This document shows positions 1 to 64,000 of a DNA stretch of 64,000 nucleotides, in pieces. The notes under the pieces were generated by a model. The model had not been told where the DNA came from. It made no database searches and saw only the letters and a program-made list of their open reading frames with translations. This DNA is from Brevibacillus sedimenti (lineage in GTDB: Bacteria; Bacillota; Bacilli; Brevibacillales; Brevibacillaceae). Location of the stretch: the NCBI RefSeq assembly GCF_020923495.1, contig NZ_CP064048.1, positions 2,605,001 through 2,669,000 on the forward strand, given 5' to 3'. A program made the translations under genes and the position numbers. Numbering within the stretch: position 1 is the first letter of the stretch; each line of letters begins with the position of its first letter.

Positions 1-1125
1 GAGCAGGTCACCCATGAACCGCAAAAGACATTTGCAGTACTGGTGGCGGCACACAACGAAAGCGCGGTCATTGCACCGCTCATCGAAAACCTGAAGCAGC
101 TGGATTACCCCCGCGACATGTACGATATCTTCGTGATCTGCGACAACTGTACCGACAATACGGCGGAGATCGTCAGAGCGCACGGCGCGTACGCGTGCGA
201 GCGATTTGATTCGTCCAAACGCGGGAAGGGCTACGGCATCGAGTGGATGCTGGAGAACCTCTGGGCGATGCCCAAACAGTATGACGCTGTCGTGATGTTT
301 GACGCAGACAACCTGGTAGAGAAAAACTTCCTGCGCGTGATGAACGATCGCCTCTGCAAAGGAGCGCGCGTCATCCAGGCCTACCTGGATTCCAAAAACC
401 CGTTTGACTCGTGGATTACGCTTTCGTACGCAGTCACGTACTGGTTTACCAACCGGATGTGGCAGCTGGCCCGTCACAACCTGGGGCTGCCCAACACACT
501 AGGCGGAACCGGTCTGTGTATCGAGAGCAATCTGCTCAAGGAGATGGGCTGGGGTGCCACCAGCTTGACGGAAGACCTGGAGTTTGCCACCCGCTGTATC
601 GAACGAGGCATTTACCCGACGTGGGCGCACGACACGAAGGTGTGGGATGAAAAACCGATTGATCTGAAGGCTTCCATGCGGCAGCGGCTTCGCTGGATGC
701 AGGGACATTATGACGTGGCAGGGCGTTACATCGGCACCGTCCTGAAAAACGGCCTGAAGCAGCGCCGTCTTGGCATGCTGGACGCGGCGTTTTACCTGTT
801 TCAGCCGATGTATGTGCTGATTGTCACAATGATGTCGCTGTTGTTTTTGGGACGCTTTTTTGAGATTGAGGCGTTCATGCCGATTGTCAGCTTCCTGCCG
901 GACTGGATGATCTACGGATCGACAGCAGTTTTCTACCTGCTGCCGCTATTGGCCCTGTACCTGGACAAGGTGCCGCTAAAAGGTTACTTCGGGCTGCTGC
1001 TGCTCCCATTCTTCTTCCTCACCTGGCTCCCGATTCTGTTCTACGCGTTCTTCACCAAGAACAACCAGGTGTGGAGTCACACGTCGCACACACGGGCCAT
1101 TCGCATCGAAGAAATACAACAGTGA
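1..1125 (+). CDS. Glycosyltransferase family 2, membrane-bound (5' partial)
   Basis: The reading frame is open from base 1, so the start lies upstream of the window; 374 residues are visible. It is a processive-type GT2 enzyme that would transfer a nucleotide-sugar residue at the cytoplasmic membrane. A DADN (DxD) metal/nucleotide motif is at visible residues 101-104, a TED motif with the likely catalytic Asp is near 190-192, and the QRLRW acceptor motif is at 228-232. Hydrophobic segments at about 263-285, 299-317 and 323-345 would anchor it. The family includes cellulose/PNAG-type synthases and poorly characterised Bacillales paralogues, so the sugar cannot be assigned. A terminator follows directly. 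Confidence 0.9.
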   Translation, partial: EQVTHEPQKTFAVLVAAHNESAVIAPLIENLKQLDYPRDMYDIFVICDNCTDNTAEIVRAHGAYACERFDSSKRGKGYGIEWMLENLWAMPKQYDAVVMFDADNLVEKNFLRVMNDRLCKGARVIQAYLDSKNPFDSWITLSYAVTYWFTNRMWQLARHNLGLPNTLGGTGLCIESNLLKEMGWGATSLTEDLEFATRCIERGIYPTWAHDTKVWDEKPIDLKASMRQRLRWMQGHYDVAGRYIGTVLKNGLKQRRLGMLDAAFYLFQPMYVLIVTMMSLLFLGRFFEIEAFMPIVSFLPDWMIYGSTAVFYLLPLLALYLDKVPLKGYFGLLLLPFFFLTWLPILFYAFFTKNNQVWSHTSHTRAIRIEEIQQ

Positions 1126-1137
1126 CCATAGAGACGG

Positions 1138-1169
1138 AAAAAACCACAGGGCCATTCCCTGTGGTTTTT
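1138..1169 (+). terminator. Rho-independent terminator after the glycosyltransferase
   Basis: An 11-bp perfect stem (1141-1151 with 1157-1167, loop CCATT) is followed by T residues. It lies 13 bases after the glycosyltransferase stop. Confidence 0.85.
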
Positions 1170-1286
1170 CCTGTCTTTCGGTTCGCACGTCCGTCGTGAC
1201 TTCTGTTATAATAAATCGATGGATGAATCGCCAGGCGGTGTCTGTAAATCCGTTTGGCCGGCATCCCGACGGAAAGGAGCACAGCC

Positions 1287-2252
1287 ATGAAACAAGCATC
1301 TGTACACGCGGATACCCCGCGCCTGTGGGGAAACAAGCGTTATCATACATGGAACTATCACTTGCGCCAGACGTTTCACGAGAAGGTGTTCAAGGTGCCG
1401 CTGGACGGCGGGTTTACCTGCCCGAACCGGGACGGCACGGTAGCCACCGGGGGATGCACGTTTTGCAGCGCCCGCGGCTCGGGTGATTTTGCCGGGGACC
1501 GGCGGATGGATCTGGAGCGCCAGTTCCACGACGTAAAAACCCGCATGCACACGAAGTGGCCGTCCGCCAAGTACATCGGGTTTTTCCAGGCGTACACCAA
1601 CACGTACGCGCCCGTGGAGGAACTGCGCGAGATGTACGAGGTGGTTTTGAAACAGGAGGGCGTGGTCGGCCTGTCGATCGCCACGCGGCCCGACTGCTTG
1701 CCGGATGACGTGGTGGAGTATCTGGCCGAACTGAACGAACGGACGTATCTCTGGGTGGAGCTGGGGCTGCAAACCATCCACGAGCGTACCGCCAAACTGA
1801 TCAATCGCGCCCACGATTACCAGTGCTACCTGGACGGCGTGGAAAAACTGCGCAAACACAACATCCGCGTATGTTCCCACATCATTTACGGATTGCCGGG
1901 TGAAACCCATGAAGACATGATGGAGACGGCCAAGGCCGTGGCCCATCTCGACGTGCAGGGCATCAAGATCCATCTGCTTCATCTGCTGCGCAAAACGCCG
2001 ATGGTCAAGCAGTACGAGGCAGGGCTGCTGGAGTTTCTGACCCAGGAAGAGTACACCAAATTGGTGGTGGACACCCTGGAAATTCTGCCGCCAGAGATGA
2101 TTGTCCACCGCGTGACGGGGGACGGGCCTCCCGACTTGCTGATCGGTCCGATGTGGAGCCGCAAGAAATGGGAAGTGCTGAACGGCATCGACGCCGAACT
2201 GGAACGGCGCAACACTTGGCAAGGCAAGTATTACGAACCGAAGACGACCTGA
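1287..2252 (+). CDS. ytqA: TIGR01212-type radical SAM protein (YtqA/YhcC-like)
   Basis: A 321-residue protein of the radical SAM superfamily whose substrate is not settled from sequence. The iron-sulfur cysteines are C45, C57 and C60 (CPNRDGT...GGCTFC). A gly-rich SAM-binding stretch and the family-typical ELGLQT and HIIYGLPGE motifs follow. The ATG at 1287 is chosen because GGAAAGGAG lies 8 bases upstream; an in-frame upstream start at 1254 has no such site. A TATAAT at 1207-1212 may be the -10 box, but no good -35 is visible. A bidirectional terminator closes the gene, so it is monocistronic. Confidence 0.92.
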   Translation: MKQASVHADTPRLWGNKRYHTWNYHLRQTFHEKVFKVPLDGGFTCPNRDGTVATGGCTFCSARGSGDFAGDRRMDLERQFHDVKTRMHTKWPSAKYIGFFQAYTNTYAPVEELREMYEVVLKQEGVVGLSIATRPDCLPDDVVEYLAELNERTYLWVELGLQTIHERTAKLINRAHDYQCYLDGVEKLRKHNIRVCSHIIYGLPGETHEDMMETAKAVAHLDVQGIKIHLLHLLRKTPMVKQYEAGLLEFLTQEEYTKLVVDTLEILPPEMIVHRVTGDGPPDLLIGPMWSRKKWEVLNGIDAELERRNTWQGKYYEPKTT

Positions 2253-2274
2253 GGCCATCCATGGCCGATTGAGA

Positions 2275-2304
2275 AAAAGGGAGCCTGTACACGGGCTCCC
2301 TTTT
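2275..2304. terminator. Bidirectional terminator between ytqA and the phosphodiesterase
   Basis: A perfect 11-bp stem (2275-2285 with 2294-2304) is flanked by A-run and T-run, so it can serve both the plus-strand ytqA and the converging minus-strand gene. Confidence 0.85.
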
Positions 2305-2318
2305 CATTGTTGACGGGT

Positions 2319-3046
2319 TCACGGCCGCTGCAGCACTTTTCGCGCCTTCCCCGGGTAGTTGGTGATAATGCCGTCTACCCCCATTTCGGCAGCCTGCCGG
2401 ATGCGGGCAGATTTGTCAATGGTCCAACCGACCACTTGAAAGCCGCGTGCTTTCGCTTCTTCCACCAGGGAGGGGGTCAGCTGGTCTTCCGGCACGTGGA
2501 GCTGATTTGTTCCGTAGCGGGCGCCCACTTCCCAGGGATGCTGAAGCGGTCCGACGTACAGCAGGCCGGTAGCTTGCGCGGGCTCCAGCTCTTTGATGCG
2601 CAGCAGGCTGTCAAAGTTAAACGAGGAGACGACGGTTCGCTCCGTCAGCTGATAGCGCTTGATCAAGTCGATCACCCGTTCCTCCAGATGAGGCTGGGGA
2701 CGAGAAAGTTTTTCAATTCGATGATAAACCGCAGCGACGTAGGGGCGAACGCGTCCAGGACTTCCTTCAGCGACGGTATGCGCGTCTGGCTCGTGGACTG
2801 TCGGGCCCCCTTGTCGGCCCGCAGCCGCCTAAGCTGCCGCCAGGTGTGCTGCTGAACGGCGCCCGTGCCGTTGGTGGTGCGCTCCAGCAGATGATCGTGA
2901 ATCACCACCACTTTTCCATCGAGGCTCAACTGCACATCCAGTTCCAGGCCGTCCGCACGCCGCTTGAGCGCGCCGTAAAAGGCTTCCATCGTATTTTCCG
3001 GATAGATGCCGGAAGCGCCGCGATGTGCGTATACGAGAGGGGTCAC
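2319..3046 (-). pseudogene. Glycerophosphodiester phosphodiesterase, broken by a -1 frameshift
   Basis: The intact enzyme would hydrolyse glycerophosphodiesters to glycerol-3-phosphate and an alcohol. The first part (3046 down to about 2697) carries the GDPD signature: HRG at residues 8-10, PENT, ELDVQ and VVIHDH. The second part (down to 2319) carries the remaining barrel with GWTID and GVDGIITNYP. They are in different frames. The frames join if one C is added to a four-C run on the minus strand (plus-strand GGGG at 2696-2699), which restores LVPQPHLEERV as expected for the family. The start is GTG at 3046 behind AAGGAGGAAG. With the base restored the protein is about 242 residues, normal for the family. 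This may be a sequencing error rather than a true pseudogene. Confidence 0.85.
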
Positions 3047-3107
3047 GTGGCTTCCTCCTTCCGCAGGTCATCCGCTTTGCCGCTTCTCCCTTACATGTAT
3101 ATGTATA

Positions 3108-3140
3108 AAGCCCCTCACTACGACCAGGCAGGAGGGGCTT
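3108..3140 (-). terminator. Stem-loop after the YjcZ-like mini-gene
   Basis: AAGCCCCTC at 3108-3116 pairs with GAGGGGCTT at 3132-3140. It sits just downstream of the minus-strand mini-gene and upstream of the phosphodiesterase start. Confidence 0.6.
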
Positions 3141-3150
3141 TTGACGCCCC

Positions 3151-3234
3151 TTACGCACAAGCGCACAGCACGATCACGAGCAGTACAAAGAGCACCAGCA
3201 CCAGGGCAAAATCGTTGGTAAGGCGGAAACTCAC
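3151..3234 (-). CDS. YjcZ-like 27-residue membrane mini-protein
   Basis: A GTG-initiated 27-codon frame has a strong AAGGAGG site upstream (about 3242-3248). The product has a short polar start followed by a Val/Leu-rich hydrophobic helix (FALVLVLFVLLVIVLC) and ends CACA. This is the layout of YjcZ/YjcM-type sporulation mini-proteins (FALIVVLFILL-like core), which are expressed in the mother cell. A minus-strand CATAGAATA at 3278-3270 fits the sigma-K -10 pattern CATAnnnTA, but no clear -35 is seen. Family assignment rests on length and hydrophobic pattern only. Confidence 0.65.
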   Translation of the reverse strand: MSFRLTNDFALVLVLFVLLVIVLCACA

Positions 3235-3415
3235 AGCAGAACCTCCTTCCCGGCAGTAAACCTTCTTGTTATTCTATGGCCATAAGAAGCAATTGGCGCT
3301 CGCCGTAAAATGAAATGGGGCAAAGAGGAGGCAGCCGACATTTTGTACACTGTGGAGAATGACCTTGGGCGCCAACGTGTTACAATGAGAGAAAACTGGA
3401 GAAAGGGGAACGCGC

Positions 3416-4261
3416 ATGAGCGATGTAGCCGCGATGCAGGCAGCAGGAGATTTAGTGGTGGATCAACGAAATCGGCGGGTGAAGCTGCATCTGTACGACA
3501 GCGGTCGTATCGGCGAGATGGACGCCATCATGAGGCGGCTGGCCGAAGAGACGGACGCGACCAAGCTGATCGTGTACGGCAAAAAAAAGGACGTGCCGCT
3601 GTGGCTTTCCCTCGGCTACAGGCAGGAAGGGACGATTGACGGATTTTTTCGAGGCGAAAATGCGCAGATGCTTTCCTGCTTTCTGACGGAAGAACGGGCA
3701 GTATCTGCCGCGCCTCAAGTCGCGGAGGACATCTTGCAGCTCAGCCTGGCAAAAGCGGGCCAAGGAGAGGTCAAGCCGCTTCCGCCAGGGTACATCCTGC
3801 GGGTGGCCACGCCGGCGGACGCGGATGAACTGGCCCGATTGTACAGGCTGGTGTTTGCCACCTATCCGACGCCGATGGACGACCCGGACTACGTGCGAAA
3901 GACCATGAGCGAGAGTACCTACTACGTCGTCGCCGAGTATGACGGCCGGATTGCCTGTGCCGCCTCTGCGGAGGTGACAGAACGTTTTGGCTCCGCCGAA
4001 CTGACGGACTGTGCCACCCACCCGGACCACGTCGGAAAGGGGCTGCTGCAGCCGTTGTTTGCCGCTCTGGAAGAAAAAATGGAGGAGATGGGCATTTACT
4101 ACCTGTACACGCTGACACGGGCCCAATCTCCCGGCATGAATGTGACGGCAGCCAAACACGGCTATAAGTACCGCGGACGGCTGATCAACAACTGCACCAT
4201 TTTTTCCGGATACGAAGACATGAACATCTGGGTGAAGCCGTTGCGTCCCACTTTCGAGTAG
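3416..4261 (+). CDS. ablB: Beta-lysine N6-acetyltransferase-like GNAT protein (AblB/YodP)
   Basis: 281 residues. The N-terminal half contains the EGTIDGFFRGENA stretch typical of AblB/YodP proteins, and the C-terminal half (about 125-275) is a GNAT acetyl-CoA-binding domain. Known AblB acetylates beta-lysine made by lysine 2,3-aminomutase. In Bacillus subtilis yodP sits with yodTSRQ and kamA in one mother-cell operon. Here it stands alone, with its stop 2 bases from the converging pucR stop, while yodTSRQ homologues follow after pucR. No kamA is present in the window. Start ATG at 3416 follows GAGAAAGGGG. A TACAAT at 3381-3386 may be part of its promoter. Confidence 0.85.
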   Translation: MSDVAAMQAAGDLVVDQRNRRVKLHLYDSGRIGEMDAIMRRLAEETDATKLIVYGKKKDVPLWLSLGYRQEGTIDGFFRGENAQMLSCFLTEERAVSAAPQVAEDILQLSLAKAGQGEVKPLPPGYILRVATPADADELARLYRLVFATYPTPMDDPDYVRKTMSESTYYVVAEYDGRIACAASAEVTERFGSAELTDCATHPDHVGKGLLQPLFAALEEKMEEMGIYYLYTLTRAQSPGMNVTAAKHGYKYRGRLINNCTIFSGYEDMNIWVKPLRPTFE

Positions 4262-4263
4262 GC

Positions 4264-5808
4264 CTACGCCTCGGCGGGGTACAACTGCTGCTGCAGGCGC
4301 CGGGCCATGAGGGCCAGCCGAAGCTGCCAGCGCTGATGAGCATCCTCCAGGTTGACCCCGGTTTTGTCTTCGATTTGGGTCAAGCGGTATTTCAGCGTGT
4401 GCCGGTGAATATATAACGCTTGGGATGTCTTCAGGCCGTTGCCGTTGTGATCCAGATAGGCGCTGAGCGTCTCCAGGAGCTGCTGATTGTGCCTGGCGTC
4501 GTAGCGGATCAGCGGGTCGAGCAGCGGCTGCCAGAGGGCCTCCAGCATCTCCCGGCTGCGATGGTACGGAAACAAAAACTGGTACCCGCGCATCTCCCCG
4601 AAGCGGAGCAAAGCGGGCGAGCGAGCCAGGAGCGGATACGCCTGCAGCGCGAACAGGGCCTCCTCGGCTGCTTCCGCCAGCGCGGTCAACTGGCCGCGCG
4701 GATTGCTGAGCGCCACCTGCAGGGGAGACGCGGGGTGCAGCCGTTCCCAGCGGGCAGCAAATTGCTCCAGCAGCGCAAGGCTGGTTTGGTCATGCGGCAG
4801 GATGAACAACAGACAGTGGGGGCGTTCGCGCAGCAGGTAGGAGCGGTGGTGCCGATCGCACAGTCGTCTCATCAGCGTAATGCACGCCTGATGCAGGTCG
4901 GACAAAGCGGCGCCATCGCCCGTGCCCACTTTGACCGCGGCCACCATGTGACTGCCGGTGAGCGGGTAGCCCAGCATGCGGCTGCGGTGATCCAGTTCGT
5001 CCGCACGGAGGGGACGACCGCTCAGCAATTCGTCCACGAAATCTCCTTTCAGACGCCATTCTGTGGCCGCCACCGCCCGTTCCTTGACGTATTCCAGCGC
5101 GCAGAGAGTGGCTGCGTGCTGCAGGGCAACATCGTCCAGCTCTTTCCACTGCCCTTCTGCTTTAGTCAGGGTGAGCGTGCCGAAATGTTCCCGGCTGGCG
5201 CGAATGGGCACCGCGTGCTCGCTGGTCTTTCCGCCTGCGATCGCCTCACCGCTTGTACCTCCGTGTTGGACCACTTCAAACCCGAGCGCATCCACCAGCT
5301 TGACTGCGCCGCCAGTCAACTGGGCCAGCTCCGCCGCAATGGCGGGCAGCCCGCCTTTGGACAACGCCGCCTCGATCATCCGGTTGTGAATCGCCTGCGA
5401 GTAGGCCAGCGTCTCAAACTGCCGGTTGATGATCGGCTGCAGGATCGCCTTGGTGATCGTGGAAAAGTTCATTTCCACCGGGATTTCGATCAACGGAAGC
5501 CCGAAGCGGTCCGCCATGTGGACGAGGTCGGCGGGAATCTCGCGCAGGTAAAAGCCCGTGTGCAGGGCGACACCGCTCAACTTTCGTTCAGCCAGCGAGG
5601 GAATCAGCGACGCCCGGCGCTGTTCGTCCTCGGACAATCCAAATCCGGTCGTAATCAGAAACTCGCCTTCCTGCAACCGGGTGACATCCTCCAGCACTTC
5701 CACGATCGTGACCCAGCGGATCGGGTTGTCCAGCCCGGCGGCCCCTCCGACCAGCCGCGTTTGAACCATGTCGGGCAATTGCAGCGCTTCGCGTATCGTA
5801 ATGGTCAT
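4264..5808 (-). CDS. PucR-family transcriptional regulator
   Basis: 514 residues. An N-terminal PucR-type sensing domain spans about 5-125, a GGDEF-like CdaR middle region follows, and a C-terminal helix-turn-helix is at about 455-505 (SQALYIHRHTLKYRLTQIE). PucR proteins activate purine or amino-acid catabolic genes in response to a metabolite. It is divergent from the yodT-like operon across a 150-bp gap holding an inverted repeat, so it is the likely local regulator (inference). The ATG at 5808 lies 6 bases after GGGAGGA; a TTG at 5814 would overlap that site and is rejected. Confidence 0.88.
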   Translation of the reverse strand: MTITIREALQLPDMVQTRLVGGAAGLDNPIRWVTIVEVLEDVTRLQEGEFLITTGFGLSEDEQRRASLIPSLAERKLSGVALHTGFYLREIPADLVHMADRFGLPLIEIPVEMNFSTITKAILQPIINRQFETLAYSQAIHNRMIEAALSKGGLPAIAAELAQLTGGAVKLVDALGFEVVQHGGTSGEAIAGGKTSEHAVPIRASREHFGTLTLTKAEGQWKELDDVALQHAATLCALEYVKERAVAATEWRLKGDFVDELLSGRPLRADELDHRSRMLGYPLTGSHMVAAVKVGTGDGAALSDLHQACITLMRRLCDRHHRSYLLRERPHCLLFILPHDQTSLALLEQFAARWERLHPASPLQVALSNPRGQLTALAEAAEEALFALQAYPLLARSPALLRFGEMRGYQFLFPYHRSREMLEALWQPLLDPLIRYDARHNQQLLETLSAYLDHNGNGLKTSQALYIHRHTLKYRLTQIEDKTGVNLEDAHQRWQLRLALMARRLQQQLYPAEA

Positions 5809-5845
5809 CTTCAATCCTCCCTGTTTCCAACACCCGATCTCTTAT

Positions 5846-5868
5846 ACAAAATGTACAAAAGATTTTGT
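5846..5868. promoter_or_regulatory. Inverted repeat in the pucR/yodT divergent promoter region
   Basis: ACAAAAT (5846-5852) and ATTTTGT (5862-5868) form a perfect 7-bp inverted repeat with a 9-base spacer, centred between the divergent starts. It is a candidate PucR operator. It is not a transcriptional terminator because no T-run follows. No binding motif for this PucR is known to me. Confidence 0.4.
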
Positions 5869-5958
5869 CTAGTTTCCACGCTTTTTTGCCAGCTCGTCGA
5901 ATGGAGCGGACGCTCTCTTCCGTTAGGATGAAAAGAGAGAAAAGGTGAGGTGGCTATC

Positions 5959-7311
5959 ATGCAGAGAAGCTATGTGATCAAGCCCGAATTGGGCAAATCG
6001 TATCCGTTCGTGTCCCACGGCAAGGGGATCTACCTGTACGACAAGGAAGGGAATCGGTACATCGACGGCTGCTCCGGCGCGGTGACAGCCAGCATTGGTC
6101 ACGGCGTGGAGGAAATCGCCGAGGCGATGTACGCGCAGGCCCGCAGCGTCTCGTTTGCCTACCGCTCCCACTTCAGCAGTGATGCAGTGGAGGAATTGGG
6201 GGCCAAACTTGCGGAGTGGGCCCCGGGGTCGCTCAACTGGAGCTTTTTTGTCAGCAGCGGCTCAGAGGCGACGGAGACGGCGCAGAAGATCGCCATTCAG
6301 TACTGGCAGGAAAAGGGATATGCGACCAAAAACCGGATCATTTCCCGTTGGATGAGCTATCACGGCATTACGATGGGGGCGCTCTCCATGTCCGGCCACG
6401 TGCTGCGGCGCAAGCGTTTTGTCCCGCTGTTGGCTGACGGCCCGAAAATTTCACCGCCCTATCCGTATCGCCGGCCGGAGGGGATGTCGCTGGAAGCGTA
6501 CGCGCTGGCCTGCGCCAACGAACTGGAGACGGCGATTTTGCGCATCGGTCCGGAGCATGTGGCCGCATTTATCGCCGAACCGGTGATCGGCGCTTCGGGC
6601 GGTGCGGTTGTGCCGCCGGACGGATATTTCCAGCGCATCCGCGAGATTTGCGACAAGTACCAGGTGCTGTTCATCGCCGACGAAGTCATGACCGGTGTGG
6701 GCCGCACGGGCAAGCCGTTCGGGATTGATCACTGGGGCGTGCAGCCCGACCTGATGGCCTTGGGCAAGGGTATGAGCGCCGGTTACACGCCGATGGCGGC
6801 GGCGATGGCCACAGACGACATCATCGAGACGATTGCGCGCGGCTCGGGATTGATCATGGCCGGTCACACGTACAGCGCCAATCCGCAGTCGGCGGCAGTT
6901 TCGCTCGCGGTGCTGCGCTACGTGGAAAAACATCAGCTGGTGGAAAAGGCGGCTGAGCGAGGGGCCTACCTGTTGAGCCGCTTGCGCGAACTGGCCGACG
7001 AACTGCCGCTGATCGGCGAAGCGCGCGGACTGGGGATGCTGTGCGGCCTGGAGTTTGTCAAGGACAAAAAGACCAGGGAACCGTTCCCGCTGGCCCAGGG
7101 CGTAACCGCCCGCATTATTAAGCGGGCGTTTGAAAAAGGGCTGCTCATCTACCCGGCGACGGGCGGATTGGATGGCGTGGCCGGGGACGCAGTCATTATC
7201 GCGCCACCGCTGACGATCACGACCGAAGAAATCGACGAATTGATCGCCCTGCTGAAAGAATCGATCGCAAGCGTAGAGCAGGAACTGCGACAGGAAGCGC
7301 TGCTGGTCTGA
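5959..7311 (+). CDS. yodT: Class III PLP-dependent aminotransferase (YodT-like)
   Basis: 450 residues of the omega-amino-acid/acetylornithine aminotransferase fold. The PLP site is visible as ADEVMTGVGRTG and the Schiff-base lysine as LGKGMSAGYTP; SSGSEATETA binds the cofactor phosphate. In yod operons this enzyme is thought to deaminate a beta-lysine-derived intermediate. It is the first gene of a five-gene run (aminotransferase, CoA-transferase A and B, deacylase, aldehyde dehydrogenase). ATG at 5959 is chosen with AAAGGTGAGG 8 bases upstream; GTG at 5950 would overlap that site. Substrate is inferred from context. Confidence 0.85.
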   Translation: MQRSYVIKPELGKSYPFVSHGKGIYLYDKEGNRYIDGCSGAVTASIGHGVEEIAEAMYAQARSVSFAYRSHFSSDAVEELGAKLAEWAPGSLNWSFFVSSGSEATETAQKIAIQYWQEKGYATKNRIISRWMSYHGITMGALSMSGHVLRRKRFVPLLADGPKISPPYPYRRPEGMSLEAYALACANELETAILRIGPEHVAAFIAEPVIGASGGAVVPPDGYFQRIREICDKYQVLFIADEVMTGVGRTGKPFGIDHWGVQPDLMALGKGMSAGYTPMAAAMATDDIIETIARGSGLIMAGHTYSANPQSAAVSLAVLRYVEKHQLVEKAAERGAYLLSRLRELADELPLIGEARGLGMLCGLEFVKDKKTREPFPLAQGVTARIIKRAFEKGLLIYPATGGLDGVAGDAVIIAPPLTITTEEIDELIALLKESIASVEQELRQEALLV

Positions 7312-7332
7312 CGGGCAGGGGGGAGGAGAAAC

Positions 7333-8025
7333 ATGGCCAACCGGTTTGACAAAGTGATTTCACTGGAAGATGCCTTGACGTATTTTCACGACGGGATGAC
7401 CCTGCTTGCCGGCGGTTTCGGCGGAGTGGGCAACCCGCCCACGCTGATCCAGGGCATCCTCGACAAGGGCGTGCGGGACATCACGCTGATCAGCAACGAC
7501 ACCGCCTTTCCGCACATCGGCGTCGGCAAGCTGGTCACCGAGCGGAGGGTGAAAAAGGTAATCGCCTCCCACATCGGTTCCAACCCCAACGCCGGGGCCC
7601 AGATGACAGCCGGGGAGCTTGAGGTGGAGTTTTGCCCCCAAGGCATCCTCGCCGAGCGCATCCGTGCGGGCGGAGTGGGGCTGGGCGGCATCCTGTCCGA
7701 CATCGGGATCGGCACCATCGCTGAAAAAGGCAAGGAAAAAGTGATCGTCGACGGCAAGGAATACCTGCTGGAGACGCCGCTGACAGCGGAGGTGGCCATC
7801 GTCTACGCCAAAAAGGCGGACCGCTTCGGCAATCTGGTGTACGACACGAGCGCCCGCAACTTCAACCCGCTGGTGGCGATGGCGGGCGACATCACCATCG
7901 TGGAGGCGGAGGAGATCGTGGAGATCGGCGAACTGGACCCTGAAGAGATTGTCACACCAGGAGTGTTCGTCCACGGCATCGTGCAGAGTGAGGGGGTGAA
8001 CTGGCAATGGGCTTGGGAGAAGTAA
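7333..8025 (+). CDS. yodS: CoA-transferase subunit A (YodS-like)
   Basis: 230 residues of the family I 3-oxoacid CoA-transferase alpha subunit, with the glycine-rich GGFGGVGNP CoA-binding loop near residues 25-33. It pairs with the next gene to move CoA between carboxylic acids. In B. subtilis the equivalent pair YodS-YodR belongs to the kamA operon. RBS GGGAGGAG precedes the ATG. It overlaps the B subunit by 19 bases, which suggests translational coupling and 1:1 production. Confidence 0.9.
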   Translation: MANRFDKVISLEDALTYFHDGMTLLAGGFGGVGNPPTLIQGILDKGVRDITLISNDTAFPHIGVGKLVTERRVKKVIASHIGSNPNAGAQMTAGELEVEFCPQGILAERIRAGGVGLGGILSDIGIGTIAEKGKEKVIVDGKEYLLETPLTAEVAIVYAKKADRFGNLVYDTSARNFNPLVAMAGDITIVEAEEIVEIGELDPEEIVTPGVFVHGIVQSEGVNWQWAWEK

Positions 8026-8684
8026 ACCGGACGGAAACCTATCGGGAACGGATTGCCCGCCGGGCGGCGCAGGAGATCGAGGACGGCATGATCATCAATC
8101 TGGGCATCGGCATTCCGACGCTGGTGGCCGACTTCATTCCGCCGGAGAAACGGGTGATGTTTCACGCGGAAAACGGCATCCTCGGTACCGGCCCCAGTCC
8201 GGCCAAGGGGGAGGAAAACCCGATGCTCTGCAACGCCGGAGGGTTTCCCGTCACGCTGGTGAAAGGTGCGTCGTTCTTTGACAGCGCCACCGCCTTTGCC
8301 ATCATCAGACGGGGGCTGTTGGACATGACCATTCTCGGCGTGCTTGAGGTAAGCCAGCGGGGCGACATCGCCAACTGGATCGTGCCGGGCAAGCGCGTTC
8401 CGGGCATGGGTGGGGCGATGGAGCTGGCGCAGAAGGCCAAACGGGTGATGGTGCTGACCACCCATCTGGACAAGAACGGCCGTTCCAAAATCGTGCGGGA
8501 ATGCTCACTGCCCCTGACGGCCAAGGCAGCCGCCAACCTGATCATCACTGACATGGCGGTGATGGAAGTTCGGGAAGACGGGCTGTATCTGCGCGAAGTG
8601 ATGGAACCATACAGCGTCGCGGACGTGATCGGCGCGACGGAGGCGGAGCTGAAGCTGGACGGCGACGTCGGCGTATTTCGCTGA
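8007..8684 (+). CDS. yodR: CoA-transferase subunit B (YodR-like)
   Basis: 225 residues. The beta subunit contributes the catalytic glutamate in the HAENGILGTG motif (about residues 52-61), which forms the covalent glutamyl-CoA thioester in this family. The NLGIGIPTLVA stretch near the N terminus is also typical. The start lies inside the end of subunit A. Together the two proteins form the heteromeric enzyme. A 118-base gap with no feature I can name separates it from the deacylase gene. Confidence 0.9.
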   Translation: MGLGEVNRTETYRERIARRAAQEIEDGMIINLGIGIPTLVADFIPPEKRVMFHAENGILGTGPSPAKGEENPMLCNAGGFPVTLVKGASFFDSATAFAIIRRGLLDMTILGVLEVSQRGDIANWIVPGKRVPGMGGAMELAQKAKRVMVLTTHLDKNGRSKIVRECSLPLTAKAAANLIITDMAVMEVREDGLYLREVMEPYSVADVIGATEAELKLDGDVGVFR

Positions 8685-8802
8685 GGCGGCGGGCGATACA
8701 AAACGGACGATACGGACAAAGCTGCCCGCCGGCTCTCGCATGGAAAACGAAAACGGACGCGAGGCAGATACCATTTGCCACGCAGGCAAAAGGAGGGTAA
8801 CG

Positions 8803-10080
8803 ATGGCAAACTGGCAGACGCTGATCCGCGAACAAATCGCCAAGGAAAAGGAGGCGGCCACGAAACTCCTGCAGGCATGGGTGCGGGAGGCAAGCGTGCA
8901 GGGCAATGAGCGCTCCATCCAGGAGAGCATCGCCAAGACGCTGCACGCGATGGGGCTGGAAGTCGATCTGTGGGTGATGGAAGGAGACGAATTGTTAAAA
9001 CATCCGTATTTCGTCTCGCCGCGGACTGTGTTCGCGGACAGCCCCAACGTGGTGGGCGTGTGGAAAGGAACGGGCGGAGGCCGCTCGATCATTCTCAACG
9101 GGCACGTGGACGTGGTGCCGGCCGGCGACCCTGCCCAGTGGTCGCACGACCCGTTCAGCGGCGAAGTGGTGGACGGTAAGCTGTACGGCCGCGGCGCAAC
9201 CGACATGAAAGGGGGAAACCTGGCCTCGCTCTTGGCGATCCAGGTGCTGCAGGCGCTGGGGGTGCGGCTCAAGGGGGATGTCATCTTTCAAAGCGTAGTG
9301 GAAGAGGAGAGCGGCGGCGCAGGCACGCTGGCAACCATCCTGCGCGGCTACAAGGCGGACGCCGCCCTTATCCCTGAGCCGACCAACATGAAGATTTTCC
9401 CCAAGCAGCAGGGCTCGATGTGGTTCCGCCTGACGGTAAAGGGACGCTCTGCCCACGGCGGCACCCGCTACGAAGGGGTGAGCGCGATCGAGAAAAGCAT
9501 GCGCGTAGTCGATGCGATTGCCCGCCTGGAAAAAGAGCGAAACGACCGGATAAACGATCCGCTGTACGCCAAGCTGCCTATTCCCATCCCGATCAATATT
9601 GGCGTGATCGAAGGCGGCAAATGGCCGTCCTCCGTGGCCGATCTGGTCAAGCTGGAGGGACGGATGGGGGTGGCGCCGGGCGAGCGGATGGAAGACGCCC
9701 GGGCGGACATGGAGGCCGCTCTGCGCCGCTTGGCCGACGAGGACCCCTGGTTTGCTGAACATCCGGTGGAACTGGAGTGGTTCGGGGCGCGCTGGGTGCC
9801 GGGGGCGGTGGCGGAGGATCACCCGCTGATGGACATCCTGCAGCGGCAGTTTGTAGCCGTGACGGGCCGGCGCGCCGTAGTGGAAGCCTCGCCGTGGGGC
9901 ACGGATGGGGGCCTTTTGACGACACTGGCCGACACGCCTGCCATCGTGGTGGGTCCGGGCGTCACCCAGGTGGCTCACTACCCCGATGAGTACATCGAAC
10001 TGGACGCCGTTTTCCAATGCGCCGAAATCTTTGCCCTGACACTGCTGGAGTGGTGCGGAACGGATGACGCGGCGAACTAG
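8803..10080 (+). CDS. yodQ: ArgE/DapE-type M20 deacylase (YodQ-like)
   Basis: 425 residues of the M20 metallopeptidase/deacylase family. Zinc ligands and catalytic residues are in GHVDVVPAGD, GRGATDMKGG and EEESGGAG, followed by a lid domain starting around RSAHGGTRYEG. The yodQ product is proposed to remove the acetyl group from an acetylated beta-lysine derivative, which matches AblB acting earlier. ATG at 8803 follows AAAGGAGGG; an upstream in-frame ATG at 8740 has no comparable site. Exact substrate is inferred. Confidence 0.87.
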   Translation: MANWQTLIREQIAKEKEAATKLLQAWVREASVQGNERSIQESIAKTLHAMGLEVDLWVMEGDELLKHPYFVSPRTVFADSPNVVGVWKGTGGGRSIILNGHVDVVPAGDPAQWSHDPFSGEVVDGKLYGRGATDMKGGNLASLLAIQVLQALGVRLKGDVIFQSVVEEESGGAGTLATILRGYKADAALIPEPTNMKIFPKQQGSMWFRLTVKGRSAHGGTRYEGVSAIEKSMRVVDAIARLEKERNDRINDPLYAKLPIPIPINIGVIEGGKWPSSVADLVKLEGRMGVAPGERMEDARADMEAALRRLADEDPWFAEHPVELEWFGARWVPGAVAEDHPLMDILQRQFVAVTGRRAVVEASPWGTDGGLLTTLADTPAIVVGPGVTQVAHYPDEYIELDAVFQCAEIFALTLLEWCGTDDAAN

Positions 10081-10303
10081 CTGGTCTGAGGCAGGCAGCG
10101 ATGCAGCGATAAAGGAGCGGCTCACATGAGTCCGCTTCCCGCCTGATGGAGCGTGCTGGTTGGGCGCACCTCTGGGCTGTACTGAAGTAATGTGCAACCT
10201 GTCACTGCATGGCCGCCGACCCGTTGGAGGAAGGCTGAAACGCGGTGGAGAAAGAGTTGGAGCAGTTGCACACCTCATCGCGAATGGAGGGAGGAAGAGG
10301 ACG

Positions 10304-11722
10304 ATGAAAAAAGCGTGCTATATCGGCGGACAGTGGGTGGAGACGGGTGCCTATGCTCCGCTGTACGCCCCGTACAGCGGCGAGGTAATCGCGGAAATCG
10401 CCCAGGCCGACAGAAATACGGTGGAACGGGCGATTAGCGCCGCGCAGGAAGCGGCACCGGTCATGCGCAGCATGCCGGCGTACCAACGGGCCGCCATTTT
10501 GGAGAAAATCTCCGGATTGCTGAACGAACGGCTGGAAGAAGCGGCGAAAATCATCGCGCAGGAAGCGGGCAAGCCGATCAAAACGGCGCGGGGCGAAGTG
10601 ATCCGCACCATCCAGACCTACAAGTTCGCTGCGGAAGAAGCCAAACGGATTTACGGCGAGACGCTGCCGCTGGACGCCGCCATTGGCGGGGAAGGGCGGC
10701 TGGCGTACACGGTGCGCGAACCATTGGGCGTCATCGGCGCCATCACGCCGTTCAACTTCCCGATGAACCTGGTTGCGCACAAGGTGGGGCCGGCCATCGC
10801 GGCAGGCAATACGGTAGTGCTGAAGCCGGCGTCGCAAACGCCGCTCTCCGCCTTTTTCCTGGCGGAGCTGGCCGAACAGGCGGGGCTGCCGGCTGGCGCG
10901 CTCAACATCGTCACCGGCAGCGGCGGCACCGTCGGCGACCTGCTGGTGACCGATCCGCGCGTCAAGGCGATCACGTTTACGGGCAGTCCGGCTGTCGGCA
11001 TCAACATCCGCAACCGCGCCGGATTGAAGCGGGTGACGCTGGAACTGGGCTCCAACTCCGCCGTGATCGTGGACCGCGACGCCAATCTGGACGACGTGAT
11101 TCCGCGCTGCATTTTTGGCGCGTTTGCCTACTCCGGTCAGGTGTGCATTTCCGTCCAACGGATTTATGTCGCTGCGGAGCTGTACGACACGTTCGTGGAA
11201 CGTTTCGTTGCGGAGACGCGCAGGCTGCGGGGAGGCGATCCGCTGTCCGAAGAGGCCGACTACTCGGCAATGATCAGCCCGAAAGAAACGGAACGGGTGC
11301 TGGAGTGGATCGAGGAGGCCAGGCAGCGGGGCGCCCGCGTCGAATGCGGCGGCGAAACGGACGGCCGCGTACTGCAGCCCACCGTCTTGACCGGTGTCCC
11401 GGCTGACGCCAAAATCTCCTGCCAGGAGGTGTTTGGACCAATCGTCCTGATCAACCCTGTCGAGTCGGTCGCCGAGGCGATTGCGCTGGTGAACGACTCC
11501 CGGTATGGCCTGCAGGCGGGCCTGTACACCAACAATCTTTCGCTTGCACTGCAGGCGGCTGACGCGCTGCATGTGGGCGGCGTGATGATCAACGACATCC
11601 CCACTTTCCGCGTCGACCACATGCCCTACGGCGGCGTCAAAGAGAGCGGCATGGGCCGCGAAGGCGTCAAGTACGCGATTGAAGAGATGACGGAGCTAAA
11701 GCTGGTTGTCGTGAAACGCTAG
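10304..11722 (+). CDS. NAD(P)-dependent aldehyde dehydrogenase
   Basis: 472 residues of the aldehyde dehydrogenase superfamily. The nucleotide-binding motif is FTGSPAVG, the general base is in LELGSNS, and the nucleophilic cysteine is in YSGQVCIS. The LELGSN variant in place of LELGGN occurs in lactaldehyde/semialdehyde-type members. As last gene of the yod-like run it could oxidise a semialdehyde formed during diamine breakdown (inference). It begins 223 bases after the deacylase; ATG at 10304 has GGAGGGAGGAAGAGG upstream. B. subtilis yod operons do not include such a gene, so this is a local addition. Confidence 0.88.
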   Translation: MKKACYIGGQWVETGAYAPLYAPYSGEVIAEIAQADRNTVERAISAAQEAAPVMRSMPAYQRAAILEKISGLLNERLEEAAKIIAQEAGKPIKTARGEVIRTIQTYKFAAEEAKRIYGETLPLDAAIGGEGRLAYTVREPLGVIGAITPFNFPMNLVAHKVGPAIAAGNTVVLKPASQTPLSAFFLAELAEQAGLPAGALNIVTGSGGTVGDLLVTDPRVKAITFTGSPAVGINIRNRAGLKRVTLELGSNSAVIVDRDANLDDVIPRCIFGAFAYSGQVCISVQRIYVAAELYDTFVERFVAETRRLRGGDPLSEEADYSAMISPKETERVLEWIEEARQRGARVECGGETDGRVLQPTVLTGVPADAKISCQEVFGPIVLINPVESVAEAIALVNDSRYGLQAGLYTNNLSLALQAADALHVGGVMINDIPTFRVDHMPYGGVKESGMGREGVKYAIEEMTELKLVVVKR

Positions 11723-11804
11723 GGATAAACAGGAGAAAGTAAGGATCAGGTCATACGGTATGGCGCTGCATCTTCGTCGAAGCGATGCATCAGCGCTGCA
11801 GAAC

Positions 11805-11847
11805 GACCCGGCTGCCCGCTGCTGGCCGCCGGGTCCATTTTTTTTTT
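11805..11847 (+). terminator. Terminator of the yod-like operon
   Basis: GACCCGGC (11805-11812) pairs with GCCGGGTC (11828-11835) and is followed by a 10-T run. A second imperfect stem lies just upstream at about 11763-11797. Confidence 0.88.
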
Positions 11848-11867
11848 GGAAAAATTGCAGGAAAGTG

Positions 11868-11897
11868 TTGCAAAATGAGAGGCAATTATGATATAGT
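11868..11897 (+). promoter_or_regulatory. Promoter of tRNA-Ser
   Basis: TTGCAA (11868-11873) and TATAGT (11892-11897) are separated by 18 bases and lie 19 bases before the tRNA. Confidence 0.6.
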
Positions 11898-11915
11898 TTA
11901 ACTTGTCCGTATCGC

Positions 11916-12004
11916 GGAGGGATACCGAAGTGGTCATAACGGGGCGGTCTTGAAAACCGTTAGGGCGCAAGCCCACGGGGGTTCGAATCCCTCTCCCTCC
12001 GCCA
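11916..12004 (+). tRNA. tRNA-Ser (anticodon UGA)
   Basis: Acceptor GGAGGGA (11916-11922) pairs with TCCCTCC (11994-12000), followed by G and an encoded CCA. The anticodon stem is 11944-11948/11956-11960 with loop CTTGAAA, giving anticodon TGA at 11951-11953. A long variable arm and the GTTCGAATCC T-loop are present, as expected for serine tRNA. It is a single, monocistronic tRNA and marks the boundary of an AT-richer region. Confidence 0.96.
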
Positions 12005-12034
12005 TATATCGAAAATCGAAAAACGTGATATGAG

Positions 12035-12083
12035 ATCGACCTTGCGTATGTGTACACGATTCACATCGGAGGTCGATTTTTTT
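12035..12083 (+). terminator. Terminator of tRNA-Ser
   Basis: ATCGACCT (12035-12042) pairs with AGGTCGAT (12070-12077), then seven T residues. Confidence 0.8.
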
Positions 12084-12140
12084 ATGATTCCGCATGCAAA
12101 GACTGCCAAAAGGCTGCGGCCGCGGACAATGGCCGATTTC

Positions 12141-12850
12141 TTATGTCACTTTTATGAAAATCTCTTTGGTATTGTTTTCTCCGGCTTTCCAATTTTTCAA
12201 CGTATCAAACGCATAATCTGTTGTATCCGGTATAACGGCTTTAAGTGTAGTTTCGCTTTCCCAGCTCATCGAAAGAATTGGAGTCGTAAAGTCAGCGCTT
12301 GTCAACATAGTTACAACATCATTCCTGTTTTCAAGCTCAGCTAACGTAAACGAATCCAACTCAATAATCATCAAGCTTTGCCTGATTACTTCCGTACCTT
12401 CGTTTCTCCCTAATAAGACTGCGAGATATTTCTCATCCGGGGAGAATGCGTGTGCCGTCAAAATGCTTCCTGAGAATAAGGGAATTGTTTTGATGGCATT
12501 GTTTTTTATCTGCACGAGAGTATGATTACAGAGCTTTATCCCACAGCCATATTTGATATCGCCGTAAATTGTTCCGGATGCAGATGTGAATGAAGTTGTC
12601 TGGATGCGGTTGCGTTCGCTTGCTCTTTCATGCGGCTCTGCTTGATCCAGGTATTTCTTTACAGAATCAACGTTTGAAATGGGGATTGTAATTGTTTTGG
12701 AATCGAGCGTAAGGGTTAGCGTTTCAGATTCGATATTTGCGTCTGGTAACTGGACGGATCAGGCGATTGGCTTGCTGCAGGCTGTCCGCAGCCAGACACA
12801 ACGAATGTTGTCAAGGACAACCCAAAATAAATGAACAACATTTTTTTCAT
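12141..12850 (-). pseudogene. Orphan lipoprotein gene, frameshifted after the signal peptide
   Basis: ATG at 12850 (RBS GAGGAGAT) opens a classic lipoprotein signal: MKKMLFIYFGLSLT..., lipobox VSGC. That frame stops after 44 codons. The next frame carries on without a stop from about DANIESETLTLTLDSK to 12141 and encodes a beta-rich domain with a propeller-like AFSPDEKYLAVLLG motif. Adding one base in the region about 12756-12764 (GATCCGTCC on the minus strand) fuses both parts into about 236 residues. I recognise no family; function unknown. The DNA is AT-richer than the operons on either side. The indel may be natural decay or a base-calling error. Confidence 0.7.
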
Positions 12851-13132
12851 AAATATCTCCTCTGGAAATTACAACATATCGTCTCAACGGACAGTGAGAA
12901 AGCCATCTGGATATCCTTCAAATGTTTGAACCTAAAATGAGTATATTAATCTGTATGATCTTACATATTTTATCATTTTTTGTATACCAATCGTAGTTCT
13001 GCTGTCATGAATGTGCTACAATTGGATAAAAACGGAAAAAGAAAATTTTCCTCATAACTGTCAGGATCGCGGTGAAGCGAAAAAGAGGAGTTCAAACAGG
13101 CCTATGAGGTTATAACGAAAGGGTGTTTTACT

Positions 13133-13864
13133 GTGATACCAACCTTGTACACGATCGCCATCCTTGCATTAATGGCAGGGTGCATCGATCCCGGAATGGA
13201 TGCGACCGCTGCCGTAACGCCGGCGGAGTCTGCACAGCAACCGACATCCTCGGTGAAGCTGACAGAGGCGCAGAAAGCGGAAATTGCAAAACAATACGGA
13301 TTAGAGAAGCCAAAGGACCCTGTCTTTAACACAAGTATTTTCAGTTTCGAATGGGGGTTCAGTTTCGCGCAATCCCAGCCGGAGCCAGCATCTGTACCTG
13401 AGGCCGTACCGGAAGCGGAAAGATCGCCAGAGCGGGACATGCTCTTCAATATGAGGGACATCACGAACCAATCTGAAACAGCGGTAGAAGGACTGCTCGG
13501 TACGCCCGTCAGGACGGAAACCGGAGAGTGGACGCTGCACCGGCCGGAGGAGAAGGTGACGTTTACCAGCCATGTCTACTCGGCCAAGATCGGTGAGGTG
13601 AAGGTCATTTTTATCAAGGGCAAGGCAGTGCGGATTGAGGTTAAGCCGAAGGAAGTGTTTACGTTTCCGGACGACGCGATCAAGGCGATGAGAGCGGTGG
13701 GACTGACAGTGCGGGATGGATTGGAGCCGGAAAGCGGAGGGACCCATCATCTGGATTTTGCTGGTATTGACGGCGTTTATGCTGTACGCGTGAAGGAAGA
13801 CCTCAAAGGCAGCCCGGGGACGGTCGGGTATGTGCTGATTGTTACGGAAGAGAGATATACATGA
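13133..13864 (+). CDS. Putative lipoprotein of unknown function
   Basis: 243 residues. A hydrophobic start (IPTLYTIAILALMAGC) ends in a lipobox-like MAGC, so the protein is probably anchored by C17. It lacks the usual positive N-region, so the true start or an upstream segment may have been lost. A low-complexity linker rich in Ala, Pro and Glu follows, with a C-terminal domain from about 105 (AVEGLLGTPVRTETGEWTL). The GTG start has AAAGGGTG upstream. A TACAAT at 13017-13022 is a possible -10. No family recognised. The preceding 282 bases (12851-13132) are AT-rich and hold no gene I can support. Confidence 0.6.
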   Translation: MIPTLYTIAILALMAGCIDPGMDATAAVTPAESAQQPTSSVKLTEAQKAEIAKQYGLEKPKDPVFNTSIFSFEWGFSFAQSQPEPASVPEAVPEAERSPERDMLFNMRDITNQSETAVEGLLGTPVRTETGEWTLHRPEEKVTFTSHVYSAKIGEVKVIFIKGKAVRIEVKPKEVFTFPDDAIKAMRAVGLTVRDGLEPESGGTHHLDFAGIDGVYAVRVKEDLKGSPGTVGYVLIVTEERYT

Positions 13865-13910
13865 TGAGATTACCGCCCCTCTTCATCGTGAAGGAGTGAT
13901 TTTGTACCCG

Positions 13911-14231
13911 TTAAGACAATTCCGCGGCCGCCAACAATTGCTGTTTACAGGTCGCACCACAAGCAGTTTTACGTTTAACCATTTCCTCATAGTTGAAGTC
14001 ATTATTACGTATTTTATATTGATTCAGCTTGCGTTTAGCTCTATCATAAATTTCTATTGTGCCATTATCATACAGAAATATCAGGTACAATACTGTCGTG
14101 TCGTTTATTAAGGAAATTTTACAAGACTTATCAAATGGTAAATCTTCATCAAATTTGCTTACTTCCACCTTTGAAAAAGAAGCCATAAACTTTTTTATTT
14201 CACGTTGATCTCTGATGAACTCTGTTGTTGA
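13911..14231 (-). pseudogene. 3' part of an orphan membrane protein gene split by IS21
   Basis: This minus-strand segment encodes about 106 residues (TTEFIRDQREIKKF... to ...LLAAAELS) with no start of its own; the first in-frame TTG lies inside the insertion sequence. It is the C-terminal part of the gene whose start is at 16572. Deleting the IS and one copy of the duplication joins the two parts exactly in frame (GAC TCA ACA ACA GAG). The ancestral protein would be about 162 residues. Function unknown; the tail has two Cys (TACGATCKQ). Confidence 0.8.
14227..14231. repeat. Target-site duplication GTTGA (left)
   Basis: GTTGA at 14227-14231 is repeated at 16403-16407, immediately outside the two IS ends. 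Five bases fits the IS21 family. Confidence 0.9.
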
Positions 14232-14285
14232 TGTCAACGCCGACTTTATTTTGACCCACCATCGCCGGTTTAGAATTGACCCACC
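14232..14285. repeat. IS21 left terminal inverted repeat
   Basis: 54 bases starting TGTCAACGCCG and ending TTGACCCACC, containing two TTGACCCA motifs. It aligns without gaps to the reverse complement of 16349-16402. Confidence 0.9.
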
Positions 14286-14302
14286 CGGCGATTTTTTGTT
14301 GG

Positions 14303-15070
14303 TTAGGTGGTAGAGGGGGAGCCGTAGGCTCCAGTCCTCATCTTCTCACGAAGTCGGTAACTATTCCCCCTAATATTGACGATGTGGGAATGGTGTAAGA
14401 GCCGATCCAGGATAGCCGTAGCAAGTATCGGATCGCCCATCAGTTCCCCCCATTCACCGAAACTCTTGTTGCTGGTCAACAGAATACTCCCTCTCTCGTA
14501 TCTTGCACTTACTACCTGGAAAAAGAGGTTAGCTGCCAAACTGTCAAACGGTAAGTAACCAATTTCGTCAATAATCAGGAGCTTTGGTCGAATATAGATG
14601 CGTAGGCGTTTATCCAGCCTGTTTTCCGTGTAAGCTTTTCGCAGATCTTCGATGAGTTGCGAGAGACTGACAAAGTAAACGGATATCCCTTGCGAGATGG
14701 CTTCTACAGCCAACGCCACCGCCAGATGACTTTTTCCTACTCCGGGAGGCCCTAAGAACAAGACATTCTCGTGTCGGGTTACAAAAGTCATCGTGGCCAG
14801 CTCTCGAATCAACCGTTCGTCAATGCTGGGTTGGAAAGCAAAATCGAACTCCTCTAGTGTTTTTCGGTAAGGCAAGTGTGCAAGTTTGGTGCGTACCTCC
14901 ATATTCCGTTTTTGACGTTCCGCTATCTCGGCATCAAGGAGCGTGTTAAGAAAGGACAGATAGGTGGGCTGTCCATGACTTGCCGCTTCCAAGTGAGCAT
15001 CCAAGAGGAGAGCTGCTTGCTGAAGCCCAAGTTCCTCGAGGCGTAGCCGTGCTTGTTCCAGTTCAATCAT
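14303..15070 (-). CDS. istB: IS21 helper ATPase IstB
   Basis: 255 residues of the AAA+ IstB family, the helper that stimulates the IstA transposase and selects target DNA. Walker A is GPPGVGKSH, Walker B is LLIIDEIGYLP. The start ATG overlaps the istA stop by 4 bases (ATGA), so the genes are translationally coupled. Full length for the family. Confidence 0.95.
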   Translation of the reverse strand: MIELEQARLRLEELGLQQAALLLDAHLEAASHGQPTYLSFLNTLLDAEIAERQKRNMEVRTKLAHLPYRKTLEEFDFAFQPSIDERLIRELATMTFVTRHENVLFLGPPGVGKSHLAVALAVEAISQGISVYFVSLSQLIEDLRKAYTENRLDKRLRIYIRPKLLIIDEIGYLPFDSLAANLFFQVVSARYERGSILLTSNKSFGEWGELMGDPILATAILDRLLHHSHIVNIRGNSYRLREKMRTGAYGSPSTT

Positions 15071-16290
15071 GCTCCCACCCCTGTTAGCTGCTCATAGACA
15101 TCCAGCGAACGTACTTCCACTTGCTGCGATGAAATCTGTCGGGCTTGCGGACGTGGATAGGCATATCCTTGAGCGGTCGAAAGACCTGCATACTGGTTTT
15201 CGCAAAAAACAGTTGTGCGGGATCGATAGACCTTTTGGTGTCGAGCAATACATGTGCCGTCGGCCCAGATTTCCACCCACCCATTCACTTCTCGAACGGT
15301 TACCTCACGTCCACTGTACCTCCATGGAACTCCATATCGTACACCATCGTAGCTAACAAATCCGTCTCGGCTGACCTGTCTTGGTTCATGCAAGTATTTT
15401 TCCCACCGTTCAGCTGAAGGGATGGGCGACAGTTTTTCCTCACGGAGTCGGTCAAAGGGACGTTCGCCGGTTGTTCCATGAATACGGCGGTTAATCCGCT
15501 CGCACCAGTGTAGGGCTTGTTGATTGAGATCCTGTAAATCAACGAAGCGTTTGCCAGGAAGAAAGTTGTTTTTTACGTATTGAACGCCTCGTTCCACTTT
15601 TCCCTTTGTTTCGGGGCGTCGAACTTTGCATACTTTTGGAACAAGCCCAATCGCTGCAGCAAAGTCGGCAAAAAGCGGATGCCAGCGAGGTTTTCGATCA
15701 TCTTCCATGCCCAGTACGACGGTTTTCATCTGGTCGGTCAGCATTACCTTTGGGATGCCCCCAAAATATTCAAAAGCATGAATCAAGCAACGAAGAAAGC
15801 TGTGAATGTCACAACGCTTAGTGAACTCTATATAGGTGGAACGAGAGTACCCCAATACCATGACAAATACCGGCACTTTTCGGACTGTACCGTCCAAATC
15901 TACGTAATCACACAGTCCCCAGTCGACCTGTGCGTATTCACCAGGTTTCGTCTCGTAACGAAGAACAGCGGGAACTTGTTTGGGAGGACGGAAGTCCTTC
16001 ACATAGTCTTTCAAGATGGTACGTCCCCCGGTATACCCCTTTTCTCGTAGAAGATCGAATAAAACCTCGCAGTTATAGATACCTTCTTGAAGACGTTCCT
16101 GCAGGAACGGTTTATACGGATCAAGCTTGGAACCACGAGATTTACGGGTTCCCTTTTCGGGGGAGAATTCACCCCGGAGATATCGGCGAACTGTATTTCG
16201 AGAATGCCCCGTTAGACGGGCAATTTCACGAATACTCTTGCCTTCTGCCCTCATGGTATGTAACGATATCACTATCCCACTCCTTAGCAT
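15067..16290 (-). CDS. istA: IS21 transposase IstA
   Basis: 407 residues. An N-terminal helix-turn-helix (SIREIARLTGHSRNTVRRYL) binds the IS ends. The DDE catalytic core shows the first Asp in QVDWG, the second in LTDQMK and the Glu in KGKVERGVQYVKN. The start ATG has GGAGGGAG upstream. Appears intact. Confidence 0.95.
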   Translation of the reverse strand: MLRSGIVISLHTMRAEGKSIREIARLTGHSRNTVRRYLRGEFSPEKGTRKSRGSKLDPYKPFLQERLQEGIYNCEVLFDLLREKGYTGGRTILKDYVKDFRPPKQVPAVLRYETKPGEYAQVDWGLCDYVDLDGTVRKVPVFVMVLGYSRSTYIEFTKRCDIHSFLRCLIHAFEYFGGIPKVMLTDQMKTVVLGMEDDRKPRWHPLFADFAAAIGLVPKVCKVRRPETKGKVERGVQYVKNNFLPGKRFVDLQDLNQQALHWCERINRRIHGTTGERPFDRLREEKLSPIPSAERWEKYLHEPRQVSRDGFVSYDGVRYGVPWRYSGREVTVREVNGWVEIWADGTCIARHQKVYRSRTTVFCENQYAGLSTAQGYAYPRPQARQISSQQVEVRSLDVYEQLTGVGA

Positions 16291-16348
16291 GTGTCTCCCT
16301 CCGAAGATTAACTTGGCCGTTAATTACGAAGGGGATATATTCGCTATG

Positions 16349-16402
16349 GGTGGGTCATTTTCTTTCCGGCGAACCTGGGTCAATTATATCCCGGCGGTGA
16401 CA
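16349..16402. repeat. IS21 right terminal inverted repeat
   Basis: 54 bases; the reverse complement begins TGTCACCGCCG and carries ATTGACCCA and ATGACCCACC, matching the left end. Confidence 0.9.
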
Positions 16403-16407
16403 GTTGA
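16403..16407. repeat. Target-site duplication GTTGA (right)
   Basis: Second copy of the GTTGA direct repeat flanking the IS21 element. Confidence 0.9.
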
Positions 16408-16572
16408 GTCAGAATCCACTAATACTGCAGCAATATCTCCTTCATGGATGCTTACAATTTCACTAAATGAATACCGTTTATTTTTTTCAATGAAAAAATA
16501 GAAAATCCCAGCGACAATCAGCGCCATAACAATTAATCCAATAGGGAAAAATAGCTTTCTTTTCAATTGCAA
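16403..16572 (-). pseudogene. 5' part of the orphan membrane protein gene split by IS21
   Basis: TTG at 16572 lies 4 bases after GGAGG (an alternative TTG is at 16566). It encodes a short basic start, one transmembrane helix (FPIGLIVMALIVAGIFYFF) and a lumenal/extracellular start of domain before the IS21 end. The remainder is at 13911-14231. The upstream neighbour on the same strand is a membrane-anchored propeller-like protein, so the pair was probably an operon. Function unknown. Confidence 0.78.
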
Positions 16573-16591
16573 TACGCCTCCTTCGCAAAAC

Positions 16592-16613
16592 CCCCGCCAG
16601 AGGCATGGCGGGG
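16592..16613 (-). terminator. Stem-loop between two orphan minus-strand genes
   Basis: CCCCGCCA (16592-16599) pairs with TGGCGGGG (16606-16613); GTTTT follows on the minus strand. It lies between the propeller-like gene and the next RBS, so it may be a partial terminator. Confidence 0.5.
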
Positions 16614-16615
16614 AT

Positions 16616-17398
16616 TTAATTCATACTGTAAACGAAGTCGACCAGACTGCGATGATTTTTTGGAAGCGGGTACTTTTCAAATAGATTGCTTACCTGTTTG
16701 GTAACCAGGTCATAATAAAACAGACCGTATGTGTTATTGAGATCCCTCCCTAAAATAAATATTCCTTCAGCATTATCCCTCGGATAAAAGGATTTCACTT
16801 CCTTAATACCCGGAACATCAAAATCTTCGACTTTTTGAGTGTCGAGATACAACATTCGTAACGTTCTGGGTTTGGATGCACCCATAAATGGATCCCAAGT
16901 CATTAAGATACGGTTTGCGTCAAGCTGCCTGGTCAGTCTGATTTCAAATTGATCCGTATGGTAGATCGGCTGATAATTTCCAAAATCCAAATCCATCAAA
17001 TACAGAGTCTTGGGGCGAATATGTGTAACCTGTGTAACTCTCGGCGTTCTCAGATTATCAAAGTCTTCCCCTGGATTGCTGTCACTAAAATACACCTTAT
17101 TGTCGTGAAGATCGGCAAAAGCCACCGGATAATCGGGGTCGATCGGAAACCTCGCGATTTCGGACATGGTTTGATCCCGAATGGAATACAGGTACAACAC
17201 CAACGAAATCCCGTCATCATCATTTTGCCCGTTATTGTAAGCGGTGGCCGTAATATGTAAATATTCCGCCGGTTCCTTTTTGCTGGTATCTGGTTCCTTA
17301 CTTGTGTCAACTTCGCGTGTATAAAAATGATGGACAGCCAGGAGGGCGAAAAGAACAGCAGCGATGACGCCGCCAAATGTGATCATTTTCTTTTTCAT
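16616..17398 (-). CDS. Membrane-anchored beta-propeller-like protein of unknown function
   Basis: 260 residues. The N terminus is a signal anchor (KKKMITFGG then a hydrophobic helix), followed by a Ser/Lys/Glu-rich spacer and repeated beta-strand motifs of the TolB/WD type (VYFSDSNPGEDF, LYLMDLDF, RTLRMLYLDTQ, GLFYYDL). It probably displays a beta-propeller outside the membrane. No named family recognised. The other orphan at 12141 has a similar SPDEKYLAVL motif, so these may be related accessory proteins. RBS AAGGAG is rather far (12 bases) from the ATG. Confidence 0.65.
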   Translation of the reverse strand: MKKKMITFGGVIAAVLFALLAVHHFYTREVDTSKEPDTSKKEPAEYLHITATAYNNGQNDDDGISLVLYLYSIRDQTMSEIARFPIDPDYPVAFADLHDNKVYFSDSNPGEDFDNLRTPRVTQVTHIRPKTLYLMDLDFGNYQPIYHTDQFEIRLTRQLDANRILMTWDPFMGASKPRTLRMLYLDTQKVEDFDVPGIKEVKSFYPRDNAEGIFILGRDLNNTYGLFYYDLVTKQVSNLFEKYPLPKNHRSLVDFVYSMN

Positions 17399-17437
17399 GG
17401 TCCCGAAATGCTCCTTAGCGGAATGGTTTCCCTTATC

Positions 17438-17465
17438 AGGGTAAGCAACTGGAATAGATTGTCAA
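17438..17465 (-). promoter_or_regulatory. Possible promoter of the propeller-like gene
   Basis: On the minus strand TTGACA (17465-17460) is followed after 16 bases by TACCCT (17443-17438). The -35 is perfect and the -10 weak. Confidence 0.35.
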
Positions 17466-17536
17466 CACCAATTTTGGATATTTTATATTTTTTTACAATT
17501 GAGTCCAGTACGTCGAAAGGTGTTACACAATAACAT

Positions 17537-17554
17537 CCGTTTGTCTGCAAACGG
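17537..17554. repeat. Small perfect stem-loop
   Basis: CCGTTTG and CAAACGG form a 7-bp stem with a 4-base loop in the non-coding gap between divergent genes. No T-run; role unknown. Confidence 0.4.
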
Positions 17555-17649
17555 AAGGACGCACGTGCCAATTAGCTGGTAATATATTACAATTATAGTG
17601 TTGGCCATTTTCGCCGATATAAGAAAGGAAGCATAAAAAGGAGCGTGTT

Positions 17650-17898
17650 TTGAGAGTGAATGCCGAACCCTTTACACCCACGATTTATTTCGCCGCTTCA
17701 TGGCGTGATGCGGCATCCATCCGCCGCGAATTGAACAAGCGGTCCATCCCGCGCATGATTACTTCACTGCCGACCGGGGAAGTCGCCTTTCTGTTCCCAG
17801 ACCTGCCGGTACACCAGTACATACAGGTCCGGCAAATTTTTGGCATGCACGGAGTCCCGCTGTCCATTGTGGAGCCGACCCCGATCGTGCAGGAATAA
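17650..17898 (+). CDS. Small hypothetical protein, 82 residues
   Basis: TTG at 17650 lies 6 bases after AAAAAGGAG. The product is a compact alpha/beta protein with no signal peptide (TIYFAASWRDAASIRREL..., TSLPTGEVAFLFPDLP, QIFGMHGVPLSIVEP). GC-rich third positions support real coding. I do not recognise the family. It lies at the end of the AT-richer region and is followed by a terminator-like hairpin. Confidence 0.6.
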   Translation: MRVNAEPFTPTIYFAASWRDAASIRRELNKRSIPRMITSLPTGEVAFLFPDLPVHQYIQVRQIFGMHGVPLSIVEPTPIVQE

Positions 17899-18242
17899 GC
17901 CGCGTGAAGCGTCGGACGAACCAAACCGGGGACGGTTTTCTTGGAAAATGGGCCAAAGTTTTCATCGCTATCCATCCATTTGCTATCGATTCGTATGTAC
18001 TCATTGATATATCCTGTAGACGAAGCACCCGTGTTTCTTGGGGGCCTGCGGCGGCTTACTACTGCAGATCGAGTCGCCGTTCTTTTTTTGCAAACGTTGA
18101 GCGGGCAGGACTTATGACCCGCATCGGCTTTATGCCAGTGAGCGCTCATTTTCCATATATTGATTGGAATAATATGCTGGTTGTAGATATACAGTTATCT
18201 ATACTATGATATAGAAGACAACCTCATAACCTTGAGTTCTTC
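17899..18242 (+). other. Non-coding stretch with a terminator-like hairpin
   Basis: No convincing gene. GGCGGCT (18050-18056) pairs with AGTCGCC (18072-18078, one G-T pair) followed by seven T residues at 18083-18089, so a transcript from the upstream small gene would end here. The rest is featureless to my reading. Confidence 0.5.
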
Positions 18243-18273
18243 TCCCTGATCGACATGGTCAGGGACCTTTTTT
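18243..18273 (+). terminator. Rho-independent terminator
   Basis: TCCCTGA (18243-18249) pairs with TCAGGGA (18259-18265) and is followed by CC and six T residues. It insulates the ligase gene downstream. Confidence 0.75.
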
Positions 18274-18370
18274 ATTTATTGGGTTTGCCCGGGAAATGTT
18301 GTTTAAATTTACATACTATACAGAATTATTTGGATATAATATAGAAAACGGACAAGGAGGAGGCGGTATC

Positions 18371-19960
18371 ATGAACGACATGCAACGTGCGAGGCGTAAC
18401 ACGCTGGGGGATTTGCTGCGCCGCAGCCGGAAACGTTTTCCGCGTAAACTGGCGCTGCGTTTCCAAGAAGAGACACTCACCTACGAACAATTGGACAAGG
18501 TGGTGAATCAGGCGGCAAATGCGCTGCTGGCAGCTGGATTGCGCAAAGGGGAGCGGGCAGCAGTCCTGTCGCGCAACTCCATGGATTTTGCCATCCTCAA
18601 CTTCGCCTTGGCCAAGGCGGGGGTGGTGATGGTGCCGATCAACTACATGTTGAATAGCGAAGACGTGTCGTATATTCTCGGCCATGCCGAAGTGAGCACC
18701 TGCTTTGCCGCTCCGGAATTTCGGACAGTGATGGACGAGGCGATCCGGTTGTCCGGCTGTTCGCCGAAGGTGTGTTGTCTCATCTCCAAACCGGCTGATC
18801 CGACCGGGCCATGGCTGTCGTTTCGCGAATGGATACGGGATTGCGCGACGATGGAGCCGGAAGTGGATTTGGCGGATGACGACGTTGTCCACATCCTCTA
18901 CACCAGCGGCACGGAAGCAAAGCCAAAAGGGGTCATGCTCACCCATGCAAACGTGGTTGCCGAATACGTCAGCACGATCATTGACGGCGGAATGACGGCA
19001 GACGACATTGCCGTGCACGCGATGCCGCTGTTTCACTGTGCACAGCTGCACTGCTTTCTCGGCCCGTACGTGTACCTGGGGGCGAGCGGGATCATTCTGG
19101 AACAAGCCGTGCCGGACGTGATCCTGGAGACGGTGGAAAGGTTCCGGGCCACGCAGTTGTTCTGCCCGCCGACCGTCTGGATTGCGCTGCTGCGTTCCCC
19201 CTCGTTTGCCGAACGGGATCTTTCCTCCTTGAAAACATGCTATTACGGCGCGGCAATCATGCCGGTGGAAATTCTCAAGGAGCTGAACGCGCGGCTGCCC
19301 AACGCACGGTTTTACAACTTTTACGGACAGACGGAAGTGGCTCCCTTGGCAACCGTGCTAAAGCCGGAGGACCAACTGCTCAAGGCAGGTTCGGCCGGGA
19401 GACCGGCGCTCAACGTGGAGACGAAAATCGTTGACGACCACGGACGCGAAGTGCCTCCGGGAACGGTGGGGGAAATCGTGCATCGGACCAGCCATGCGAT
19501 GCTCGGCTACTTCCGCGACGAGGAAAAAACGCGGGAAGCATTTCGTGATGGATGGTTTCACAGCGGCGACCTCGGCATCATGGACGAAGAGGGGTACATC
19601 ACCATTGTGGACCGCAAAAAAGACATGATCAAAACCGGCGGGGAAAACGTCGCCAGCCGGGAAGTAGAGGAATTGATCTACCGCCATCCAAAAGTGTCAG
19701 AGGCAGCGGTGATCGGTGTTCCGCACCCCTATTGGATCGAAGCGGTCACGGCAGTGGTGGTGCCGAAAGCGGGCGAGACGCTGACCGCGGAGGAAATTTT
19801 GACGTTTTGCCGGGAACGGATGTCCTCGTTCAAGGCGCCCAAATACGCGGTTATTACCGACAGCCTGCCGCGCAATCCGAGCGGGAAAATTTTGAAACGG
19901 GAGCTGCGTCTCCGTTACAAGTCGCTGGCGGCAGATGACCATAATCAGGTTGTTTCGTAA
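18371..19960 (+). CDS. AMP-dependent acyl-CoA synthetase/ligase
   Basis: 529 residues of the ANL adenylating family. The AMP-binding P-loop YTSGTEAKPKG, the FYNFYGQTE motif, the YFRDEEKTREAF/GWFHSGD hinge and the C-terminal lysine motif PRNPSGKILKREL are all visible. It would activate a carboxylic acid, likely a fatty or aromatic acid, to its CoA thioester; the substrate is not readable. ATG at 18371 has AAGGAGGAGG 8 bases upstream. TATAAT at 18335-18340 is the likely -10. Monocistronic. Confidence 0.9.
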   Translation: MNDMQRARRNTLGDLLRRSRKRFPRKLALRFQEETLTYEQLDKVVNQAANALLAAGLRKGERAAVLSRNSMDFAILNFALAKAGVVMVPINYMLNSEDVSYILGHAEVSTCFAAPEFRTVMDEAIRLSGCSPKVCCLISKPADPTGPWLSFREWIRDCATMEPEVDLADDDVVHILYTSGTEAKPKGVMLTHANVVAEYVSTIIDGGMTADDIAVHAMPLFHCAQLHCFLGPYVYLGASGIILEQAVPDVILETVERFRATQLFCPPTVWIALLRSPSFAERDLSSLKTCYYGAAIMPVEILKELNARLPNARFYNFYGQTEVAPLATVLKPEDQLLKAGSAGRPALNVETKIVDDHGREVPPGTVGEIVHRTSHAMLGYFRDEEKTREAFRDGWFHSGDLGIMDEEGYITIVDRKKDMIKTGGENVASREVEELIYRHPKVSEAAVIGVPHPYWIEAVTAVVVPKAGETLTAEEILTFCRERMSSFKAPKYAVITDSLPRNPSGKILKRELRLRYKSLAADDHNQVVS

Positions 19961-19995
19961 GCGCACTAGCTGGGACAGCTGCACTTGCGCACCCC

Positions 19996-20023
19996 AACCC
20001 CCGGGCATGCCGATCCGGGGGTT
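19996..20023 (+). terminator. Hairpin after the acyl-CoA ligase
   Basis: AACCCCCGG (19996-20004) pairs with CCGGGGGTT (20015-20023). The T-run is short, so termination may be weak. Confidence 0.5.
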
Positions 20024-20101
20024 AAAGGCGTGCGTGTTTTCCCGATCCCGACGGCTTGCCGTCGCCGCCGGGAGAGCATTTAAGCATGTAGGGCACTGTC
20101 T

Positions 20102-20242
20102 TTAACCTTTCAACCCTTCCAGCCACTCGGCGTAACAGGTGTCGCAGACGAGTTCTTCGCGTTCCTGCTTGCCCTGGAAGTACGTGATCAGATGAATGCT
20201 GTCTGTTTCATGCTCGCAGTGGCAGCATTTGTAGTTTCCCAT
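20102..20242 (-). CDS. 46-residue zinc-ribbon-like protein
   Basis: An ATG frame with GGGAGGA 5 bases upstream encodes a 46-residue protein with two CxxC knuckles: CCHC at residues 6-9 and CDTC near residue 36. The spacing suggests a single zinc-binding ribbon. It lies downstream of the NamZ-deacetylase gene but behind that gene's terminator, so it may be partly independent. Function unknown. Confidence 0.7.
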   Translation of the reverse strand: MGNYKCCHCEHETDSIHLITYFQGKQEREELVCDTCYAEWLEGLKG

Positions 20243-20319
20243 GATCTTCCTCCCGTTATTCCGTGTTGCTGCGGACGCCGGCAGGAGTTGTCCGGCTCCC
20301 CGCTTATTGTGCCCCCAAA

Positions 20320-20348
20320 CAAAAAAACAACTCCCTCGAAAGGGAGCT
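20320..20348 (-). terminator. Terminator of the NamZ-deacetylase fusion gene
   Basis: On the minus strand AGCTCCCT, loop TTCG and AGGGAGTT are followed by GTTTTTTTG. Confidence 0.85.
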
Positions 20349-20366
20349 GGTGATGGTTGGCTGCCG

Positions 20367-22475
20367 TTACTTCACGTTGGCGACTGTCGGTTTGTCGGGG
20401 CGAATAACGTCAAATCGGTAGCCCTGCTGCTTCAAATATTGAATGACTGCCGGCAGCGATTGGGCCGTTGCCGCTTTTGTCGAGGCGTCATGCATCAGCA
20501 CGACGATTTCCCGCTGGTGCTTTACCTGGCTTTTCACATTGGCCAGCGCGCTCTCCGGCGTGTAGTGATTGCTGCTGGCATCGCCGTTGGAGATGTTCCA
20601 GTCGATGAAGACATAGCCGCGTTTGGCCGCTTCCGCCTTGATGTCCTGCATGACCGTGTGGCTGTTGTTGTACACGTTTGGATTTTGGTACTTTTTGCTC
20701 ACTGTGTTGGTGCTGCCGCCCGGGTAGCGGAACACGGTCGGCTTGACGCCCGTGGCCTTCTCGATCAGCTGGTTGCCTTTTTCCAGATCGGCAAAGAACG
20801 ACGCGATGTCCTTGTAGATCAGACGGTAATCGTGCGAATAGGTGTGACCGCCGACCACGTGTCCTTCGGCGATGGCCCGTTTCAGTACAGCTTCACGGCC
20901 GGGAACATTTTTGCCAACTACGAAAAAGGTGGCTTTCACCTGATGCTGTTTCAGGATGTCCAGGATCTGGCTCGTAACCGGCGAGGGGCCATCGTCAAAG
21001 GTGAGATAGGCCACTTTGTCCTGCGGAGGTTTGCTCTCGGTCGGCTGTGTGCCCGGCACTGCTGTCGAAGGAGCGGGCGGGTTGGTCGTTGGCGTCTGTT
21101 TCCCAGTTTGTTCAGCACCGGCTGGAGCCGGTGTGACGGCTGCCGGTTTTTCTGTGGGCGGCACAGGTTTTTTCGACGGAGCCTGCGGCTGATTTACCGG
21201 AGCCTGCGGCTGATTCGCCGGAGCTTGCTGCCCTTGCGCCGGTTTGCTGACCGGGGGCTGCTGCGGCTGCGCGTCCGAAGCGGGCTTGCTGCGGATCGGT
21301 TCGGCCGGTTCGTACGGTTGATCGCCGTAGATGAGAAACGCTTTTCGCTGTTCGCGGAATGCCGCCAGTTTGTCAGCGTACGTGCTTTCGATCGCCTGCG
21401 GAGACAATCCCTGCGCCAGGTGCTGACTCACGCTGCTCGTCAGGCCGCTTTTCGGCACCAGATCATGATTCAACTGGCTGGCGTATGCAAGCGTGTAGAT
21501 GCCTGTCTTCGCCGGATTGAACCGGTACGGGTCGATGATGTGCAGGCGCACCCCGCCGCGCGTTTCCTTGTCTTGCGGCAGGAACATCACCCCGGGAAGC
21601 AGGGCGCCGTTCAGCAGATCCGCATACGCATCGGAGTCAATGCCTTCTCCGCCGATCCAGGTAAAGTTGTCGGCTGGCGTGATTCCCGTTCCTTCGCCTT
21701 GGCCGGTTGCCATGTAGCCGAAAACGGCGGCCAGGTCGGGAGTCTCGGGGGAACTGGGAATCCAGGGCAGTCCGGTATCCTGGTACAGCATTTGACGGGT
21801 GTACCCCTGCATGGGAATGACGGTCAGATCGGCGTTGATGCTGCGGTTGAAAAACCGGGCCAATTCACCGATGGTCATGCCGTGCGCCAGCGGCAGGGGA
21901 GCGCCTTCGATGAACGAACGGTGCGGTGCCTCCAGCAGTGGACCGTCCACGATGGTGCCGCCGACCGGGTTTGGCCGGTCCAGCACGATGAGCGGTTTGC
22001 CAAATTGTTTGGCAGCAGTCATGCAGGCCGTAAGTGTAGAGATGTAGGGAGAGGTCGCGGAACCGATGTCCTGCAGGTCGACGACCAGCACGTCAATGTT
22101 GGACAGCATCTCCTTTGTGGGGATGGGGGTGGAGCCGTACAGGCTGTACACCGGAATACTGTAGACAGGGTGAAAGTACGTGCTGGTTTGTTGCCCCGCA
22201 GGCGTTTTTCCATCCAGTCCTTGTTCGGGGGCGTACAGCGCGGTCAGCGTGACGGTACGGTCGCGCCGCAGCATGTCGATCGTGCTGATTCCCTGGCTGT
22301 TGACACCGGTTTGATTGGTGACCAGGCCCACCTTTTTGCCTTGAATGACGTGGTGGAATTGATTAAAGAGCACGTCGCTTCCCAATTGAATGACAGCAGT
22401 GTTGGCGGAACTGCCGCCTGGAGGAATAATGGTGAGAATGAGTGCGAGGATGAGTAAAGGGAGCAGTTTTTTCAT
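20367..22475 (-). CDS. Secreted NamZ-type exo-muramidase fused to a polysaccharide deacetylase
   Basis: 702 residues. A signal peptide (about 1-24) is followed by a DUF1343/NamZ domain (about 35-385) with LVTNQTGV, VVDLQDIGSA and VLDRPNPVGG. Then comes a Pro/Gln-rich spacer (about 390-490), and a C-terminal CE4 NodB domain (about 495-700) with TFDDGPS, HTYSH, RYPGG, DWNISNGD and VVLMHD. NamZ cleaves terminal MurNAc from peptidoglycan fragments, while CE4 enzymes remove N-acetyl groups. The fusion suggests coupled wall turnover outside the membrane (inference). B. subtilis YbbC/NamZ lacks the deacetylase. Start ATG has AAAGAGG upstream. Confidence 0.9.
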   Translation of the reverse strand: MKKLLPLLILALILTIIPPGGSSANTAVIQLGSDVLFNQFHHVIQGKKVGLVTNQTGVNSQGISTIDMLRRDRTVTLTALYAPEQGLDGKTPAGQQTSTYFHPVYSIPVYSLYGSTPIPTKEMLSNIDVLVVDLQDIGSATSPYISTLTACMTAAKQFGKPLIVLDRPNPVGGTIVDGPLLEAPHRSFIEGAPLPLAHGMTIGELARFFNRSINADLTVIPMQGYTRQMLYQDTGLPWIPSSPETPDLAAVFGYMATGQGEGTGITPADNFTWIGGEGIDSDAYADLLNGALLPGVMFLPQDKETRGGVRLHIIDPYRFNPAKTGIYTLAYASQLNHDLVPKSGLTSSVSQHLAQGLSPQAIESTYADKLAAFREQRKAFLIYGDQPYEPAEPIRSKPASDAQPQQPPVSKPAQGQQAPANQPQAPVNQPQAPSKKPVPPTEKPAAVTPAPAGAEQTGKQTPTTNPPAPSTAVPGTQPTESKPPQDKVAYLTFDDGPSPVTSQILDILKQHQVKATFFVVGKNVPGREAVLKRAIAEGHVVGGHTYSHDYRLIYKDIASFFADLEKGNQLIEKATGVKPTVFRYPGGSTNTVSKKYQNPNVYNNSHTVMQDIKAEAAKRGYVFIDWNISNGDASSNHYTPESALANVKSQVKHQREIVVLMHDASTKAATAQSLPAVIQYLKQQGYRFDVIRPDKPTVANVK

Positions 22476-22848
22476 GATTTTCGGCCTCTTTCTTGATGAA
22501 CTGACATTGTTGTACGTCTATTGTATCGGTATCTGCTAACGCAATGGTTGCAATCCAGTAACAATCCCGAATTTGAGGACAATTACGAAGAAAAAACGTG
22601 GAAATGCCTGCGGTTCTCTAGCCTGCTGAGTCACCTGCCGTCCGTACAGATGCTTTCATTTATTTTTGACGCCGCATTTATCGAAACGTTGCGGTCTTTT
22701 CCTGCAAAATTTTGCAAATGGACAGGCAGCCGTGTCGAAACGAGTCTAAGCGGAGCGGCAGGCGGCTGAAAGGCTTGGCTGCGTGTGCCCGGTTGTCCAG
22801 CAGCGGTGTGATAAAAAGGGAAGATAAGGAACGCTCCATCAGAGTAAG
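22476..22848. other. Intergenic region with no supported gene
   Basis: This stretch separates divergent genes and must hold both promoters. Minus-strand TACAAT near 22530 may be the -10 of the NamZ fusion gene, but no convincing -35 is present. Short frames here lack ribosome-binding sites. Confidence 0.4.
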
Positions 22849-22887
22849 AACACCTCTCAGACCACACACTAGGGGTAAGGAGGTGTT
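22849..22887 (+). promoter_or_regulatory. Stem that would sequester the lipoprotein RBS
   Basis: AACACCTC (22849-22856) is perfectly complementary to GAGGTGTT (22880-22887), which includes the Shine-Dalgarno sequence of the next gene. Folding would hide the RBS or act as a weak terminator (TTTT follows). Confidence 0.45.
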
Positions 22888-22893
22888 TTTTGC

Positions 22894-23514
22894 GTGAAGC
22901 GAGTGGGAGTGCTGTGCGCGGCCCTATGGTTGGCCGTGGGAATCGCCGGCTGTACGCCAAACAAGCAGCAGGGGACGGAAGACTACACGGGCCAGCAGGC
23001 GCGTTTTGACCCGTACGGCATCAACCTGAAAAGTGACAACCTCGGACGGGACAAGGGGCCGGCAGCGATGATCTACCAAAAGAACATCCACCGCCGCGAG
23101 CCTCATCTGCTCGCCCTGCTGGAACGCCACGCAGAGCGAATTCCCGGCGTGCAGGACATCAAGGTGCTGGCGTTCAAGGACAATCTGCTGATTGGCGTGC
23201 TGACGGCCGATACGCCCAAGCCGGACCAGGTCAACCCGAATCCGACGATCCCCCATGAGCCTGGCTCGCCGAATCGGATCGATAACGGCCACACTGACCA
23301 CATCCAGATGAAAGTGGTAAAAGCGATGCGCAGCAGGCTGCAGGCGGAGACCCGTTTCAACATTATGTACGTCTCCACCAACAAGGCCATCTACCAGCGA
23401 ATAGCCGACCTGCACGAGCGGATTTTGCGCGGAGAAACGGTAAGGGATGAGGAGTTCCAGACACTGTTGAACGACATCGGTTATACGTCAATAGGGTTTG
23501 AACTCGTCCATTGA
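22894..23514 (+). CDS. YhcN/YlaJ-family sporulation lipoprotein
   Basis: 206 residues. The signal peptide ends in lipobox GIAGC, so it is a membrane lipoprotein. The remainder contains the YhcN/YlaJ domain, recognisable from VQDIKVLAFKDNLLIGVLT and VVKAMRSRLQAETRFNIMYVST. The family is associated with the forespore membrane/spore cortex and germination. GTG at 22894 follows AAGGAGGTG by 8 bases. Confidence 0.85.
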   Translation: MKRVGVLCAALWLAVGIAGCTPNKQQGTEDYTGQQARFDPYGINLKSDNLGRDKGPAAMIYQKNIHRREPHLLALLERHAERIPGVQDIKVLAFKDNLLIGVLTADTPKPDQVNPNPTIPHEPGSPNRIDNGHTDHIQMKVVKAMRSRLQAETRFNIMYVSTNKAIYQRIADLHERILRGETVRDEEFQTLLNDIGYTSIGFELVH

Positions 23515-23661
23515 CGATTCGGACCTCAGGGTAATCTGCTGACTGTGCACGGGGCGGTGCATGAACAGAGCGGTACCACGACGCAAATGCCGGGCGGTTG
23601 CCTGATCGTTGGGAGCAGTGCTCGCAGGCCGGGACGACGGAAAACAGCGAAAACAGGGAAG

Positions 23662-23689
23662 GACCGCCTGCCGGGCGGTCTGCTTTTTT
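23662..23689 (+). terminator. Terminator before the tetR operon
   Basis: GACCGCC (23662-23668) pairs with GGCGGTC (23674-23680), then TGC and six T residues. Confidence 0.8.
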
Positions 23690-23698
23690 GCAAGAGAC

Positions 23699-23727
23699 TT
23701 GACGAAAAAGGAAAAAAGTCGTACACT
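23699..23727 (+). promoter_or_regulatory. Promoter of the tetR efflux operon
   Basis: TTGACG (23699-23704), 17-base spacer, TACACT (23722-23727). The operator lies just downstream, at the expected start of transcription. Confidence 0.75.
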
Positions 23728-23736
23728 CATTTTTGT

Positions 23737-23750
23737 ACTGACCAGTCAGT
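23737..23750 (+). promoter_or_regulatory. Palindromic TetR operator
   Basis: ACTGAC-CA-GTCAGT is a perfect 6+6 palindrome overlapping the expected transcription start, typical for autorepression by a TetR-family protein. Confidence 0.7.
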
Positions 23751-23778
23751 TTAAAAACGCAAAGGAGGATGAGGAGGG

Positions 23779-24360
23779 ATGGCCCGATCCAAAAAAGATC
23801 AGATTGCACAGGGAGCACTGAAGGCTTTTGCCCAGTACGGGTACAGCGACACCACGATGGACGCGATTGCCGAGGTGGCACAGGTGGCCAAAGGCACGCT
23901 GTACTACCACTTTTCCACCAAGGAGGAACTGTTTCTGTACGTGATTGAAAGAGGGGTGAAGATGCTGATCGATTCCGTGGACAGCGTGATGAATCGCGGC
24001 GATGTGCCGTTGGATCAGCGCATGATTGGCGTATTGGATGAGCATCTTCGCTTCTTTTCCGAACACCGGGAACTGTGTCTCCTCCTGCTGAGCTTTTTTA
24101 CCGGCCACGAGCAGCGGGATCAGATGATCGGCAAACTGCTGGCCGGGTATTTCAGCACGATGGAAAGGTACTGGGCCGAACTGAAGCAGGCCGGACATGT
24201 TGCCGAGGAGGCGGACGTGTGGTCGCTGGTATCCGCCCTGTTCGGCATGGCCGGGATTACCGTGCTGCGCAGGCACTTTCGCAAGGAACGGGCGACGGCC
24301 GCGGATGAGCAGACGCTTCGGCTGCTTTTGTCCGGCGTGCTGCGCGTGCCTCAGCGCTGA
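23779..24360 (+). CDS. TetR/AcrR-family repressor
   Basis: 193 residues. The N-terminal helix-turn-helix (ALKAFAQYGYSDTTMDAIAEVA...GTLYYHFSTKEEL) spans about 12-58 and an all-helical ligand domain follows. It probably represses its own operon through the palindrome at 23737-23750 and is released by an efflux substrate (inference). ATG follows AGGAGGATGAGGAGGG. The membrane fusion gene starts 45 bases downstream. Confidence 0.9.
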   Translation: MARSKKDQIAQGALKAFAQYGYSDTTMDAIAEVAQVAKGTLYYHFSTKEELFLYVIERGVKMLIDSVDSVMNRGDVPLDQRMIGVLDEHLRFFSEHRELCLLLLSFFTGHEQRDQMIGKLLAGYFSTMERYWAELKQAGHVAEEADVWSLVSALFGMAGITVLRRHFRKERATAADEQTLRLLLSGVLRVPQR

Positions 24361-24405
24361 CGACATCACAGGTAACAGACATATCACAAGGAGAGGAGAA
24401 CAACC

Positions 24406-25596
24406 ATGAACAAACGAGCATGGATTGGGATGGCCGGTTTCTTGACTGGCATTGTCTTGCTGGGAACGTATTTGTTGGGACCGGGAGCGGTCAACGTGGC
24501 GGGACAGCGTGGAGCGCAGTTGACCGGTGTAGTCGAGGGGACCGAGGTGGATTTGTCGTTTAAGATGGGCGGCTCGATTGCTGAGATCGCCGTACAGGAA
24601 GGAGACGAGGTAAAAGCGGGGCAGTTGGTGGCCACGCTGAACAGCGATGAACTGCTGGCAAAACGGGAACAGGCGGAGGCCGCCTATCGTCTGGCGCTTG
24701 TCCGTCTGGAACAGGCGAAAAAAGGCGTGACCATCACTGACAGCACCATAAGCGCGCAGGTGGAACAGGCGAAAGCGGCAGTGGACGCGGCCAAAGCGCA
24801 GTACGAGGCCAGCAAGAACGGGGCGCGCTCCGAGGAAGTGGCCCAGTTAAAGGCGAAGCAGCAGGCGGCTCAGACAGCCAAGGAGATCGCAGCCACGCAG
24901 CTGGAGCGAATGAAAAAGCTGTTTGAAGAAGGAGCCGTTCCGCAGGCAAAAGTGGAAGAGGCGCAGATGCAGTACGAACAAGCGGAGGCCGAACTGAAAG
25001 CTGTAAACGAACAGCTCAAGATGGCCGAGACCGGAGCGCGCCAGGAGCAGCTGGAAGCGGCCAAGGCACAGTGGGAGCAGGCAAAAGCCGCATACGATCA
25101 AGCGGTGGCATCGCGCGGACAGGTGGGGGTAAAACAGCTCGACGTCAGATCGGCGGAAGCAGGCGTGCAGCAGGCCAAAGGGGCGCTCGACGAGATTAAC
25201 GCGTACCTGAACAACACCAAGCTGACCGCGCCGGTGGATGGCATCGTCAAGTCAGTTGCCGTGCAAAAAGGGGAACTGGTGGCGCAGGGCTATACGGTTG
25301 TGACGCTGCAGGCAAAAACAGATAACTTTGTGAAGTTTTACGTGAACGAGTACGCTCTGTCCACGGTTAAGGCGGGCGACAAGGCGACCCTTTACGTGCC
25401 GGCGCTGAAACGCGACGTGGAGGCGACGATCGTCAGTGTGGCGCCTGCAGCTGATTTTGCCGTGAAGAAAGCAACCCAGGAGCTGGGCGACAGGGACATC
25501 CGTTCCTTCCAGGTGAAAATGACGGTGACCGATCCTGAATTGCGGCCGGGCTTGACGGTCGAATGGAACATCGAAGGGGCTGGTGGCGGTGAGTAA
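24406..25596 (+). CDS. HlyD-family membrane fusion/adaptor protein
   Basis: 396 residues. An N-terminal signal anchor is followed by a biotinyl-lipoyl half motif (GSIAEIAVQEGDEVKAGQLVA), a long Ala/Gln/Glu-rich coiled coil (about 85-265) and the second lipoyl half (LTAPVDGIVKSVAVQKGE). A beta-barrel region follows. Such adaptors couple inner-membrane exporters to the outside or cell wall. RBS GGAGAGGAG. The end overlaps the permease start, so the two are translated together. Confidence 0.9.
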   Translation: MNKRAWIGMAGFLTGIVLLGTYLLGPGAVNVAGQRGAQLTGVVEGTEVDLSFKMGGSIAEIAVQEGDEVKAGQLVATLNSDELLAKREQAEAAYRLALVRLEQAKKGVTITDSTISAQVEQAKAAVDAAKAQYEASKNGARSEEVAQLKAKQQAAQTAKEIAATQLERMKKLFEEGAVPQAKVEEAQMQYEQAEAELKAVNEQLKMAETGARQEQLEAAKAQWEQAKAAYDQAVASRGQVGVKQLDVRSAEAGVQQAKGALDEINAYLNNTKLTAPVDGIVKSVAVQKGELVAQGYTVVTLQAKTDNFVKFYVNEYALSTVKAGDKATLYVPALKRDVEATIVSVAPAADFAVKKATQELGDRDIRSFQVKMTVTDPELRPGLTVEWNIEGAGGGE

Positions 25597-26764
25597 TTTC
25601 TCCCGCCTGCTCCTTCAGGAGTGGCGCAACATCTATACAAACAAGACGATCCGTCTGGTGCTGTTCGTCGTACCACTTTTGTACATGACGCTGTTCGGGT
25701 TTTTGTACAGCCAAAAAAAGGTGATGGAGATTCCCACCGTGCTGGTTGATGCAGACCAGACAGAACTGAGCCGCGAGCTGTACCGCGCCTTTGAGGTGGA
25801 CCAGACGTTCCGCATCACCCACTTCGTCGGCACGGAAGCAGAGGCGATGGACCTGATTGACCGGGGACAGGCGAACATGGCCGTGATCATTCCCGCTGAT
25901 CTGGAGAAAAACGTTAAAGCGGGACGTGAGGCAGAGGTGCTGACTGTCATCGACGGCAGCAACATGCTGATTTCCAACACTGCGGTCCGGGCCGCCAACA
26001 CCGTGATCAAGTCGGTCTCGGCCGGCGTCACGCTGAAGAAGCTGGAGGCCCAGGGCGGCTGGGGAGAAGAAGGAAAAAACCTGTTCACGGGGATCGACTA
26101 CCGCTATCGCGTGTTGTACAATCCGACGTTCAGTTACCTGACGTTCATGGTCTTCGGTCTGGGCGGAACGGTGCTGCAGCAGGTGCTGTTTTTGGGCGTA
26201 GCCCTCTCCGTTGCCCAGCAAAAAGAAGCCGGGACATGGGCGTCGTCCCTGAGGGAAAATGGCTTCTGGACGATTGCCCTGAGCAAGATAGTGCCCTATA
26301 TGCTGGTGGCCACCTTTAATCTGATGCTGGTATTTGCTTTATTGTTAAAGGGATTTGAGATCCCGTATTACGGCAGCATCGCCCATCTGTTGATCGTGGG
26401 CACCGTCTTTAACCTCGCTGTGGTGGTGATCGGATTTGCCATCTCGTTCTGGTCCAAAGACCAGCTGCAGGCCACTCAGATCGCCATGCTGATTGCAGTG
26501 CCGTCGTTCATGCTGTCGGGGTACACCTGGCCGCTGATGTCCATGCCGGCGGCCGTTGCGGCCATTGGCAAGTCGCTGCCGCTCACGTATTTTCTCAACG
26601 GCGTCCGGGAAATTTTAAACAAGGGACACGACCTGTCCTACCTGACACATGATCTGGCAGTCCTGGCGTTTATGACGCTGATCGGCCTGTTTGCGGCGTA
26701 CATCGCCTACCAGTTCCAGACGCGGAAAGTGACGCTTCCCGAAGCGGAGTCGACTCGTGCGTAG
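25589..26764 (+). CDS. ABC-2-type transporter permease
   Basis: About 391 residues with one N-terminal membrane helix (LFVVPLLYMTLFGFLYS), a large extracytoplasmic domain (about 55-170) and five or so C-terminal helices. This is the YbhR/YbhS/ABC2_membrane_3 layout. Related operons in other bacteria include an ATPase gene and often a second permease; neither is present here, so an ATPase must come from elsewhere or the permease works differently. GTG at 25589 is 9 bases from GAAGGGG; GTG at 25583 is an alternative only 3 bases away. Confidence 0.85.
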   Translation: MSNFSRLLLQEWRNIYTNKTIRLVLFVVPLLYMTLFGFLYSQKKVMEIPTVLVDADQTELSRELYRAFEVDQTFRITHFVGTEAEAMDLIDRGQANMAVIIPADLEKNVKAGREAEVLTVIDGSNMLISNTAVRAANTVIKSVSAGVTLKKLEAQGGWGEEGKNLFTGIDYRYRVLYNPTFSYLTFMVFGLGGTVLQQVLFLGVALSVAQQKEAGTWASSLRENGFWTIALSKIVPYMLVATFNLMLVFALLLKGFEIPYYGSIAHLLIVGTVFNLAVVVIGFAISFWSKDQLQATQIAMLIAVPSFMLSGYTWPLMSMPAAVAAIGKSLPLTYFLNGVREILNKGHDLSYLTHDLAVLAFMTLIGLFAAYIAYQFQTRKVTLPEAESTRA

Positions 26765-26787
26765 CAGGATATGCTGAAAAGAAATTC

Positions 26788-26817
26788 TTGTGCTGTAAAT
26801 AAGATATCCTTTATACT
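26788..26817 (+). promoter_or_regulatory. Promoter of the YpuI-like gene
   Basis: TTGTGC (26788-26793), 18-base spacer, TATACT (26812-26817), 40 bases before the start codon. Confidence 0.6.
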
Positions 26818-26856
26818 ATTCAGAAAAAGGCAGATTTTCTACGCGAGGGGGGCACT

Positions 26857-27357
26857 ATGTCAGCGACTCATCTGAAGCAATTGTGCGAGGACACGTACAC
26901 GAAGTTGAAGAAGGTAAGCATGGAGCTGGAGCGCTTTCTCAACCAAGTCACACTGGCGGGCCTTGTGGCGCAATCCGGCGATCCGGAAGAGTACGAGGCT
27001 TACTACCGCGACTATCTCTCCGATTTGCGGCACCTTTTGGTTTACTGCGAAAATGCGTACGAGCGGCTGGGCGTGGCGCTTCGGAGAGCCAAGTTCAACG
27101 AGGAGTTTGCCGAAGAAGTGTTGTATCAGGTGTATCACTCCTGTGTGAACAACTTCTACTACCCCAAAGGGGAAGTGTACGACGAAGACGGGCGTTATTC
27201 GTACACCGGCCATGACGCCATTATCTTCCGCAAAGAGGTAACCCCTGAGCTCAAACAGCTGACCATATCCCTGTCCAAGGTGTTTGAGCAGCTGCGTGAC
27301 GATCTGCAGTACTACGAAACGGACTATATTACAAAGAAACGGATGCAAAAAGCGTAA
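26857..27357 (+). CDS. YpuI-family (DUF3907) protein
   Basis: 166 residues, soluble and mainly helical, with the family-typical FYYPKGEVYDEDGRYSYTGHD region at about residues 99-120. The family is conserved in Bacillales and its function is unknown. ATG follows GAGGGGGGC. It has its own promoter and a strong downstream terminator, so it is monocistronic. Confidence 0.75.
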   Translation: MSATHLKQLCEDTYTKLKKVSMELERFLNQVTLAGLVAQSGDPEEYEAYYRDYLSDLRHLLVYCENAYERLGVALRRAKFNEEFAEEVLYQVYHSCVNNFYYPKGEVYDEDGRYSYTGHDAIIFRKEVTPELKQLTISLSKVFEQLRDDLQYYETDYITKKRMQKA

Positions 27358-27366
27358 ATCAAACAC

Positions 27367-27423
27367 AGCCCTCCCGAGGCAGACAGGCACGGATCATCTC
27401 GTGCCGCTGCCGGGAGGGCTTTT
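27367..27423. terminator. Bidirectional terminator
   Basis: AGCCCTCCCG (27367-27376) pairs with CGGGAGGGCT (27411-27420) around an inner GGCACG/CGTGCC stem. It serves the YpuI gene and the converging oxidoreductase gene. Confidence 0.85.
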
Positions 27424-27445
27424 AGCGTCAATTCTGCGCGATGCC

Positions 27446-28039
27446 TTACACCCCAACGGGCTGCCGGATGCGGCGAACCAGCGCTTCCGCCTCCTCCAGC
27501 ATGGCGGCCCGTTCCGCTTCACTCACGTATGGAACGGCAGCAAAGTTGCGATAGGTCACGTCATAGCCGATCAGCTTCAGCGTCCCGTCCACAATCTGTT
27601 TGCGTACCACCTCGTCAAACCCGTCGGCGCGCATCTCCTGTTCCGACTCGCGGGTGGTGGTAAAGACGAGCGCCTGTTTTCCGTTCAGCATGCCGACCGG
27701 TCCGTCATCGCCGTAGCGGAACGCGAACCCGTCCGTAAAGACGCGGTCCAGGTACCCTTTCAGGATGGCGGGCGGTGACCACCACCAGACCGGGTAGATC
27801 ATGACCAGCAGGTCGGCGTCGGTGATCAGTTGCTGTTCCTCTTCCACATCCGCCCGGGCCCGGCCTTGGCTGGCCAGGTGCATGTCCTCCGCGTCAAAGA
27901 CCGGGTCAAACCCGATTTGGTACAGGTCGCGGACAACCGGACGAATGCCGGCTGCTTCACAAGCAGTGACGACGCGCTGCAAGATTTGATGGGCAAAACT
28001 TTTGGTTCCTTCGTGGGCAAACACGATGCACGCTTTCAT
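27446..28039 (-). CDS. NAD(P)H-dependent quinone oxidoreductase, flavodoxin fold
   Basis: 197 residues of the Flavodoxin_2 (NQO/KefF) family: FMN-binding SFAHQIL near residue 14, DADLLVMIYPVWWWSPPAILKG and the dimer/active-site region FTTTRESEQEM. It would reduce quinones or electrophiles by two electrons. ATG at 28039 is preferred over the adjacent TTG at 28042; AGGAGG lies 8 bases upstream. Confidence 0.88.
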   Translation of the reverse strand: MKACIVFAHEGTKSFAHQILQRVVTACEAAGIRPVVRDLYQIGFDPVFDAEDMHLASQGRARADVEEEQQLITDADLLVMIYPVWWWSPPAILKGYLDRVFTDGFAFRYGDDGPVGMLNGKQALVFTTTRESEQEMRADGFDEVVRKQIVDGTLKLIGYDVTYRNFAAVPYVSEAERAAMLEEAEALVRRIRQPVGV

Positions 28040-28101
28040 CAAAACGCCTCCTGGTCGGAATCACTCATTTTTGCGGAATCACTCGTTGGAATCACTCGTT
28101 C

Positions 28102-29493
28102 TTACAGTCCAAAGCGAAGACGGAGCAAAAACTTGTTCAGCAGTTCGCCGAAGGTATCCGGCTCTTGCACCTGGCGTGTGGTTGCCGGCTGCACCTGCCT
28201 GAGCGCTGCATTCACGTCGATCATGCCAAACCCGTACAGCTTGTCCTTGCCGGGAGGGCCCAAATCGACCGCGGTCTCGCGAATAATCTGCATGACCTCT
28301 TTGTTTGTCAGGTGAGGACTGACGGAGCGGATGAGCGAAGCCAGCGCCGCTACGTGCGGACACGCCATGGAAGTGCCGGACAAGGCGGCGTAGTCGTTGT
28401 GAATGTAAGTGCTGGGGATGTCAACGCCGGGTGCGGTCACATCCACATGGTCCCCGTAGTTGGAAAAATCGGCCCGCTGTTTGTTATGGTCGACAGCCGC
28501 CACGGACAAGACTTCCTCGTAGGCAGCCGGATAGCTGGGCTGGTTGGTCGCGTCGTTGCCGGATGCGGCTACAAGCACCACGTTGCGGTCATACGCGTAA
28601 CGGCACGCTTCTTTCAAGGCGGCCGAGGAGGTGTAGTTGCCCACGCTCAGATTGATCACGTCGGCGCCGTGGTCGGTCGCCCAGTAGATCGCTTGGGCGA
28701 TGTCAAACGCGGATCCGGCCCCGTCCGCACCGATCGCCTTGATCGGCATCAGCTTGCTGTTCCAGGTCATGCCGGCGATACCGTCGGCGTTGTTGGTTTT
28801 GGCGGCAATCACTCCGGCGACGTGGGTGCCGTGACCGTTGTCGTCCTGGGGGACGTTGTTGTCTTCCAGCACGTTGTAGCCTTGCACCAGTTTGCCGGCA
28901 AATTCCGGATGGCGCAAATCAATGCCCGTGTCGATGACCGCCACCACGACGTCGTTGGAGCCCTGGCTGATGTCCCAGCTTTGTTCCATGCCGATCAGGG
29001 GGAGGTTCCATTGATACTCACGGTAATAGGGGTCGTTGGGCCGACGGTTCGGCAGCAGCAGGTAGTTGGGTTCCGCGTAGACGGAATCGGGATGCTCGGC
29101 CAGCTTTTTCATCAGCTGTTGGGTGGTCAAACTGCGCGACTTGATAATCATCGCCTGCCCAAAATCCCGCTTGATCCTGCCGTCGACCGAATCCAGCAGC
29201 TTTTGGAGGGCCGCTTGGTCAGGGCGGGGAGAAAAGCGGACGACGACCTCATGCTCTACATAGTGGCTGCGGTCGCGCGTATTGTGGTGCAGGGTTTTGA
29301 TATGGGCGCTTTTTTCCAACCCGCGCCGCGTGTCTTTAACCTGTTCAATGTAGTTGATCCGCGGAATATGTGCCGATAGCGAAGTTACCTGGGGGTGAGG
29401 TTCGCGCATTTCCTGCTGCTGATGCCAGCGAAGCGGGATCACGGCCAGCCCGACCAGAGCAATCGCTGCGATAATCGGGGGTAAGACTCGCAA
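28102..29493 (-). CDS. Subtilisin-like S8 serine protease
   Basis: 463 residues. An N-terminal hydrophobic segment acts as signal or anchor, and a propeptide-like region (about 80-145) precedes the mature protease. The catalytic triad is D188 (VAVIDTGID), H221 (NGHGTHVAG) and S375 (SGTSMACPH) with oxyanion N313 (ASGND). It is predicted to be secreted. TTG at 29493 with GGAGGGAG upstream is the best start. Two hydrophobic residues near the C terminus (FLLRLRFGL) are unusual. Possible role in nutrition or sporulation is not resolved. Confidence 0.9.
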   Translation of the reverse strand: MRVLPPIIAAIALVGLAVIPLRWHQQQEMREPHPQVTSLSAHIPRINYIEQVKDTRRGLEKSAHIKTLHHNTRDRSHYVEHEVVVRFSPRPDQAALQKLLDSVDGRIKRDFGQAMIIKSRSLTTQQLMKKLAEHPDSVYAEPNYLLLPNRRPNDPYYREYQWNLPLIGMEQSWDISQGSNDVVVAVIDTGIDLRHPEFAGKLVQGYNVLEDNNVPQDDNGHGTHVAGVIAAKTNNADGIAGMTWNSKLMPIKAIGADGAGSAFDIAQAIYWATDHGADVINLSVGNYTSSAALKEACRYAYDRNVVLVAASGNDATNQPSYPAAYEEVLSVAAVDHNKQRADFSNYGDHVDVTAPGVDIPSTYIHNDYAALSGTSMACPHVAALASLIRSVSPHLTNKEVMQIIRETAVDLGPPGKDKLYGFGMIDVNAALRQVQPATTRQVQEPDTFGELLNKFLLRLRFGL

Positions 29494-29607
29494 AAAAACT
29501 CACTCCCTCCATGCTGTATAGACATAGCGTGCGCACGGAGGGAGTGATTATGACGGAAAAAGCTGACATGCTTCCCTGGATGGTGGATGTAACGAGGAGG
29601 GTATCGG

Positions 29608-30384
29608 TTAAATCAGGCCGAGCTGCCGCAGTCCGTAGTGGATGCCCGCATCGTTAACGTGGCGGGTCACCATGTTTGCCAGCGGCTTCACCTGCTCGTG
29701 GGCGTTGCCCATCGCCACACCCATGCCGACGTAGGCGAGCATTTCCCTGTCGTTCAGGCCGTCGCCGAACGCCACCGCATCTTCCGGCTTGAGTCCGTAA
29801 TGACGCAGCACCGCTTCAATGCCGCGCGCTTTGGAGCCGTTAGGAGGAAGCACGTCCAGGACGACGCGGTGCCAGCGGACGAACGACACGTCGTCACGAA
29901 AGCGGGTGAAGTAATTGTGTTCCTCCTGTTCGCCGCAGTAGAGGAACGCCTGGTAGATCGAAGCCTCTTCCCAGTAGCGCTGCCGACATACGGGCGGCGC
30001 CAGGCGCAGGGAGTGAAACGACTCGATTACGTGCGGATGGTCGGCGGTGTTGGCATAACAGGTATCGGCACTGAGGAATACCATCGGGTGGCCGTTGGCG
30101 TGGGCTGTCGCTTCCAGGTCGGCCAGCGTTTTCCTGGACAGCGGCGTCTCGCGGATCAGCCGGCCTTCTGCAACCACGTACGAGCCGTTGAACCCGACAT
30201 AGGTATCGATCCCCAGTTCCTGTGCAACCGGCAGCAGGTGGAACGGCGCGCGGCCTGTGGCAATCGCGACCAAAACGCCGTTATCCTGCAGCTGCCTGAC
30301 AGCCCTCCGCGTCTCCTCGGGGATGGTGTGATCCGTATTCAAGAGCGTCCCGTCGATGTCAAAAAACACGATTTTGTATGACAT
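29608..30384 (-). CDS. Cof-type HAD-IIB hydrolase
   Basis: 258 residues. HAD motif I FFDIDGTLL is near the N terminus, motif III lysine SKARGIEAVL and motif IV AFGDGLNDREML are near 190-215. These enzymes dephosphorylate small phosphometabolites such as sugar phosphates or flavin precursors. ATG at 30384 follows GAGAGGAGAG; the longer frame to 30456 runs over an upstream hairpin. It is downstream of an msmX-like gene on the same strand, consistent with sugar metabolism. Confidence 0.88.
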   Translation of the reverse strand: MSYKIVFFDIDGTLLNTDHTIPEETRRAVRQLQDNGVLVAIATGRAPFHLLPVAQELGIDTYVGFNGSYVVAEGRLIRETPLSRKTLADLEATAHANGHPMVFLSADTCYANTADHPHVIESFHSLRLAPPVCRQRYWEEASIYQAFLYCGEQEEHNYFTRFRDDVSFVRWHRVVLDVLPPNGSKARGIEAVLRHYGLKPEDAVAFGDGLNDREMLAYVGMGVAMGNAHEQVKPLANMVTRHVNDAGIHYGLRQLGLI

Positions 30385-30410
30385 GTTTCTCTCCTCTCTA
30401 CAAAACAGGA

Positions 30411-30439
30411 AAAGGGAGTGCCTGCAAAGACATCCCTTT
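30411..30439 (-). terminator. Hairpin between the ABC ATPase and HAD genes
   Basis: AAAGGGA (30411-30417) pairs with TCCCTTT (30433-30439). A moderate terminator on the minus strand. Confidence 0.5.
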
Positions 30440-30456
30440 TTTTCTCTTTTTTTCAT

Positions 30457-31572
30457 TTAGAATACAGCCGTTTCCGTCTCGCTGTCAAACACATGGCACT
30501 TGGACAAATCCATGCCCAGTTTGACGGACATCCGCGGCTTGATGCCTTCGCGGGCGTCGACGCGAGCTACAAGCTGTGTGCCGCCGACATTGGAAAAGTA
30601 GACGTACAGTTCGGAGCCCATGTTCTCGACGACGTCCACCTCTGCCGTGACGTTGCTGTCAAACGGATTGGCTTCGATAAACTGGTTGTCGCTGTAAATG
30701 TCTTCCGGGCGAATGCCAAACGTGACCTGCTTGTCGGCATATCCTTTCTCCCGCAGCACCTTCGCCTTGTCTTCCGGAAAGCGAATCCGCAGGTTGGCAG
30801 CTTCAAAGAACAGCTTTCCGTCCGTTTCGACGATGCGCCCCTTGATGAAGTTCATCGCCGGGGACCCGATAAAGCTGGCCACGAACTGGTTGACCGGGTG
30901 GTTGTAAATGTCGGTCGGGGTGGCCACCTGCTGGATGACGCCGTCTTTCATTACGACGATGCGGTCGCCCATGGTCATCGCTTCGGTCTGGTCGTGGGTC
31001 ACGTAAATCACGGTGGTGTTGAGCCGCTGGTGCAATTTCAGGATTTCCGTGCGCATCTGGACGCGCAGTTTGGCATCCAGGTTGGACAGCGGTTCGTCCA
31101 TGAGGAATACCTGCGGTTCGCGGACGATGGCTCGTCCCAGGGCGACGCGCTGCCGCTGGCCGCCGGAGAGCGCCTTTGGTTTGCGGTCGAGCAGATGGGC
31201 AATGTCGAGAATGCGCGCTGCTTCCTGGATGCGTTTGTCAATCTCCGCTTTGGAAAACTTGCGCAGCTTGAGGCCAAACGCCATGTTTTCGTAGACGTTC
31301 ATGTGCGGGTAGAGGGCGTAGCTTTGAAACACCATGGCGATGTCGCGGTCCTTGGGGGCCACGTCATTGACCCGCCGGTCCCCGATGTACAAGTCGCCTT
31401 CGGAGATTTCCTCCAGTCCGGCAATCATGCGCAGCGTGGTCGATTTCCCGCATCCGGACGGACCGACCAGTACGAGAAACTCACGGTCTTTGATCTCCAG
31501 ATGAAAATCGTGTACCGCGGTGACATTATTGCTGTACCGTTTGTACACGTGATGGAGCGTCACTTTTGCCAA
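30457..31572 (-). CDS. msmX: Sugar ABC transporter ATPase, UgpC/MsmX type
   Basis: 371 residues. Walker A GPSGCGKST, Q-loop, signature LSGGQRQ, Walker B VFLMDEPLSNLDA and the H-loop are complete, and a C-terminal TOBE/MOP domain (about 240-370) is present. MsmX energises several carbohydrate importers whose operons lack their own ATPase. TTG at 31572 has ACGGAGGTG 6 bases upstream and gives the family N terminus (AKVTLHHVYKRY); GTG at 31581 would overlap that site. No permease genes lie nearby, as expected for a shared ATPase. Confidence 0.9.
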   Translation of the reverse strand: MAKVTLHHVYKRYSNNVTAVHDFHLEIKDREFLVLVGPSGCGKSTTLRMIAGLEEISEGDLYIGDRRVNDVAPKDRDIAMVFQSYALYPHMNVYENMAFGLKLRKFSKAEIDKRIQEAARILDIAHLLDRKPKALSGGQRQRVALGRAIVREPQVFLMDEPLSNLDAKLRVQMRTEILKLHQRLNTTVIYVTHDQTEAMTMGDRIVVMKDGVIQQVATPTDIYNHPVNQFVASFIGSPAMNFIKGRIVETDGKLFFEAANLRIRFPEDKAKVLREKGYADKQVTFGIRPEDIYSDNQFIEANPFDSNVTAEVDVVENMGSELYVYFSNVGGTQLVARVDAREGIKPRMSVKLGMDLSKCHVFDSETETAVF

Positions 31573-31687
31573 CTCCGGCACCTCCGTCTTCCCGAAAGTT
31601 GCAATGCTGTCGTTCCTCTTCGCTGTAGCCCATATGTTACCAGCAGGGGATGGGCAGCGCTACGGTCAAATTGTACGAATTGTTTGG

Positions 31688-32689
31688 TCAATTTTGCCGA
31701 AACAGGAGAAACAACTGCAGAAGCACGGCATCGGGAAACTGCCGGGGGTCCAGACCGGTCTCTTCCGTCAGCTTGTCCAGCCGGTAGATCAGGGTATTGC
31801 GGTGCAGATACAACTGCCGGGCGGCTTCGCTCACATTCAGCTGCCGGGCAAACAAGGTCTCCAGGGTCTGGATCTGTTCGTGGCTCAGCTTCGGTGCCGG
31901 CATTATATGCAAGAGTGTATCGCCCAGCAGAGAGGCGATGTCGGAAGGCAGGGAAGCGGCCCACTGTTCCAGCGGGTACTGCCGTCTGTCCGCTACCATG
32001 ACTTTCGGCCGGTATTTTTGCAGGGCGCGGGAGAGGCGGAGGCAGTCGGTCAGCGCCTGGTCCAGGAGGACAGGTGTCTCCACGGCCGGTCCGAGAATGA
32101 CGCGCACGTTTTCCATCAACTCGGTGGAGATGAGGTCGTGCAGGCCATAGGCCCACTCCAGCCAGTTTTCCGCATCGCCGCCATCCAGGGCGGAGACGGG
32201 AACGGCCAGGAGCAGGTGTGAAGGAGGCAGCGGAAACAGCGAGACGAGGGCCCCTTTGAAAAAATCGTGCAGGAGCGGCTGCAGTATGGCCAGTTCAAAC
32301 AGTCCCTCGCTTCGGGTGGATTCCAACAGGAAGCAGACCCGCTTCTCCCGCCACGCCCAGTGCTGTTCCAGTCCGTCGGGCGGAGAAGCGGGAAGGCCCG
32401 CCGCCACTTCCGTCAACCAGGCGGTGACCTGTTCCTGGGCGGGGCCGGCCTGTTCCGGCTTGGTCAACAGCAGCATCAGCAGCGAACGTGCGGCATCGGG
32501 CCACTGTGCCGGCCGTATGGCTACCATCAACGCCCGGCCGGCGAAAGACCCGCTTTGGACGATTTCCCAGCCGGACTGCTCCTGTGCGGCACGGACGGCC
32601 TCGATCTCTTCCTGTGCCACGTTCAGATACGCGATCGGCAGGCCTGTCGCCTGCCGAATTCGTTCCACATCCCGTTTCCATGCGTCCAT
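31688..32689 (-). CDS. PucR/CdaR-type helix-turn-helix regulator
   Basis: 333 residues. The C-terminal PucR HTH (NVSEAARQLYLHRNTLIYRLDKL) is at about 280-325; the N-terminal part has no recognised ligand domain. It lies directly upstream of the msmX-like gene on the same strand and may regulate carbohydrate uptake (inference). ATG at 32689 has GGGGTG upstream; GTG at 32698 is an alternative. Confidence 0.8.
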   Translation of the reverse strand: MDAWKRDVERIRQATGLPIAYLNVAQEEIEAVRAAQEQSGWEIVQSGSFAGRALMVAIRPAQWPDAARSLLMLLLTKPEQAGPAQEQVTAWLTEVAAGLPASPPDGLEQHWAWREKRVCFLLESTRSEGLFELAILQPLLHDFFKGALVSLFPLPPSHLLLAVPVSALDGGDAENWLEWAYGLHDLISTELMENVRVILGPAVETPVLLDQALTDCLRLSRALQKYRPKVMVADRRQYPLEQWAASLPSDIASLLGDTLLHIMPAPKLSHEQIQTLETLFARQLNVSEAARQLYLHRNTLIYRLDKLTEETGLDPRQFPDAVLLQLFLLFRQN

Positions 32690-32730
32690 CTTCGGCACCC
32701 CGTTTCACTGCGAGATGCCATCATTATACA

Positions 32731-33693
32731 TTACTCCAGGGCCAGTGTGCGGCCGGCTTCAGTCGCAACCTTGCCCGGATTGGTTGCGGCGTGTGGTTTT
32801 GCAGCGGAGCCTTTCATTTGAGCGGCAGCAGCCGTCTCCGCAGTCGGAAGAGCAGACGGCGCGCCGGCAGGAACCAGCGTGTGCAGCGTGATCTCCGGAC
32901 GGGAGCGGAGGCGAATGTTCAGCCCCGTCTGCCCCAATCCCTCGCTGATGTAAAAGGGGCGTCCGTCGTAGTGATGCAGTCCTTTTACCATGTTCAGCTT
33001 GGGCAGTTGGCCCATCGTGACGAGGTGAAACGGCTTTGGCCAGTGGATCTGTCCGCCGTGAAAGTGGCCGGACAGCAGATAATCATACGAATAGTCCCGC
33101 ATCTCCAGGACGAGGTTGGGATCGTGCGTCAGTACGAGGCGCACGCCATCTGTCGGCACATGCCGAAATGATGCAGCCAGATCACTGTGGCCGGTGGAGT
33201 AGTTGTCCACGCCGATCACGTGCAGTGGCATTCCGTCGTGGATGAGTGTCACGTGCTGGTTCACCAGCACCCGACAGCCGATCCGCTCCAGCTCTGCTTT
33301 CAGCTGCCCAAGCTTCGGGGGCGCCAGCACATAGTCGTGATTGCCGAAGACGACAAAGGTGCCAAGACGCGGGTTCAATTTCATCACGGTTTCCACGTAG
33401 GCTACAGCTTTGGGAATATTTTTATGGCGGTCCAACAGGTCGCCGGTAATCGCAATCAAATCAATGTGCTGTCCGGAAAAGTCCCGGACGATCCGCTCTG
33501 CGGGGATGGAAAAATTCTCCATATGAAGGTCGGACAGATGCAGCACGGTGAGCGGCTTAAAGCTGCCGGACTCGCCGCGGCACTCCGACGGCTGGACGGC
33601 CACGTTGACGCGGCGGATGTTCAGATCAAACGTATTGCGGTAGGCGCGCGCAAGTAAAACGGCAAAAAGCGACACAATCAATAACCAAAACAT
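32731..33693 (-). CDS. Membrane-anchored metallophosphoesterase
   Basis: 320 residues. One N-terminal helix anchors it. The calcineurin-like motifs are complete: LSDLHMENF, TGDLLDRHKN, FGNHDY, THDPN and SGHFHGGQ. This YkuE/YaeI-like group includes UDP-2,3-diacylglucosamine-type and other phosphodiesterases; in Gram-positives the substrate is unknown. The last 45 residues are Ala/Thr/Pro-rich and probably disordered. Confidence 0.88.
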   Translation of the reverse strand: MFWLLIVSLFAVLLARAYRNTFDLNIRRVNVAVQPSECRGESGSFKPLTVLHLSDLHMENFSIPAERIVRDFSGQHIDLIAITGDLLDRHKNIPKAVAYVETVMKLNPRLGTFVVFGNHDYVLAPPKLGQLKAELERIGCRVLVNQHVTLIHDGMPLHVIGVDNYSTGHSDLAASFRHVPTDGVRLVLTHDPNLVLEMRDYSYDYLLSGHFHGGQIHWPKPFHLVTMGQLPKLNMVKGLHHYDGRPFYISEGLGQTGLNIRLRSRPEITLHTLVPAGAPSALPTAETAAAAQMKGSAAKPHAATNPGKVATEAGRTLALE

Positions 33694-33862
33694 CTGCTGT
33701 CACCTCCGCTTTCTAGCAAACTACCTGATCATTATACAAGATTTCTGGCGTTTTCTGATAAGTAGGTTTCTGGGAGGAGGAATTTGTCAAGAAGTGCAGA
33801 AATATTATGAAAAAGCTGAATGAAGCAGTGATCCTTCAGTCACACAAGGAGAGTGAGAGAGT

Positions 33863-35578
33863 ATGAAAGTCGACCTGATTCCGCCCGCGGAAGGACAGTA
33901 CAACCTGAAGAACTACGACGAGGCTTACGCCAATTTTAACTGGGCCGACGTGGAAAAGCAGTTTTCCTGGTATGAAACAGGAAAAGTCAACATCGCGTAT
34001 GAGGCGATTGACCGCCACCTGCAGACGGAACGAAGAGACAAGATCGCCCTGCTGTACAGCGACGCGACCAGGGATGAGCGCTACACGTTTGCACAGTTGA
34101 GCGAATTATCCAACAAGTTCGGCAATGTGCTGCGCAGCCTGGGCATCGTCAAAGGAGATCGCGTTTTCGTGTTCATGCCTCGTTCGCCGGAGCTGTATGT
34201 AAGCGTTTTAGGGGCATTGAAAATCGGAGCGATCGTGGGACCGCTGTTTGAGGCGTTCATGGAAGCCGCTGTCCGCGACCGGCTGGAGGACAGCGAAGCG
34301 GTGGCCATTGTCACCACGCCTGCGCTGCTGCCGCGCATTCCGGTTAAGGATCTGCCTGCGCTGAAGCACATCATCCTGGTCGGGGCTACAAACGAATTGC
34401 AGAAAGGTCAAATCAGCTATGAAGAAGCGATGGCATCCGCATCCTCCGAACTGGAGATCGAATGGGTGGATCGCGAAGACGGCATGCTCCTGCACTACAC
34501 CTCCGGCTCCACCGGCAAGCCGAAAGGGGTGCTGCACGTACACAACGCGATGATTCAGCACTACCAGACCGGCAAATGGGTCCTCGATCTCCAGGAGGAC
34601 GACATCTACTGGTGCACCGCTGACCCGGGCTGGGTAACCGGTACGTCCTACGGGATTTTTGCCCCCTGGCTGAACGGCGCCACCAACGTGGTGCGCGGCG
34701 GACGGTTTAAGCCGGAGGAGTGGTACGACACGATTCAAAAGTACAAGGTGACTGTTTGGTACAGTGCCCCGACTTCTTTCCGCATGCTGATGGGGGCCGG
34801 CGACGAAATCGTGAAGCGCTACGACCTGTCGTCACTGCGCCACGTCCTCAGCGTCGGTGAACCGCTCAACCCGGAAGTGGTTTATTGGGGCATGCGGGCC
34901 TTCAACCAGCGCATTCACGATACCTGGTGGATGACGGAGACAGGGGGACAGCTCATCTGCAACTACAAGTGCATGGCGATCAAGCCCGGCTCGATGGGCA
35001 AACCGTTCCCCGGCATCTACGCAGCCATCCTGGACGATCAGGGAAATGAACTGCCGCCCAACCGGATGGGCAATCTGGCGATTCGTACCGGCTGGCCGTC
35101 AATGATGCGCAAAATCTGGCGAAATCCGGCGAAGTACGAGGAGTACTTCCGCTTCCCGGGCTGGTACGTGTCCGGCGATTCGGCCTACAAGGACGAAGAC
35201 GGCTACTTCTGGTTCCAGGGCCGCATTGACGACGTGATCAACACCTCCGGCGAGCGCGTCGGTCCGTTTGAAGTGGAAAGCAAGCTGATGGAACATCCGG
35301 CAGTGGCAGAAGCGGGCGTCATCGGAAAACCGGATCCGGTGCGCGGGGAAATCATCAAGGCGTTTATCTCCCTGCGTGCGGGCTACGAACCAAGCGAAGA
35401 GTTGATGGAAGACATCCGCAAATTCGTCAAGGAAGGCTTCGCCGCCCATGCCGCGCCGCGCGAAATCGAATTCCGCGACAAGCTGCCGAAGACGCGTTCC
35501 GGCAAGATCATGCGCCGCGTGCTCAAAGCGTGGGAACTGGGCCTGCCGACCGGCGACCTGTCCACGATGGAAGACTGA
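33863..35578 (+). CDS. acsA: Acetyl-CoA synthetase AcsA
   Basis: 571 residues. AMP-binding motif YTSGSTGKPKG, WWMTETGG and the C-terminal TRSGKIMRRVL lysine motif are present; that lysine is the site of acetylation control in Bacillus AcsA. It converts acetate, ATP and CoA to acetyl-CoA. It fits the acetate-scavenging AcsA rather than other ligases because of the ADPGWVTGTSYG motif. ATG follows AAGGAGAG. It is divergent from the phosphoesterase gene. No cre-like CcpA site is evident to me. Confidence 0.92.
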   Translation: MKVDLIPPAEGQYNLKNYDEAYANFNWADVEKQFSWYETGKVNIAYEAIDRHLQTERRDKIALLYSDATRDERYTFAQLSELSNKFGNVLRSLGIVKGDRVFVFMPRSPELYVSVLGALKIGAIVGPLFEAFMEAAVRDRLEDSEAVAIVTTPALLPRIPVKDLPALKHIILVGATNELQKGQISYEEAMASASSELEIEWVDREDGMLLHYTSGSTGKPKGVLHVHNAMIQHYQTGKWVLDLQEDDIYWCTADPGWVTGTSYGIFAPWLNGATNVVRGGRFKPEEWYDTIQKYKVTVWYSAPTSFRMLMGAGDEIVKRYDLSSLRHVLSVGEPLNPEVVYWGMRAFNQRIHDTWWMTETGGQLICNYKCMAIKPGSMGKPFPGIYAAILDDQGNELPPNRMGNLAIRTGWPSMMRKIWRNPAKYEEYFRFPGWYVSGDSAYKDEDGYFWFQGRIDDVINTSGERVGPFEVESKLMEHPAVAEAGVIGKPDPVRGEIIKAFISLRAGYEPSEELMEDIRKFVKEGFAAHAAPREIEFRDKLPKTRSGKIMRRVLKAWELGLPTGDLSTMED

Positions 35579-35588
35579 TCCTGGCAAA

Positions 35589-35620
35589 AAATCTCCTGCG
35601 TTAAAAAGCGCAGGAGATTT
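35589..35620 (+). terminator. Terminator of acsA (first copy)
   Basis: AAATCTCCTGCG (35589-35600) pairs perfectly with CGCAGGAGATTT (35609-35620). A near-identical hairpin recurs at 35921-35953 on the far side of a repeat element. Confidence 0.8.
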
Positions 35621-35628
35621 CAGGCTTG

Positions 35629-35918
35629 TAGACAAAGTGGTCGCTGTGAGGAGAACACGTTTCCGTCATCCGCTCCGTGCTTTACCCACCGAACACAAGC
35701 TAACGCTCGCGTTCGGCGGGGCCCGTGCTCGCCCAGCAGGGAAGCACGAACTGCACGCTCCTCATCGATTTGCGGGGGATCGCCAAAGCTGCATGGCTAC
35801 ACAGCCTATTCAGAGATGGCGCTCCTTTTTCCCGCAAATCGCTGCTCCGCTCGGTAGGGCTCACAAGTCGCTCTGCCTGGAAACGTTCTTCTCCTTCGTA
35901 AATCGGTTTGTCTTCAGT
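35629..35918. repeat. Divergent large imperfect palindrome (relative of the 42.7/53.9 kb repeats)
   Basis: The element starts TAGACAAAGT and ends TTTGTCTTCAGT. Its outer parts (GGAGAACACGTTTCC near 35650 and GGAAACGTTCTTCTCC near 35879) and inner parts (CGATTTGCGGG and CCCGCAAATCG) are inverted repeats, so it can fold into one long hairpin. The middle differs from the two better-matched copies. No reading frame is supported. It sits between the acsA terminator and a second, near-identical hairpin. Confidence 0.55.
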
Positions 35919-35920
35919 CT

Positions 35921-35953
35921 AAAATCTCCTGTGCAGAAAGCGCAGGAGATTTT
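35921..35953. terminator. Second terminator hairpin, downstream of the repeat
   Basis: AAAATCTCCTG (35921-35931) pairs with CAGGAGATTTT (35943-35953) and T residues follow. It can also terminate the converging czcD-like gene. Confidence 0.75.
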
Positions 35954-35957
35954 TGTT

Positions 35958-36941
35958 TTACGAATGGGGACGGTCGTGCTCATGGCTGCACTTCGCCGGT
36001 TCCCTGTGTTCGCAGGCCAGTTCGGCATGCCGCACTGTATCGTCTTCAATCTGAATGGTCACATGGGAGATGCCAAACTCATCGTGCAACAACCGGATCG
36101 CTTCGTTTAGGATCGGATAACTGGGCCGGTCATCCTCCACGGTGAGATGGCAGGTGAGCGAATCAAATCCTGACGTGACGGTCCAGACGTGCAGGTCGTG
36201 CACACCCTTTACCCCGTCGAGCTGCAGCAGGCGTTCGCTGACGCGGGTCACGTCAATGTGGGCCGGCGATCCTTCCATCAGGATGTTGACCGATTCCTTG
36301 GTCACGCGCCACGAACTGAACAGGATCAGGATGGCGACGACGATGCTGATCAGCGGGTCGGCGATGTACCAGCCGAACCAGAGCATCAGGAGACCGCCGA
36401 TGATGGCCCCGACGGAGCCTAGCAGGTCGCCCAGCACGTGCAGTAAGGCACTGCGCACGTTTACGTTTTCCCGATAGTCGCCGCGCATCAGCACGTACGC
36501 GGCAGCGATATTGGCGACAAGCCCCAGCGAGGCGATCAGGATCATGGTGCTGCTCGCCACTTCGGGAGGGGTACGCAGCCGCTCGTACGCCTCCCAGAGG
36601 ATTGCCAGCGAGATCACGGCCAGTGTGACACCGTTAGTCAAGGCAGCCAGAATTTCCAGGCGGCGCAGCCCAAACGTTTTCTGGGTGGAAGGAGGACGGG
36701 CCGCCACATGCAGCGCGATCAGACTCAAGAGCAGGGCAGAGGCGTCGCTGACCATGTGGCCGGCATCAGACAAGAGTGCTAGACTGTTGGTCAGGATGCC
36801 GCCGACGATTTCCACGACGAGAAAGGCGGTGATAATCAAAAACGCGATCAGCAGGGCGCGCTTGCTGGCCCCTTTGCCGTGATGGTGATGATGACCGTGT
36901 CCGTGGTCGTGGGCATGGCCGTGATGGTGATGCAGACCCAT
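35958..36941 (-). CDS. CDF-family cation/proton antiporter (CzcD-like)
   Basis: 327 residues. A His/Gly-rich N terminus (GLHHHHGHAHDHGHGHHHH) precedes six transmembrane helices. Metal-site motifs SDAGHMVSD in helix 2 and HVLGDLLGS in helix 5 are visible, followed by a C-terminal cytosolic domain with more His. The protein exports divalent metals such as Zn2+, Co2+ or Cd2+. It ends 12 bases before a flavin monooxygenase gene upstream on the same strand, so they may be cotranscribed. Confidence 0.92.
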   Translation of the reverse strand: MGLHHHHGHAHDHGHGHHHHHGKGASKRALLIAFLIITAFLVVEIVGGILTNSLALLSDAGHMVSDASALLLSLIALHVAARPPSTQKTFGLRRLEILAALTNGVTLAVISLAILWEAYERLRTPPEVASSTMILIASLGLVANIAAAYVLMRGDYRENVNVRSALLHVLGDLLGSVGAIIGGLLMLWFGWYIADPLISIVVAILILFSSWRVTKESVNILMEGSPAHIDVTRVSERLLQLDGVKGVHDLHVWTVTSGFDSLTCHLTVEDDRPSYPILNEAIRLLHDEFGISHVTIQIEDDTVRHAELACEHREPAKCSHEHDRPHS

Positions 36942-36953
36942 GCGGATTCCCCC

Positions 36954-38024
36954 TTACGTCACAGGATGTCGGCCCGATGTGTGCAGGATGTGCCTGAGCA
37001 GGTAACGCGCATCCTCGCCAACCCCGCCCAAGAGAGCGGAAGAACGGCGATATTGCCATGGCAGGCCGAGAAAGTAGAGGCCGGCGGTTGGCGTGACGCC
37101 TCGCCGGTGAATCGGACGGCCGTTTGCGTCCAATACGCCCGGGACATGAAGCCAGTCATACGTGCAGCGAAACCCGGTTGCCCAAATGATATTAACAGCT
37201 TCCGCCTGACTGCCGTCTGAAAAGGTTGCGGTATTGCCTGACAGGCGGATGGTCCGCCCCGTTACGCGCAGCCGTCCCTGCTGCTTTAGATATTGAAACT
37301 GGCGCTTGCAGCCAATGATCGGATCGGGCTGCCTGCTCAGCCATTGGCCCGGCAGGGTGGTGACGGGAATGGAGAGTAGTCCGGACAGCTTGAAGTACCA
37401 AAAGATAGGTTTTCCCAAAAGGCGCTGGGGAAGAAACGAACGCTGTCGCCCGATGGAGAGAACAACCGGTCTGGAAGCGGCAAGTTCCACGGCGATCTGG
37501 ACCCCTGAATTGCCGTCTCCGACCACCAGGACTGGGCCGGGGCGGAGCTGGTGTTCGTTTTTGTACGCATCCGTATGTAATTGGACGACATCAGGGGCAG
37601 CATCGCGATGGATCTCAGGGATCCACGGCGACTGAAACGGTCCCGTAGCGATCACGACCTGCCGGGCGAACCACTGCTCCTGTCCGCTGGTGACGAGAAA
37701 TCCATCGCCGTACTTCTCAACCGACGAGACGGGCGTTTTTGTCCGGATTGGCAGGGAGAAGTGGGCGGCATACCGTTCCAGATAGTCGGCCACGTCGTTT
37801 TTCCCAGGCAGTCCGTCACGATCGCCGGGGAAGGGCAGGCCGGGCAGGTCGCTTAAAGAGCGCGGGGTGAACAGCACCAGCGTGTCGTACCGCTGCCTCC
37901 AGCGATCGCCCACCCGCTCGCACTGGTCGACGATCAGGAAACGGAGCCGCGCTTGCCGCAGGTAGTAGCCCATGGCCAACCCCGCTTGACCGGCACCAAT
38001 TACCAGCACATCATACGCGTTCAT
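36954..38024 (-). CDS. Flavin-dependent monooxygenase / FAD-NAD(P) oxidoreductase
   Basis: 356 residues. FAD-binding GAGQAG at about residues 9-14, the second nucleotide motif GDGNSGVQ near 163 and an ATGF element at about 277 place it in the FMO/CzcO-like family. CzcO proteins are found near CDF transporters, which is also the case here. ATG at 38024 follows AAAGGGGAA; the frame further upstream lacks an RBS. Substrate unknown. Confidence 0.85.
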   Translation of the reverse strand: MNAYDVLVIGAGQAGLAMGYYLRQARLRFLIVDQCERVGDRWRQRYDTLVLFTPRSLSDLPGLPFPGDRDGLPGKNDVADYLERYAAHFSLPIRTKTPVSSVEKYGDGFLVTSGQEQWFARQVVIATGPFQSPWIPEIHRDAAPDVVQLHTDAYKNEHQLRPGPVLVVGDGNSGVQIAVELAASRPVVLSIGRQRSFLPQRLLGKPIFWYFKLSGLLSIPVTTLPGQWLSRQPDPIIGCKRQFQYLKQQGRLRVTGRTIRLSGNTATFSDGSQAEAVNIIWATGFRCTYDWLHVPGVLDANGRPIHRRGVTPTAGLYFLGLPWQYRRSSALLGGVGEDARYLLRHILHTSGRHPVT

Positions 38025-38175
38025 GCAATGTTTCCCCTTTTCCACAAGTGATGGCAAGAAAATGATAACACATTAACATATGAACATTCAATCATATATT
38101 TATGTAATTTGACTGCATCTTCTGCCACTTCCGGGCGGCTGCACACAGAGCCATGCCGCAACATCGGCAAGCAAA

Positions 38176-38211
38176 GAAGCATGTTTCCGCGTTTCGGCGG
38201 AGCCATGCTTC
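38176..38211 (-). terminator. Strong stem-loop downstream of the metallopeptidase-like gene
   Basis: GAAGCATG (38176-38183) pairs with CATGCTTC (38204-38211), with a further inner TCCGC/GCGGA stem. On the minus strand TTTG follows. The gap 38025-38300 holds no supported gene. Confidence 0.6.
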
Positions 38212-38300
38212 TCGAAAGAGGTTGTTAATTCTAAATAGTCAGAACAAAATGTCTCCTAGACGTCCTGTTGTATCTCGGATCAGCCGACTTGTATCTCAGA

Positions 38301-39680
38301 TCAGCCGGCGGCAACCGATTGGGCGGCAGGCCTGGTGTAGACCCGATGGGGCTGGAGATCGCCCGGATGTCTGACATACAGCGGTCCCCATGCTGGATTG
38401 GCATCGTGCATGCCTTTCAGCACGGTGATCATGCGTTGGAAAATCTCCTGGATATTGGCGCCCTGTTCCAAAGCACCGGTGACAGCAGCTGCCACCACGT
38501 GGGCGGCGTACAATCCCGACATGTAGCATTCGTTCAGATCGCCGGAGGAGGTGAGATGGGAGCGAATGCTGGCAGCAATCTGCTCGTCTCGGTCGTGCCA
38601 GTTCTGGATCTGGGCAAGTGCGTGGTCCTCCAGGCTCTTCAACGGCGACTCCGCGATGACGGAAGCTACTGCGGCGGCGGAACGCTTTGCCGTATCAGCG
38701 TCGATGGTTGTACGGCCCAATACGATCGTGCCGAGATCTTTGTCCGTTTCCGCCATGAGGGCATCTGCCCAGATCGACGCACCGTCAAAACGGAGCAGCC
38801 GGACCGTCTCGGCGGCCAAGTATCCGCGCAGGATGTCGGCGGGGTGAGGATCGTAGTCGGGACCCGTATTGCGCAGCTTCGGTGTGCCTCCCCAAGCGCC
38901 GTTCAAGGCGCGGAAGTAACCGATCAAGCCAATGCCCGCGGCTGGCCCCATGTTGAGCACGCCCAACACGTCGGAGGCGGTTTCATCGATGCGGAGCGCC
39001 CAGTACTCGGCCAAGCTGCGGCTGAACTTTTGCCCGATCAGCTCCTGGCGGACAACCTGTGACAGCTCCTGCAGCAACCCCGTATCGGCGTGCAGTATGT
39101 CGTGTCCGGCCGTTTCGTGGGCGAGCGCGGACCAGGCGAGCAGTCCCTGCTTGGCATGGGAAGGGGGAAGGTTTACAATGCCTGTCTCCAGTCCAAAATG
39201 GGCTGCGGCGTCAATTGGCCACGTGTACGGTCCGTATTGGGGCCGTCCCCATTTGACCAGCGGAGCGATTACGCTGCGGTCCGGCGGTTTGATTCCGGCC
39301 CGGTCACCCGCACTGAGAAAACCGTCGTACAAGTCGCTGACCACTTCCTGGAAGGCATCTGTTGCGGTTTGTTCGTATCCTTCCCCGTTTTGCAGGATTG
39401 CCTGGACGATGTCCATGAGCAGACCGGCTTCCCGTTCCCGGTTTGGGTCACGTTTGAGCAGCTCGGCAAATCCGGACTCGGAGAGCTCGTCCAGTGTGCG
39501 CGCGATTGGCTGAAACACTTTCTCCCGATAGAGCGGCGGCAGTTTGTCCCGTGCGGCCTCCAGGCGAATCAACAGTTGCCGGTAATCCGTCGGGTCGGCC
39601 GGTCCCGGGTTTGTATCCAATGCGGCCGTTTTTGCCTCTTCAATACACGCCTGCAGGTTGGAAAAATCAGGTTGTTTCAT
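38301..39680 (-). CDS. Metallopeptidase-like protein of unknown family
   Basis: 459 residues, no signal peptide. A region around 180-240 contains ALAHETAGHDILHAD, then 40 residues later DETASD. The HE...H followed by (D/N)ExxSD order is that of thermolysin-like gluzincins, but the first motif is HExxxH (H188, E189, H193) instead of HExxH. The rest is helical and I recognise no family. It has a 450-base leader with an unusual structure. Function unknown; a degenerate or non-canonical zinc site is inferred. Confidence 0.6.
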   Translation of the reverse strand: MKQPDFSNLQACIEEAKTAALDTNPGPADPTDYRQLLIRLEAARDKLPPLYREKVFQPIARTLDELSESGFAELLKRDPNREREAGLLMDIVQAILQNGEGYEQTATDAFQEVVSDLYDGFLSAGDRAGIKPPDRSVIAPLVKWGRPQYGPYTWPIDAAAHFGLETGIVNLPPSHAKQGLLAWSALAHETAGHDILHADTGLLQELSQVVRQELIGQKFSRSLAEYWALRIDETASDVLGVLNMGPAAGIGLIGYFRALNGAWGGTPKLRNTGPDYDPHPADILRGYLAAETVRLLRFDGASIWADALMAETDKDLGTIVLGRTTIDADTAKRSAAAVASVIAESPLKSLEDHALAQIQNWHDRDEQIAASIRSHLTSSGDLNECYMSGLYAAHVVAAAVTGALEQGANIQEIFQRMITVLKGMHDANPAWGPLYVRHPGDLQPHRVYTRPAAQSVAAG

Positions 39681-40129
39681 CCGTAGCGCCTCCCATCATC
39701 AAGAGATTTTCTCCGGACAAGCGGCAACGTCAACCGATGTGAAAACGGACCGAGAACGGGGAGATCACCTCCTATTCAGGTGTGGGCGAAACGGTTCGGT
39801 GAGGATGAGTGATGGATAGGATGCAGCGATAGGGAGAGGAAGCGATTCCGGAGCCGGGCAGCGGAGGAGAAACGAGCTGGCTCGGGAATCATGCCGGAAT
39901 GGCTGCAGCGAACAGGAGCAACTTTGCGGGCGGCGCTCCACGCCTGAGAAAATGAGGTGTCGCACGCGATCGCCACCGAGCGCCAAATCATGTGATGACG
40001 TCCGCGTCATTCGTCAGCTGCACGCGGGGCCCCCACTATCCGGCGGCTATCCTTATCCCGCATGCGACGAGCGTAGATGACTTGAGCCATTCCCTGGTGC
40101 TCACGCGATCACCTCTTGCAGCTATTATA
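39681..40129 (-). promoter_or_regulatory. Long structured leader of the metallopeptidase-like gene
   Basis: A minus-strand TATAAT (40129-40124) precedes about 440 bases without a main gene. Two similar hairpins, GGTGATCGCGTGAGCACC and GGTGGCGATCGCGTGCGACACC, occur about 145 bases apart, and a GATGACG/CGTCATT hairpin lies between them. A 22-codon GTG frame (40104-40036, RBS AGAGGTGA) is possible as a leader peptide. I match it to no riboswitch class I know. Confidence 0.4.
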
Positions 40130-40255
40130 AAACGGAATGGTTGGAAAAAAAAGTGTTGCTGTAAAATTCCGCCAATTTCCGTGTGTGATGAGGAGTCTAA
40201 TAGGGCTGTCCCTTAGAAAAGCGCTGGGGACAGGCGATTGTGCTGCCTGTCCCCG

Positions 40256-40903
40256 TCATTGTTTCAGCAGATGATGGCGGACTGCATAGGCGGCCAGCTG
40301 TACCCGATTGGCCAACTGCAGTTTTTCCAAGATGTTTTTGATGTGATTTTTCACCGTGTTTTCCGCGATCACCAGTGCGTCGCTGATCTCCCGGTTGGTT
40401 TTGCCTGCACCGACGTACTTGACAATCTCCCGTTCGCGCGGGGTGAGCACGTCCGGCGTCGGTTCGTCCAGTCGTTGCTCCTGGCGGAAGTGGTGAAACA
40501 GCCGCGTTGCCATTTCGCGGGAGACGTCGCTGTCTTCGCCCAGGAGGGCATGCAGATAGGTGATCCAGTCGTCCGGCTCCAGGTTTTTCAAAAGGTACCC
40601 TTGGGCACCGAACTGGATGGCGGTGATCAGGTCGCCGACATCGTCGGATACGCTGAGGATCACCACCTTGATGTGCGGGTAGGCTTTTTTCACCACTCGC
40701 GTGGCTTCGAGGCCGCTCCACCCGGGCATGTTGATGTCCATCAGCACCAGATCGGGCTGTAGTTGTCCGCAGAGGGTGTATGCTTCCTCTCCGTTGGTCG
40801 CCTCGCCAACCACCTCAAAGGACGGATCTTGTTCCAACAGGCTGCGAATGGCCATCCGCGCCATGGGGTGGTCGTCGGCTATCAACACGCGGTATGCGCT
40901 CAT
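40256..40903 (-). CDS. NarL/LuxR-type response regulator
   Basis: 215 residues. The receiver domain has ADDHPMAR, the phosphorylatable Asp in LVLMDINMP and the conserved Lys in YLLKN. The C-terminal LuxR HTH (LTPREREIVKYVGAGKTNREIS...) is at about 145-205. ATGA overlap with the kinase gene upstream. Target genes are not evident from the neighbourhood. Confidence 0.93.
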   Translation of the reverse strand: MSAYRVLIADDHPMARMAIRSLLEQDPSFEVVGEATNGEEAYTLCGQLQPDLVLMDINMPGWSGLEATRVVKKAYPHIKVVILSVSDDVGDLITAIQFGAQGYLLKNLEPDDWITYLHALLGEDSDVSREMATRLFHHFRQEQRLDEPTPDVLTPREREIVKYVGAGKTNREISDALVIAENTVKNHIKNILEKLQLANRVQLAAYAVRHHLLKQ

Positions 40904-41709
40904 CTCCCGATTCCTCCGTTTCCGGCCGTCAGCTGTATGTGCGTGCCGCCTTCCGCGCGCTGGCGGATGACGATGGCAGCGCCCAACTGCCTGGCTCGCT
41001 CGGCCATCATCGCCAAGCCGTATTTTTTCGCTTCGCCGTCAACCGACGGGATTCCGATGCCGTCATCCTCGATCACAAGCTGCCAGTTTCCAGGTTCGGT
41101 GCCGACCAGCTTCAGCCACGTGTGGCGGGCATTGGCGTGTTTGCGGATATTGGCAAACGCCTCCTGGATGACGCCGAACAACTGTACTTCTTCGGCTGGT
41201 GAAAAAATGCCATCCACAAGCTGCACCTCCTGCGTCACATCCACTCCCGACAGCGCGCTCCACTGGGAGAGCCACTTTTCCACACGTTGCGTGAGGCTGC
41301 TGCCTTCTTCCGGCAGGGAGCGCAGGTTGAAAATCGCCTGCCGTACGTGATTGTCAATGGCCGAAACAGCGACGCGCGCATCCTCGAGCTGTCCCTGTTT
41401 CAGTTTGACGTTGAGGAAAAAGAGTGACTGGGCGATGCCGTCGTGCAGTTCCCGCGCCAGCCGTTCCCGCTCCTCGTACACAGCGCGGCGCGCCTGTTCT
41501 TCCACCAGTTTGGCATTCATCCGCTCAATCTTGCGGAACATCCAGGTGGCAAACAAAAACGACAGCAACAGGGTCAGGATCGTGATATAGACATTGCCCG
41601 CTTCCATCGAGAGGTAATCGAGCAGAAAATCGTGCCGGACAAATTCAAAGCCGCCGATGATGAATGGCGGCAAGAGAACGGTCAGCCAGTAAAGGCTGCG
41701 GTACGTCAT
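40900..41709 (-). CDS. NarL-family sensor histidine kinase
   Basis: 269 residues. Two N-terminal transmembrane helices enclose a short loop, so the sensor is membrane-embedded or intramembrane. HisKA_3 phosphoacceptor is H in ARELHDGIAQSL and the HATPase domain shows EAFANIRKHA and EDDGIGI. It phosphorylates the regulator encoded directly after it (4-base overlap). ATG at 41709 with AGAGGTGG upstream is the start; the same frame runs on as an antisense shadow of the next gene. Confidence 0.9.
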   Translation of the reverse strand: MTYRSLYWLTVLLPPFIIGGFEFVRHDFLLDYLSMEAGNVYITILTLLLSFLFATWMFRKIERMNAKLVEEQARRAVYEERERLARELHDGIAQSLFFLNVKLKQGQLEDARVAVSAIDNHVRQAIFNLRSLPEEGSSLTQRVEKWLSQWSALSGVDVTQEVQLVDGIFSPAEEVQLFGVIQEAFANIRKHANARHTWLKLVGTEPGNWQLVIEDDGIGIPSVDGEAKKYGLAMMAERARQLGAAIVIRQRAEGGTHIQLTAGNGGIGR

Positions 41710-41823
41710 GCCACCTCTCCCTTCCAATTGCCTGATCCTTGAGATCTCGTAATCTAGTATACCGAAGGAACCGGGCGGATGGTATACTCGGGTAAGAGTG
41801 ACAGACTGACAGGAGGAGAAGAC

Positions 41824-42618
41824 ATGAGCACGGTGGCAAAAGCGATGACCATCGCGGGTTCGGACAGCGGAGGCGGCGCCGGCATCCAGGCGGACCTGAA
41901 GACGTTTCATCAGCTCGGCGTCTACGGCACCAGCGCCATTACGGCGGTGACAGCGCAAAATACGCTGGGAGTGGCAGGGGTCTACCCGCTGCCGACTGAA
42001 GCGGTGACGCAGCAGATCCGCGAAGTCCTGCGTGACATCGGCGCGGACGCGGCCAAGACGGGCATGCTGTTTGACGCCGCGATCATCCGGGCGGTGGCGG
42101 AGGAAGTGCGCGCGTTTCGCCTGGAAAAGCTGGTGGTCGATCCGGTGATGGTCGCCAAGGGCGGCGCCAAGCTGCTTTTGGACGAAGCGATTGAGGCGCT
42201 GAAAACACACCTGCTCCCGCTGGCCGAAGTGGTGACGCCCAACCTGCCGGAAGCAGAGTGCCTGACCGGCATGACGATCCGCACACCAGCCGACATGCGG
42301 GAGGGGGCAAAGGCGATTCACGCCTTGGGCGCACGCCATGTCCTGATGAAAGGCGGACACCTGGACGGCGATGAGATCGTCGACATGCTGTACGACGGAC
42401 AAGCGTTTTACGAAATGGCCCACAGCCGCATTCAAACCCGTCACACCCATGGGACCGGCTGCACCTTTTCCGCCGCCCTGACGGCGGAACTGGCCAAGGG
42501 AAGACCGTTGGTGGAAGCGGTGGAGCGGGCCAACCGGTTCATCGTCCAGGCGATCGCCACCGCACCGCAAATCGGCGGCGGGCACGGCCCGACCAATCAC
42601 TGGGCAGCCATTGAATAA
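41824..42618 (+). CDS. thiD: Hydroxymethylpyrimidine (phosphate) kinase / pyridoxine kinase
   Basis: 264 residues of the ribokinase-fold ThiD/PdxK group. [19 protein letters not shown] near the N terminus, [11 protein letters not shown] and the C-terminal [13 protein letters not shown] anion hole are intact. It phosphorylates HMP and HMP-P in thiamine synthesis; Bacillus paralogues instead phosphorylate pyridoxine, and the two cannot be separated with certainty here. ATG at 41824 has AGGAGGAG upstream. Confidence 0.88.
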
Positions 42619-42628
42619 AACTACGGCA

Positions 42629-42653
42629 AGAGCTCGAGGTCTCCTCGAGCTCT
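42629..42653. terminator. Perfect 11-bp hairpin after thiD
   Basis: AGAGCTCGAGG (42629-42639), loop TCT, CCTCGAGCTCT (42643-42653). No T-run; it abuts the repeat element that begins at about 42660, like the hairpin next to the 35.6 kb copy. Confidence 0.6.
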
Positions 42654-42659
42654 CAGTTT

Positions 42660-42935
42660 GCAGACAAAGTCCGCGGCGTATGGGAGAGCGGGCCCGCTCG
42701 CTCGCTTGACGCCCAGCAAAGAAGCGAATGATGTCCGCTTCAAAACGAGACGCGGGCAGGGGACAAACATCTGGGTATTTCGAGGAAGTGAGACTTGTGT
42801 CCCCTGTTGATTCCCGCGTCTTCGTTTTTCCGCTGAGTCGGTCGTCAAAGGAGCTCGCTTGGCCCATCCCGCCATGCGATGCCCATTGTCTTCCGCTTCG
42901 GTTGATGAATGGGCAGGCCTTTCGGCCTGAAAATC
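42660..42935. repeat. Dispersed palindromic repeat, copy A
   Basis: About 275 bases starting GCAGACAAAGT. The copy at 53935 shares most of it, including long near-identical blocks (for instance CAAACATCTGGGTATTTCGA and GTCGTCAAAGGAGCTCGCTT). It is internally self-complementary: GACGCGGG...AGGGGACA pairs with TGTCCCCT...CCCGCGTC, with further paired arms outside. It lies in a gap between converging genes and has no supported gene. A small GGCC hairpin is at about 42914-42929. Confidence 0.85.
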
Positions 42936-42975
42936 ATTTTTAAAGTCCGTAGTGCGTTCCACCGGCCGCAGCCGA

Positions 42976-44340
42976 TCATTTGATGCCAACGGTAAAGTCC
43001 CCATTCAGTTTCGCGGGATAATCGGACAGGGTAAATCGATACGTTGATGGAACACCCTTTTCTGTTTTCCGCTTGAACAGTTCGCCAAAATACTGGACGC
43101 CGCCGTACGCGTAGGAAGTCCCCTGAACATGCTCGTACTCGTTGCCCCGGTCGTCATACAAATCCCGGACTAACGGGTGAAGCTGGTGAAGATCGCCCTC
43201 CTCCACCCTCAGCGCGAGGTCCAGCCCCACCACGTCTTCGTTCTGCCGCAGGGCTTCCACCCGCAGTCTGTCGTCCGGCGCCTGCAGCAGCCGGCCGGTT
43301 TTCGCGTCGATGACCACGTGCAAGTTCTCCTTGTCCAGGGCCCGGATGCCGTCGGCTGTGACATACAGCTTTTCCGGCGGGGTAAAGTAGCTGCTCTCCA
43401 GGTAGTAGACCACGCTGTCCTCATCGACCGAATGGCTGGATACGCCGTTTCCCCAGAAGGCGAATGACTCCCCTTTTTCATTGACCAGACGAAGGTTGTC
43501 AAAGCCGAAGATGCGCTTGCTGTTTTTCGGGTCGAAGCGGATGGCCACCTCCGTCTGCGTCGGATAGACGGTGACGCGCTCCACCGTGATGGCCTGACCG
43601 TCCACGATCACGGTTTTGTTGACGGGATATACTTTTTCTGTCAGGTCGGCATATGTGGACTTGTCGATCGGGATGTCCACGGACAAGGGTTCCCATACCT
43701 GATTGTCTACGGACAGGGTGACCTTGGCGGTGATGCGGTCCGGGATCGGGACGTCATCTTGCCAGTAGACATCCAGTTTGTTTTGGCTCACGACCGCCTC
43801 CTTGTCAGCAGGCTTGTGTGACCAGGAAAAGCCTGCCTTCAACTGGTTTCCCTCCGGATCGTACAGTTCCAATTTTTCCAGCTTCGTCACATGTCCCGGC
43901 TCCGCATTCTTGATCGTGTACACAATCAGCATCCGTTTTTGGTCCATCAACACCTGATCCACCGTAAAGCTCACCTTGCCGCGGACGGCCGACCGGCCAA
44001 CCTGCTGCGTCAAACCGTGCTGGGCCGCCATCTGCAGTCCCTTGTCGTACTGGATCAGCTCCACCAGCGGCTTCAAGCCGGGAACGCGGCTGACGTAGGC
44101 GGCGACGGCTGGGGAGAGGCGGATGGAGAAGACCAGCCCCAGCATCAGCACGCAGGCGGTCAGCGCAGACCAGCCAATCCGGTGCAGCCGCTGCGTGCGC
44201 ATCTGCCGCCGCCGGGCTTCTGCCATGCCGGCCAGGATGTAACGATCTGCCTGTTCCGGGACCGCCACATGCTGGTACCGCTCCCTGATCTCGGACAGCT
44301 GCTGTTCCGTTTGCTCCCAGTCACGCACCGTGATCACCAT
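42976..44340 (-). CDS. DUF4179-domain membrane protein, probable anti-sigma factor
   Basis: 454 residues. A cytoplasmic N-terminal segment (about 75 residues), one transmembrane helix (ALTACVLMLGLVFSI) and a large extracytoplasmic beta-rich region (DUF4179, then DUF5643-like) are present. Its ATG overlaps the stop of the ECF sigma gene by seven bases (ATGGTGA). Genes in this position often encode the partner that binds and holds the sigma factor at the membrane. That role is inferred from context and topology. Confidence 0.8.
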   Translation of the reverse strand: MVITVRDWEQTEQQLSEIRERYQHVAVPEQADRYILAGMAEARRRQMRTQRLHRIGWSALTACVLMLGLVFSIRLSPAVAAYVSRVPGLKPLVELIQYDKGLQMAAQHGLTQQVGRSAVRGKVSFTVDQVLMDQKRMLIVYTIKNAEPGHVTKLEKLELYDPEGNQLKAGFSWSHKPADKEAVVSQNKLDVYWQDDVPIPDRITAKVTLSVDNQVWEPLSVDIPIDKSTYADLTEKVYPVNKTVIVDGQAITVERVTVYPTQTEVAIRFDPKNSKRIFGFDNLRLVNEKGESFAFWGNGVSSHSVDEDSVVYYLESSYFTPPEKLYVTADGIRALDKENLHVVIDAKTGRLLQAPDDRLRVEALRQNEDVVGLDLALRVEEGDLHQLHPLVRDLYDDRGNEYEHVQGTSYAYGGVQYFGELFKRKTEKGVPSTYRFTLSDYPAKLNGDFTVGIK

Positions 44341-44840
44341 CCTTTTCCCAGATCTTCGCGCAGGGCGCCGAGCGCTTTGTGCAGCCACGTCTTGATTGTG
44401 CCTTCCGGGTGACCGAGCAGGGAGGCAATTTCCCGGATGGTCAAATCTTCAAAGTACTTCAATATGATCACCTGGCGCTGGACCGGAGCCAGGCGGGACA
44501 GAGCCTCGTCGATCTGCAGCCGGCTGTCGGTGTCCTCCACATGGGCGGCCTCCCGCTCGGTCGGCTCCAACTGCCAGCGCCGCTTTCGCTTTTGCTCGTC
44601 AATGCAGGTGTGAATCATGATCCGTGTCAGCCAGGTGGAGACGTAGGCGGGAGTTTTCAGTTTGGAGAGCTTCAGGTAGGCTCGACAGGTCACTTCCTGC
44701 AGCGCTTCCAGGGCGTCCGTCTCGTTGCGGAAAAAGGCGTAAGCCACCCTGTACAGTTTTTCCTTGTGTGCGCGAATCAATTGGTAAAACGCGTCGTCGT
44801 CTCCGCGCTGCGCGGCCGCGACAAGCTGTTCCAGGTTCAC
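44334..44840 (-). CDS. ECF-type RNA polymerase sigma factor
   Basis: 168 residues. Region 2 (RVAYAFFRNETDALEALQEVTCRAYLKL) and region 4 (LSRLAPVQRQVIILKYFEDLTIREIASLLGHPEGTIKTWLHKAL) are complete, so it resembles SigX/SigW-type factors. GTG at 44840 lies 5 bases after GGGAGGGG. Followed by the DUF4179 partner. A candidate ECF promoter lies just upstream, pointing to autoregulation. Confidence 0.9.
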   Translation of the reverse strand: MNLEQLVAAAQRGDDDAFYQLIRAHKEKLYRVAYAFFRNETDALEALQEVTCRAYLKLSKLKTPAYVSTWLTRIMIHTCIDEQKRKRRWQLEPTEREAAHVEDTDSRLQIDEALSRLAPVQRQVIILKYFEDLTIREIASLLGHPEGTIKTWLHKALGALREDLGKGW

Positions 44841-44862
44841 GTCAACCCCTCCCGTCTTATTA

Positions 44863-44890
44863 GACGCCCGGGAGCGGCAAACGGTTTTGC
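44863..44890 (-). promoter_or_regulatory. Candidate autoregulated ECF promoter
   Basis: On the minus strand GCAAAAC (44890-44884) is followed after 17 bases by CGTC (44866-44863). This is the AAC/CGTC pattern recognised by Bacillus ECF sigma factors. It lies about 25 bases before the sigma-gene start. Confidence 0.45.
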
Positions 44891-45057
44891 CTGCGCGTGG
44901 TTGATCCGCTGTCCAGATTGAACCGTTGCGGAGGGGCGGGAAAAGGCCGAGCAGTGGCTGCGCCGCTTCACACAAACGTGCAGTAAGTGCCAGCCAGGTT
45001 TCTCCGCGGTGGAGATGTTGGCGGGCAGGAGATACTAGCATGAGGAGGGAACCAGCC

Positions 45058-46131
45058 ATGGAAACGATGACGTTGGACAAGGCGAAAGCAACGGCCGGCA
45101 GCGATGCCAACCTGTTTGAGCCCGATTTCGTCTTCTTTGAACCGGCCGCGCTGGACTATCCGCTGGGCCGGGAACTGTACCGGCGGTATCAACAACAAGG
45201 CCTGCCTATCCGGATGACGACCAGTCACAATCAGGTGCGCGGCATTCCGGGAGAGACAGAGGTGCAACAGTACCGCAATGCCAAGCGGACCTTGGTGGTG
45301 GGCGTGCGGAGGACACTGAAGTTCGAGCAGTCCAAGCCGTCTGCCGAGTACGCCCTGCCGCTTGCCACCGGCTGTGCTGGCCACTGCCATTACTGCTACC
45401 TGAACACCAACATCGGCACCAAGCCGTACATCCGCGTCTACGTCAACACGGACGAAATCTTTGCCCAGGCCGAGCGGTACATCCGCGAGCGAGCTCCGCA
45501 GATTACCCGGTTTGAGGCCGCTTGTACGTCAGATCCGGTCGGTATCGAGCACATTACCGGCAGTCTGAAGCGGGCCATCGAGTTTTTCGGCAATCAGCCG
45601 CTGGGGAGGCTGCGGTTCGTCACCAAGTTTCATCATGTAGACTCCCTGCTCGACGCCCGACACAACAAGCATACCCGCTTTCGCTTCAGCATGAATGCGG
45701 ACTACGTGATCAAGAACTTTGAACCCGGCACGTCCAGTTTTGAACAGCGACTGGAAGCGGCCGGAAAAGTGGCCCGGGCCGGCTACCCCCTCGGCTTCAT
45801 TCTGGCGCCGCTGTACCGCTTTGACGGATGGGAAGCGGGCTACACCGATCTGCTGGAGAGGCTGCGGCAGCAGTTGGCACCGGAGGCATTGGAGGACCTG
45901 ACGTTTGAGCTGATCCAGCACCGCTTTACCACCGTGGCCAAGAAGCTCATCTTGCAGCGATATCCCAAAACCCGCCTGGAGATGAATGAAGCCGATCGCA
46001 AATACAAGTGGGGGAAGTACGGCAGAGGCAAATACGTCTATCCGGACGAACAGGCCAAGGAACTGCAAACCCACCTGGAGCAGGAAATTGCCCGGCTGTT
46101 TCCGCAGGCCAAAATCGAGTACTTTACCTGA
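45058..46131 (+). CDS. splB: Spore photoproduct lyase
   Basis: 357 residues. The radical SAM cysteines are in GCAGHCHYCY and the family's catalytic Cys is in AACTSDPVGIEH. The enzyme repairs the UV-induced thymine spore photoproduct during germination, which marks the host as a spore former. ATG at 45058 is 7 bases after GAGGAGGGA; an ATG at 45040 lies before that site. No splA-like regulator precedes it. It is divergent from the sigma gene, with 217 bases between. Confidence 0.95.
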   Translation: METMTLDKAKATAGSDANLFEPDFVFFEPAALDYPLGRELYRRYQQQGLPIRMTTSHNQVRGIPGETEVQQYRNAKRTLVVGVRRTLKFEQSKPSAEYALPLATGCAGHCHYCYLNTNIGTKPYIRVYVNTDEIFAQAERYIRERAPQITRFEAACTSDPVGIEHITGSLKRAIEFFGNQPLGRLRFVTKFHHVDSLLDARHNKHTRFRFSMNADYVIKNFEPGTSSFEQRLEAAGKVARAGYPLGFILAPLYRFDGWEAGYTDLLERLRQQLAPEALEDLTFELIQHRFTTVAKKLILQRYPKTRLEMNEADRKYKWGKYGRGKYVYPDEQAKELQTHLEQEIARLFPQAKIEYFT

Positions 46132-46159
46132 CGCCGCCGAAGATCGATCGAGCATGCAC

Positions 46160-46188
46160 GGCCGGCCTGGGAGCACGCCCGGCCGGCC
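46160..46188 (+). terminator. Hairpin after splB
   Basis: GGCCGGCC (46160-46167) and GGCCGGCC (46181-46188), each self-complementary, form a very stable stem. T residues are few. Confidence 0.5.
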
Positions 46189-46305
46189 TTCAGGCAGTAT
46201 GCTGCCCATGTTTCCCAAGTGAATCGAATCTTTTCGACAAACCATGACCGTCCATGCTACAATATGGAGTGCTCTCATATCGTGGGAAAGGATTTGTACA
46301 TAGTC

Positions 46306-46941
46306 ATGAAACCCATTTTGCTTACCGTCGAGGGGCCGATCGGTATCGGCAAAACATCGCTGTCCCGGGAAATCAGCAAGGCTTTCGGGTTGCAGCTGTT
46401 GGAAGAGATCGTCTACGAGAATCCGTTTCTGGGGAAATTTTACGAAAACATCGCGGAGTGGAGTTTCCAATTGGAGATGTTTTTTCTTTGCAACCGCTAC
46501 AAGCAGCTGCAGGACATCCGCTCCCAGTACCTGCAGCAGGGCGTGTCCGTCGTGTCCGATTACAACATTTTCAAGAACACGATCTTTGCCAATAGGACCC
46601 TTGACGGCGAAAATTTGCCAAAGTATTTAAAGATTTACGACATTCTCACCGAAGGCCTGCCGCAAGCCAACCTGGTCGTCTACCTGACCGCTTCGATCGA
46701 CACCGTCATGAAGCGGATCAAGATGCGCGACCGGGACGTGGAGCGCAACATGGATGTGGGGTACATGAAAAACCTGATCGCCGATTACGACGAATTTATG
46801 AAAGCGTTTGAACAGCGTCATCCCGATACGCCGGTGATCAAGTTTCACTGCGACGATCTGGATTTTGTGCACAGGCCGGAGGATCTTGCCTACGTGCTCG
46901 GTCAGATCGGGCCGCAGATCAGGGCGCTGCAGGAATCGTGA
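46306..46941 (+). CDS. dck: Deoxynucleoside kinase, Dck-like
   Basis: 211 residues of the deoxynucleoside kinase family. P-loop GPIGIGKTS, the EIVYENPFLGKFYEN substrate motif and the RD(D/E)VERN LID region are visible. In B. subtilis dck phosphorylates deoxycytidine/deoxyadenosine and lies next to dgk, as here. ATG at 46306 is used, but GGAAAGGA is 16 bases away, so a TTG at 46294 may be the true start. TACAAT at 46258-46263 is a likely -10. Confidence 0.9.
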   Translation: MKPILLTVEGPIGIGKTSLSREISKAFGLQLLEEIVYENPFLGKFYENIAEWSFQLEMFFLCNRYKQLQDIRSQYLQQGVSVVSDYNIFKNTIFANRTLDGENLPKYLKIYDILTEGLPQANLVVYLTASIDTVMKRIKMRDRDVERNMDVGYMKNLIADYDEFMKAFEQRHPDTPVIKFHCDDLDFVHRPEDLAYVLGQIGPQIRALQES

Positions 46942-46986
46942 GCGATTCCGCAGACCAACCGCAACTACAGGAGAAGGAGTTACGTC

Positions 46987-47673
46987 ATGTCAGGATTCAG
47001 GAACAGCCATCTTCGCGAAAAATACGGCATACCGAGTAACGCGGTGATTACCATTGGCGGAACGGTCGGGGTGGGCAAGTCCACGTTTACGCGCGCGCTG
47101 GCGGAGCTGTTGGGCTTCCGCGTCTCCGTGGAAAAGGTGGACAACAATCCATATCTGGGCCGCTTTTACGAGGACCTCTCGCGCTGGGGCTTTCACCTCC
47201 AGATTTTCTTTCTGGCGGAGCGCTTCAAGGAACAGAAGCGCATGTTTGAATACGGCGGGGGGTTCGTTCAGGACCGTTCGATTTACGAGGACACGGGCAT
47301 CTTTGCCCGCATGCTGTACGAACAGGGGCACATGACCGAGGAAGATTACCAGACCTACTCCCAGCTTTTTGAAGCGATGGTGATGACCCCGTACTTTCCT
47401 CATCCCGACCTGTTGATTTATCTGGAGGGCAGTTTTGAGGAGATTCTCAGCCGGGTAAAGGAGCGGGGGCGGCCGATGGAACAGCGCACCCCGATCGAGT
47501 ACTGGCGGGATTTGTACGAACGGTACGAAGCCTGGATTTGCTCGTTTTCCGCCTGTCCTGTCCTGAGGATCAACATCAACGAGTACGACGTGGTGGCCGA
47601 CCAGTCCTCGGTGGAAGTGGTCCTGTCCCGGGTGGCGGAAAAAATCCGCCTGGGCCGGTCTTTCCGCCGCTAG
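46987..47673 (+). CDS. dgk: Deoxyguanosine kinase
   Basis: 228 residues. P-loop GGTVGVGKST, EKVDNNPYLGRFYEDLSRW and DRSIYEDTGIFA are typical. It salvages deoxyguanosine/deoxyinosine to the monophosphate. It follows dck after 45 bases with GGAGAAGGAG before the ATG, so the pair is one salvage operon. Confidence 0.9.
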   Translation: MSGFRNSHLREKYGIPSNAVITIGGTVGVGKSTFTRALAELLGFRVSVEKVDNNPYLGRFYEDLSRWGFHLQIFFLAERFKEQKRMFEYGGGFVQDRSIYEDTGIFARMLYEQGHMTEEDYQTYSQLFEAMVMTPYFPHPDLLIYLEGSFEEILSRVKERGRPMEQRTPIEYWRDLYERYEAWICSFSACPVLRININEYDVVADQSSVEVVLSRVAEKIRLGRSFRR

Positions 47674-47684
47674 GCCGCGAAGTG

Positions 47685-47730
47685 ATCCCCCTGACGGCGT
47701 GTGTCATGCCGCATCCAGGGGGATTTTTTT
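47685..47730 (+). terminator. Terminator of dck-dgk
   Basis: ATCCCCCTG (47685-47693) pairs with CAGGGGGAT (47716-47724), with an inner CGGC/GCCG stem, then seven T residues. Confidence 0.9.
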
Positions 47731-47822
47731 ACAGCGGATCGGCGCGATTGTCAGTCCGTAGGACCTGTCCTGTCGCGAAGGGCGAGGTTCTCCGCATTGC
47801 GCTGCACTTCGAGGTGAGCGAA

Positions 47823-47854
47823 TTGGCTTTGGACCAATCCGGCTGTGGTATAAT
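47823..47854 (+). promoter_or_regulatory. Extended -10 promoter of the methyltransferase gene
   Basis: TGG-TATAAT (47846-47854) is an extended -10; a TTGGCT at 47823-47828 is too far (20 bases) to be a standard -35. Confidence 0.55.
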
Positions 47855-47886
47855 AGTGGCATCTTGGAAATCAAAGGAGCTCAGAA

Positions 47887-48636
47887 ATGGCAGAAGATTG
47901 GTTTGAACGCAGCTTTCGTGAAGATTACGTGCTGGTGTATCAACACCGCGACGATGCTTCGGCAGACGAGGAGATCGCCAATCTGCTGGAGCGGCTGCCG
48001 ATCAAGCGCACGGGCAGGGTGCTGGACCTCTGCTGCGGGAGCGGACGTCACTCGCGAGCGTTGGCCCGCCGGGGATACGACGTGGTCGGGGTGGATTTGT
48101 CGTCTGTCCTGCTGCAGTTGGCAGAGGAGCAGAACTCATTTCCCAACCTGCGTTTTTACCGCTACGACATGCGCCACATCCCGTTTCGGGAAGAGTTTGA
48201 CATCGTCGTCAACCTGTTTACCAGCTTCGGTTACTTTACCTCCGACGCGGAAAACGAACAGGTGGTCCACAACATGGCCGCCGCATTGAAACCGGGCGGT
48301 GAAGTCGTCATTGATTACCTCAATCCAGCCTACGTCAAGGCTCATCTCGTGCCGCGCTCGACGAAAGAGGTCACCGGTTTGTTCATTGAGGAAGAGCGCT
48401 GGATCGAAGACGGGTTTGTCAAAAAGCGGATCGTCGTCAACGATGCGGAGCAGTCCGAGCCCCGCATCTATCTGGAGCAGGTGCGCCTGTTCTCCGTGGA
48501 AGAGATGACGGCCATGCTGCGCCGGGCCGGTTTTGAACGGATCGAAATTTACGGCGATTACGAATTCCGGCCGTACGCAGCGGAAACGTCACCGCGCATG
48601 ATTTTCTACGCCCATAAGTGTCAGGCGACGAGCTGA
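47887..48636 (+). CDS. Class I SAM-dependent methyltransferase
   Basis: 249 residues. Motif I VLDLCCGSGRHS, motif II GVDLS and a ALKPGGEVVIDY post-motif are clear. Probable small-molecule methyltransferase; substrate unknown. ATG follows AAAGGAG. Separate promoter. Confidence 0.88.
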   Translation: MAEDWFERSFREDYVLVYQHRDDASADEEIANLLERLPIKRTGRVLDLCCGSGRHSRALARRGYDVVGVDLSSVLLQLAEEQNSFPNLRFYRYDMRHIPFREEFDIVVNLFTSFGYFTSDAENEQVVHNMAAALKPGGEVVIDYLNPAYVKAHLVPRSTKEVTGLFIEEERWIEDGFVKKRIVVNDAEQSEPRIYLEQVRLFSVEEMTAMLRRAGFERIEIYGDYEFRPYAAETSPRMIFYAHKCQATS

Positions 48637-48710
48637 TCAGCGTGACTAACCGGACGTGTCAGTGAATAAGATGGTGATAATTCCGTTCACTGAACGAAGG
48701 GGGCGTGCTG

Positions 48711-48995
48711 ATGACCAGACTGACACTGGAACAGGTGAAAGTGTACATGAACAAAGTGCCCGGCTGGAGGCTGGTGGAAGACCGGATGGCGTTGGCCCGC
48801 ACGTACCACTGTGCCGATTTTGCTTCCGCCGTCAGCTTTGTCAACCGCGTGGCGGAGCAGTTGGAACACGACAGCCAGCATGTGGAAATCCTCATCTCCG
48901 GCGGGGCGGTCACGTTTACGCTGACGACCCGGGACGCGAAAGGACTGACGGGTAAGGATTTTGCCCTCGCCCAGACGATCAGCAAGGTTAGCTAG
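48711..48995 (+). CDS. Divergent pterin-4a-carbinolamine dehydratase homologue
   Basis: 94 residues with the PCD/DCoH fold: helix TLEQVKVYMNKVPGWRLVED, then the strand-loop region and GLTGKDFALAQTIS. The family normally has H-H-P and a later T-H. Here they read Q-H-V (SQHVEIL) and T-R (TTRDAKGLT), so two of three active-site histidines are replaced. It may not dehydrate 4a-hydroxytetrahydrobiopterin. No aromatic amino-acid hydroxylase lies in the window. ATG at 48711 is 7 bases after AAGGGGG; GTG at 48705 is too close. Confidence 0.8.
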   Translation: MTRLTLEQVKVYMNKVPGWRLVEDRMALARTYHCADFASAVSFVNRVAEQLEHDSQHVEILISGGAVTFTLTTRDAKGLTGKDFALAQTISKVS

Positions 48996-49007
48996 AACGG
49001 CAGTTGC

Positions 49008-49036
49008 GCCGCCCTGTTCATCCGGGCGGCATTTTT
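49008..49036 (+). terminator. Terminator after the PCD homologue
   Basis: GCCGCCC (49008-49014) pairs with GGGCGGC (49024-49030), followed by ATTTTT. Confidence 0.8.
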
Positions 49037-49095
49037 GTTTGGCGGCTGGGTCTGGTAAAATGGGGTTGTGCACATAATGAAACGGAGGGAGTCAC

Positions 49096-49416
49096 ATGGA
49101 TATTCACCAGCACGCTCAGTTGATTGCGGTTCTGGAAAAGGACTTTCGCGGGCAGGCGGCCGAGATTCAGTTTACCCAGTGGGACAGTGACGGCGAAGAC
49201 GAGGAAGTGACGCAGTTTCGCGGTGAGTTGAGTGACGTGCGGCTGTCGGACAACGAGTTTGGGGAAAAGGATTTGCAGATGTCGTTTGCGATTGACGGCG
49301 ACCAGGTCGTGGACATCCTCATGGAGATTCCAGCAGATGAAGAGGATTTGGCCGCTTTTGTCGACGGGCGTCTTTCCATTTTCGGCACGGAAGCTGAGAT
49401 CGTCCTGAAACGATAA
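49096..49416 (+). CDS. Acidic hypothetical protein, 106 residues
   Basis: A soluble, strongly acidic protein (QWDSDGEDEEVTQFRG, PADEEDLAAFVDGR) with predicted alternating strands and no signal peptide. ATG follows GGAGGG. An extended -10 (TGG-TAAAAT at 49053-49061) precedes it. No family recognised. Confidence 0.65.
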   Translation: MDIHQHAQLIAVLEKDFRGQAAEIQFTQWDSDGEDEEVTQFRGELSDVRLSDNEFGEKDLQMSFAIDGDQVVDILMEIPADEEDLAAFVDGRLSIFGTEAEIVLKR

Positions 49417-49510
49417 GAAACCGGCTGTTCTGTACACTTGCAATAAACGGCCAGTTTGGCTGCATGCGACAGGAGGCAGGAAATGGCGGATGATCACGAT
49501 GGTCACGCGC

Positions 49511-49538
49511 TTGAAACCTGTGTGCATTGTGGTATGAT
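49511..49538 (+). promoter_or_regulatory. Promoter of the thioesterase gene
   Basis: TTGAAA (49511-49516), 16-base spacer, TATGAT (49533-49538) with an extended TGG before it. Confidence 0.7.
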
Positions 49539-49579
49539 GAGAACGTCAACTAGAGTTGATTGGCAAAGGAGCAACAGCG

Positions 49580-50089
49580 ATGAAAGCTAAGACGACAAAA
49601 GAGTCCCGAACCATCCAGGCTTCTCTGGTACTGCCGTCCGATACCAACTATCACAATACGATGTTTGGCGGGAAAATGATGTCCTATATCGACGAAGTGG
49701 CAGCCATTGCCGCCATGCGCCACTGCCGTCGGCCGGTCGTCACCGCATCCATCGACTCCATCGACTTTTTGACCCCTGTCAAGATGGGCCAATCCATCTG
49801 CCTGGAGGCGATCGTCTCCTCGACGGGTACGACGTCGATGGAAGTGTTTGTGAAAATCATATCCGAGAACTTGATGACCGGGGAGCGTGCCCTGACTGCT
49901 ACCTCGTTCCTGACCTTCGTCGCTCTCGACGAAGACGGCAAGCCGACACCGGTTCCGCCGGTCATTCCGGAAACAGAAGAGGAAAAGTACCTGTTTGAGA
50001 CCGCCGAAGAGCGGAAGCAGATGCGCAAGGAACGAAAGCGCAGCACGGAAGCGTTCGTCGGCCAGTTAAACATCAAGAAAAACATTTGA
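49580..50089 (+). CDS. Hot-dog-fold acyl-CoA thioesterase (YkhA-like)
   Basis: 169 residues. The catalytic segment NTMFGGKMMSYIDEVAAIAA includes the conserved Asp/Glu, and FLTPVKMGQ plus a charged C-terminal tail (EERKQMRKERKRS) fit the YkhA/YciA group. It hydrolyses acyl-CoA to free acid and CoA. ATG at 49580 follows AAAGGAG; the frame upstream at 49556 has no RBS. Confidence 0.88.
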   Translation: MKAKTTKESRTIQASLVLPSDTNYHNTMFGGKMMSYIDEVAAIAAMRHCRRPVVTASIDSIDFLTPVKMGQSICLEAIVSSTGTTSMEVFVKIISENLMTGERALTATSFLTFVALDEDGKPTPVPPVIPETEEEKYLFETAEERKQMRKERKRSTEAFVGQLNIKKNI

Positions 50090-50109
50090 CCCGCATTGTC
50101 ACAGCAGAA

Positions 50110-50147
50110 AAAACCCCGCGGATGTTCATCACATCCGGCGGGGTTTT
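50110..50147. terminator. Bidirectional terminator
   Basis: AAAACCCCGC (50110-50119) pairs with GCGGGGTTTT (50138-50147) with an inner GGATGT/ACATCC stem. Confidence 0.88.
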
Positions 50148-50236
50148 GTTGTGTCATCTGTGGATGCTGTTCTCATTTGTGTCAACAGGATCGCGTCGGA
50201 GGGGCGGGGAAAGACCTCGCCTGTCTCATGACCTCC

Positions 50237-50653
50237 TCACTCCACAAAACGCTTTCGGATCTCCGGTGTGGGCAGCAGGCATTGTTCCTGTCGTCCAAAC
50301 CAGCGATAGCGGTTGCGGGCAACCCAGTTGTACACACAGTCCCGTACAGGACGGGGAATCATTAGTCCCAGCGAGGAGAGCAGAGGCCACCACCCGTTCA
50401 GCTTGCGGCCGACGCGAAGGATTGCGTCAGAGCGGGTGTACAGCCGGTCTCCTTCGATCAGCACGACGGTGCGCAGCTCGTCTGCGAGAAAGCTGTGTCC
50501 GGCGAGCAGATGGCGGGCTGTCTCCGACTGAAGCGAAGCAAAGCGGATCTGTCCGGCTGGATCGCGCGGGATGATAAACCGGACAGCGCCGTGGCAGAGG
50601 TTGCAGACGCCGTCAAACAGCAGGATGACTTCCGAGCGGGGCGGCTTGTTCAT
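50237..50653 (-). CDS. DCC-family thiol-disulfide oxidoreductase (DUF393)
   Basis: 138 residues. The FDGVCNLCHG motif with CxxC at residues 17-20 defines the DCC family, named for a conserved D-x-x-C-x-x-C. A thioredoxin-like fold is expected. An equivalent domain is fused to the HTTM protein at 61243. RBS AGGAGGCGC. It is a single gene in a gap; its partner is unknown. Confidence 0.88.
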   Translation of the reverse strand: MNKPPRSEVILLFDGVCNLCHGAVRFIIPRDPAGQIRFASLQSETARHLLAGHSFLADELRTVVLIEGDRLYTRSDAILRVGRKLNGWWPLLSSLGLMIPRPVRDCVYNWVARNRYRWFGRQEQCLLPTPEIRKRFVE

Positions 50654-50833
50654 CGTAAGCGCCTCCTGTCACGTAAAATCGGTGCGAAAGAGGAGGGGGC
50701 ATGAACATGTCAGGCCAACCGCAGACGGCATCATCTGGTTGCGAGCCGCCGCAGTTTCCTCCCCCTTTCAGCATACCAGATCTGCGGCTGCTTCTCCATT
50801 GTCTGGAAACGATGGAGGCGGTTTCATAAAACC

Positions 50834-52338
50834 TTACCAGACCAGCACACCGCTTCGGATCAGCTCTTCTGCTTTGGCCATGTCGACGTGCATCTCCCGG
50901 TCTTCCGTCAGGCGCGGAATTTCGCGACGGATGAGCTCATAGGCCCGCTGTGTGCCCTCTCCCAATCGGCCGCTGCCAAACTCGATTGCCTGGGCAGCCG
51001 CCAGGTATTCGATCGCCAGCACCTTGGCCGTATTGGCGACAACGGTGCGCAGTTTGCGCGCAGCTGTCGTGCCCATGCTGACGTGATCCTCCTGGTTGGC
51101 TGAGGAGGGGATCGAGTCGACTGAAGCGGGATGGCACAAGACCTTGTTCTCCGAGACGATCGACGCCGCAGCGTATTGGGTGATCATGAACCCGGAGTGC
51201 AGTCCGCCGTGTTCCGTCAAAAAACCGGGCAGGCCGCTGAGCTGCGGATTGACCAGCCGTTCTGTTCGCCGTTCGGAAATGTTGGCCAACTCGGCGATCG
51301 CAATGGCGAGAAAATCGGCTGCCAGCGCCATGGGCTGACCGTGGAAGTTGCCGCCCGAGATCACCTCTCCGGTGTCGGAGAAGAGGATGGGATTGTCGGT
51401 AACGCTGTTGCATTCCCGTGTGACGGCCGTCCAGACGTATTCCAGTGCGTCGCGCGTCGCTCCGTGGACCTGGGGAATGCAGCGAAGGCTGTACGCGTCC
51501 TGGACGCGCAGTTCGCCCGGAGCGGTTGTTCGTTCGCTGCCGTGCAGGTGAGCCAGCAGCCGGCGCGCTGACTCCTGCTGCCCCGGATGCGGGCGGGTGA
51601 GATGGAGCTGCGGATCAAACGCTTTCGGGATGCCGCGCAGCGCCTCCACGGTCATCGCGGCGATCACCTCGGCGCTCTCCATCAGGATGCGGGCGTCATG
51701 CAGGGCGATGGCGAGCAAGGCTGTCATCGCCTGCGTGCCGTTGATCAGTGCCAATCCTTCCTTGGCCTCCAGGCGGATCGGCTCCAGGCCGGCGGCTTGC
51801 AGTGCCTCAGCGCCGGACAGGCGCTTGCCCTGATATTCCGCTTCTCCCTTGCCCAACATCACCAGAACCATGTGGGCGAGCGGGGCGAGGTCACCGCTGG
51901 CGCCGAGTGATCCCTGTTGGGGGATGATGGGGTGGACGCCACGATTGCACATCTCGACCAACAATTGCAGCGTTTCTTCTCTTATGCCGGAATACCCTTT
52001 GGCCAGCGCGTTGATGCGCAGGGCCATGATCGCCCGGACCACCTCTGCCGGATAGGGCTCCCCCATGGCGCAGGCGTGGCTGACAATCAGGTTTTCCTGC
52101 AGTTGGTGAATGTCCGCGTCGGGAATGACGACGTCGGAAAATTTGCCAAAACCGGTGGTAATGCCGTACACCACGCGACGTTCCCGCACCATGCGGTCCA
52201 CCAGGGAGCGGGAGCGGCGGACCTGTTCTGCCGCTTCGGGGTGAGTTGGATTTTTGCCCCGCAGCGGGCAATGGCTGTCACCTGATCAATCGACAAATGA
52301 TTGCCATCCAGAAAAATGACGGTTTGTTGATTGCTCAT
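50834..52338 (-). pseudogene. hutH: Histidine ammonia-lyase with a -1 frameshift near the N terminus
   Basis: HutH converts histidine to urocanate. ATG at 52338 (RBS AAGGAGG) encodes SNQQTVIFLDG...GAKIQLTP, then the frame is lost. The main frame begins EAAEQVRRSRSLVDRMVRERR and continues to 50834 with the MIO-forming ASG in GSLGASGDLAPL. The frames join if one C is added to a CCCC run on the minus strand (plus GGGG at 52238-52241). The restored protein is about 501 residues, normal for HutH. As written only residues after about 45 are readable. No other hut gene is adjacent. Sequencing error is as likely as a true mutation. Confidence 0.85.
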
Positions 52339-52715
52339 GTTTGTCCTCCTTTTACCAATTAGTGTGTCATGCACATGGTTTTTTCTGCGTTAGCAAAGCA
52401 GAGAACAAAAAGGAAGAGGGGATAGGATGTTTGATCCTATCCCCTCTTTCAGGGTATCTATGCAGTTGGCAAAACGTGCGAGACGCCCGCCTGGCATGCG
52501 TTTCCCTACTTTCTGTCCTCTCGAATATTTAGATGATTTCATCTTTTTTAATTCTACCTGATCGAGACAAGCAGTCAAGGGGGAATCCCGTCACGGCGTT
52601 TGCTCGGCAAAGGCAAAAAACGGGCTCAGCTATATCGGCATAAGTAGGCAGGTGTCGTTTCTCGGAGAGGGTGAATGTCATACCATGTACTGTGCGATTT
52701 TACCAGAAAGGATGT
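52339..52715. other. Intergenic region with one strong hairpin
   Basis: AAGAGGGGATAGGA (52414-52427) pairs with TCCTATCCCCTCTT (52435-52448); on the minus strand CCTTTTTG follows, so it looks like a terminator, but no convincing gene lies before it. CATACCAT at about 52679-52686 resembles a sigma-E -10 for the repeat-protein gene, with no clear -35. Confidence 0.5.
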
Positions 52716-52721
52716 GTGACT

Positions 52722-53468
52722 GTGGAGAAACGACGCAAGATTCCGCCGATGCCTCCGGCGATGCCAATGCCCAAACGGAAGCCGAAGGAAAAGCCGCTGC
52801 CACATATGCCGTCACCGAACATGCCGTCGCCGAACATGCCGTCGCCGAACATGCCGTCGCCAAACATGCCGTCACCGAACATGCCGTCACCGAACATGCC
52901 GTCGCCGAACATGCCGTCACCGAACATGCCGTCGCCAAATATGCCGTCGCCGAACATGCCGTCGCCAAATATGCCGTCGCCGAACATGCCGTCACCGAAC
53001 ATGCCGTCGCCAAATATGCCGTCGCCGAACATGCCGTCGCCAAATATGCCGTCGCCGAACATGCCGTCACCCAATATGCCATCGCCCAACATACCGAGGA
53101 GACCACCGTGTGTTCGGCCCAACTTGCCCTTCAGGCCGCCGAACGTCAGCCCCAATATGCCGCACCCGCCCAGTTCCGAATGGCGCAGGCATGACAGAAG
53201 GAGGGGCAGCGACCGCGATTGGGAAAAATACTATTACCACCAGGAGCGGATGCATCACTACAAGCAAAGATGCGAGCAGTACCGTCATCATCGCCGAAAA
53301 TACGGCAAGTACTACGAACTGTACTCGCACCACAAACGGAGAATGCGCCACTACTACGAACGCTGCATGTATGAGAGCACGGGTTGCAGTTCGTGCGGAT
53401 GCGACTCGTCGTCCTACCGCTCCAGTTCCAGTTGCGGCTGCGGCTGCGGTGGCCGGTGCCGCTCCTAA
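52722..53468 (+). CDS. MPSPN-repeat, Tyr/His-rich cationic protein (coat-like)
   Basis: About 248 residues. A basic, Pro-rich head (EKRRKIPPMPPAMPMPKRKPK) is followed by 19 tandem MPSPN repeats, then a Pro/Arg linker. The C-terminal part is dense in Tyr, His, Arg and Lys (EKYYYHQERMHHYKQRCEQY and KYYELYSHHKRRMRHYYERC) with a Cys/Ser/Gly tail. This recalls crosslinked spore coat or exosporium proteins (CotB/CotG/CotC-like), which is inference. GTG at 52722 is 9 bases after AAAGGA; GTG at 52716 is an alternative. All six frames are open across the repeats, so the frame was chosen from the flanking domains. Confidence 0.75.
   Translation: MEKRRKIPPMPPAMPMPKRKPKEKPLPHMPSPNMPSPNMPSPNMPSPNMPSPNMPSPNMPSPNMPSPNMPSPNMPSPNMPSPNMPSPNMPSPNMPSPNMPSPNMPSPNMPSPNMPSPNMPSPNIPRRPPCVRPNLPFRPPNVSPNMPHPPSSEWRRHDRRRGSDRDWEKYYYHQERMHHYKQRCEQYRHHRRKYGKYYELYSHHKRRMRHYYERCMYESTGCSSCGCDSSSYRSSSSCGCGCGGRCRS
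52806..53090 (+). repeat. 19 tandem 15-bp repeats coding MPSPN
   Basis: Unit ATGCCGTCRCCRAAY repeated 19 times without a length change. Silent third-position changes (TCA/TCG, AAC/AAT) vary between units, so purifying selection on the protein is visible, while unit number can change by slippage. Confidence 0.95.
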
Positions 53469-53485
53469 ACAAATAATACGCAGCG

Positions 53486-53512
53486 ACGCCGTTCCCAGTG
53501 AGCGGCGTTTTT
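53486..53512 (+). terminator. Terminator of the repeat-protein gene
   Basis: ACGCCG (53486-53491) pairs with CGGCGT (53503-53508), then T residues. Confidence 0.65.
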
Positions 53513-53596
53513 GCGTGACGCGCTCCTGCATGAAGCGGTTCGTTTGGGGAAACCTATCTGCCAAACGAATCAACGAATCATCAAAGGAGACTGGAA

Positions 53597-53938
53597 ATGG
53601 AGCACTACTTGTCAGAGCAGTATCGGGAAGGATTGCAGGCGTTTGGACGAATGATGCCCGAAGCGCTGAACGCTTATAACCGGTTTACCAGCGAGTGTTT
53701 TTCCCCTGGCGAGCTGTCGTCAAAGGAGAAGCACCTGATGGCACTCGGCATCTCGCTGTTCGCCGGAAATGAGCACTGCATTGTCTATCACCTGGAAGCG
53801 GCGCTGTCGGAAGGCGCGAGCGAACGAGAAATTACCGAGACTGTGGCAGTGGCAGGGGCGTTCGGTGGGGGGACGACGCTGTCGCACGGCGTCATATTGA
53901 TCCATGAGGTCATGGAAGAAAAAAAGCTCAGCGTGTAG
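53597..53938 (+). CDS. AhpD-like carboxymuconolactone decarboxylase family protein
   Basis: 113 residues of the CMD/AhpD fold. The normal CxxC is reduced to one Cys: the motif reads NEHCIVYHLEAA, keeping the Glu, Cys and His of the redox/proton relay but not the first Cys. A peroxidase-type CxxC cycle is therefore unlikely. ATG follows AAGGAG. Its TAG stop is the first three bases of the repeat-element start (TAGACAAAGT). Confidence 0.82.
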   Translation: MEHYLSEQYREGLQAFGRMMPEALNAYNRFTSECFSPGELSSKEKHLMALGISLFAGNEHCIVYHLEAALSEGASEREITETVAVAGAFGGGTTLSHGVILIHEVMEEKKLSV

Positions 53939-54245
53939 ACAAAGTACGTGGCGCATGGGTGATCGGGACCGCTCGCTCTCTTGACGACCAGCAAAGAAAG
54001 TAGATAGCGTCCGCTTCAAAACGCGACGCGGGCAGGGGGCAAACATCTGGGTATTTCGAGGAAGTGAGACCTGTACCCCCTGTCTTCCCCGCGTCTTTCG
54101 TTTTTCCGCTGGGCAGGTCGTCAAAGGAGCTCGCTTGGTCCATCACTCCATGCCATGTCCTTTTTCTCCACCTTCGGTTGATCGGTGTGCAGGCCTTGCC
54201 AACCTCCATGCAACCTCCACGATAAAAAAGCACGTTGTCTTCAGT
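53935..54245. repeat. Dispersed palindromic repeat, copy B
   Basis: About 280-310 bases beginning GTAGACAAAGT and matching copy A at 42660 over nearly its whole length, at roughly 80% identity by eye. The 3' end runs on to GTTGTCTTCAGTTTGTG, where copy A differs. Internal GACGCGGGC...CCCGCGTC arms make a long hairpin. No supported gene. A GGAGCAGCCC/GGGGCTGCTC hairpin follows at 54256-54280. Confidence 0.85.
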
Positions 54246-54403
54246 TTGTGCGGAGCAGCCCGACAGGGGCTGCTCTGCTTTTATGTAAAAATATGGGATT
54301 GTCTGCTTGGCTCACTTCTCAGGTATAGCCGGTCAAATGGCACGTACAATGTACTAATCGCTGCACAAGCTGTAGAAATGTCGTGCCGAGAGGAGGAATG
54401 GCA
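54246..54403 (+). other. Leader of the amine-utilisation operon
   Basis: No gene. A terminator-like hairpin (about 54256-54280, GGAGCAGCCC / GGGGCTGCTC, then CTTTT) is followed by about 120 bases containing GTACAATGTAC near 54344-54354, a small palindrome that could be an operator. No clear sigma-A promoter is seen. Confidence 0.4.
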
Positions 54404-55861
54404 GTGACGAACGGATTGCAGGATCAGTGGAATCACTGCTGGATCAACGGGGAGAAACACTGCCTGCCGACTGCGCTGGACGTGACGAATCCCGCGACGG
54501 GAGAGATGGTCGGCAGGGTGCCGCTGGGAGGCGAACGAGAAGCGCGGCTGGCCGTCGATGCGGCGGCACAGGCCTTTCCGCAATGGGCTCAGCTTCCAGC
54601 CCAAACGCGCGCCGGTTACCTCATGGAGTGGGCCGAGCGGATCGTCCGGGACCGGGACGTGCTGGCGGAACTGTTGACAGCGGAACAGGGCAAGCCGCTG
54701 GATGAAGCGCGTGACGAGCTCGAAGGTGCCGCTGCGTTTATCCGCTGGTACGCCGAAGAGGGAAAACGCGCATACGGTGAGGTGATTCCCGCCTCCAGAC
54801 ACCAGCAGCGCATCATGGTGCTGCGCCAGCCCGTAGGTGTAGCCGCGCTGATCACGCCGTGGAACTACCCGGCCGCGATGGTGGCGCGCAAAATGGCTCC
54901 GGCGCTCGCGGCGGGATGCACCGCAGTGCTGAAGCCGGCACGGCAGACGCCGTTGATTGCCGTAGCGCTGTTCGATCGTCTGATGGAGACGGGGCTGCCC
55001 GCCGGAGCGGCCAACCTGGTGACGGGCGCGGCCGATGCGATTGGCGGCACGTGGCTGTCTGACTCCCGTGTACGCAAAATTTCGTTTACCGGCTCTACGG
55101 AAGTGGGCAAGCAGTTGATGCGCAGGGCGGCCGACCAGGTCAAGCGGCTTTCGCTGGAACTGGGCGGAAACGCCCCGGTGATCGTCTTTCCCGATGCCGA
55201 TCTGGAGCGGGCAGCCGAAGCCATCGTCGCCAACAAGTTTGAAAATGCCGGACAGATGTGCAACGGGATCAACGTCATTTACGCCCACCAGGAGATCGCA
55301 GACGCGCTGACCGAGCGGATCGTCGCCCGGGTGCGCCATTTGCGGGTGGGGGCGGGGACGGAACCGTGCGTGCAGGTGGGGCCGCTGATCGACGAGAACG
55401 CTGTTCACCGGGCAGAGCAGTTGGTGGCGGACGCCCGTGAAAAAGGCGCGCGCGTCCTGACGGGCGGTTACCGGCTGACGGCGGGGGCGTATGCTCGCGG
55501 CCATTTCTTTGCACCCACCGTGCTGGACGGCGTCACCCGTGCCATGGCCGTCACCCGCGAGGAAATTTTCGGCCCGATTGCCCCCATTGTCCGTTTTGCA
55601 TCAGAGGAAGAGGTGCTCCGCTGGGCCAACGAGACCCCGTACGGGTTGGCAGCGTACGTCTTCACGCGCGATTTGGGCCGCTCCTGGCGGATGAGTGAAG
55701 CGCTGGAGTTTGGCATGGTGGCGGTAAATGGCACGTCGCTCAGCGTTCCGCAGGCGCCGTTCGGCGGGATCAAGGAAAGCGGCGTTGGGCGCGAAGGCGG
55801 GCATCACGGCTTGGCCGAATTCATGGACGTCAAATACGTTGCTTTGACACTGCCTGATTGA
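54404..55861 (+). CDS. Aldehyde dehydrogenase (succinate/aminobutyraldehyde type)
   Basis: 485 residues. FTGSTEVGKQL, LELGGNAPVIV and the catalytic Cys in NAGQMCNGIN are intact. It resembles GabD/PuuC-type enzymes that oxidise semialdehydes or gamma-glutamyl aldehydes. First gene of a five-gene operon with a glutamine-synthetase-like ligase, SDR, mini membrane protein and permease. GTG at 54404 lies 8 bases after GAGGAGGA; ATG at 54398 is only 2 bases from it but could also be used. Confidence 0.87.
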   Translation: MTNGLQDQWNHCWINGEKHCLPTALDVTNPATGEMVGRVPLGGEREARLAVDAAAQAFPQWAQLPAQTRAGYLMEWAERIVRDRDVLAELLTAEQGKPLDEARDELEGAAAFIRWYAEEGKRAYGEVIPASRHQQRIMVLRQPVGVAALITPWNYPAAMVARKMAPALAAGCTAVLKPARQTPLIAVALFDRLMETGLPAGAANLVTGAADAIGGTWLSDSRVRKISFTGSTEVGKQLMRRAADQVKRLSLELGGNAPVIVFPDADLERAAEAIVANKFENAGQMCNGINVIYAHQEIADALTERIVARVRHLRVGAGTEPCVQVGPLIDENAVHRAEQLVADAREKGARVLTGGYRLTAGAYARGHFFAPTVLDGVTRAMAVTREEIFGPIAPIVRFASEEEVLRWANETPYGLAAYVFTRDLGRSWRMSEALEFGMVAVNGTSLSVPQAPFGGIKESGVGREGGHHGLAEFMDVKYVALTLPD

Positions 55862-55907
55862 GAGGGGAAGGTCAACCTGACGATGCCATAGAGAGGAGTG
55901 GGTATCG

Positions 55908-57293
55908 ATGACGGAATCAGCAAGAGGACTGCTGAGCGTGGAAGAATTGGAGCACGCCATGCGCAGAGGCGAGATTGACAATTTGATGATCGCCATCGTC
56001 GACATGCAGGGACGTCTGATGGGAAAGCGGTTGACGGCCGATTACTGCCTGCGCAGCGGTCTGCGCAAAGGGACGCACTTTTGCACCTACCTGTTGGGGA
56101 CCGATATGGAGATGAATACGCCGCCCGGCTACGCGCTGATGAACTGGGAGAGCGGGTATGGCGATTGGCTGGCGATGCCTGACTGGAGCACGCTTAGAAT
56201 CGTGCCCTGGCAGGAGAAGACGGCACTCGTCCTGGCCGACGCAGTGGACGAACAGACCGGCCAGTTGATTCCCATCGCGCCGCGCAGTGTGCTGAAACAG
56301 CAGCTGGAAAAAGCGGCAAAGCTGGGATTCAGGCCGTTCATGGCGAGCGAACTGGAGTTTTACCTGTTCCGGCAGACGTACGAAGAGATTCATCGCGGCG
56401 GGTACGAGGAGCTGCAGCCGGCCGGCCATTACAACGAGGACTACAATCTGCTGCAGGGAACGAGAAATGAACACATTTTACGGAAAATTCGGAATCTGAT
56501 GCTGGCAGCGGGCATTCCCGTCGAATCGTCCAAGGGAGAAGCGTATGTCGGCCAGCACGAGATTAACATCCACTATGCGGATGCGCTGCAGTCGGCCGAC
56601 TGGCACGTGCTGTTCAAGCACGGGGCAAAGGAAATCTGCATCCTGGAAGACTGCGCCGTTACGTTTATGGCCAAACCCCACCACCAGTGGACCGGCTCCA
56701 GCGGCCACCTGCACCTCAGCTTGTGGGATGCAGACGGCAGGTCCAATCTGTTTTTTGATGACCAGAGCCAGCCGTACGGCATGTCGGCGCTGATGCAGCA
56801 TTTCCTCGCCGGAGTGATGGCCCACGTACGGGAGTTTTCGCTTTTCTATGCGTCGACAGTCAACGCATACAAGCGTTATGCCCCGGATAGCTGGGCACCA
56901 GTGCACGCAGTGTGGAGCCGCGACAACCGTACCGCCGGTTTCCGCATCGTGGGTGAGGGCAGCAGCCTGCGGATCGAGTCGCGGATTCCGGGCGCGGACA
57001 TCAACCCGTATCTGGCGTACGCAGCGATGATCGGATCAGGTCTGCTCGGCGTGGAGGAAAGGCTGCCGCTGCCAGGGGAGTGGCGGGGCAACGCCTACTT
57101 GGCCGAGGGCGTTCCGCGGGTGCCGTACTCGCTTTACGAGGCGATGAATTTGTGGCGGGAGAGCGAAGCGGTTCGCCGCGTATTTGGCGAAACGGTTGCC
57201 GAGCACTACTACAACATGGCCCGGGTGGAACAGCAGGCGTTCAACACCGTGGTGACGGCGTGGGAGCGGGCCCGTTATTTCGAACAGGGATGA
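55908..57293 (+). CDS. Glutamine-synthetase-family ligase (gamma-glutamyl-amine type)
   Basis: 461 residues. The GS fold is clear from VDMQGRLMGKRL, ASELEFYLF (metal Glu), GEAYVGQHEINIHYADAL, MAKPHHQWTGSSGHLHLSL and SRIPGADINPYLAYAA. The neighbourhood lacks nitrogen-control genes, so it is probably PuuA/GlnT-like, joining glutamate to an amine such as putrescine or ethanolamine. Dedicated glutamine synthetases keep a stricter active site. ATG follows GAGAGGAGTGG. No gamma-glutamyl hydrolase (PuuD) gene follows here. Confidence 0.85.
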   Translation: MTESARGLLSVEELEHAMRRGEIDNLMIAIVDMQGRLMGKRLTADYCLRSGLRKGTHFCTYLLGTDMEMNTPPGYALMNWESGYGDWLAMPDWSTLRIVPWQEKTALVLADAVDEQTGQLIPIAPRSVLKQQLEKAAKLGFRPFMASELEFYLFRQTYEEIHRGGYEELQPAGHYNEDYNLLQGTRNEHILRKIRNLMLAAGIPVESSKGEAYVGQHEINIHYADALQSADWHVLFKHGAKEICILEDCAVTFMAKPHHQWTGSSGHLHLSLWDADGRSNLFFDDQSQPYGMSALMQHFLAGVMAHVREFSLFYASTVNAYKRYAPDSWAPVHAVWSRDNRTAGFRIVGEGSSLRIESRIPGADINPYLAYAAMIGSGLLGVEERLPLPGEWRGNAYLAEGVPRVPYSLYEAMNLWRESEAVRRVFGETVAEHYYNMARVEQQAFNTVVTAWERARYFEQG

Positions 57294-57306
57294 GGAGGAG
57301 GCAAAT

Positions 57307-58074
57307 ATGCGTTTGCAGGACAAAGTGTGCGTCATCACCGGAGCAGGCAGCGGCATGGGACAAACGGCAGCAGCCATGTTTGCGGCTGAAGGAGCCAAGG
57401 TGGCCGTCTTTGAAATCAGCGAATCGGCTGGCAGAACGACGGTGGAACGGGTACAGGCGGCGGGCGGCGACGCGTCGCTGTTCGTCTGCGATGTGGCTGA
57501 CGAGGAGAGTGTCAAGGCGGCTGTAAACGCCACCCTGGAGCGGTATGGCAGGATTGACGTTCTGTACAACAATGCGGGGATCATGCCTGCGGAGGATCAC
57601 TCCGTCCTGGATACGCCCGTCGAGGTGTGGGACCGCGTGATGGCCGTCAACGTGCGCGGCACGTTTCTGATGTGCAAGCACGTGATTCCGGCGATGATCC
57701 GGCAGGGCAAAGGCTCGATTATCAACATTGCCTCATTTGTGGCCTTCATGGGCTGCAGCGTCCCGCAGGATGCCTACACCGCTTCCAAAGGGGCGGTCGT
57801 TTCGCTGACGCGCTCACTGGCCATCCAATTCCGTCCCAAAGGAGTCCGTGCCAACGCCATCTGTCCCGGTCCGATCGAAACGCCGCTGTTGACCGAATGG
57901 CTGGTAAACGACGAAGAGGCCCGGCGCATCCGTCTGAGCCGGCAGCCGTCCGGCCGTTTCGGCAAACCGGAAGACATCGTTCACTGTGCCGTCTATCTCG
58001 CCTCCGACGAGTCCGACTGGACCAACGGGGCGATTCTGAACGTGGACGGCGGCATCACCTGCAACTACTTTTAA
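57307..58074 (+). CDS. Short-chain dehydrogenase/reductase
   Basis: 255 residues. Cofactor motif TGAGSGMG, NNAG, catalytic Ser/Tyr/Lys in SIINIASF and YTASKGA, and an ICPGPIETP segment place it among classical SDRs. NAD(H) or NADP(H) specificity is not assigned. It follows the ligase gene by 13 bases with GAGGAGGC, so it is cotranscribed. Likely oxidises or reduces an intermediate of amine breakdown (inference). Confidence 0.9.
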   Translation: MRLQDKVCVITGAGSGMGQTAAAMFAAEGAKVAVFEISESAGRTTVERVQAAGGDASLFVCDVADEESVKAAVNATLERYGRIDVLYNNAGIMPAEDHSVLDTPVEVWDRVMAVNVRGTFLMCKHVIPAMIRQGKGSIINIASFVAFMGCSVPQDAYTASKGAVVSLTRSLAIQFRPKGVRANAICPGPIETPLLTEWLVNDEEARRIRLSRQPSGRFGKPEDIVHCAVYLASDESDWTNGAILNVDGGITCNYF

Positions 58075-58127
58075 GCAGCCCGGCTGGTCCGGGACGTTCT
58101 TCATAACGACAGGGGGAGGGAAGCGGG

Positions 58128-58265
58128 ATGCTGCTGCTGGGCCTGGTCCTGTTACTGCTGACAATCGGTGTGGCAGTCGCGATCGGCTACCGCGCCAATG
58201 AAAGCGTTCGCCGGTTTGACGAAAGCCGGCACGAGAGTTTTATCGGTTCCAACCGGAACACCTGA
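58128..58265 (+). CDS. 45-residue single-pass membrane protein
   Basis: ATG at 58128 after AGGGGGAGGG. The product has one N-terminal helix (MLLLGLVLLLLTIGVAVAIG) and a polar, charged tail (ANESVRRFDESRHESF). It sits between SDR and permease in the same operon with 19 bases to the next gene, so it is probably a transporter-associated mini-protein. No family known to me. Confidence 0.75.
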   Translation: MLLLGLVLLLLTIGVAVAIGYRANESVRRFDESRHESFIGSNRNT

Positions 58266-58284
58266 GCGAAAGGAGGAGTCGCGG

Positions 58285-59814
58285 ATGCAACGAGACAAAC
58301 AGCAACAGATTCTGGAGGACAAGAAGGACCTGAACAGGTTCGGATATGCCCAGGAACTGCTGCGTGACATGGGGGGATTCTCCAATTTCGCGATTTCGTT
58401 TTCCATCATCTCGATTCTCACCGGAGCGGTGTCGCTCTACGGCCACGGCCTTACCTACGGCGGGCCGGGCATGATGGGCTTCGGCTGGACGATCGTCGCC
58501 CTGTTCGTCCTGCTGATCGCCGCTTCCATGGCCGAACTGGCCTCCGCCATCCCGACTGCGGGGGCGCTGTACCACTGGGCAGCCATCCTCGCCAACAAGC
58601 GCTGGGGATGGTACACCGCCTGGATCAACCTGATCGGCCAGATCGGGATCGTCGCCGGGATTGACTACTCGTTCGCCCTGTTTGCCGATCCGCTTTTGGC
58701 CGGCACGTTCGGGTATACGTCCACGGAGACGACGACATTGGTGCTGTTTGGGATCACCCTGCTGCTGCACGGCGTGTTCAATCACATCGGGATTCGCCTA
58801 GTGGCCAGGCTGAACGACTTTTCCGCCTGGTACCACATCGGCGTCGTCGTCATTCTGGTAGGCAGCCTGGCCTTCTTCTCCCGGCACGAACTGCAGCCGT
58901 TGGACTATCTGTTCCAGGTGGGGCAGACGTTCTCTGACAAACCGTACGCCCTGGCGTTCCTGATCGGTCTGCTGCAGGCGCAGTGGACATTTACCGGCTA
59001 CGACGCATCCGCCCACACGATCGAGGAAACGATCAACCCGCGGGTTCGCGCCGCCTGGGGCATTTTCAGTTCCGTAGCCTTTTCATTCATCTTCGGATTT
59101 GTGATGCTGGCCTTTGTGACTCTCTCCATCAAGGACGCGGCCGCCGCGAGCGGGGCGGAGAACGCCTTTATCTACGTCATCAGCGAAGCGCTGGGCGGGA
59201 CGTTCGGGACGGCGGTGCTCTGGCTGGTGACGTTTGCGATGTGGTTTTGCGGCCTCTCGTCTGTCACCTCGTTTTCCCGGATGCTGTACGCGTTTTCCCG
59301 CGACAAGGGTATTCCGTGGAGCCGCCATTGGGCACAAATCTCCGTCCGGTACCGCACGCCGGCCAAGGCGATCTGGCTGGTGGTTATCCTGTCCTTTGCC
59401 CTGGCACTTTTCGACTACATTTTGAAACGGATCAATCCGGATACCAGCTACACCACGCTCGCTTTTCTGACCGCGGTGAGCGTCGTCGGTTTGTACGTTG
59501 CCTACGGCATCCCGCTCTACCTGAAACTGCGGGCGGAGGCAAAAGGTCTGTTCCGGCCCGAGCATTACGGCCCGTGGAATCTCGGTACATGGAGCAAGCC
59601 GATTAACGTGATCAGTCTCATCTGGATCGTCTTTATCAGCATCGTAATGGTAATTCCGCCCAATCAAAACGCAGGTTTCGCCTTGATCGGCATGTTCCTG
59701 CTCCTGCTGGTCATGGATCTGGCCTACTATCGCCGTCACTTCCCGGGGCCGCAGGCAGCGCTCGACACGTCGGAGGAGGAGATTAAGCGACAGGAGTCAC
59801 GGTTTGAAAAATGA
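58285..59814 (+). CDS. APC-superfamily amino acid/amine permease
   Basis: 509 residues with about 12 helices. The N terminus GGFSNFAISFSIISILTG and GGPGMMGFGWTIV are typical of the amino-acid/choline transporter family that includes GABA and choline permeases. It would import the operon's amine or amino-acid substrate. ATG at 58285 follows AAAGGAGGAG; the frame further upstream overlaps the mini-protein gene. Confidence 0.9.
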   Translation: MQRDKQQQILEDKKDLNRFGYAQELLRDMGGFSNFAISFSIISILTGAVSLYGHGLTYGGPGMMGFGWTIVALFVLLIAASMAELASAIPTAGALYHWAAILANKRWGWYTAWINLIGQIGIVAGIDYSFALFADPLLAGTFGYTSTETTTLVLFGITLLLHGVFNHIGIRLVARLNDFSAWYHIGVVVILVGSLAFFSRHELQPLDYLFQVGQTFSDKPYALAFLIGLLQAQWTFTGYDASAHTIEETINPRVRAAWGIFSSVAFSFIFGFVMLAFVTLSIKDAAAASGAENAFIYVISEALGGTFGTAVLWLVTFAMWFCGLSSVTSFSRMLYAFSRDKGIPWSRHWAQISVRYRTPAKAIWLVVILSFALALFDYILKRINPDTSYTTLAFLTAVSVVGLYVAYGIPLYLKLRAEAKGLFRPEHYGPWNLGTWSKPINVISLIWIVFISIVMVIPPNQNAGFALIGMFLLLLVMDLAYYRRHFPGPQAALDTSEEEIKRQESRFEK

Positions 59815-59825
59815 GCGGAAACGAC

Positions 59826-59854
59826 CAGCCCTTCCAATCTTGGAGGGGCTGTTT
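59826..59854 (+). terminator. Terminator of the amine operon
   Basis: CAGCCC-TTCCA and TGGAGGGGCTG form a stem followed by TTT; it separates the operon from the SDP-like cluster. Confidence 0.65.
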
Positions 59855-60128
59855 CTGTGCTGACAGTCATACATTCAGATGCAATTATGAGAGAATAGAA
59901 CTATTTTTAGTAAAATGCGAAAATTAGAAATTTACGTTGTTTGGACAAGTGGTCTATAATGAAATTGTTCCCGCATCTTCAAAAATTCGCCAATTAAGGA
60001 TAAGGGTGTCTTTTCATGTACTTCCTTGAAAAAAGGCTGGCCAGCCCACCCGGCTTAGGGCGGATTGATGAATGAAGGGAACACACATCGATTTTATCTG
60101 TTCATCAATAATGAGGAGGTTATTGTTC
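59855..60128 (+). promoter_or_regulatory. Promoter and leader of the peptide gene
   Basis: TTTACG (59931-59936), 18-base spacer and TATAAT (59955-59960) form a plausible sigma-A promoter. The about 165-base leader contains ATTGATGAA (60064-60072) and TTCATCAAT (60101-60109), a perfect 9-bp stem directly before the Shine-Dalgarno sequence. Confidence 0.5.
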
Positions 60129-60437
60129 GTGAAAAAGGTCGTCACGGTCGCCCTTGCTCTTACCCTCGTGTCCGGCGGCATGCTGTCCGCATCGGTCGGC
60201 GCGGCTTCCACCAACGTTCAAACCTCTGCCAACTTCGCGTCGGTTGAAAAGGTCGGTTCCGTCCAGCCGCAAGTACTTCCTGCCATCGGCGTAGCCGCCC
60301 TGACCGGCGTAGCTGCAGGTGTCGGGAAATACGTCGGCGAGAAAGCTGCTGCATGGGCGCACAAAAAGTATCAACAAAGATGGTCCACTGTGCCTCTGCA
60401 CGCCAACCAAAACCTGGAAGTTGTGTTTGACAACTAA
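60129..60437 (+). CDS. Small secreted peptide precursor (bacteriocin/SdpC-like candidate)
   Basis: 102 residues. A Sec signal (KKVVTVALALTLVSGG...) ends near SVGAA. The mature part (about 75 residues, no Cys) has a hydrophobic, Gly/Ala-rich helix (LPAIGVAALTGVAAGVGKYV) and a basic, aromatic tail (KAAAWAHKKYQQRW). Length and composition suit a membrane-active peptide. It is followed by genes like SdpA and SdpB, which process the SdpC toxin in B. subtilis. Activity is inferred. GTG at 60129 is 8 bases after AGGAGGT; ATG at 60111 would overlap that site. Confidence 0.7.
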   Translation: MKKVVTVALALTLVSGGMLSASVGAASTNVQTSANFASVEKVGSVQPQVLPAIGVAALTGVAAGVGKYVGEKAAAWAHKKYQQRWSTVPLHANQNLEVVFDN

Positions 60438-60455
60438 ACCCGGTTTGACTGACAA

Positions 60456-60497
60456 AAAAGAGGGGAGCGTCCGTGTCTAGGACTCTCCCTCTCTTTT
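60456..60497 (+). terminator. Partial terminator between peptide and maturation genes
   Basis: AAAAGAGGGGAG-C-GTCC pairs with GGAC-T-CTCCCTCTCTTTT around a 7-base loop, with a single internal mismatch. A leaky stop here would give more precursor transcript than downstream transcript. Confidence 0.7.
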
Positions 60498-60534
60498 CCC
60501 TTCTCCAACCTGTCTGGAAAGGTGGTCAATTCGC

Positions 60535-61221
60535 GTGGAACTCGGCAAATGGCAAAAGCGACTGCTTGTGTGTTTTCCCGTATTGCTGGTTGCCCTGATG
60601 CTGTGGCATTTCAGCATGGTCCTGCTGCACGTGATACCGTTTAACCCGCTGACAAACAAATGGCGGCACATCGTCGACAGCTATACCCATCCGCTTTTTT
60701 CGCAAAACTGGCACTTGTTTGCTCCCAATCCGGTGAGCCATAACAGAACGATTTACATACAGGCAAAAGTAAAGGACGCCAACGGCAGCCTGGTGGAAAG
60801 CGACTGGGTCGACATCACCACCCCGCTGATCACCGCCAACTGGGAAGATCGCTTTTCGCCCATCAACCGCATCATGCGTTTCGGCGGGGGCGCGTTCACG
60901 CAGGCGTTTCATCAGGATGACGTGATCAACATGTTTGAAGAAAAGAAACAAAAGCGAAACAAGGAAGATCTGAAGCTCCCCAAAGAGGATCTGGAGCTTC
61001 TGGATGAATATCGAAAACAAGGGGTGCACCTGTTGTACCGCTACGGCTTTTCCAATGTACCCAAGTACTTTGCCGGCCAGGACGTGGATTCGATTCGCCT
61101 GCGTGTCCTCATCCGCTCCAGCAAGCCGTTTTCGGAACGCCACAATCCCAACTATGAGGTCGAAAGTCAGTACGTGGAGTTTGACTGGAAACGATATGAA
61201 CCTGTGGTGTCTTCAATCTGA
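60535..61221 (+). CDS. DUF5819-like membrane protein (SdpA-like role)
   Basis: 228 residues. One N-terminal transmembrane helix (LLVCFPVLLVALMLWHFSMV) and a large extracytoplasmic domain with SQNWHLFAPNP, the phrase typical of DUF5819-type partners of HTTM proteins. SdpA of B. subtilis also has one helix and a W-x-F-F-type motif at this place. GTG at 60535 follows GGAAAGG. It ends 21 bases before the HTTM gene. Function, peptide maturation, is inferred. Confidence 0.75.
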   Translation: MELGKWQKRLLVCFPVLLVALMLWHFSMVLLHVIPFNPLTNKWRHIVDSYTHPLFSQNWHLFAPNPVSHNRTIYIQAKVKDANGSLVESDWVDITTPLITANWEDRFSPINRIMRFGGGAFTQAFHQDDVINMFEEKKQKRNKEDLKLPKEDLELLDEYRKQGVHLLYRYGFSNVPKYFAGQDVDSIRLRVLIRSSKPFSERHNPNYEVESQYVEFDWKRYEPVVSSI

Positions 61222-61242
61222 TAGAGAAGGGGGAGTCCGTAC

Positions 61243-62643
61243 ATGGGTAACGCCTTGCGCGCCAACACCAAGCGTCACTGGTTGGATTGGCTGTACCGCG
61301 AAGAGTTTTTGATCGGGGCGTCGCTGGCGCGAATCGGATTTGGCCTGATCATTCTGTACATGTACCTGATCCATTACGCGCAGCGCTACCTGCTCTGGTC
61401 GGACGCGGGGTTGATTGACCACGAGACCTACGTGGCCGCTTCCATGAAAGACCATTCGTACTCGCTGTACATGTTCAGTCCTTCGCTGGCCTATTTTGAC
61501 CTGATCTATCACCTGGGAATTGTCGTCACCATCCTCTACCTGATCGGCTGGAAAGGGCGCATCATCTCGGTGCTGAACTTTATCTTCACCATCTCGCTGA
61601 TGGACCGCAACGTGCTCATTTCAGACGGCGGCGACAACATCCTGCGGCTGGTGCTGTTCTATCTGCTGTTTGCCAACACGACCGCCTACTTTTCCGCAGA
61701 TGCAAAAGAATACTGGCGCCGTCGTCCGCTGGTGGAACACACCATGTGGTACAAAATCAAGGCGGTGCTGCACAACTTCGCCGTGCTGTTCTGCATCATC
61801 AACCTGTGCATCATGTACCTCGCCTCCGGCCTGTACCAGGTGATGGGGGAGGTCTGGCACAACGGAACGGCGGTGTACTATATCCTGCAGGTGGACGAGT
61901 ACAGCCACCCGTTTTTCCGAGACCTGATCCTTCATAACGACGTCCTCATCGTGCTGTCGACATACGCTGCAATCATCGTCAAGCTGGCGTTTCCGTTCCT
62001 GTTGTTCAACCGCATCACGAAGTACCTGGTCGTCGGCGGCGTGATTGCCTTTCACACCGGCATCGCCGTCGTCATGGGGCTGATCACCTTCTCGGCGATT
62101 ATGTGCATGATCGACTTTTTGCTGATTACCGACCGGGAGTACCTGCGCATGCATAATGGCCTGGCCCGGCTGTGGCGCCGCGTCCGTCTGGCGCTTCTGA
62201 CCCGCACCCGTAGGCTCGGGCGCATGGAGCCGGTACGGGCTCAGCGGGTGATCGTGTTTTACGACGGCTGGTGCCCGATGTGTCAAGCCTCGGTCCGGAC
62301 GCTGAAGAAGCTCGACTGGTTCGGACTGCTGCGCTTTGTCTCGTTCCGGGAACCTGGCGTCTGCGACATGTACGGCCTGGACCCGCAAAAGGCGGAACAG
62401 CGGATGCACAGCAGGCGGGTGAACGACACGGTCATGCGTGACGGCATCCACGCCTTCATCCAGATCAGCAAGCGGCTGGTGCCTATGTGGCCGATCAGTC
62501 CGCTCCTGTGCCTGGCCAACCTGCTCGGCATCGGCCAGAAGGCGTATGATTTCGTCGCTTCCCGGCGGACGATCCTGCCTGCCGGCGGCTGCGATGACGC
62601 CTGCTATTTGCCGCAAGCGCGCCCGGCCAAACAGGACGCGTAA
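61243..62643 (+). CDS. HTTM membrane protein fused to a DCC oxidoreductase domain (SdpB-like)
   Basis: 466 residues. The N-terminal part (about 20-300) has several helices and the HTTM/vitamin-K-carboxylase-like layout (LIGASLARIGFGLIILYMYL, MLGD-type segments, VMGEVWHNGTAVYYIL). The C-terminal part (about 330-445) is a DCC domain with FYDGWCPMC and CxxC at about residues 345-348, plus a late CDDAC. SdpB of B. subtilis is an HTTM protein without the DCC part. The fusion may join membrane peptide processing to thiol chemistry. ATG follows AGAGAAGGGGGAG. Confidence 0.85.
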   Translation: MGNALRANTKRHWLDWLYREEFLIGASLARIGFGLIILYMYLIHYAQRYLLWSDAGLIDHETYVAASMKDHSYSLYMFSPSLAYFDLIYHLGIVVTILYLIGWKGRIISVLNFIFTISLMDRNVLISDGGDNILRLVLFYLLFANTTAYFSADAKEYWRRRPLVEHTMWYKIKAVLHNFAVLFCIINLCIMYLASGLYQVMGEVWHNGTAVYYILQVDEYSHPFFRDLILHNDVLIVLSTYAAIIVKLAFPFLLFNRITKYLVVGGVIAFHTGIAVVMGLITFSAIMCMIDFLLITDREYLRMHNGLARLWRRVRLALLTRTRRLGRMEPVRAQRVIVFYDGWCPMCQASVRTLKKLDWFGLLRFVSFREPGVCDMYGLDPQKAEQRMHSRRVNDTVMRDGIHAFIQISKRLVPMWPISPLLCLANLLGIGQKAYDFVASRRTILPAGGCDDACYLPQARPAKQDA

Positions 62644-62725
62644 CCAGAAGGACGCGTAAGTCAAGGCGTGATACGGCCTCGTTCGCATACGGCAGGAGCG
62701 CAGCAAGAACAAAAGGAGGGCTATG

Positions 62726-64000
62726 ATGGAACAGCGGTACCAGCTCGTGTACAAGAAGACAAAAACATATCGGATCGACTACACGTACGACAATCGGCAG
62801 CGTTCGCAGGTGGATTTGTGGCTGGCCCTGCCCGCACCCAGTATGTCACAGCGCAACATTCGCATCCTGTCGCAGACGCCTCCGCAGGAAACGGCTCTGC
62901 TGCCGACCGGCAACCCGCTCGCCTACTATGAAATTGGCGCGGGGCAGCGGGTCGTGCTTTCGTTTTCCTTTGACGCGTACGAGACGCGGCTTGTCCCTGT
63001 TAAAGCGTCGGGGGACCAGACGGTGCGCGAAACGGACGGGGCGGCGGTACTGACCGATGAGGAGCGGCAGTTTTACCTGCGCTCCACCCCGCTCGTACCG
63101 GTGACCGATGAGATTCGCGAAGAGGCGCTGCGCATCGTCGGAGATGCTCGCGAGCCGATCGAACAGGCGCGCAGATTATTTGACCACATTGTCGCTCATT
63201 ATCGCTATCACTGGCCGCCGCAGGAACGGGGCGCGCTGGCGATGCGCTGCCACAAAAAAGGAGACTGCGGCGAGTTTGCGTTTTTGTTCGCAGCCTATTG
63301 CCGGTCGTTGGACATTCCCTGCCGGACGGTGATCGGCGCATGGGCGACTGGTACATTCCAGCCGCATGCGTGGAACGAGTTTTTCGTCGACGGGGTAGGC
63401 TGGATTCCGGTTGATGCCAGCGTAGCCGCCGTGATGAAAAATCCGGTGAAACAGCTCGCCTTCGTCACCCGCTACGGGACGAGAAGCTCAGGCCGCAGTT
63501 ATTTCGGCAATCTGGAAGGCAAGCGGATCATCTTCAGCTTCGACAGCAGTCTGCCGCTGATCCCCGCCTACCCGGATGACACTCAGCCCCCCGTGCCTGA
63601 GGGGTACCAGTCGTTCATGGTCGGGGGAGAAATGCTGGCCTGGGGCTACCGATCCCAGCAGGGAAACGCGCCCTACCTGCAGCCGGCATATGTCCGGTTT
63701 TCCGGAAAACCCGAACCCGACAAGGTGTCGGATTACATGGGGACCTGGCGGGTGCATGAGACCGCGTTTGGTTCCGCCGCGTCCCTGTGGATCAAGCGCA
63801 TCTCGTTTGTGCTGTTTTTCCTCTTTCTGTTTTTGTACCACGGACTGTCGCTGTTTCAGATGCGGCTGGAGCGGCTCAATACCCTCAGCACCGCCTTCTT
63901 TACCCTGTTGCTGCTGACGCTGATCCTGCGGCGGGAAGCGTATTGGGTGACGTATCTGTTTGCTGTCCTGATGACGTTAAGTCTGCTGTCAAGCTTTCAA
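62726..64000 (+). CDS. Transglutaminase-like membrane protein (3' partial)
   Basis: The frame is open to the window end; 425 residues are visible. An N-terminal beta domain is followed by a transglutaminase core with Cys in GDCGEFAFLFAAYC, His in PHAWNEFFVDG and Asp in WIPVDAS. Transmembrane helices start near residue 355. The fold is a Cys-His-Asp hydrolase or crosslinking enzyme. RBS AAAGGAGGG; ATG at 62726 is 6 bases from it and the ATG at 62723 only 3. It follows the HTTM-DCC gene by 82 bases, so it may be a fourth component of the cluster. Confidence 0.82.
   Translation, partial: MEQRYQLVYKKTKTYRIDYTYDNRQRSQVDLWLALPAPSMSQRNIRILSQTPPQETALLPTGNPLAYYEIGAGQRVVLSFSFDAYETRLVPVKASGDQTVRETDGAAVLTDEERQFYLRSTPLVPVTDEIREEALRIVGDAREPIEQARRLFDHIVAHYRYHWPPQERGALAMRCHKKGDCGEFAFLFAAYCRSLDIPCRTVIGAWATGTFQPHAWNEFFVDGVGWIPVDASVAAVMKNPVKQLAFVTRYGTRSSGRSYFGNLEGKRIIFSFDSSLPLIPAYPDDTQPPVPEGYQSFMVGGEMLAWGYRSQQGNAPYLQPAYVRFSGKPEPDKVSDYMGTWRVHETAFGSAASLWIKRISFVLFFLFLFLYHGLSLFQMRLERLNTLSTAFFTLLLLTLILRREAYWVTYLFAVLMTLSLLSSFQ

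Follow-up and report, generated by a model that had tools for sequence, protein, structure and literature searches.

What does a bacterium gain by joining a NamZ-type exo-muramidase domain to a CE4 deacetylase domain in one protein? The question is raised by a gene of Brevibacillus sedimenti located in the window, the 64,000-nt stretch of DNA analysed here (contig NZ_CP064048.1, positions 2,605,001 to 2,669,000), with the following parts:

20367..22475, minus strand: NamZ-CE4 fusion gene, 702 aa, one ATG-to-stop frame with no internal stop.
22401..22475, minus strand: signal-peptide-like N-terminus, approximately residues 1-25, without a visible lipobox (translation read by eye).
21327..22331, minus strand: NamZ (GH171-type) domain of the near clade, residues 49-383, delimited by Pfam and alignment, with H85Q, R140A, Y142S, T143P and G190E relative to stand-alone NamZ.
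21036..21314, minus strand: Pro/Gln-rich linker seen in the translation, approximately residues 388-480, near-neutral (dN/dS 0.93 against the B. thermoruber copy).
20391..21035, minus strand: CE4 deacetylase domain, approximately residues 481-695, assigned by Pfam, a PDB match and the intact motifs TFDDG, HTYSH, RYPGGS, DWN and LMHD.

The original prediction had described a single fused frame with a Pro/Gln-rich spacer, and both were confirmed, the linker lying between the NamZ_C and Polysacc_deac_1 matches. Pfam NamZ_N matched residues 49-248 (E = 2.9e-71, profile positions 1-202 of 203, 239.5 bits against a cut-off of 26.9), NamZ_C residues 253-383 (E = 1.2e-15, positions 2-152 of 152, 59.1 bits against 25) and Polysacc_deac_1 residues 482-596 (E = 8.3e-33, positions 2-115 of 124, 113.4 bits against 23.1). 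The closest named relative found for the protein is the Brevibacillus thermoruber copy, with 84% identity over residues 1-702.

CE4 enzymes share five defined conserved motifs. All of them, in the form TFDDG, H(S/T)xxH, R(F/Y)PGGS, DWN and LxHD, were found in 37 of 38 fusions if TLDDG of L062 is accepted as a variant of the first. The sole exception was L043, a shortened second copy in its genome, which has no last motif. The nearest solved CE4 structure is 5jmu, a peptidoglycan GlcNAc deacetylase (E = 1.6e-37), while the best NCBIfam model, NF045822, scored 127 against a cut-off of 400, so that no equivalog name applies. Since two CE4-family proteins of B. anthracis lack deacetylase activity, as reported in an excerpt of PMC4505593, the motifs alone are no proof of activity, and the CE4 half is best described as a putative deacetylase whose substrate would be wall glycan.

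A tree of 71 NamZ domains separated 20 canonical from 51 fusion-type members with a split support of 100. Within the fusion-type clade (the near clade), fused and stand-alone states are intermixed, with two to four changes between them, on a topology with a number of poorly supported forks and with long branches that join each other. Canonical NamZ has SEGRGTT and FxPTFSKHxG segments that are absent from the B. sedimenti NamZ half and, as far as aligned (four of the eight sequences compared), from its clade. The B. sedimenti genome also encodes a canonical NamZ elsewhere (L091, 6891-8189), followed after 13 nt by a PF00144 serine hydrolase gene (8203-9915) and after a further 2 nt by a GH3 gene (9918-12020), which we take to be the gene set of the recycling operon in B. 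subtilis (namZ-amiE-nagZ). This compact operon, spanning L091 6891-12020, is likely the peptidoglycan-recycling set of the organism. The fusion gene lacks AmiE-like and NagZ-like partners; it lies among other neighbours, with a promoter-like element of its own and a terminator-like site. Because its NamZ domain belongs to a separate clade and a namZ-amiE-nagZ-like operon with a canonical NamZ is present elsewhere in the genome, the fusion is probably not the recycling NamZ enzyme.

The NamZ half of the fusion departs from its stand-alone relatives in the signature loops. PEHG and QDxGxRxYT, whose residues are presumably catalytic, showed no change in any of the 53 stand-alone NamZ examined except for one P83C, and the two solved NamZ-family chains in the alignment (4k05 and 4jja) carry PEHG and QD(I/V)GxR. 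The B. sedimenti fusion reads PEQG and QDIGSATSP at these places, and the signature is thus not retained. Each of the following columns was kept in 53/53 stand-alone proteins; among fusions E84 was kept in 35/38, H85 in 21/38, Y113 in 16/38, R140 in 35/38, Y142 in 25/38, T143 in 27/38 and G190 in 37/38. The claim that both catalytic domains are complete therefore stood for the full Pfam extents and for the five CE4 motifs, and failed for H85, R140, Y142, T143 and G190 of the NamZ half. E84, which we take to correspond to Glu92 of B. subtilis NamZ and to be the most likely catalytic residue, is retained together with D133, D136, D166, H198 and E204. Nine duplicate loci were skipped in the alignments (L001, L002, L003, L021, L025, L052, L053, L054 and L080), and L009 was additionally dropped at one analysis step.

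Counting a NamZ column as fixed when it was unchanged in 32 or more of 33 stand-alone proteins gave 71 fixed columns; the fusions broke 0 to 18 of them, with four or fewer broken in 27/38. The B. sedimenti fusion breaks seven (H85Q, R140A, Y142S, T143P, V180L, G190E and L259Q), and the fusions L027 and L028 keep all 71. Twenty further stand-alone proteins, which had no part in the choice of columns, broke 0 to 5, none of them in PEHG or QDxGxRxYT; over all 71 columns the difference between fusions and these 20 proteins was not significant (Mann-Whitney p = 0.059). On a tree built without the ten motif columns, these columns changed, by parsimony, 33 times on fused branches (branch length 11.57), never on stand-alone near-clade branches (9.31) and once on canonical branches (8.44), and the 61 other conserved columns changed 101, 39 and 13 times, respectively. 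As the ten columns were chosen after viewing the alignment, the resulting p value of 3.5e-9 against stand-alone near-clade branches is optimistic, and the 20 added proteins constitute the independent check. The difference between fused and stand-alone proteins is thus located in the motif columns. As judged from these alignments, the NamZ signature is compatible with fusion, yet the only near-clade lineages to lose it are fused ones.

Loss of the signature does not amount to decay of the domain. All 38 fusions agree at most positions of TNQTG, LDRPNP and HGMTxGE, and comparison with the B. thermoruber copy gave a dN/dS (Nei-Gojobori) of 0.27 for NamZ and 0.16 for CE4; against other relatives, dS was saturated or nearly so. 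The low NamZ ratio and the invariant motif residues imply that the NamZ half is constrained rather than simply decaying. The B. thermoruber-type copy (L026) shares Y142S and T143P and still has H85, R140 and G190, which indicates that the latter three were lost recently in B. sedimenti. A single-sequence AlphaFold2 model reached a mean pLDDT of 37.4, too low to place the lost residues in a pocket. Among 26 Brevibacillus genomes, T143 of the fusion was replaced in 5/5 genomes with a canonical NamZ and in 3/21 without it (Fisher p = 0.0009), and Y142 in 5/5 and 4/21 (p = 0.002), while no significant link was found for H85 or R140 in the same genomes (p = 0.32 and 0.35). The association of canonical NamZ with T143 and Y142 loss is at most suggestive, the five genomes representing about two lineages.

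Taken together, we favour the reading, at a probability of roughly 0.5, that the B. sedimenti protein is a CE4 deacetylase carrying a NamZ-derived, wall-binding and maybe weakly active domain. It would be a secreted, peptidoglycan-active enzyme whose N-terminal NamZ-family domain comes from a clade separate from the recycling NamZ. Its CE4 half would remove N-acetyl groups from the wall glycan of growing cells, and its NamZ half may bind the non-reducing, MurNAc-bearing glycan end and hold the deacetylase there. With the PEHG and QDxGxRxYT loops broken and the remaining fold under purifying selection, the NamZ half is predicted to have little or no exo-muramidase activity. Several points weigh against this reading: E84 is kept, L027 and L028 show that fusion alone does not abolish the signature, and at position 85 one branch, ancestral to nine rows, is reconstructed with a change from Y to H, a possible reversion that would make Y a working alternative to H. 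Expression would be set by a WalR/PhoP-type response regulator at the gene's own promoter. Somewhat more tentatively, the NamZ catalytic loops may have been lost repeatedly after fusion, so that a former exo-muramidase now reads glycan ends and directs a deacetylase under response-regulator control to the non-reducing ends of wall glycan. If this is true, a glycosidase is becoming a carbohydrate-binding module within one genus in which intact, intermediate and broken versions coexist. Intact and broken NamZ halves beside an intact CE4 half make such evolution from enzyme to binding module directly testable, and the label "NamZ exo-muramidase" may be wrong for such fusion proteins. Wall deacetylation is a known lever on autolysins and lysozyme; a gene found in every Brevibacillus genome examined would tie it to glycan-end recognition.

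The occurrence of NamZ together with CE4 bears on the alternative that both halves are active. The original prediction had called for a survey of such fusions in Bacillales, and the survey made here found a frame with both domains in 26/26 Brevibacillus genomes, including eight that were first listed as pieces and proved on reading to be single frames, and in 34/39 genomes of the order. Of the remaining five, G097 and G185 have NamZ of the same clade only as a stand-alone protein, G066 has a related CE4 without NamZ, and G215 and G248 have neither. The CE4 protein of G066 (L079, 4892-6193, minus strand) has 433 aa, is of the same CE4 type and lacks NamZ, its first 200 residues being without a Pfam match. 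One Brevibacillus genome (G001) has two fusion copies, L043 and L051, the former shortened in CE4. In a class sample of 398 genomes, fusions beyond the family occurred in f27 (G058, G170 and G191), all three with the domain order NamZ-CuAO_N1-CE4. In G160, also of f27, the frame is CuAO_N1-NamZ and includes no CE4; stand-alone NamZ of the fusion's clade is present in ten f12 genomes. A phylum sample of 398 genomes added 37 genomes with a full-length NamZ of the same clade, in frames of mostly 491-638 aa (one of 444), none of which was fused to CE4 as judged by match range. Fragments in G774 and G542 were excluded from this count, and 20 of the 37 genomes were retrieved and read. Cu_amine_oxidN1 was confirmed by Pfam at the C-terminus of two of these 20 stand-alone NamZ (L113 and L109), and similar C-termini were seen by eye in the others. 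In four f114 loci (L109-L112) a single gene separates a NamZ gene from a CE4 gene; this intervening gene is DUF445 in the two of four loci examined with Pfam, and phmmer confirmed the CE4 gene in 4/4, Pfam in 1/4. In the other 16 loci, one weak CE4 match near NamZ was found (L121). The f27 chains and the f114 gene proximity thus support the idea that CE4 and NamZ of this clade are functionally linked, the neighbour evidence coming from one family.

This link is what could be expected of a bifunctional enzyme whose two halves act in either order on the same chain ends, NamZ removing terminal MurNAc and CE4 deacetylating. We regard this as a possible but rather doubtful account of the B. sedimenti protein. 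It agrees with the full extent of the domains, with retention of E84, D133, D136, D166, H198 and E204, with purifying selection on the NamZ half, with the complete set of 71 fixed columns in L027 and L028, and with the association of NamZ and CE4 as near neighbours in four f114 genomes and through CuAO_N1 in three f27 genomes. However, five residues that are invariant among stand-alone NamZ (H85, R140, Y142, T143 and G190) are replaced in B. sedimenti, a canonical NamZ operon is present elsewhere in the genome, and the near-clade members aligned do not have the SEGRGTT and FxPTFSKH segments of canonical NamZ. Of the proposed sequential processing by the joined domains, the functional linkage is thus borne out by f27 and f114, but the processing itself is doubtful here, where the NamZ loops are broken and the canonical NamZ operon is separate. 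In the full-signature fusions L027 and L028, judged by their motifs, sequential processing by two active enzymes is plausible.

Less probable again is an enzyme of changed specificity, with the NamZ half acting, for example, on de-N-acetylated or otherwise modified MurNAc ends made by CE4. The replacements are indeed partly patterned (H85 to Y in 12/38 and Y113 to S in 12/38 fusions), and most other conserved residues are kept. But E84A, E84D, E84R, D136H and T143P also occur and are hard to fit to one conserved new activity shared by the fusions.

The surroundings of the gene bear on when the putative deacetylase is made:

22547..22563, minus strand: TGTTAC-N5-TGCAAC direct repeat, a WalR/PhoP-type box with one mismatch to TGTWAH-N5-TGTWAH.
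22520..22525, minus strand: TACAAT, a candidate -10 element 21 nt after the box, found in 27/27 Brevibacillus upstream regions.
20328..20349, minus strand: terminator-like hairpin with a T run, 17 nt past the stop codon; the region has 6 such sites against 4.1 +/- 2.0 expected, so the site is weak alone.
22894..23514, plus strand: divergent gene for a YhcN/YlaJ-type lipoprotein, beside the fusion in most Brevibacillus loci.

The convergent neighbour is an AMP-binding (acyl-CoA synthetase-type) gene, and both flanks are kept in most sufficiently long Brevibacillus loci. Of the 27 upstream regions compared, which come from 26 genomes, 18 have an exact TGTTAC-N5-TG[ACT]AAC 21 nt before TACAAT; by eye, eight of the other nine contain near variants and L043 is different. 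The B. sedimenti repeat retains the half-sites and differs in the spacer. Exact copies of TGTTAC-N5-TGYAAC number three in the genome, compared with 0 for the reversed control. A sigma-70 scan found two weak sites, no more than in shuffles. PhoP boxes read alike on the opposite strand. The WalR consensus is TGTWAH-N5-TGTWAH, and pgdA belongs to the genes that rise most strongly when C. difficile overproduces WalR, both according to an excerpt of PMC9210968; an excerpt of PMC4478028 reports that WalR of B. subtilis represses pdaC, a CE4 peptidoglycan deacetylase gene. Judging by the conserved repeat and -10 element, the fusion is probably transcribed from its own promoter under an OmpR-family response regulator of WalR/PhoP type. 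The other two repeat copies of the genome (L129 1501-1517 and L131 1501-1517) lie 57 and 150 nt upstream of signal-like frames matching DUF2808.

PdaA/PdaB-type CE4 enzymes act in sporulation, and a role in the cortex or germ-cell wall would accord with the divergent YhcN/YlaJ-type sporulation lipoprotein gene and with weak matches of PdaA/PdaB-type NCBIfam models. These spore CE4 models, however, score far below their cut-offs (99.5 vs 237.4 and 89.3 vs 298), and what is conserved upstream is a repeat of response-regulator type with TACAAT as the -10, which makes a sporulation enzyme quite unlikely. A sequence join error, named by the original prediction as what would overturn it even though no frame anomaly was visible, or a locally decaying gene, for which nothing but the motif losses speaks, is ruled out, because the genome is one contig of 3.93 Mb, the same fused frame recurs in all 26 Brevibacillus genomes, and dN/dS is below 0.3 in both domains.

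A mobile or viral origin of the fusion was likewise considered and set aside: a profile scan of viral_contigs gave no relative, and in phage and plasmid records the NamZ-like and CE4-like matches occurred separately, each spanning less than 80% of the query. Among the plasmid records, NamZ-like (DUF1343) matches were seen in halophilic archaea, e.g. Haladaptatus (records H20-H23 and H25-H27), which to our knowledge have no murein wall.

Each half of the protein comes from a known family. B. subtilis NamZ/YbbC (GH171, PF07075 + PF20732) resembles the fusion in having both Pfam domains near full length and TNQTG, LDRPNP and HGMTxGE-type motifs; the fusion, in contrast, falls into a separate clade with approximately 40% identity to canonical NamZ, has PEHG and QDxGxRxYT broken and is joined to CE4. 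PgdA-like CE4 proteins (PDB 5jmu and 5nc9) share the five motifs, and 5jmu also an R(F/Y)PGGS.NTVSK stretch, but unlike the fusion they bear no NamZ domain. PdaC of B. subtilis, in which we know of no NamZ domain, gave a weaker PDB match to the CE4 half (6h8l, E = 6e-18) than other CE4 chains. It is nevertheless a CE4 deacetylase under WalR, according to the excerpt of PMC4478028, and a WalR-type box lies upstream of the fusion. Fusion of a NamZ domain to another wall-active domain is already in print as the DDPept-DUF1343 architecture, with PF00144 as partner in one protein of the survey, whereas no CE4 partner was seen in the excerpt of that survey (PMC2605481). NamZ proteins with Cu_amine_oxidN1 from other Bacillota belong to the fusion's NamZ clade (51-60% identity), but have PEHG and QDxGxRxYT intact in 20/20 and PF07833, not CE4, as C-terminal partner in the two of 20 run through Pfam. 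The original prediction knew of no described example of the NamZ-CE4 combination, and we likewise found no description of it in the open-licence literature searched.

Two further observations concern the window around the fusion. At 14303-16290 on the minus strand, adjacent frames of 255 and 407 aa resemble, by eye, IstB and IstA of an IS21-type element; a search with the IstB-like frame against the B. thermoruber locus L003, where the neighbouring genes are found, gave no match. Downstream of the fusion, at approximately 20100-20243 on the minus strand, a short frame encodes what looks by eye like a small Cys-rich, zinc-ribbon-like protein.

Follow-up and report, generated by a model that had tools for sequence, protein, structure and literature searches.

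A MITE family of Brevibacillus sedimenti with IS1182-type ends and duplication of whole, predominantly terminator-like target hairpins

Introduction

The closest described systems to the insertions reported here are IS1272 and TnSha1 of staphylococci. According to the available portions of two papers on these elements (PMC4923244, PMC5678879), IS1272, a member of the IS1182 family, targets hairpins, several of which are mapped terminators, and deletes the stem-loop wholly or in part without making a target duplication. The second paper also draws, without an example in the portion available, a pathway b in which an extruded stem-loop, joined at its 5' feet, would be duplicated in full (PMC5678879). 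Bacterial MITEs, as presented in the accessible parts of a review, are short, gene-less, intergenic elements with inverted repeats and tens of copies, and the same parts make no mention of IS1182 or of terminator-hairpin duplication (PMC10969869). Our literature search on IS1182-derived MITEs and hairpin duplication returned nothing beyond IS1272/TnSha1, and no documented example of pathway b.

Here, we describe a repeat family of Brevibacillus sedimenti that shares all of these general MITE features. Its probable mover resembles IS1272/TnSha1 in transposase family, in the use of hairpins of unrelated sequence and in insertion in either orientation. In contrast to IS1272/TnSha1, for which the available portions report whole or partial deletion of the stem-loop, the elements studied here duplicate it whole, and while IS1272 carries its own transposase gene, the MITE has no gene. 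As far as the literature searched extends, an IS1182-type MITE family targeted to intrinsic terminators with duplication of the whole hairpin has not been described.

Results

The window is the whole stretch of DNA analysed, 64,000 nucleotides long (positions 2605001-2669000 of the 3.93-Mb genome), in which a preliminary description had reported two closely matching copies, A and B, of a dispersed, self-complementary repeat. They align closely over some 270 bp. The 20-base core proposed for searches has exactly two occurrences in the window (42764 and 54040), with none expected by chance. Similarity and pattern searches of the one-contig genome identified both as members of a family with 57 aligned copies on both strands, to which a search for the element's end sequence added about a dozen truncated copies, giving some 60-70 overall; this total, with copies collected place by place, is a lower bound. 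These dispersed copies exclude a single segmental duplication as the origin of the repeats, an explanation that the preliminary description had tied to the finding of only two copies. Its proposed alignment of the ends and search for target duplications were borne out by the terminal inverted repeats and by direct repeats at 37 copies, while the limits it gave for both copies had to be revised (Table 1).

Full copies of the element measure about 326-345 bp, have a palindromic interior, and are gene-less and too short for a transposase. The element is therefore short, multi-copy, dispersed and devoid of a transposase gene, as MITEs are; it starts with CAGCGTGTAGACAAAG and ends with TTTGTCTTCAGTCTG, and these ends are imperfect terminal inverted repeats. 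A shorter form, exemplified by the copy at 3292479 and roughly 249 bp long, ends where the right repeat recurs inside the element. Among 24 other genomes of the genus, traces of the family were found only in the nearest relative, G022, and searches of plasmids and phages found no homologues of the element. We rejected a conserved family across bacteria, as the sole match in the wider set of genomes is a 20-mer shared by chance with unrelated sequence of a Campylobacteraceae MAG.

Table 1. Positions, in window coordinates, of the repeat copies and of the hairpins beside them.
Feature	Position	Strand	Remarks
MITE copy A	42654..42941	+	Left inverted repeat CAGTTTGCAGACAAAG (42654-42669) retained; lacks right end and second hairpin
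Predicted terminator hairpin AGAGCTCGAGG-tct-CCTCGAGCTCT	42629..42653	+	Target of copy A, left copy only; 3' of thiD-like gene (41779-42618)
MITE copy B	53929..54248	+	Both inverted repeats retained: left CAGCGTGTAGACAAAG (53929-53944), right TTGTCTTCAGTTTG (54235-54248)
Predicted terminator hairpin GAGCAGCCC-gaca-GGGGCTGCTC, then T-rich stretch	54253..54275	+	Target of copy B, right copy only
Second MITE family member	35620..35922	-	Hairpin copies at 35590-35619 and 35923-35952

Intact copies are flanked on both sides by the same terminator-like hairpin, which lies flush with the element, is specific to the site and measures 19-38 bp. Copies A and B are both decayed. Copy A begins flush with the hairpin on the thiD side and is cut short near 42941, so that this hairpin and the left end are kept, while the terminal 45 bp or so are gone, together with the second hairpin; copy B retains both ends and the right hairpin and has lost the left one. 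Because each has lost one of its two hairpins, the duplication of the whole hairpin cannot be seen from these two copies. The open reading frame upstream of copy B (53597-53938) stops at a TAG inside the left repeat of the element, whereas its ortholog in G022 reads through three different codons to a stop of its own, indicating that the insertion of copy B replaced the natural 3' end of this gene.

At 37 of the 57 aligned copies a direct repeat could be scored, with lengths of 19-38 bp and a median of 26, leaving about 20 without a scorable duplication; the repeats are perfect at 22 copies and differ at 25 of 952 bases. To reduce circularity, we rebuilt the empty site and then sought the strongest hairpin in its surroundings. 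The centre of the repeat falls within 1 nt of the hairpin dyad in 31 of the 37 rebuilt sites (within 0.5 nt in 25), and both feet of the hairpin lie no more than 2 nt from the repeat ends in 22 of them, as compared with 50 of 5000 random intervals. Where the feet lie off the ends, the stem is mostly extended symmetrically by A-T pairs from the flanking A- and T-tracts. The lengths of hairpin and duplication correlate with a coefficient of 0.69 across 32 sites when estimated without bias, partly because these A-T pairs lengthen the stem, while a coefficient of 0.92 is biased in that the hairpin had been sought inside the duplication; dyad centring is thus a better measure than length correlation. 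Duplication lengths take nearly all values from 19 to 30 bp, with one of 38 bp. The hairpins themselves do not form one sequence family, with a mean identity of 42% even when sliding is allowed and no sequence shared between arms. At 28 of the 37 sites the hairpin is followed by a T-tract or preceded by an A-tract, as opposed to 7% of random intervals, and most targets can therefore be classed, by sequence, as intrinsic terminators. The element inserts in either orientation relative to this tract (T-tract on the right at 22 sites, A-tract on the left at 11).

Twenty insertion sites could be placed in G022 through their flanking sequence. The element is absent from all 20 orthologous loci, each of which is thus an empty site, and also from those of copies A and B. 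A single hairpin was read at 12 of the 20 loci and, as a comparable hairpin, at the sites of A and of B, bringing the count to 14. At site 2132163, for instance, G022 reads ...CCGGACTA GACAGCACCCGTTGCGAGGTGCTGT TTTTG..., while in the window genome the element stands between two copies of that hairpin; at site 1505661, the G022 hairpin varies by paired substitutions that preserve the stem. Sites 62268 and 3421434 gave a pairwise alignment without a clear gap, yet the element is absent from both G022 loci. The presence of one hairpin and no element at these orthologous sites identifies the target duplication as the whole stem-loop of the presumed terminator. Furthermore, the absence of the family sequence from the orthologous loci suggests that a burst of insertions took place in the window lineage once it had diverged from G022.

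We found no intact IS1182 transposase in the window genome, only a truncated remnant consisting of a frameshifted C-terminal part next to glmS (G000:C1:1365000-1370200). It matches NF033551 with a score below the whole-protein cut-off, its right end matches the ends of the MITE and adjoins a hairpin, and an IS21-type istA/istB pair truncates it; G022 carries a 98%-identical remnant beside the same gene, without IS21. Intact elements with shared ends, of about 1.53-1.55 kb, are present in G050 and G044, from sister genera in the wider taxonomic family. Their transposases are of the IS1182 DDE type (NF033551, 491.5 bits in G050 and 467.6 in G044, for a cut-off of 270), and the elements begin with TCAGCGTGTAGACAAA or TCAGCCTGTAGACAAAG, the same left end as in the MITE. 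Perfect hairpin duplications of 20-31 bp flank 10 of 18 IS1182 copies in G050, G044 and G051. In two pairs of IS1182 copies, the absent partner hairpin is located at the neighbouring copy, as expected from recombination between copies.

Hairpin duplications also occur at IS1182 elements on plasmids of other Bacillota (Sutcliffiella, Peribacillus and Enterococcus), where three of six elements have perfect ones (30, 24 and 25 bp) and the other three have no exact flanking repeat of at least 12 bp. Like the MITE, the elements of G050, G044 and these plasmids have the end CAGnnTGTAGACAAA and perfect duplications of whole hairpins; unlike the MITE, they are about 1.5-1.75 kb long, with an intact transposase and an unrelated interior. 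As both features are common to the G050/G044 and the plasmid elements, the ends and the duplication habit go with this branch of IS1182. The portions of the literature covered by our search do not describe targeting by these elements as such. In G050, adjacent IS1182 copies share one target hairpin at their opposite outer ends, as if their flanks had been exchanged by recombination.

Discussion

Our analysis makes it likely that A and B are decayed representatives of a MITE that a hairpin-targeting transposase of the IS1182 type moved in trans, with duplication of the whole hairpin. Mobilisation of the element is strongly supported. As regards the mover, the only IS1182 sequence in the genome is a broken remnant, and we therefore infer from the matching ends that an IS1182 transposase moved the copies in the window genome. 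In the mechanism that we propose, an IS1182-family DDE transposase would bind the inverted repeats of the MITE and move it in trans, picking intrinsic-terminator hairpins through their dyad structure rather than their sequence. Each strand of the target would extrude a stem-loop, the two 3' ends of the element would be joined at the 5' feet of these stem-loops, and gap repair would then leave a complete copy of the hairpin on either side; joining at the 5' feet followed by gap repair would also account for a duplication as long as the hairpin (19-38 bp). Read from the sequences, the present insertions have exactly the form of pathway b in the IS1272 model. Replacement of the hairpin, as by IS1272 itself, is not what these sites display, with the whole hairpin on both sides.

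The effect on the host would be mild, with transcripts on either strand still reaching a complete hairpin and the original T-tract beyond the element. Since both lie beyond the element, termination is probably preserved after insertion, and the transcript would gain some 350 nt of structured sequence.

Most DDE transposons produce a fixed, short target duplication. A duplication whose length varies and follows the hairpin would be hard to obtain for an enzyme that cuts duplex DNA with a fixed stagger, and would follow readily if a cruciform unites the feet, which suggests a cruciform step and recognition of the target as an extruded hairpin. We slightly favour the broader proposal that this subgroup of IS1182 transposases, together with its MITEs, recognises an extruded hairpin of any sequence and attacks both 5' feet, such that the target structure dictates the duplication length and the terminator that is hit is rebuilt each time. 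It is possible, though on balance unlikely, that the same element and enzyme family instead read the terminator as a palindromic duplex, with one subunit per arm and a variable stagger but no cruciform. The dyad symmetry of the targets could be read by a dimer on duplex DNA too; however, a rigid complex would have to span nearly every spacing between 19 and 30 bp, as well as one of 38 bp, with the helical phases that these entail, and the arms that its subunits would contact have no common sequence.

We also considered that the repeat could be a structured RNA family, either a 3'-UTR element or a small RNA, spread or kept for its RNA function. The long hairpin noted in the preliminary description is well founded, as copy A folds at -125.7 kcal/mol (z -5.2) and its other strand at -131.1 kcal/mol (z -7.3), with no shuffled sequence folding as well; in addition, the paired columns of the consensus fold are more conserved than the unpaired ones (0.96 versus 0.84), and the loop is conserved. 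Against this reading, no Rfam family matches the repeat at gathering thresholds, where the only match in the window is a tRNA, and covariation is thin, with 27 compensatory cells among 3508, about 25 of which come from one pair. Moreover, the combination of inverted repeats, duplicated targets and empty sites is that of a transposon, and the repeat is nearly confined to a single genome. We therefore regard an RNA family as very improbable, while the element RNA may still have some function. Hence, where the preliminary description had offered a mobile element or a structured RNA family, the former is supported by the inverted repeats, the target duplications, the empty sites and an autonomous type with the same ends, and the latter, with its thin covariation, is not established.

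The remaining two readings deserve almost no credence. That the hairpins belong to the element, as a longer repeat with its own terminators, would fit their presence on both sides of every intact copy, and is refuted by their variation from site to site and by the single hairpin already present at empty G022 sites. Group IIC introns home to, or insert beside, terminator hairpins, a target preference shared with the MITE, and a retroelement of this kind is refuted by the inverted repeats and the 19-38-bp target duplications, both lacking in these RNA-based elements, as well as by the absence of any group II match in Rfam, the insertion in both orientations relative to the T-tract and the existence of DDE elements with the same ends.

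ISfinder records target duplications of up to about 60 bp for the IS1182 family, so its curators may already have examples of the whole-hairpin pattern. A length-variable duplication that equals the target hairpin would be a direct read-out of structure-guided targeting, and these natural insertions supply the branch of the IS1272 model that was formerly drawn as a possibility. If confirmed, this relationship would make duplication length against designed stem length a simple assay for cruciform sensing by a transposase in living cells, and would explain how such elements can build up to tens of copies while leaving genes and, probably, termination intact. Rebuilt terminators would, if the proposal is true, be re-usable, low-cost landing sites.

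The genome also contains tandem arrangements, a triplet (656358, 656711 and 657065 in genome coordinates) and a pair (891185 and 891549), laid out as hairpin-element-hairpin-element-hairpin. Across the triplet (656358-657341) and the pair (891185-891825), the MITEs are separated by copies of one hairpin. They could have arisen either by repeated insertion at a regenerated target or by unequal recombination.

A second MITE family, about 254-304 bp long and with ends of this kind, also lies between hairpin copies in the window genome and in G022. Its member in the window (35590-35952 with its hairpins) has the hairpin AATCTCCTGCG...CGCAGGAGATT on both sides, and other copies are at 646044, 1685690, 1719951 and 1732442, as well as in G022. 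Finally, we observed a 172-bp derivative (G000:C1:1206495-1206666) that is missing the central palindrome and is still flanked by two copies of its hairpin; it may be either still mobile or the product of a deletion after insertion.
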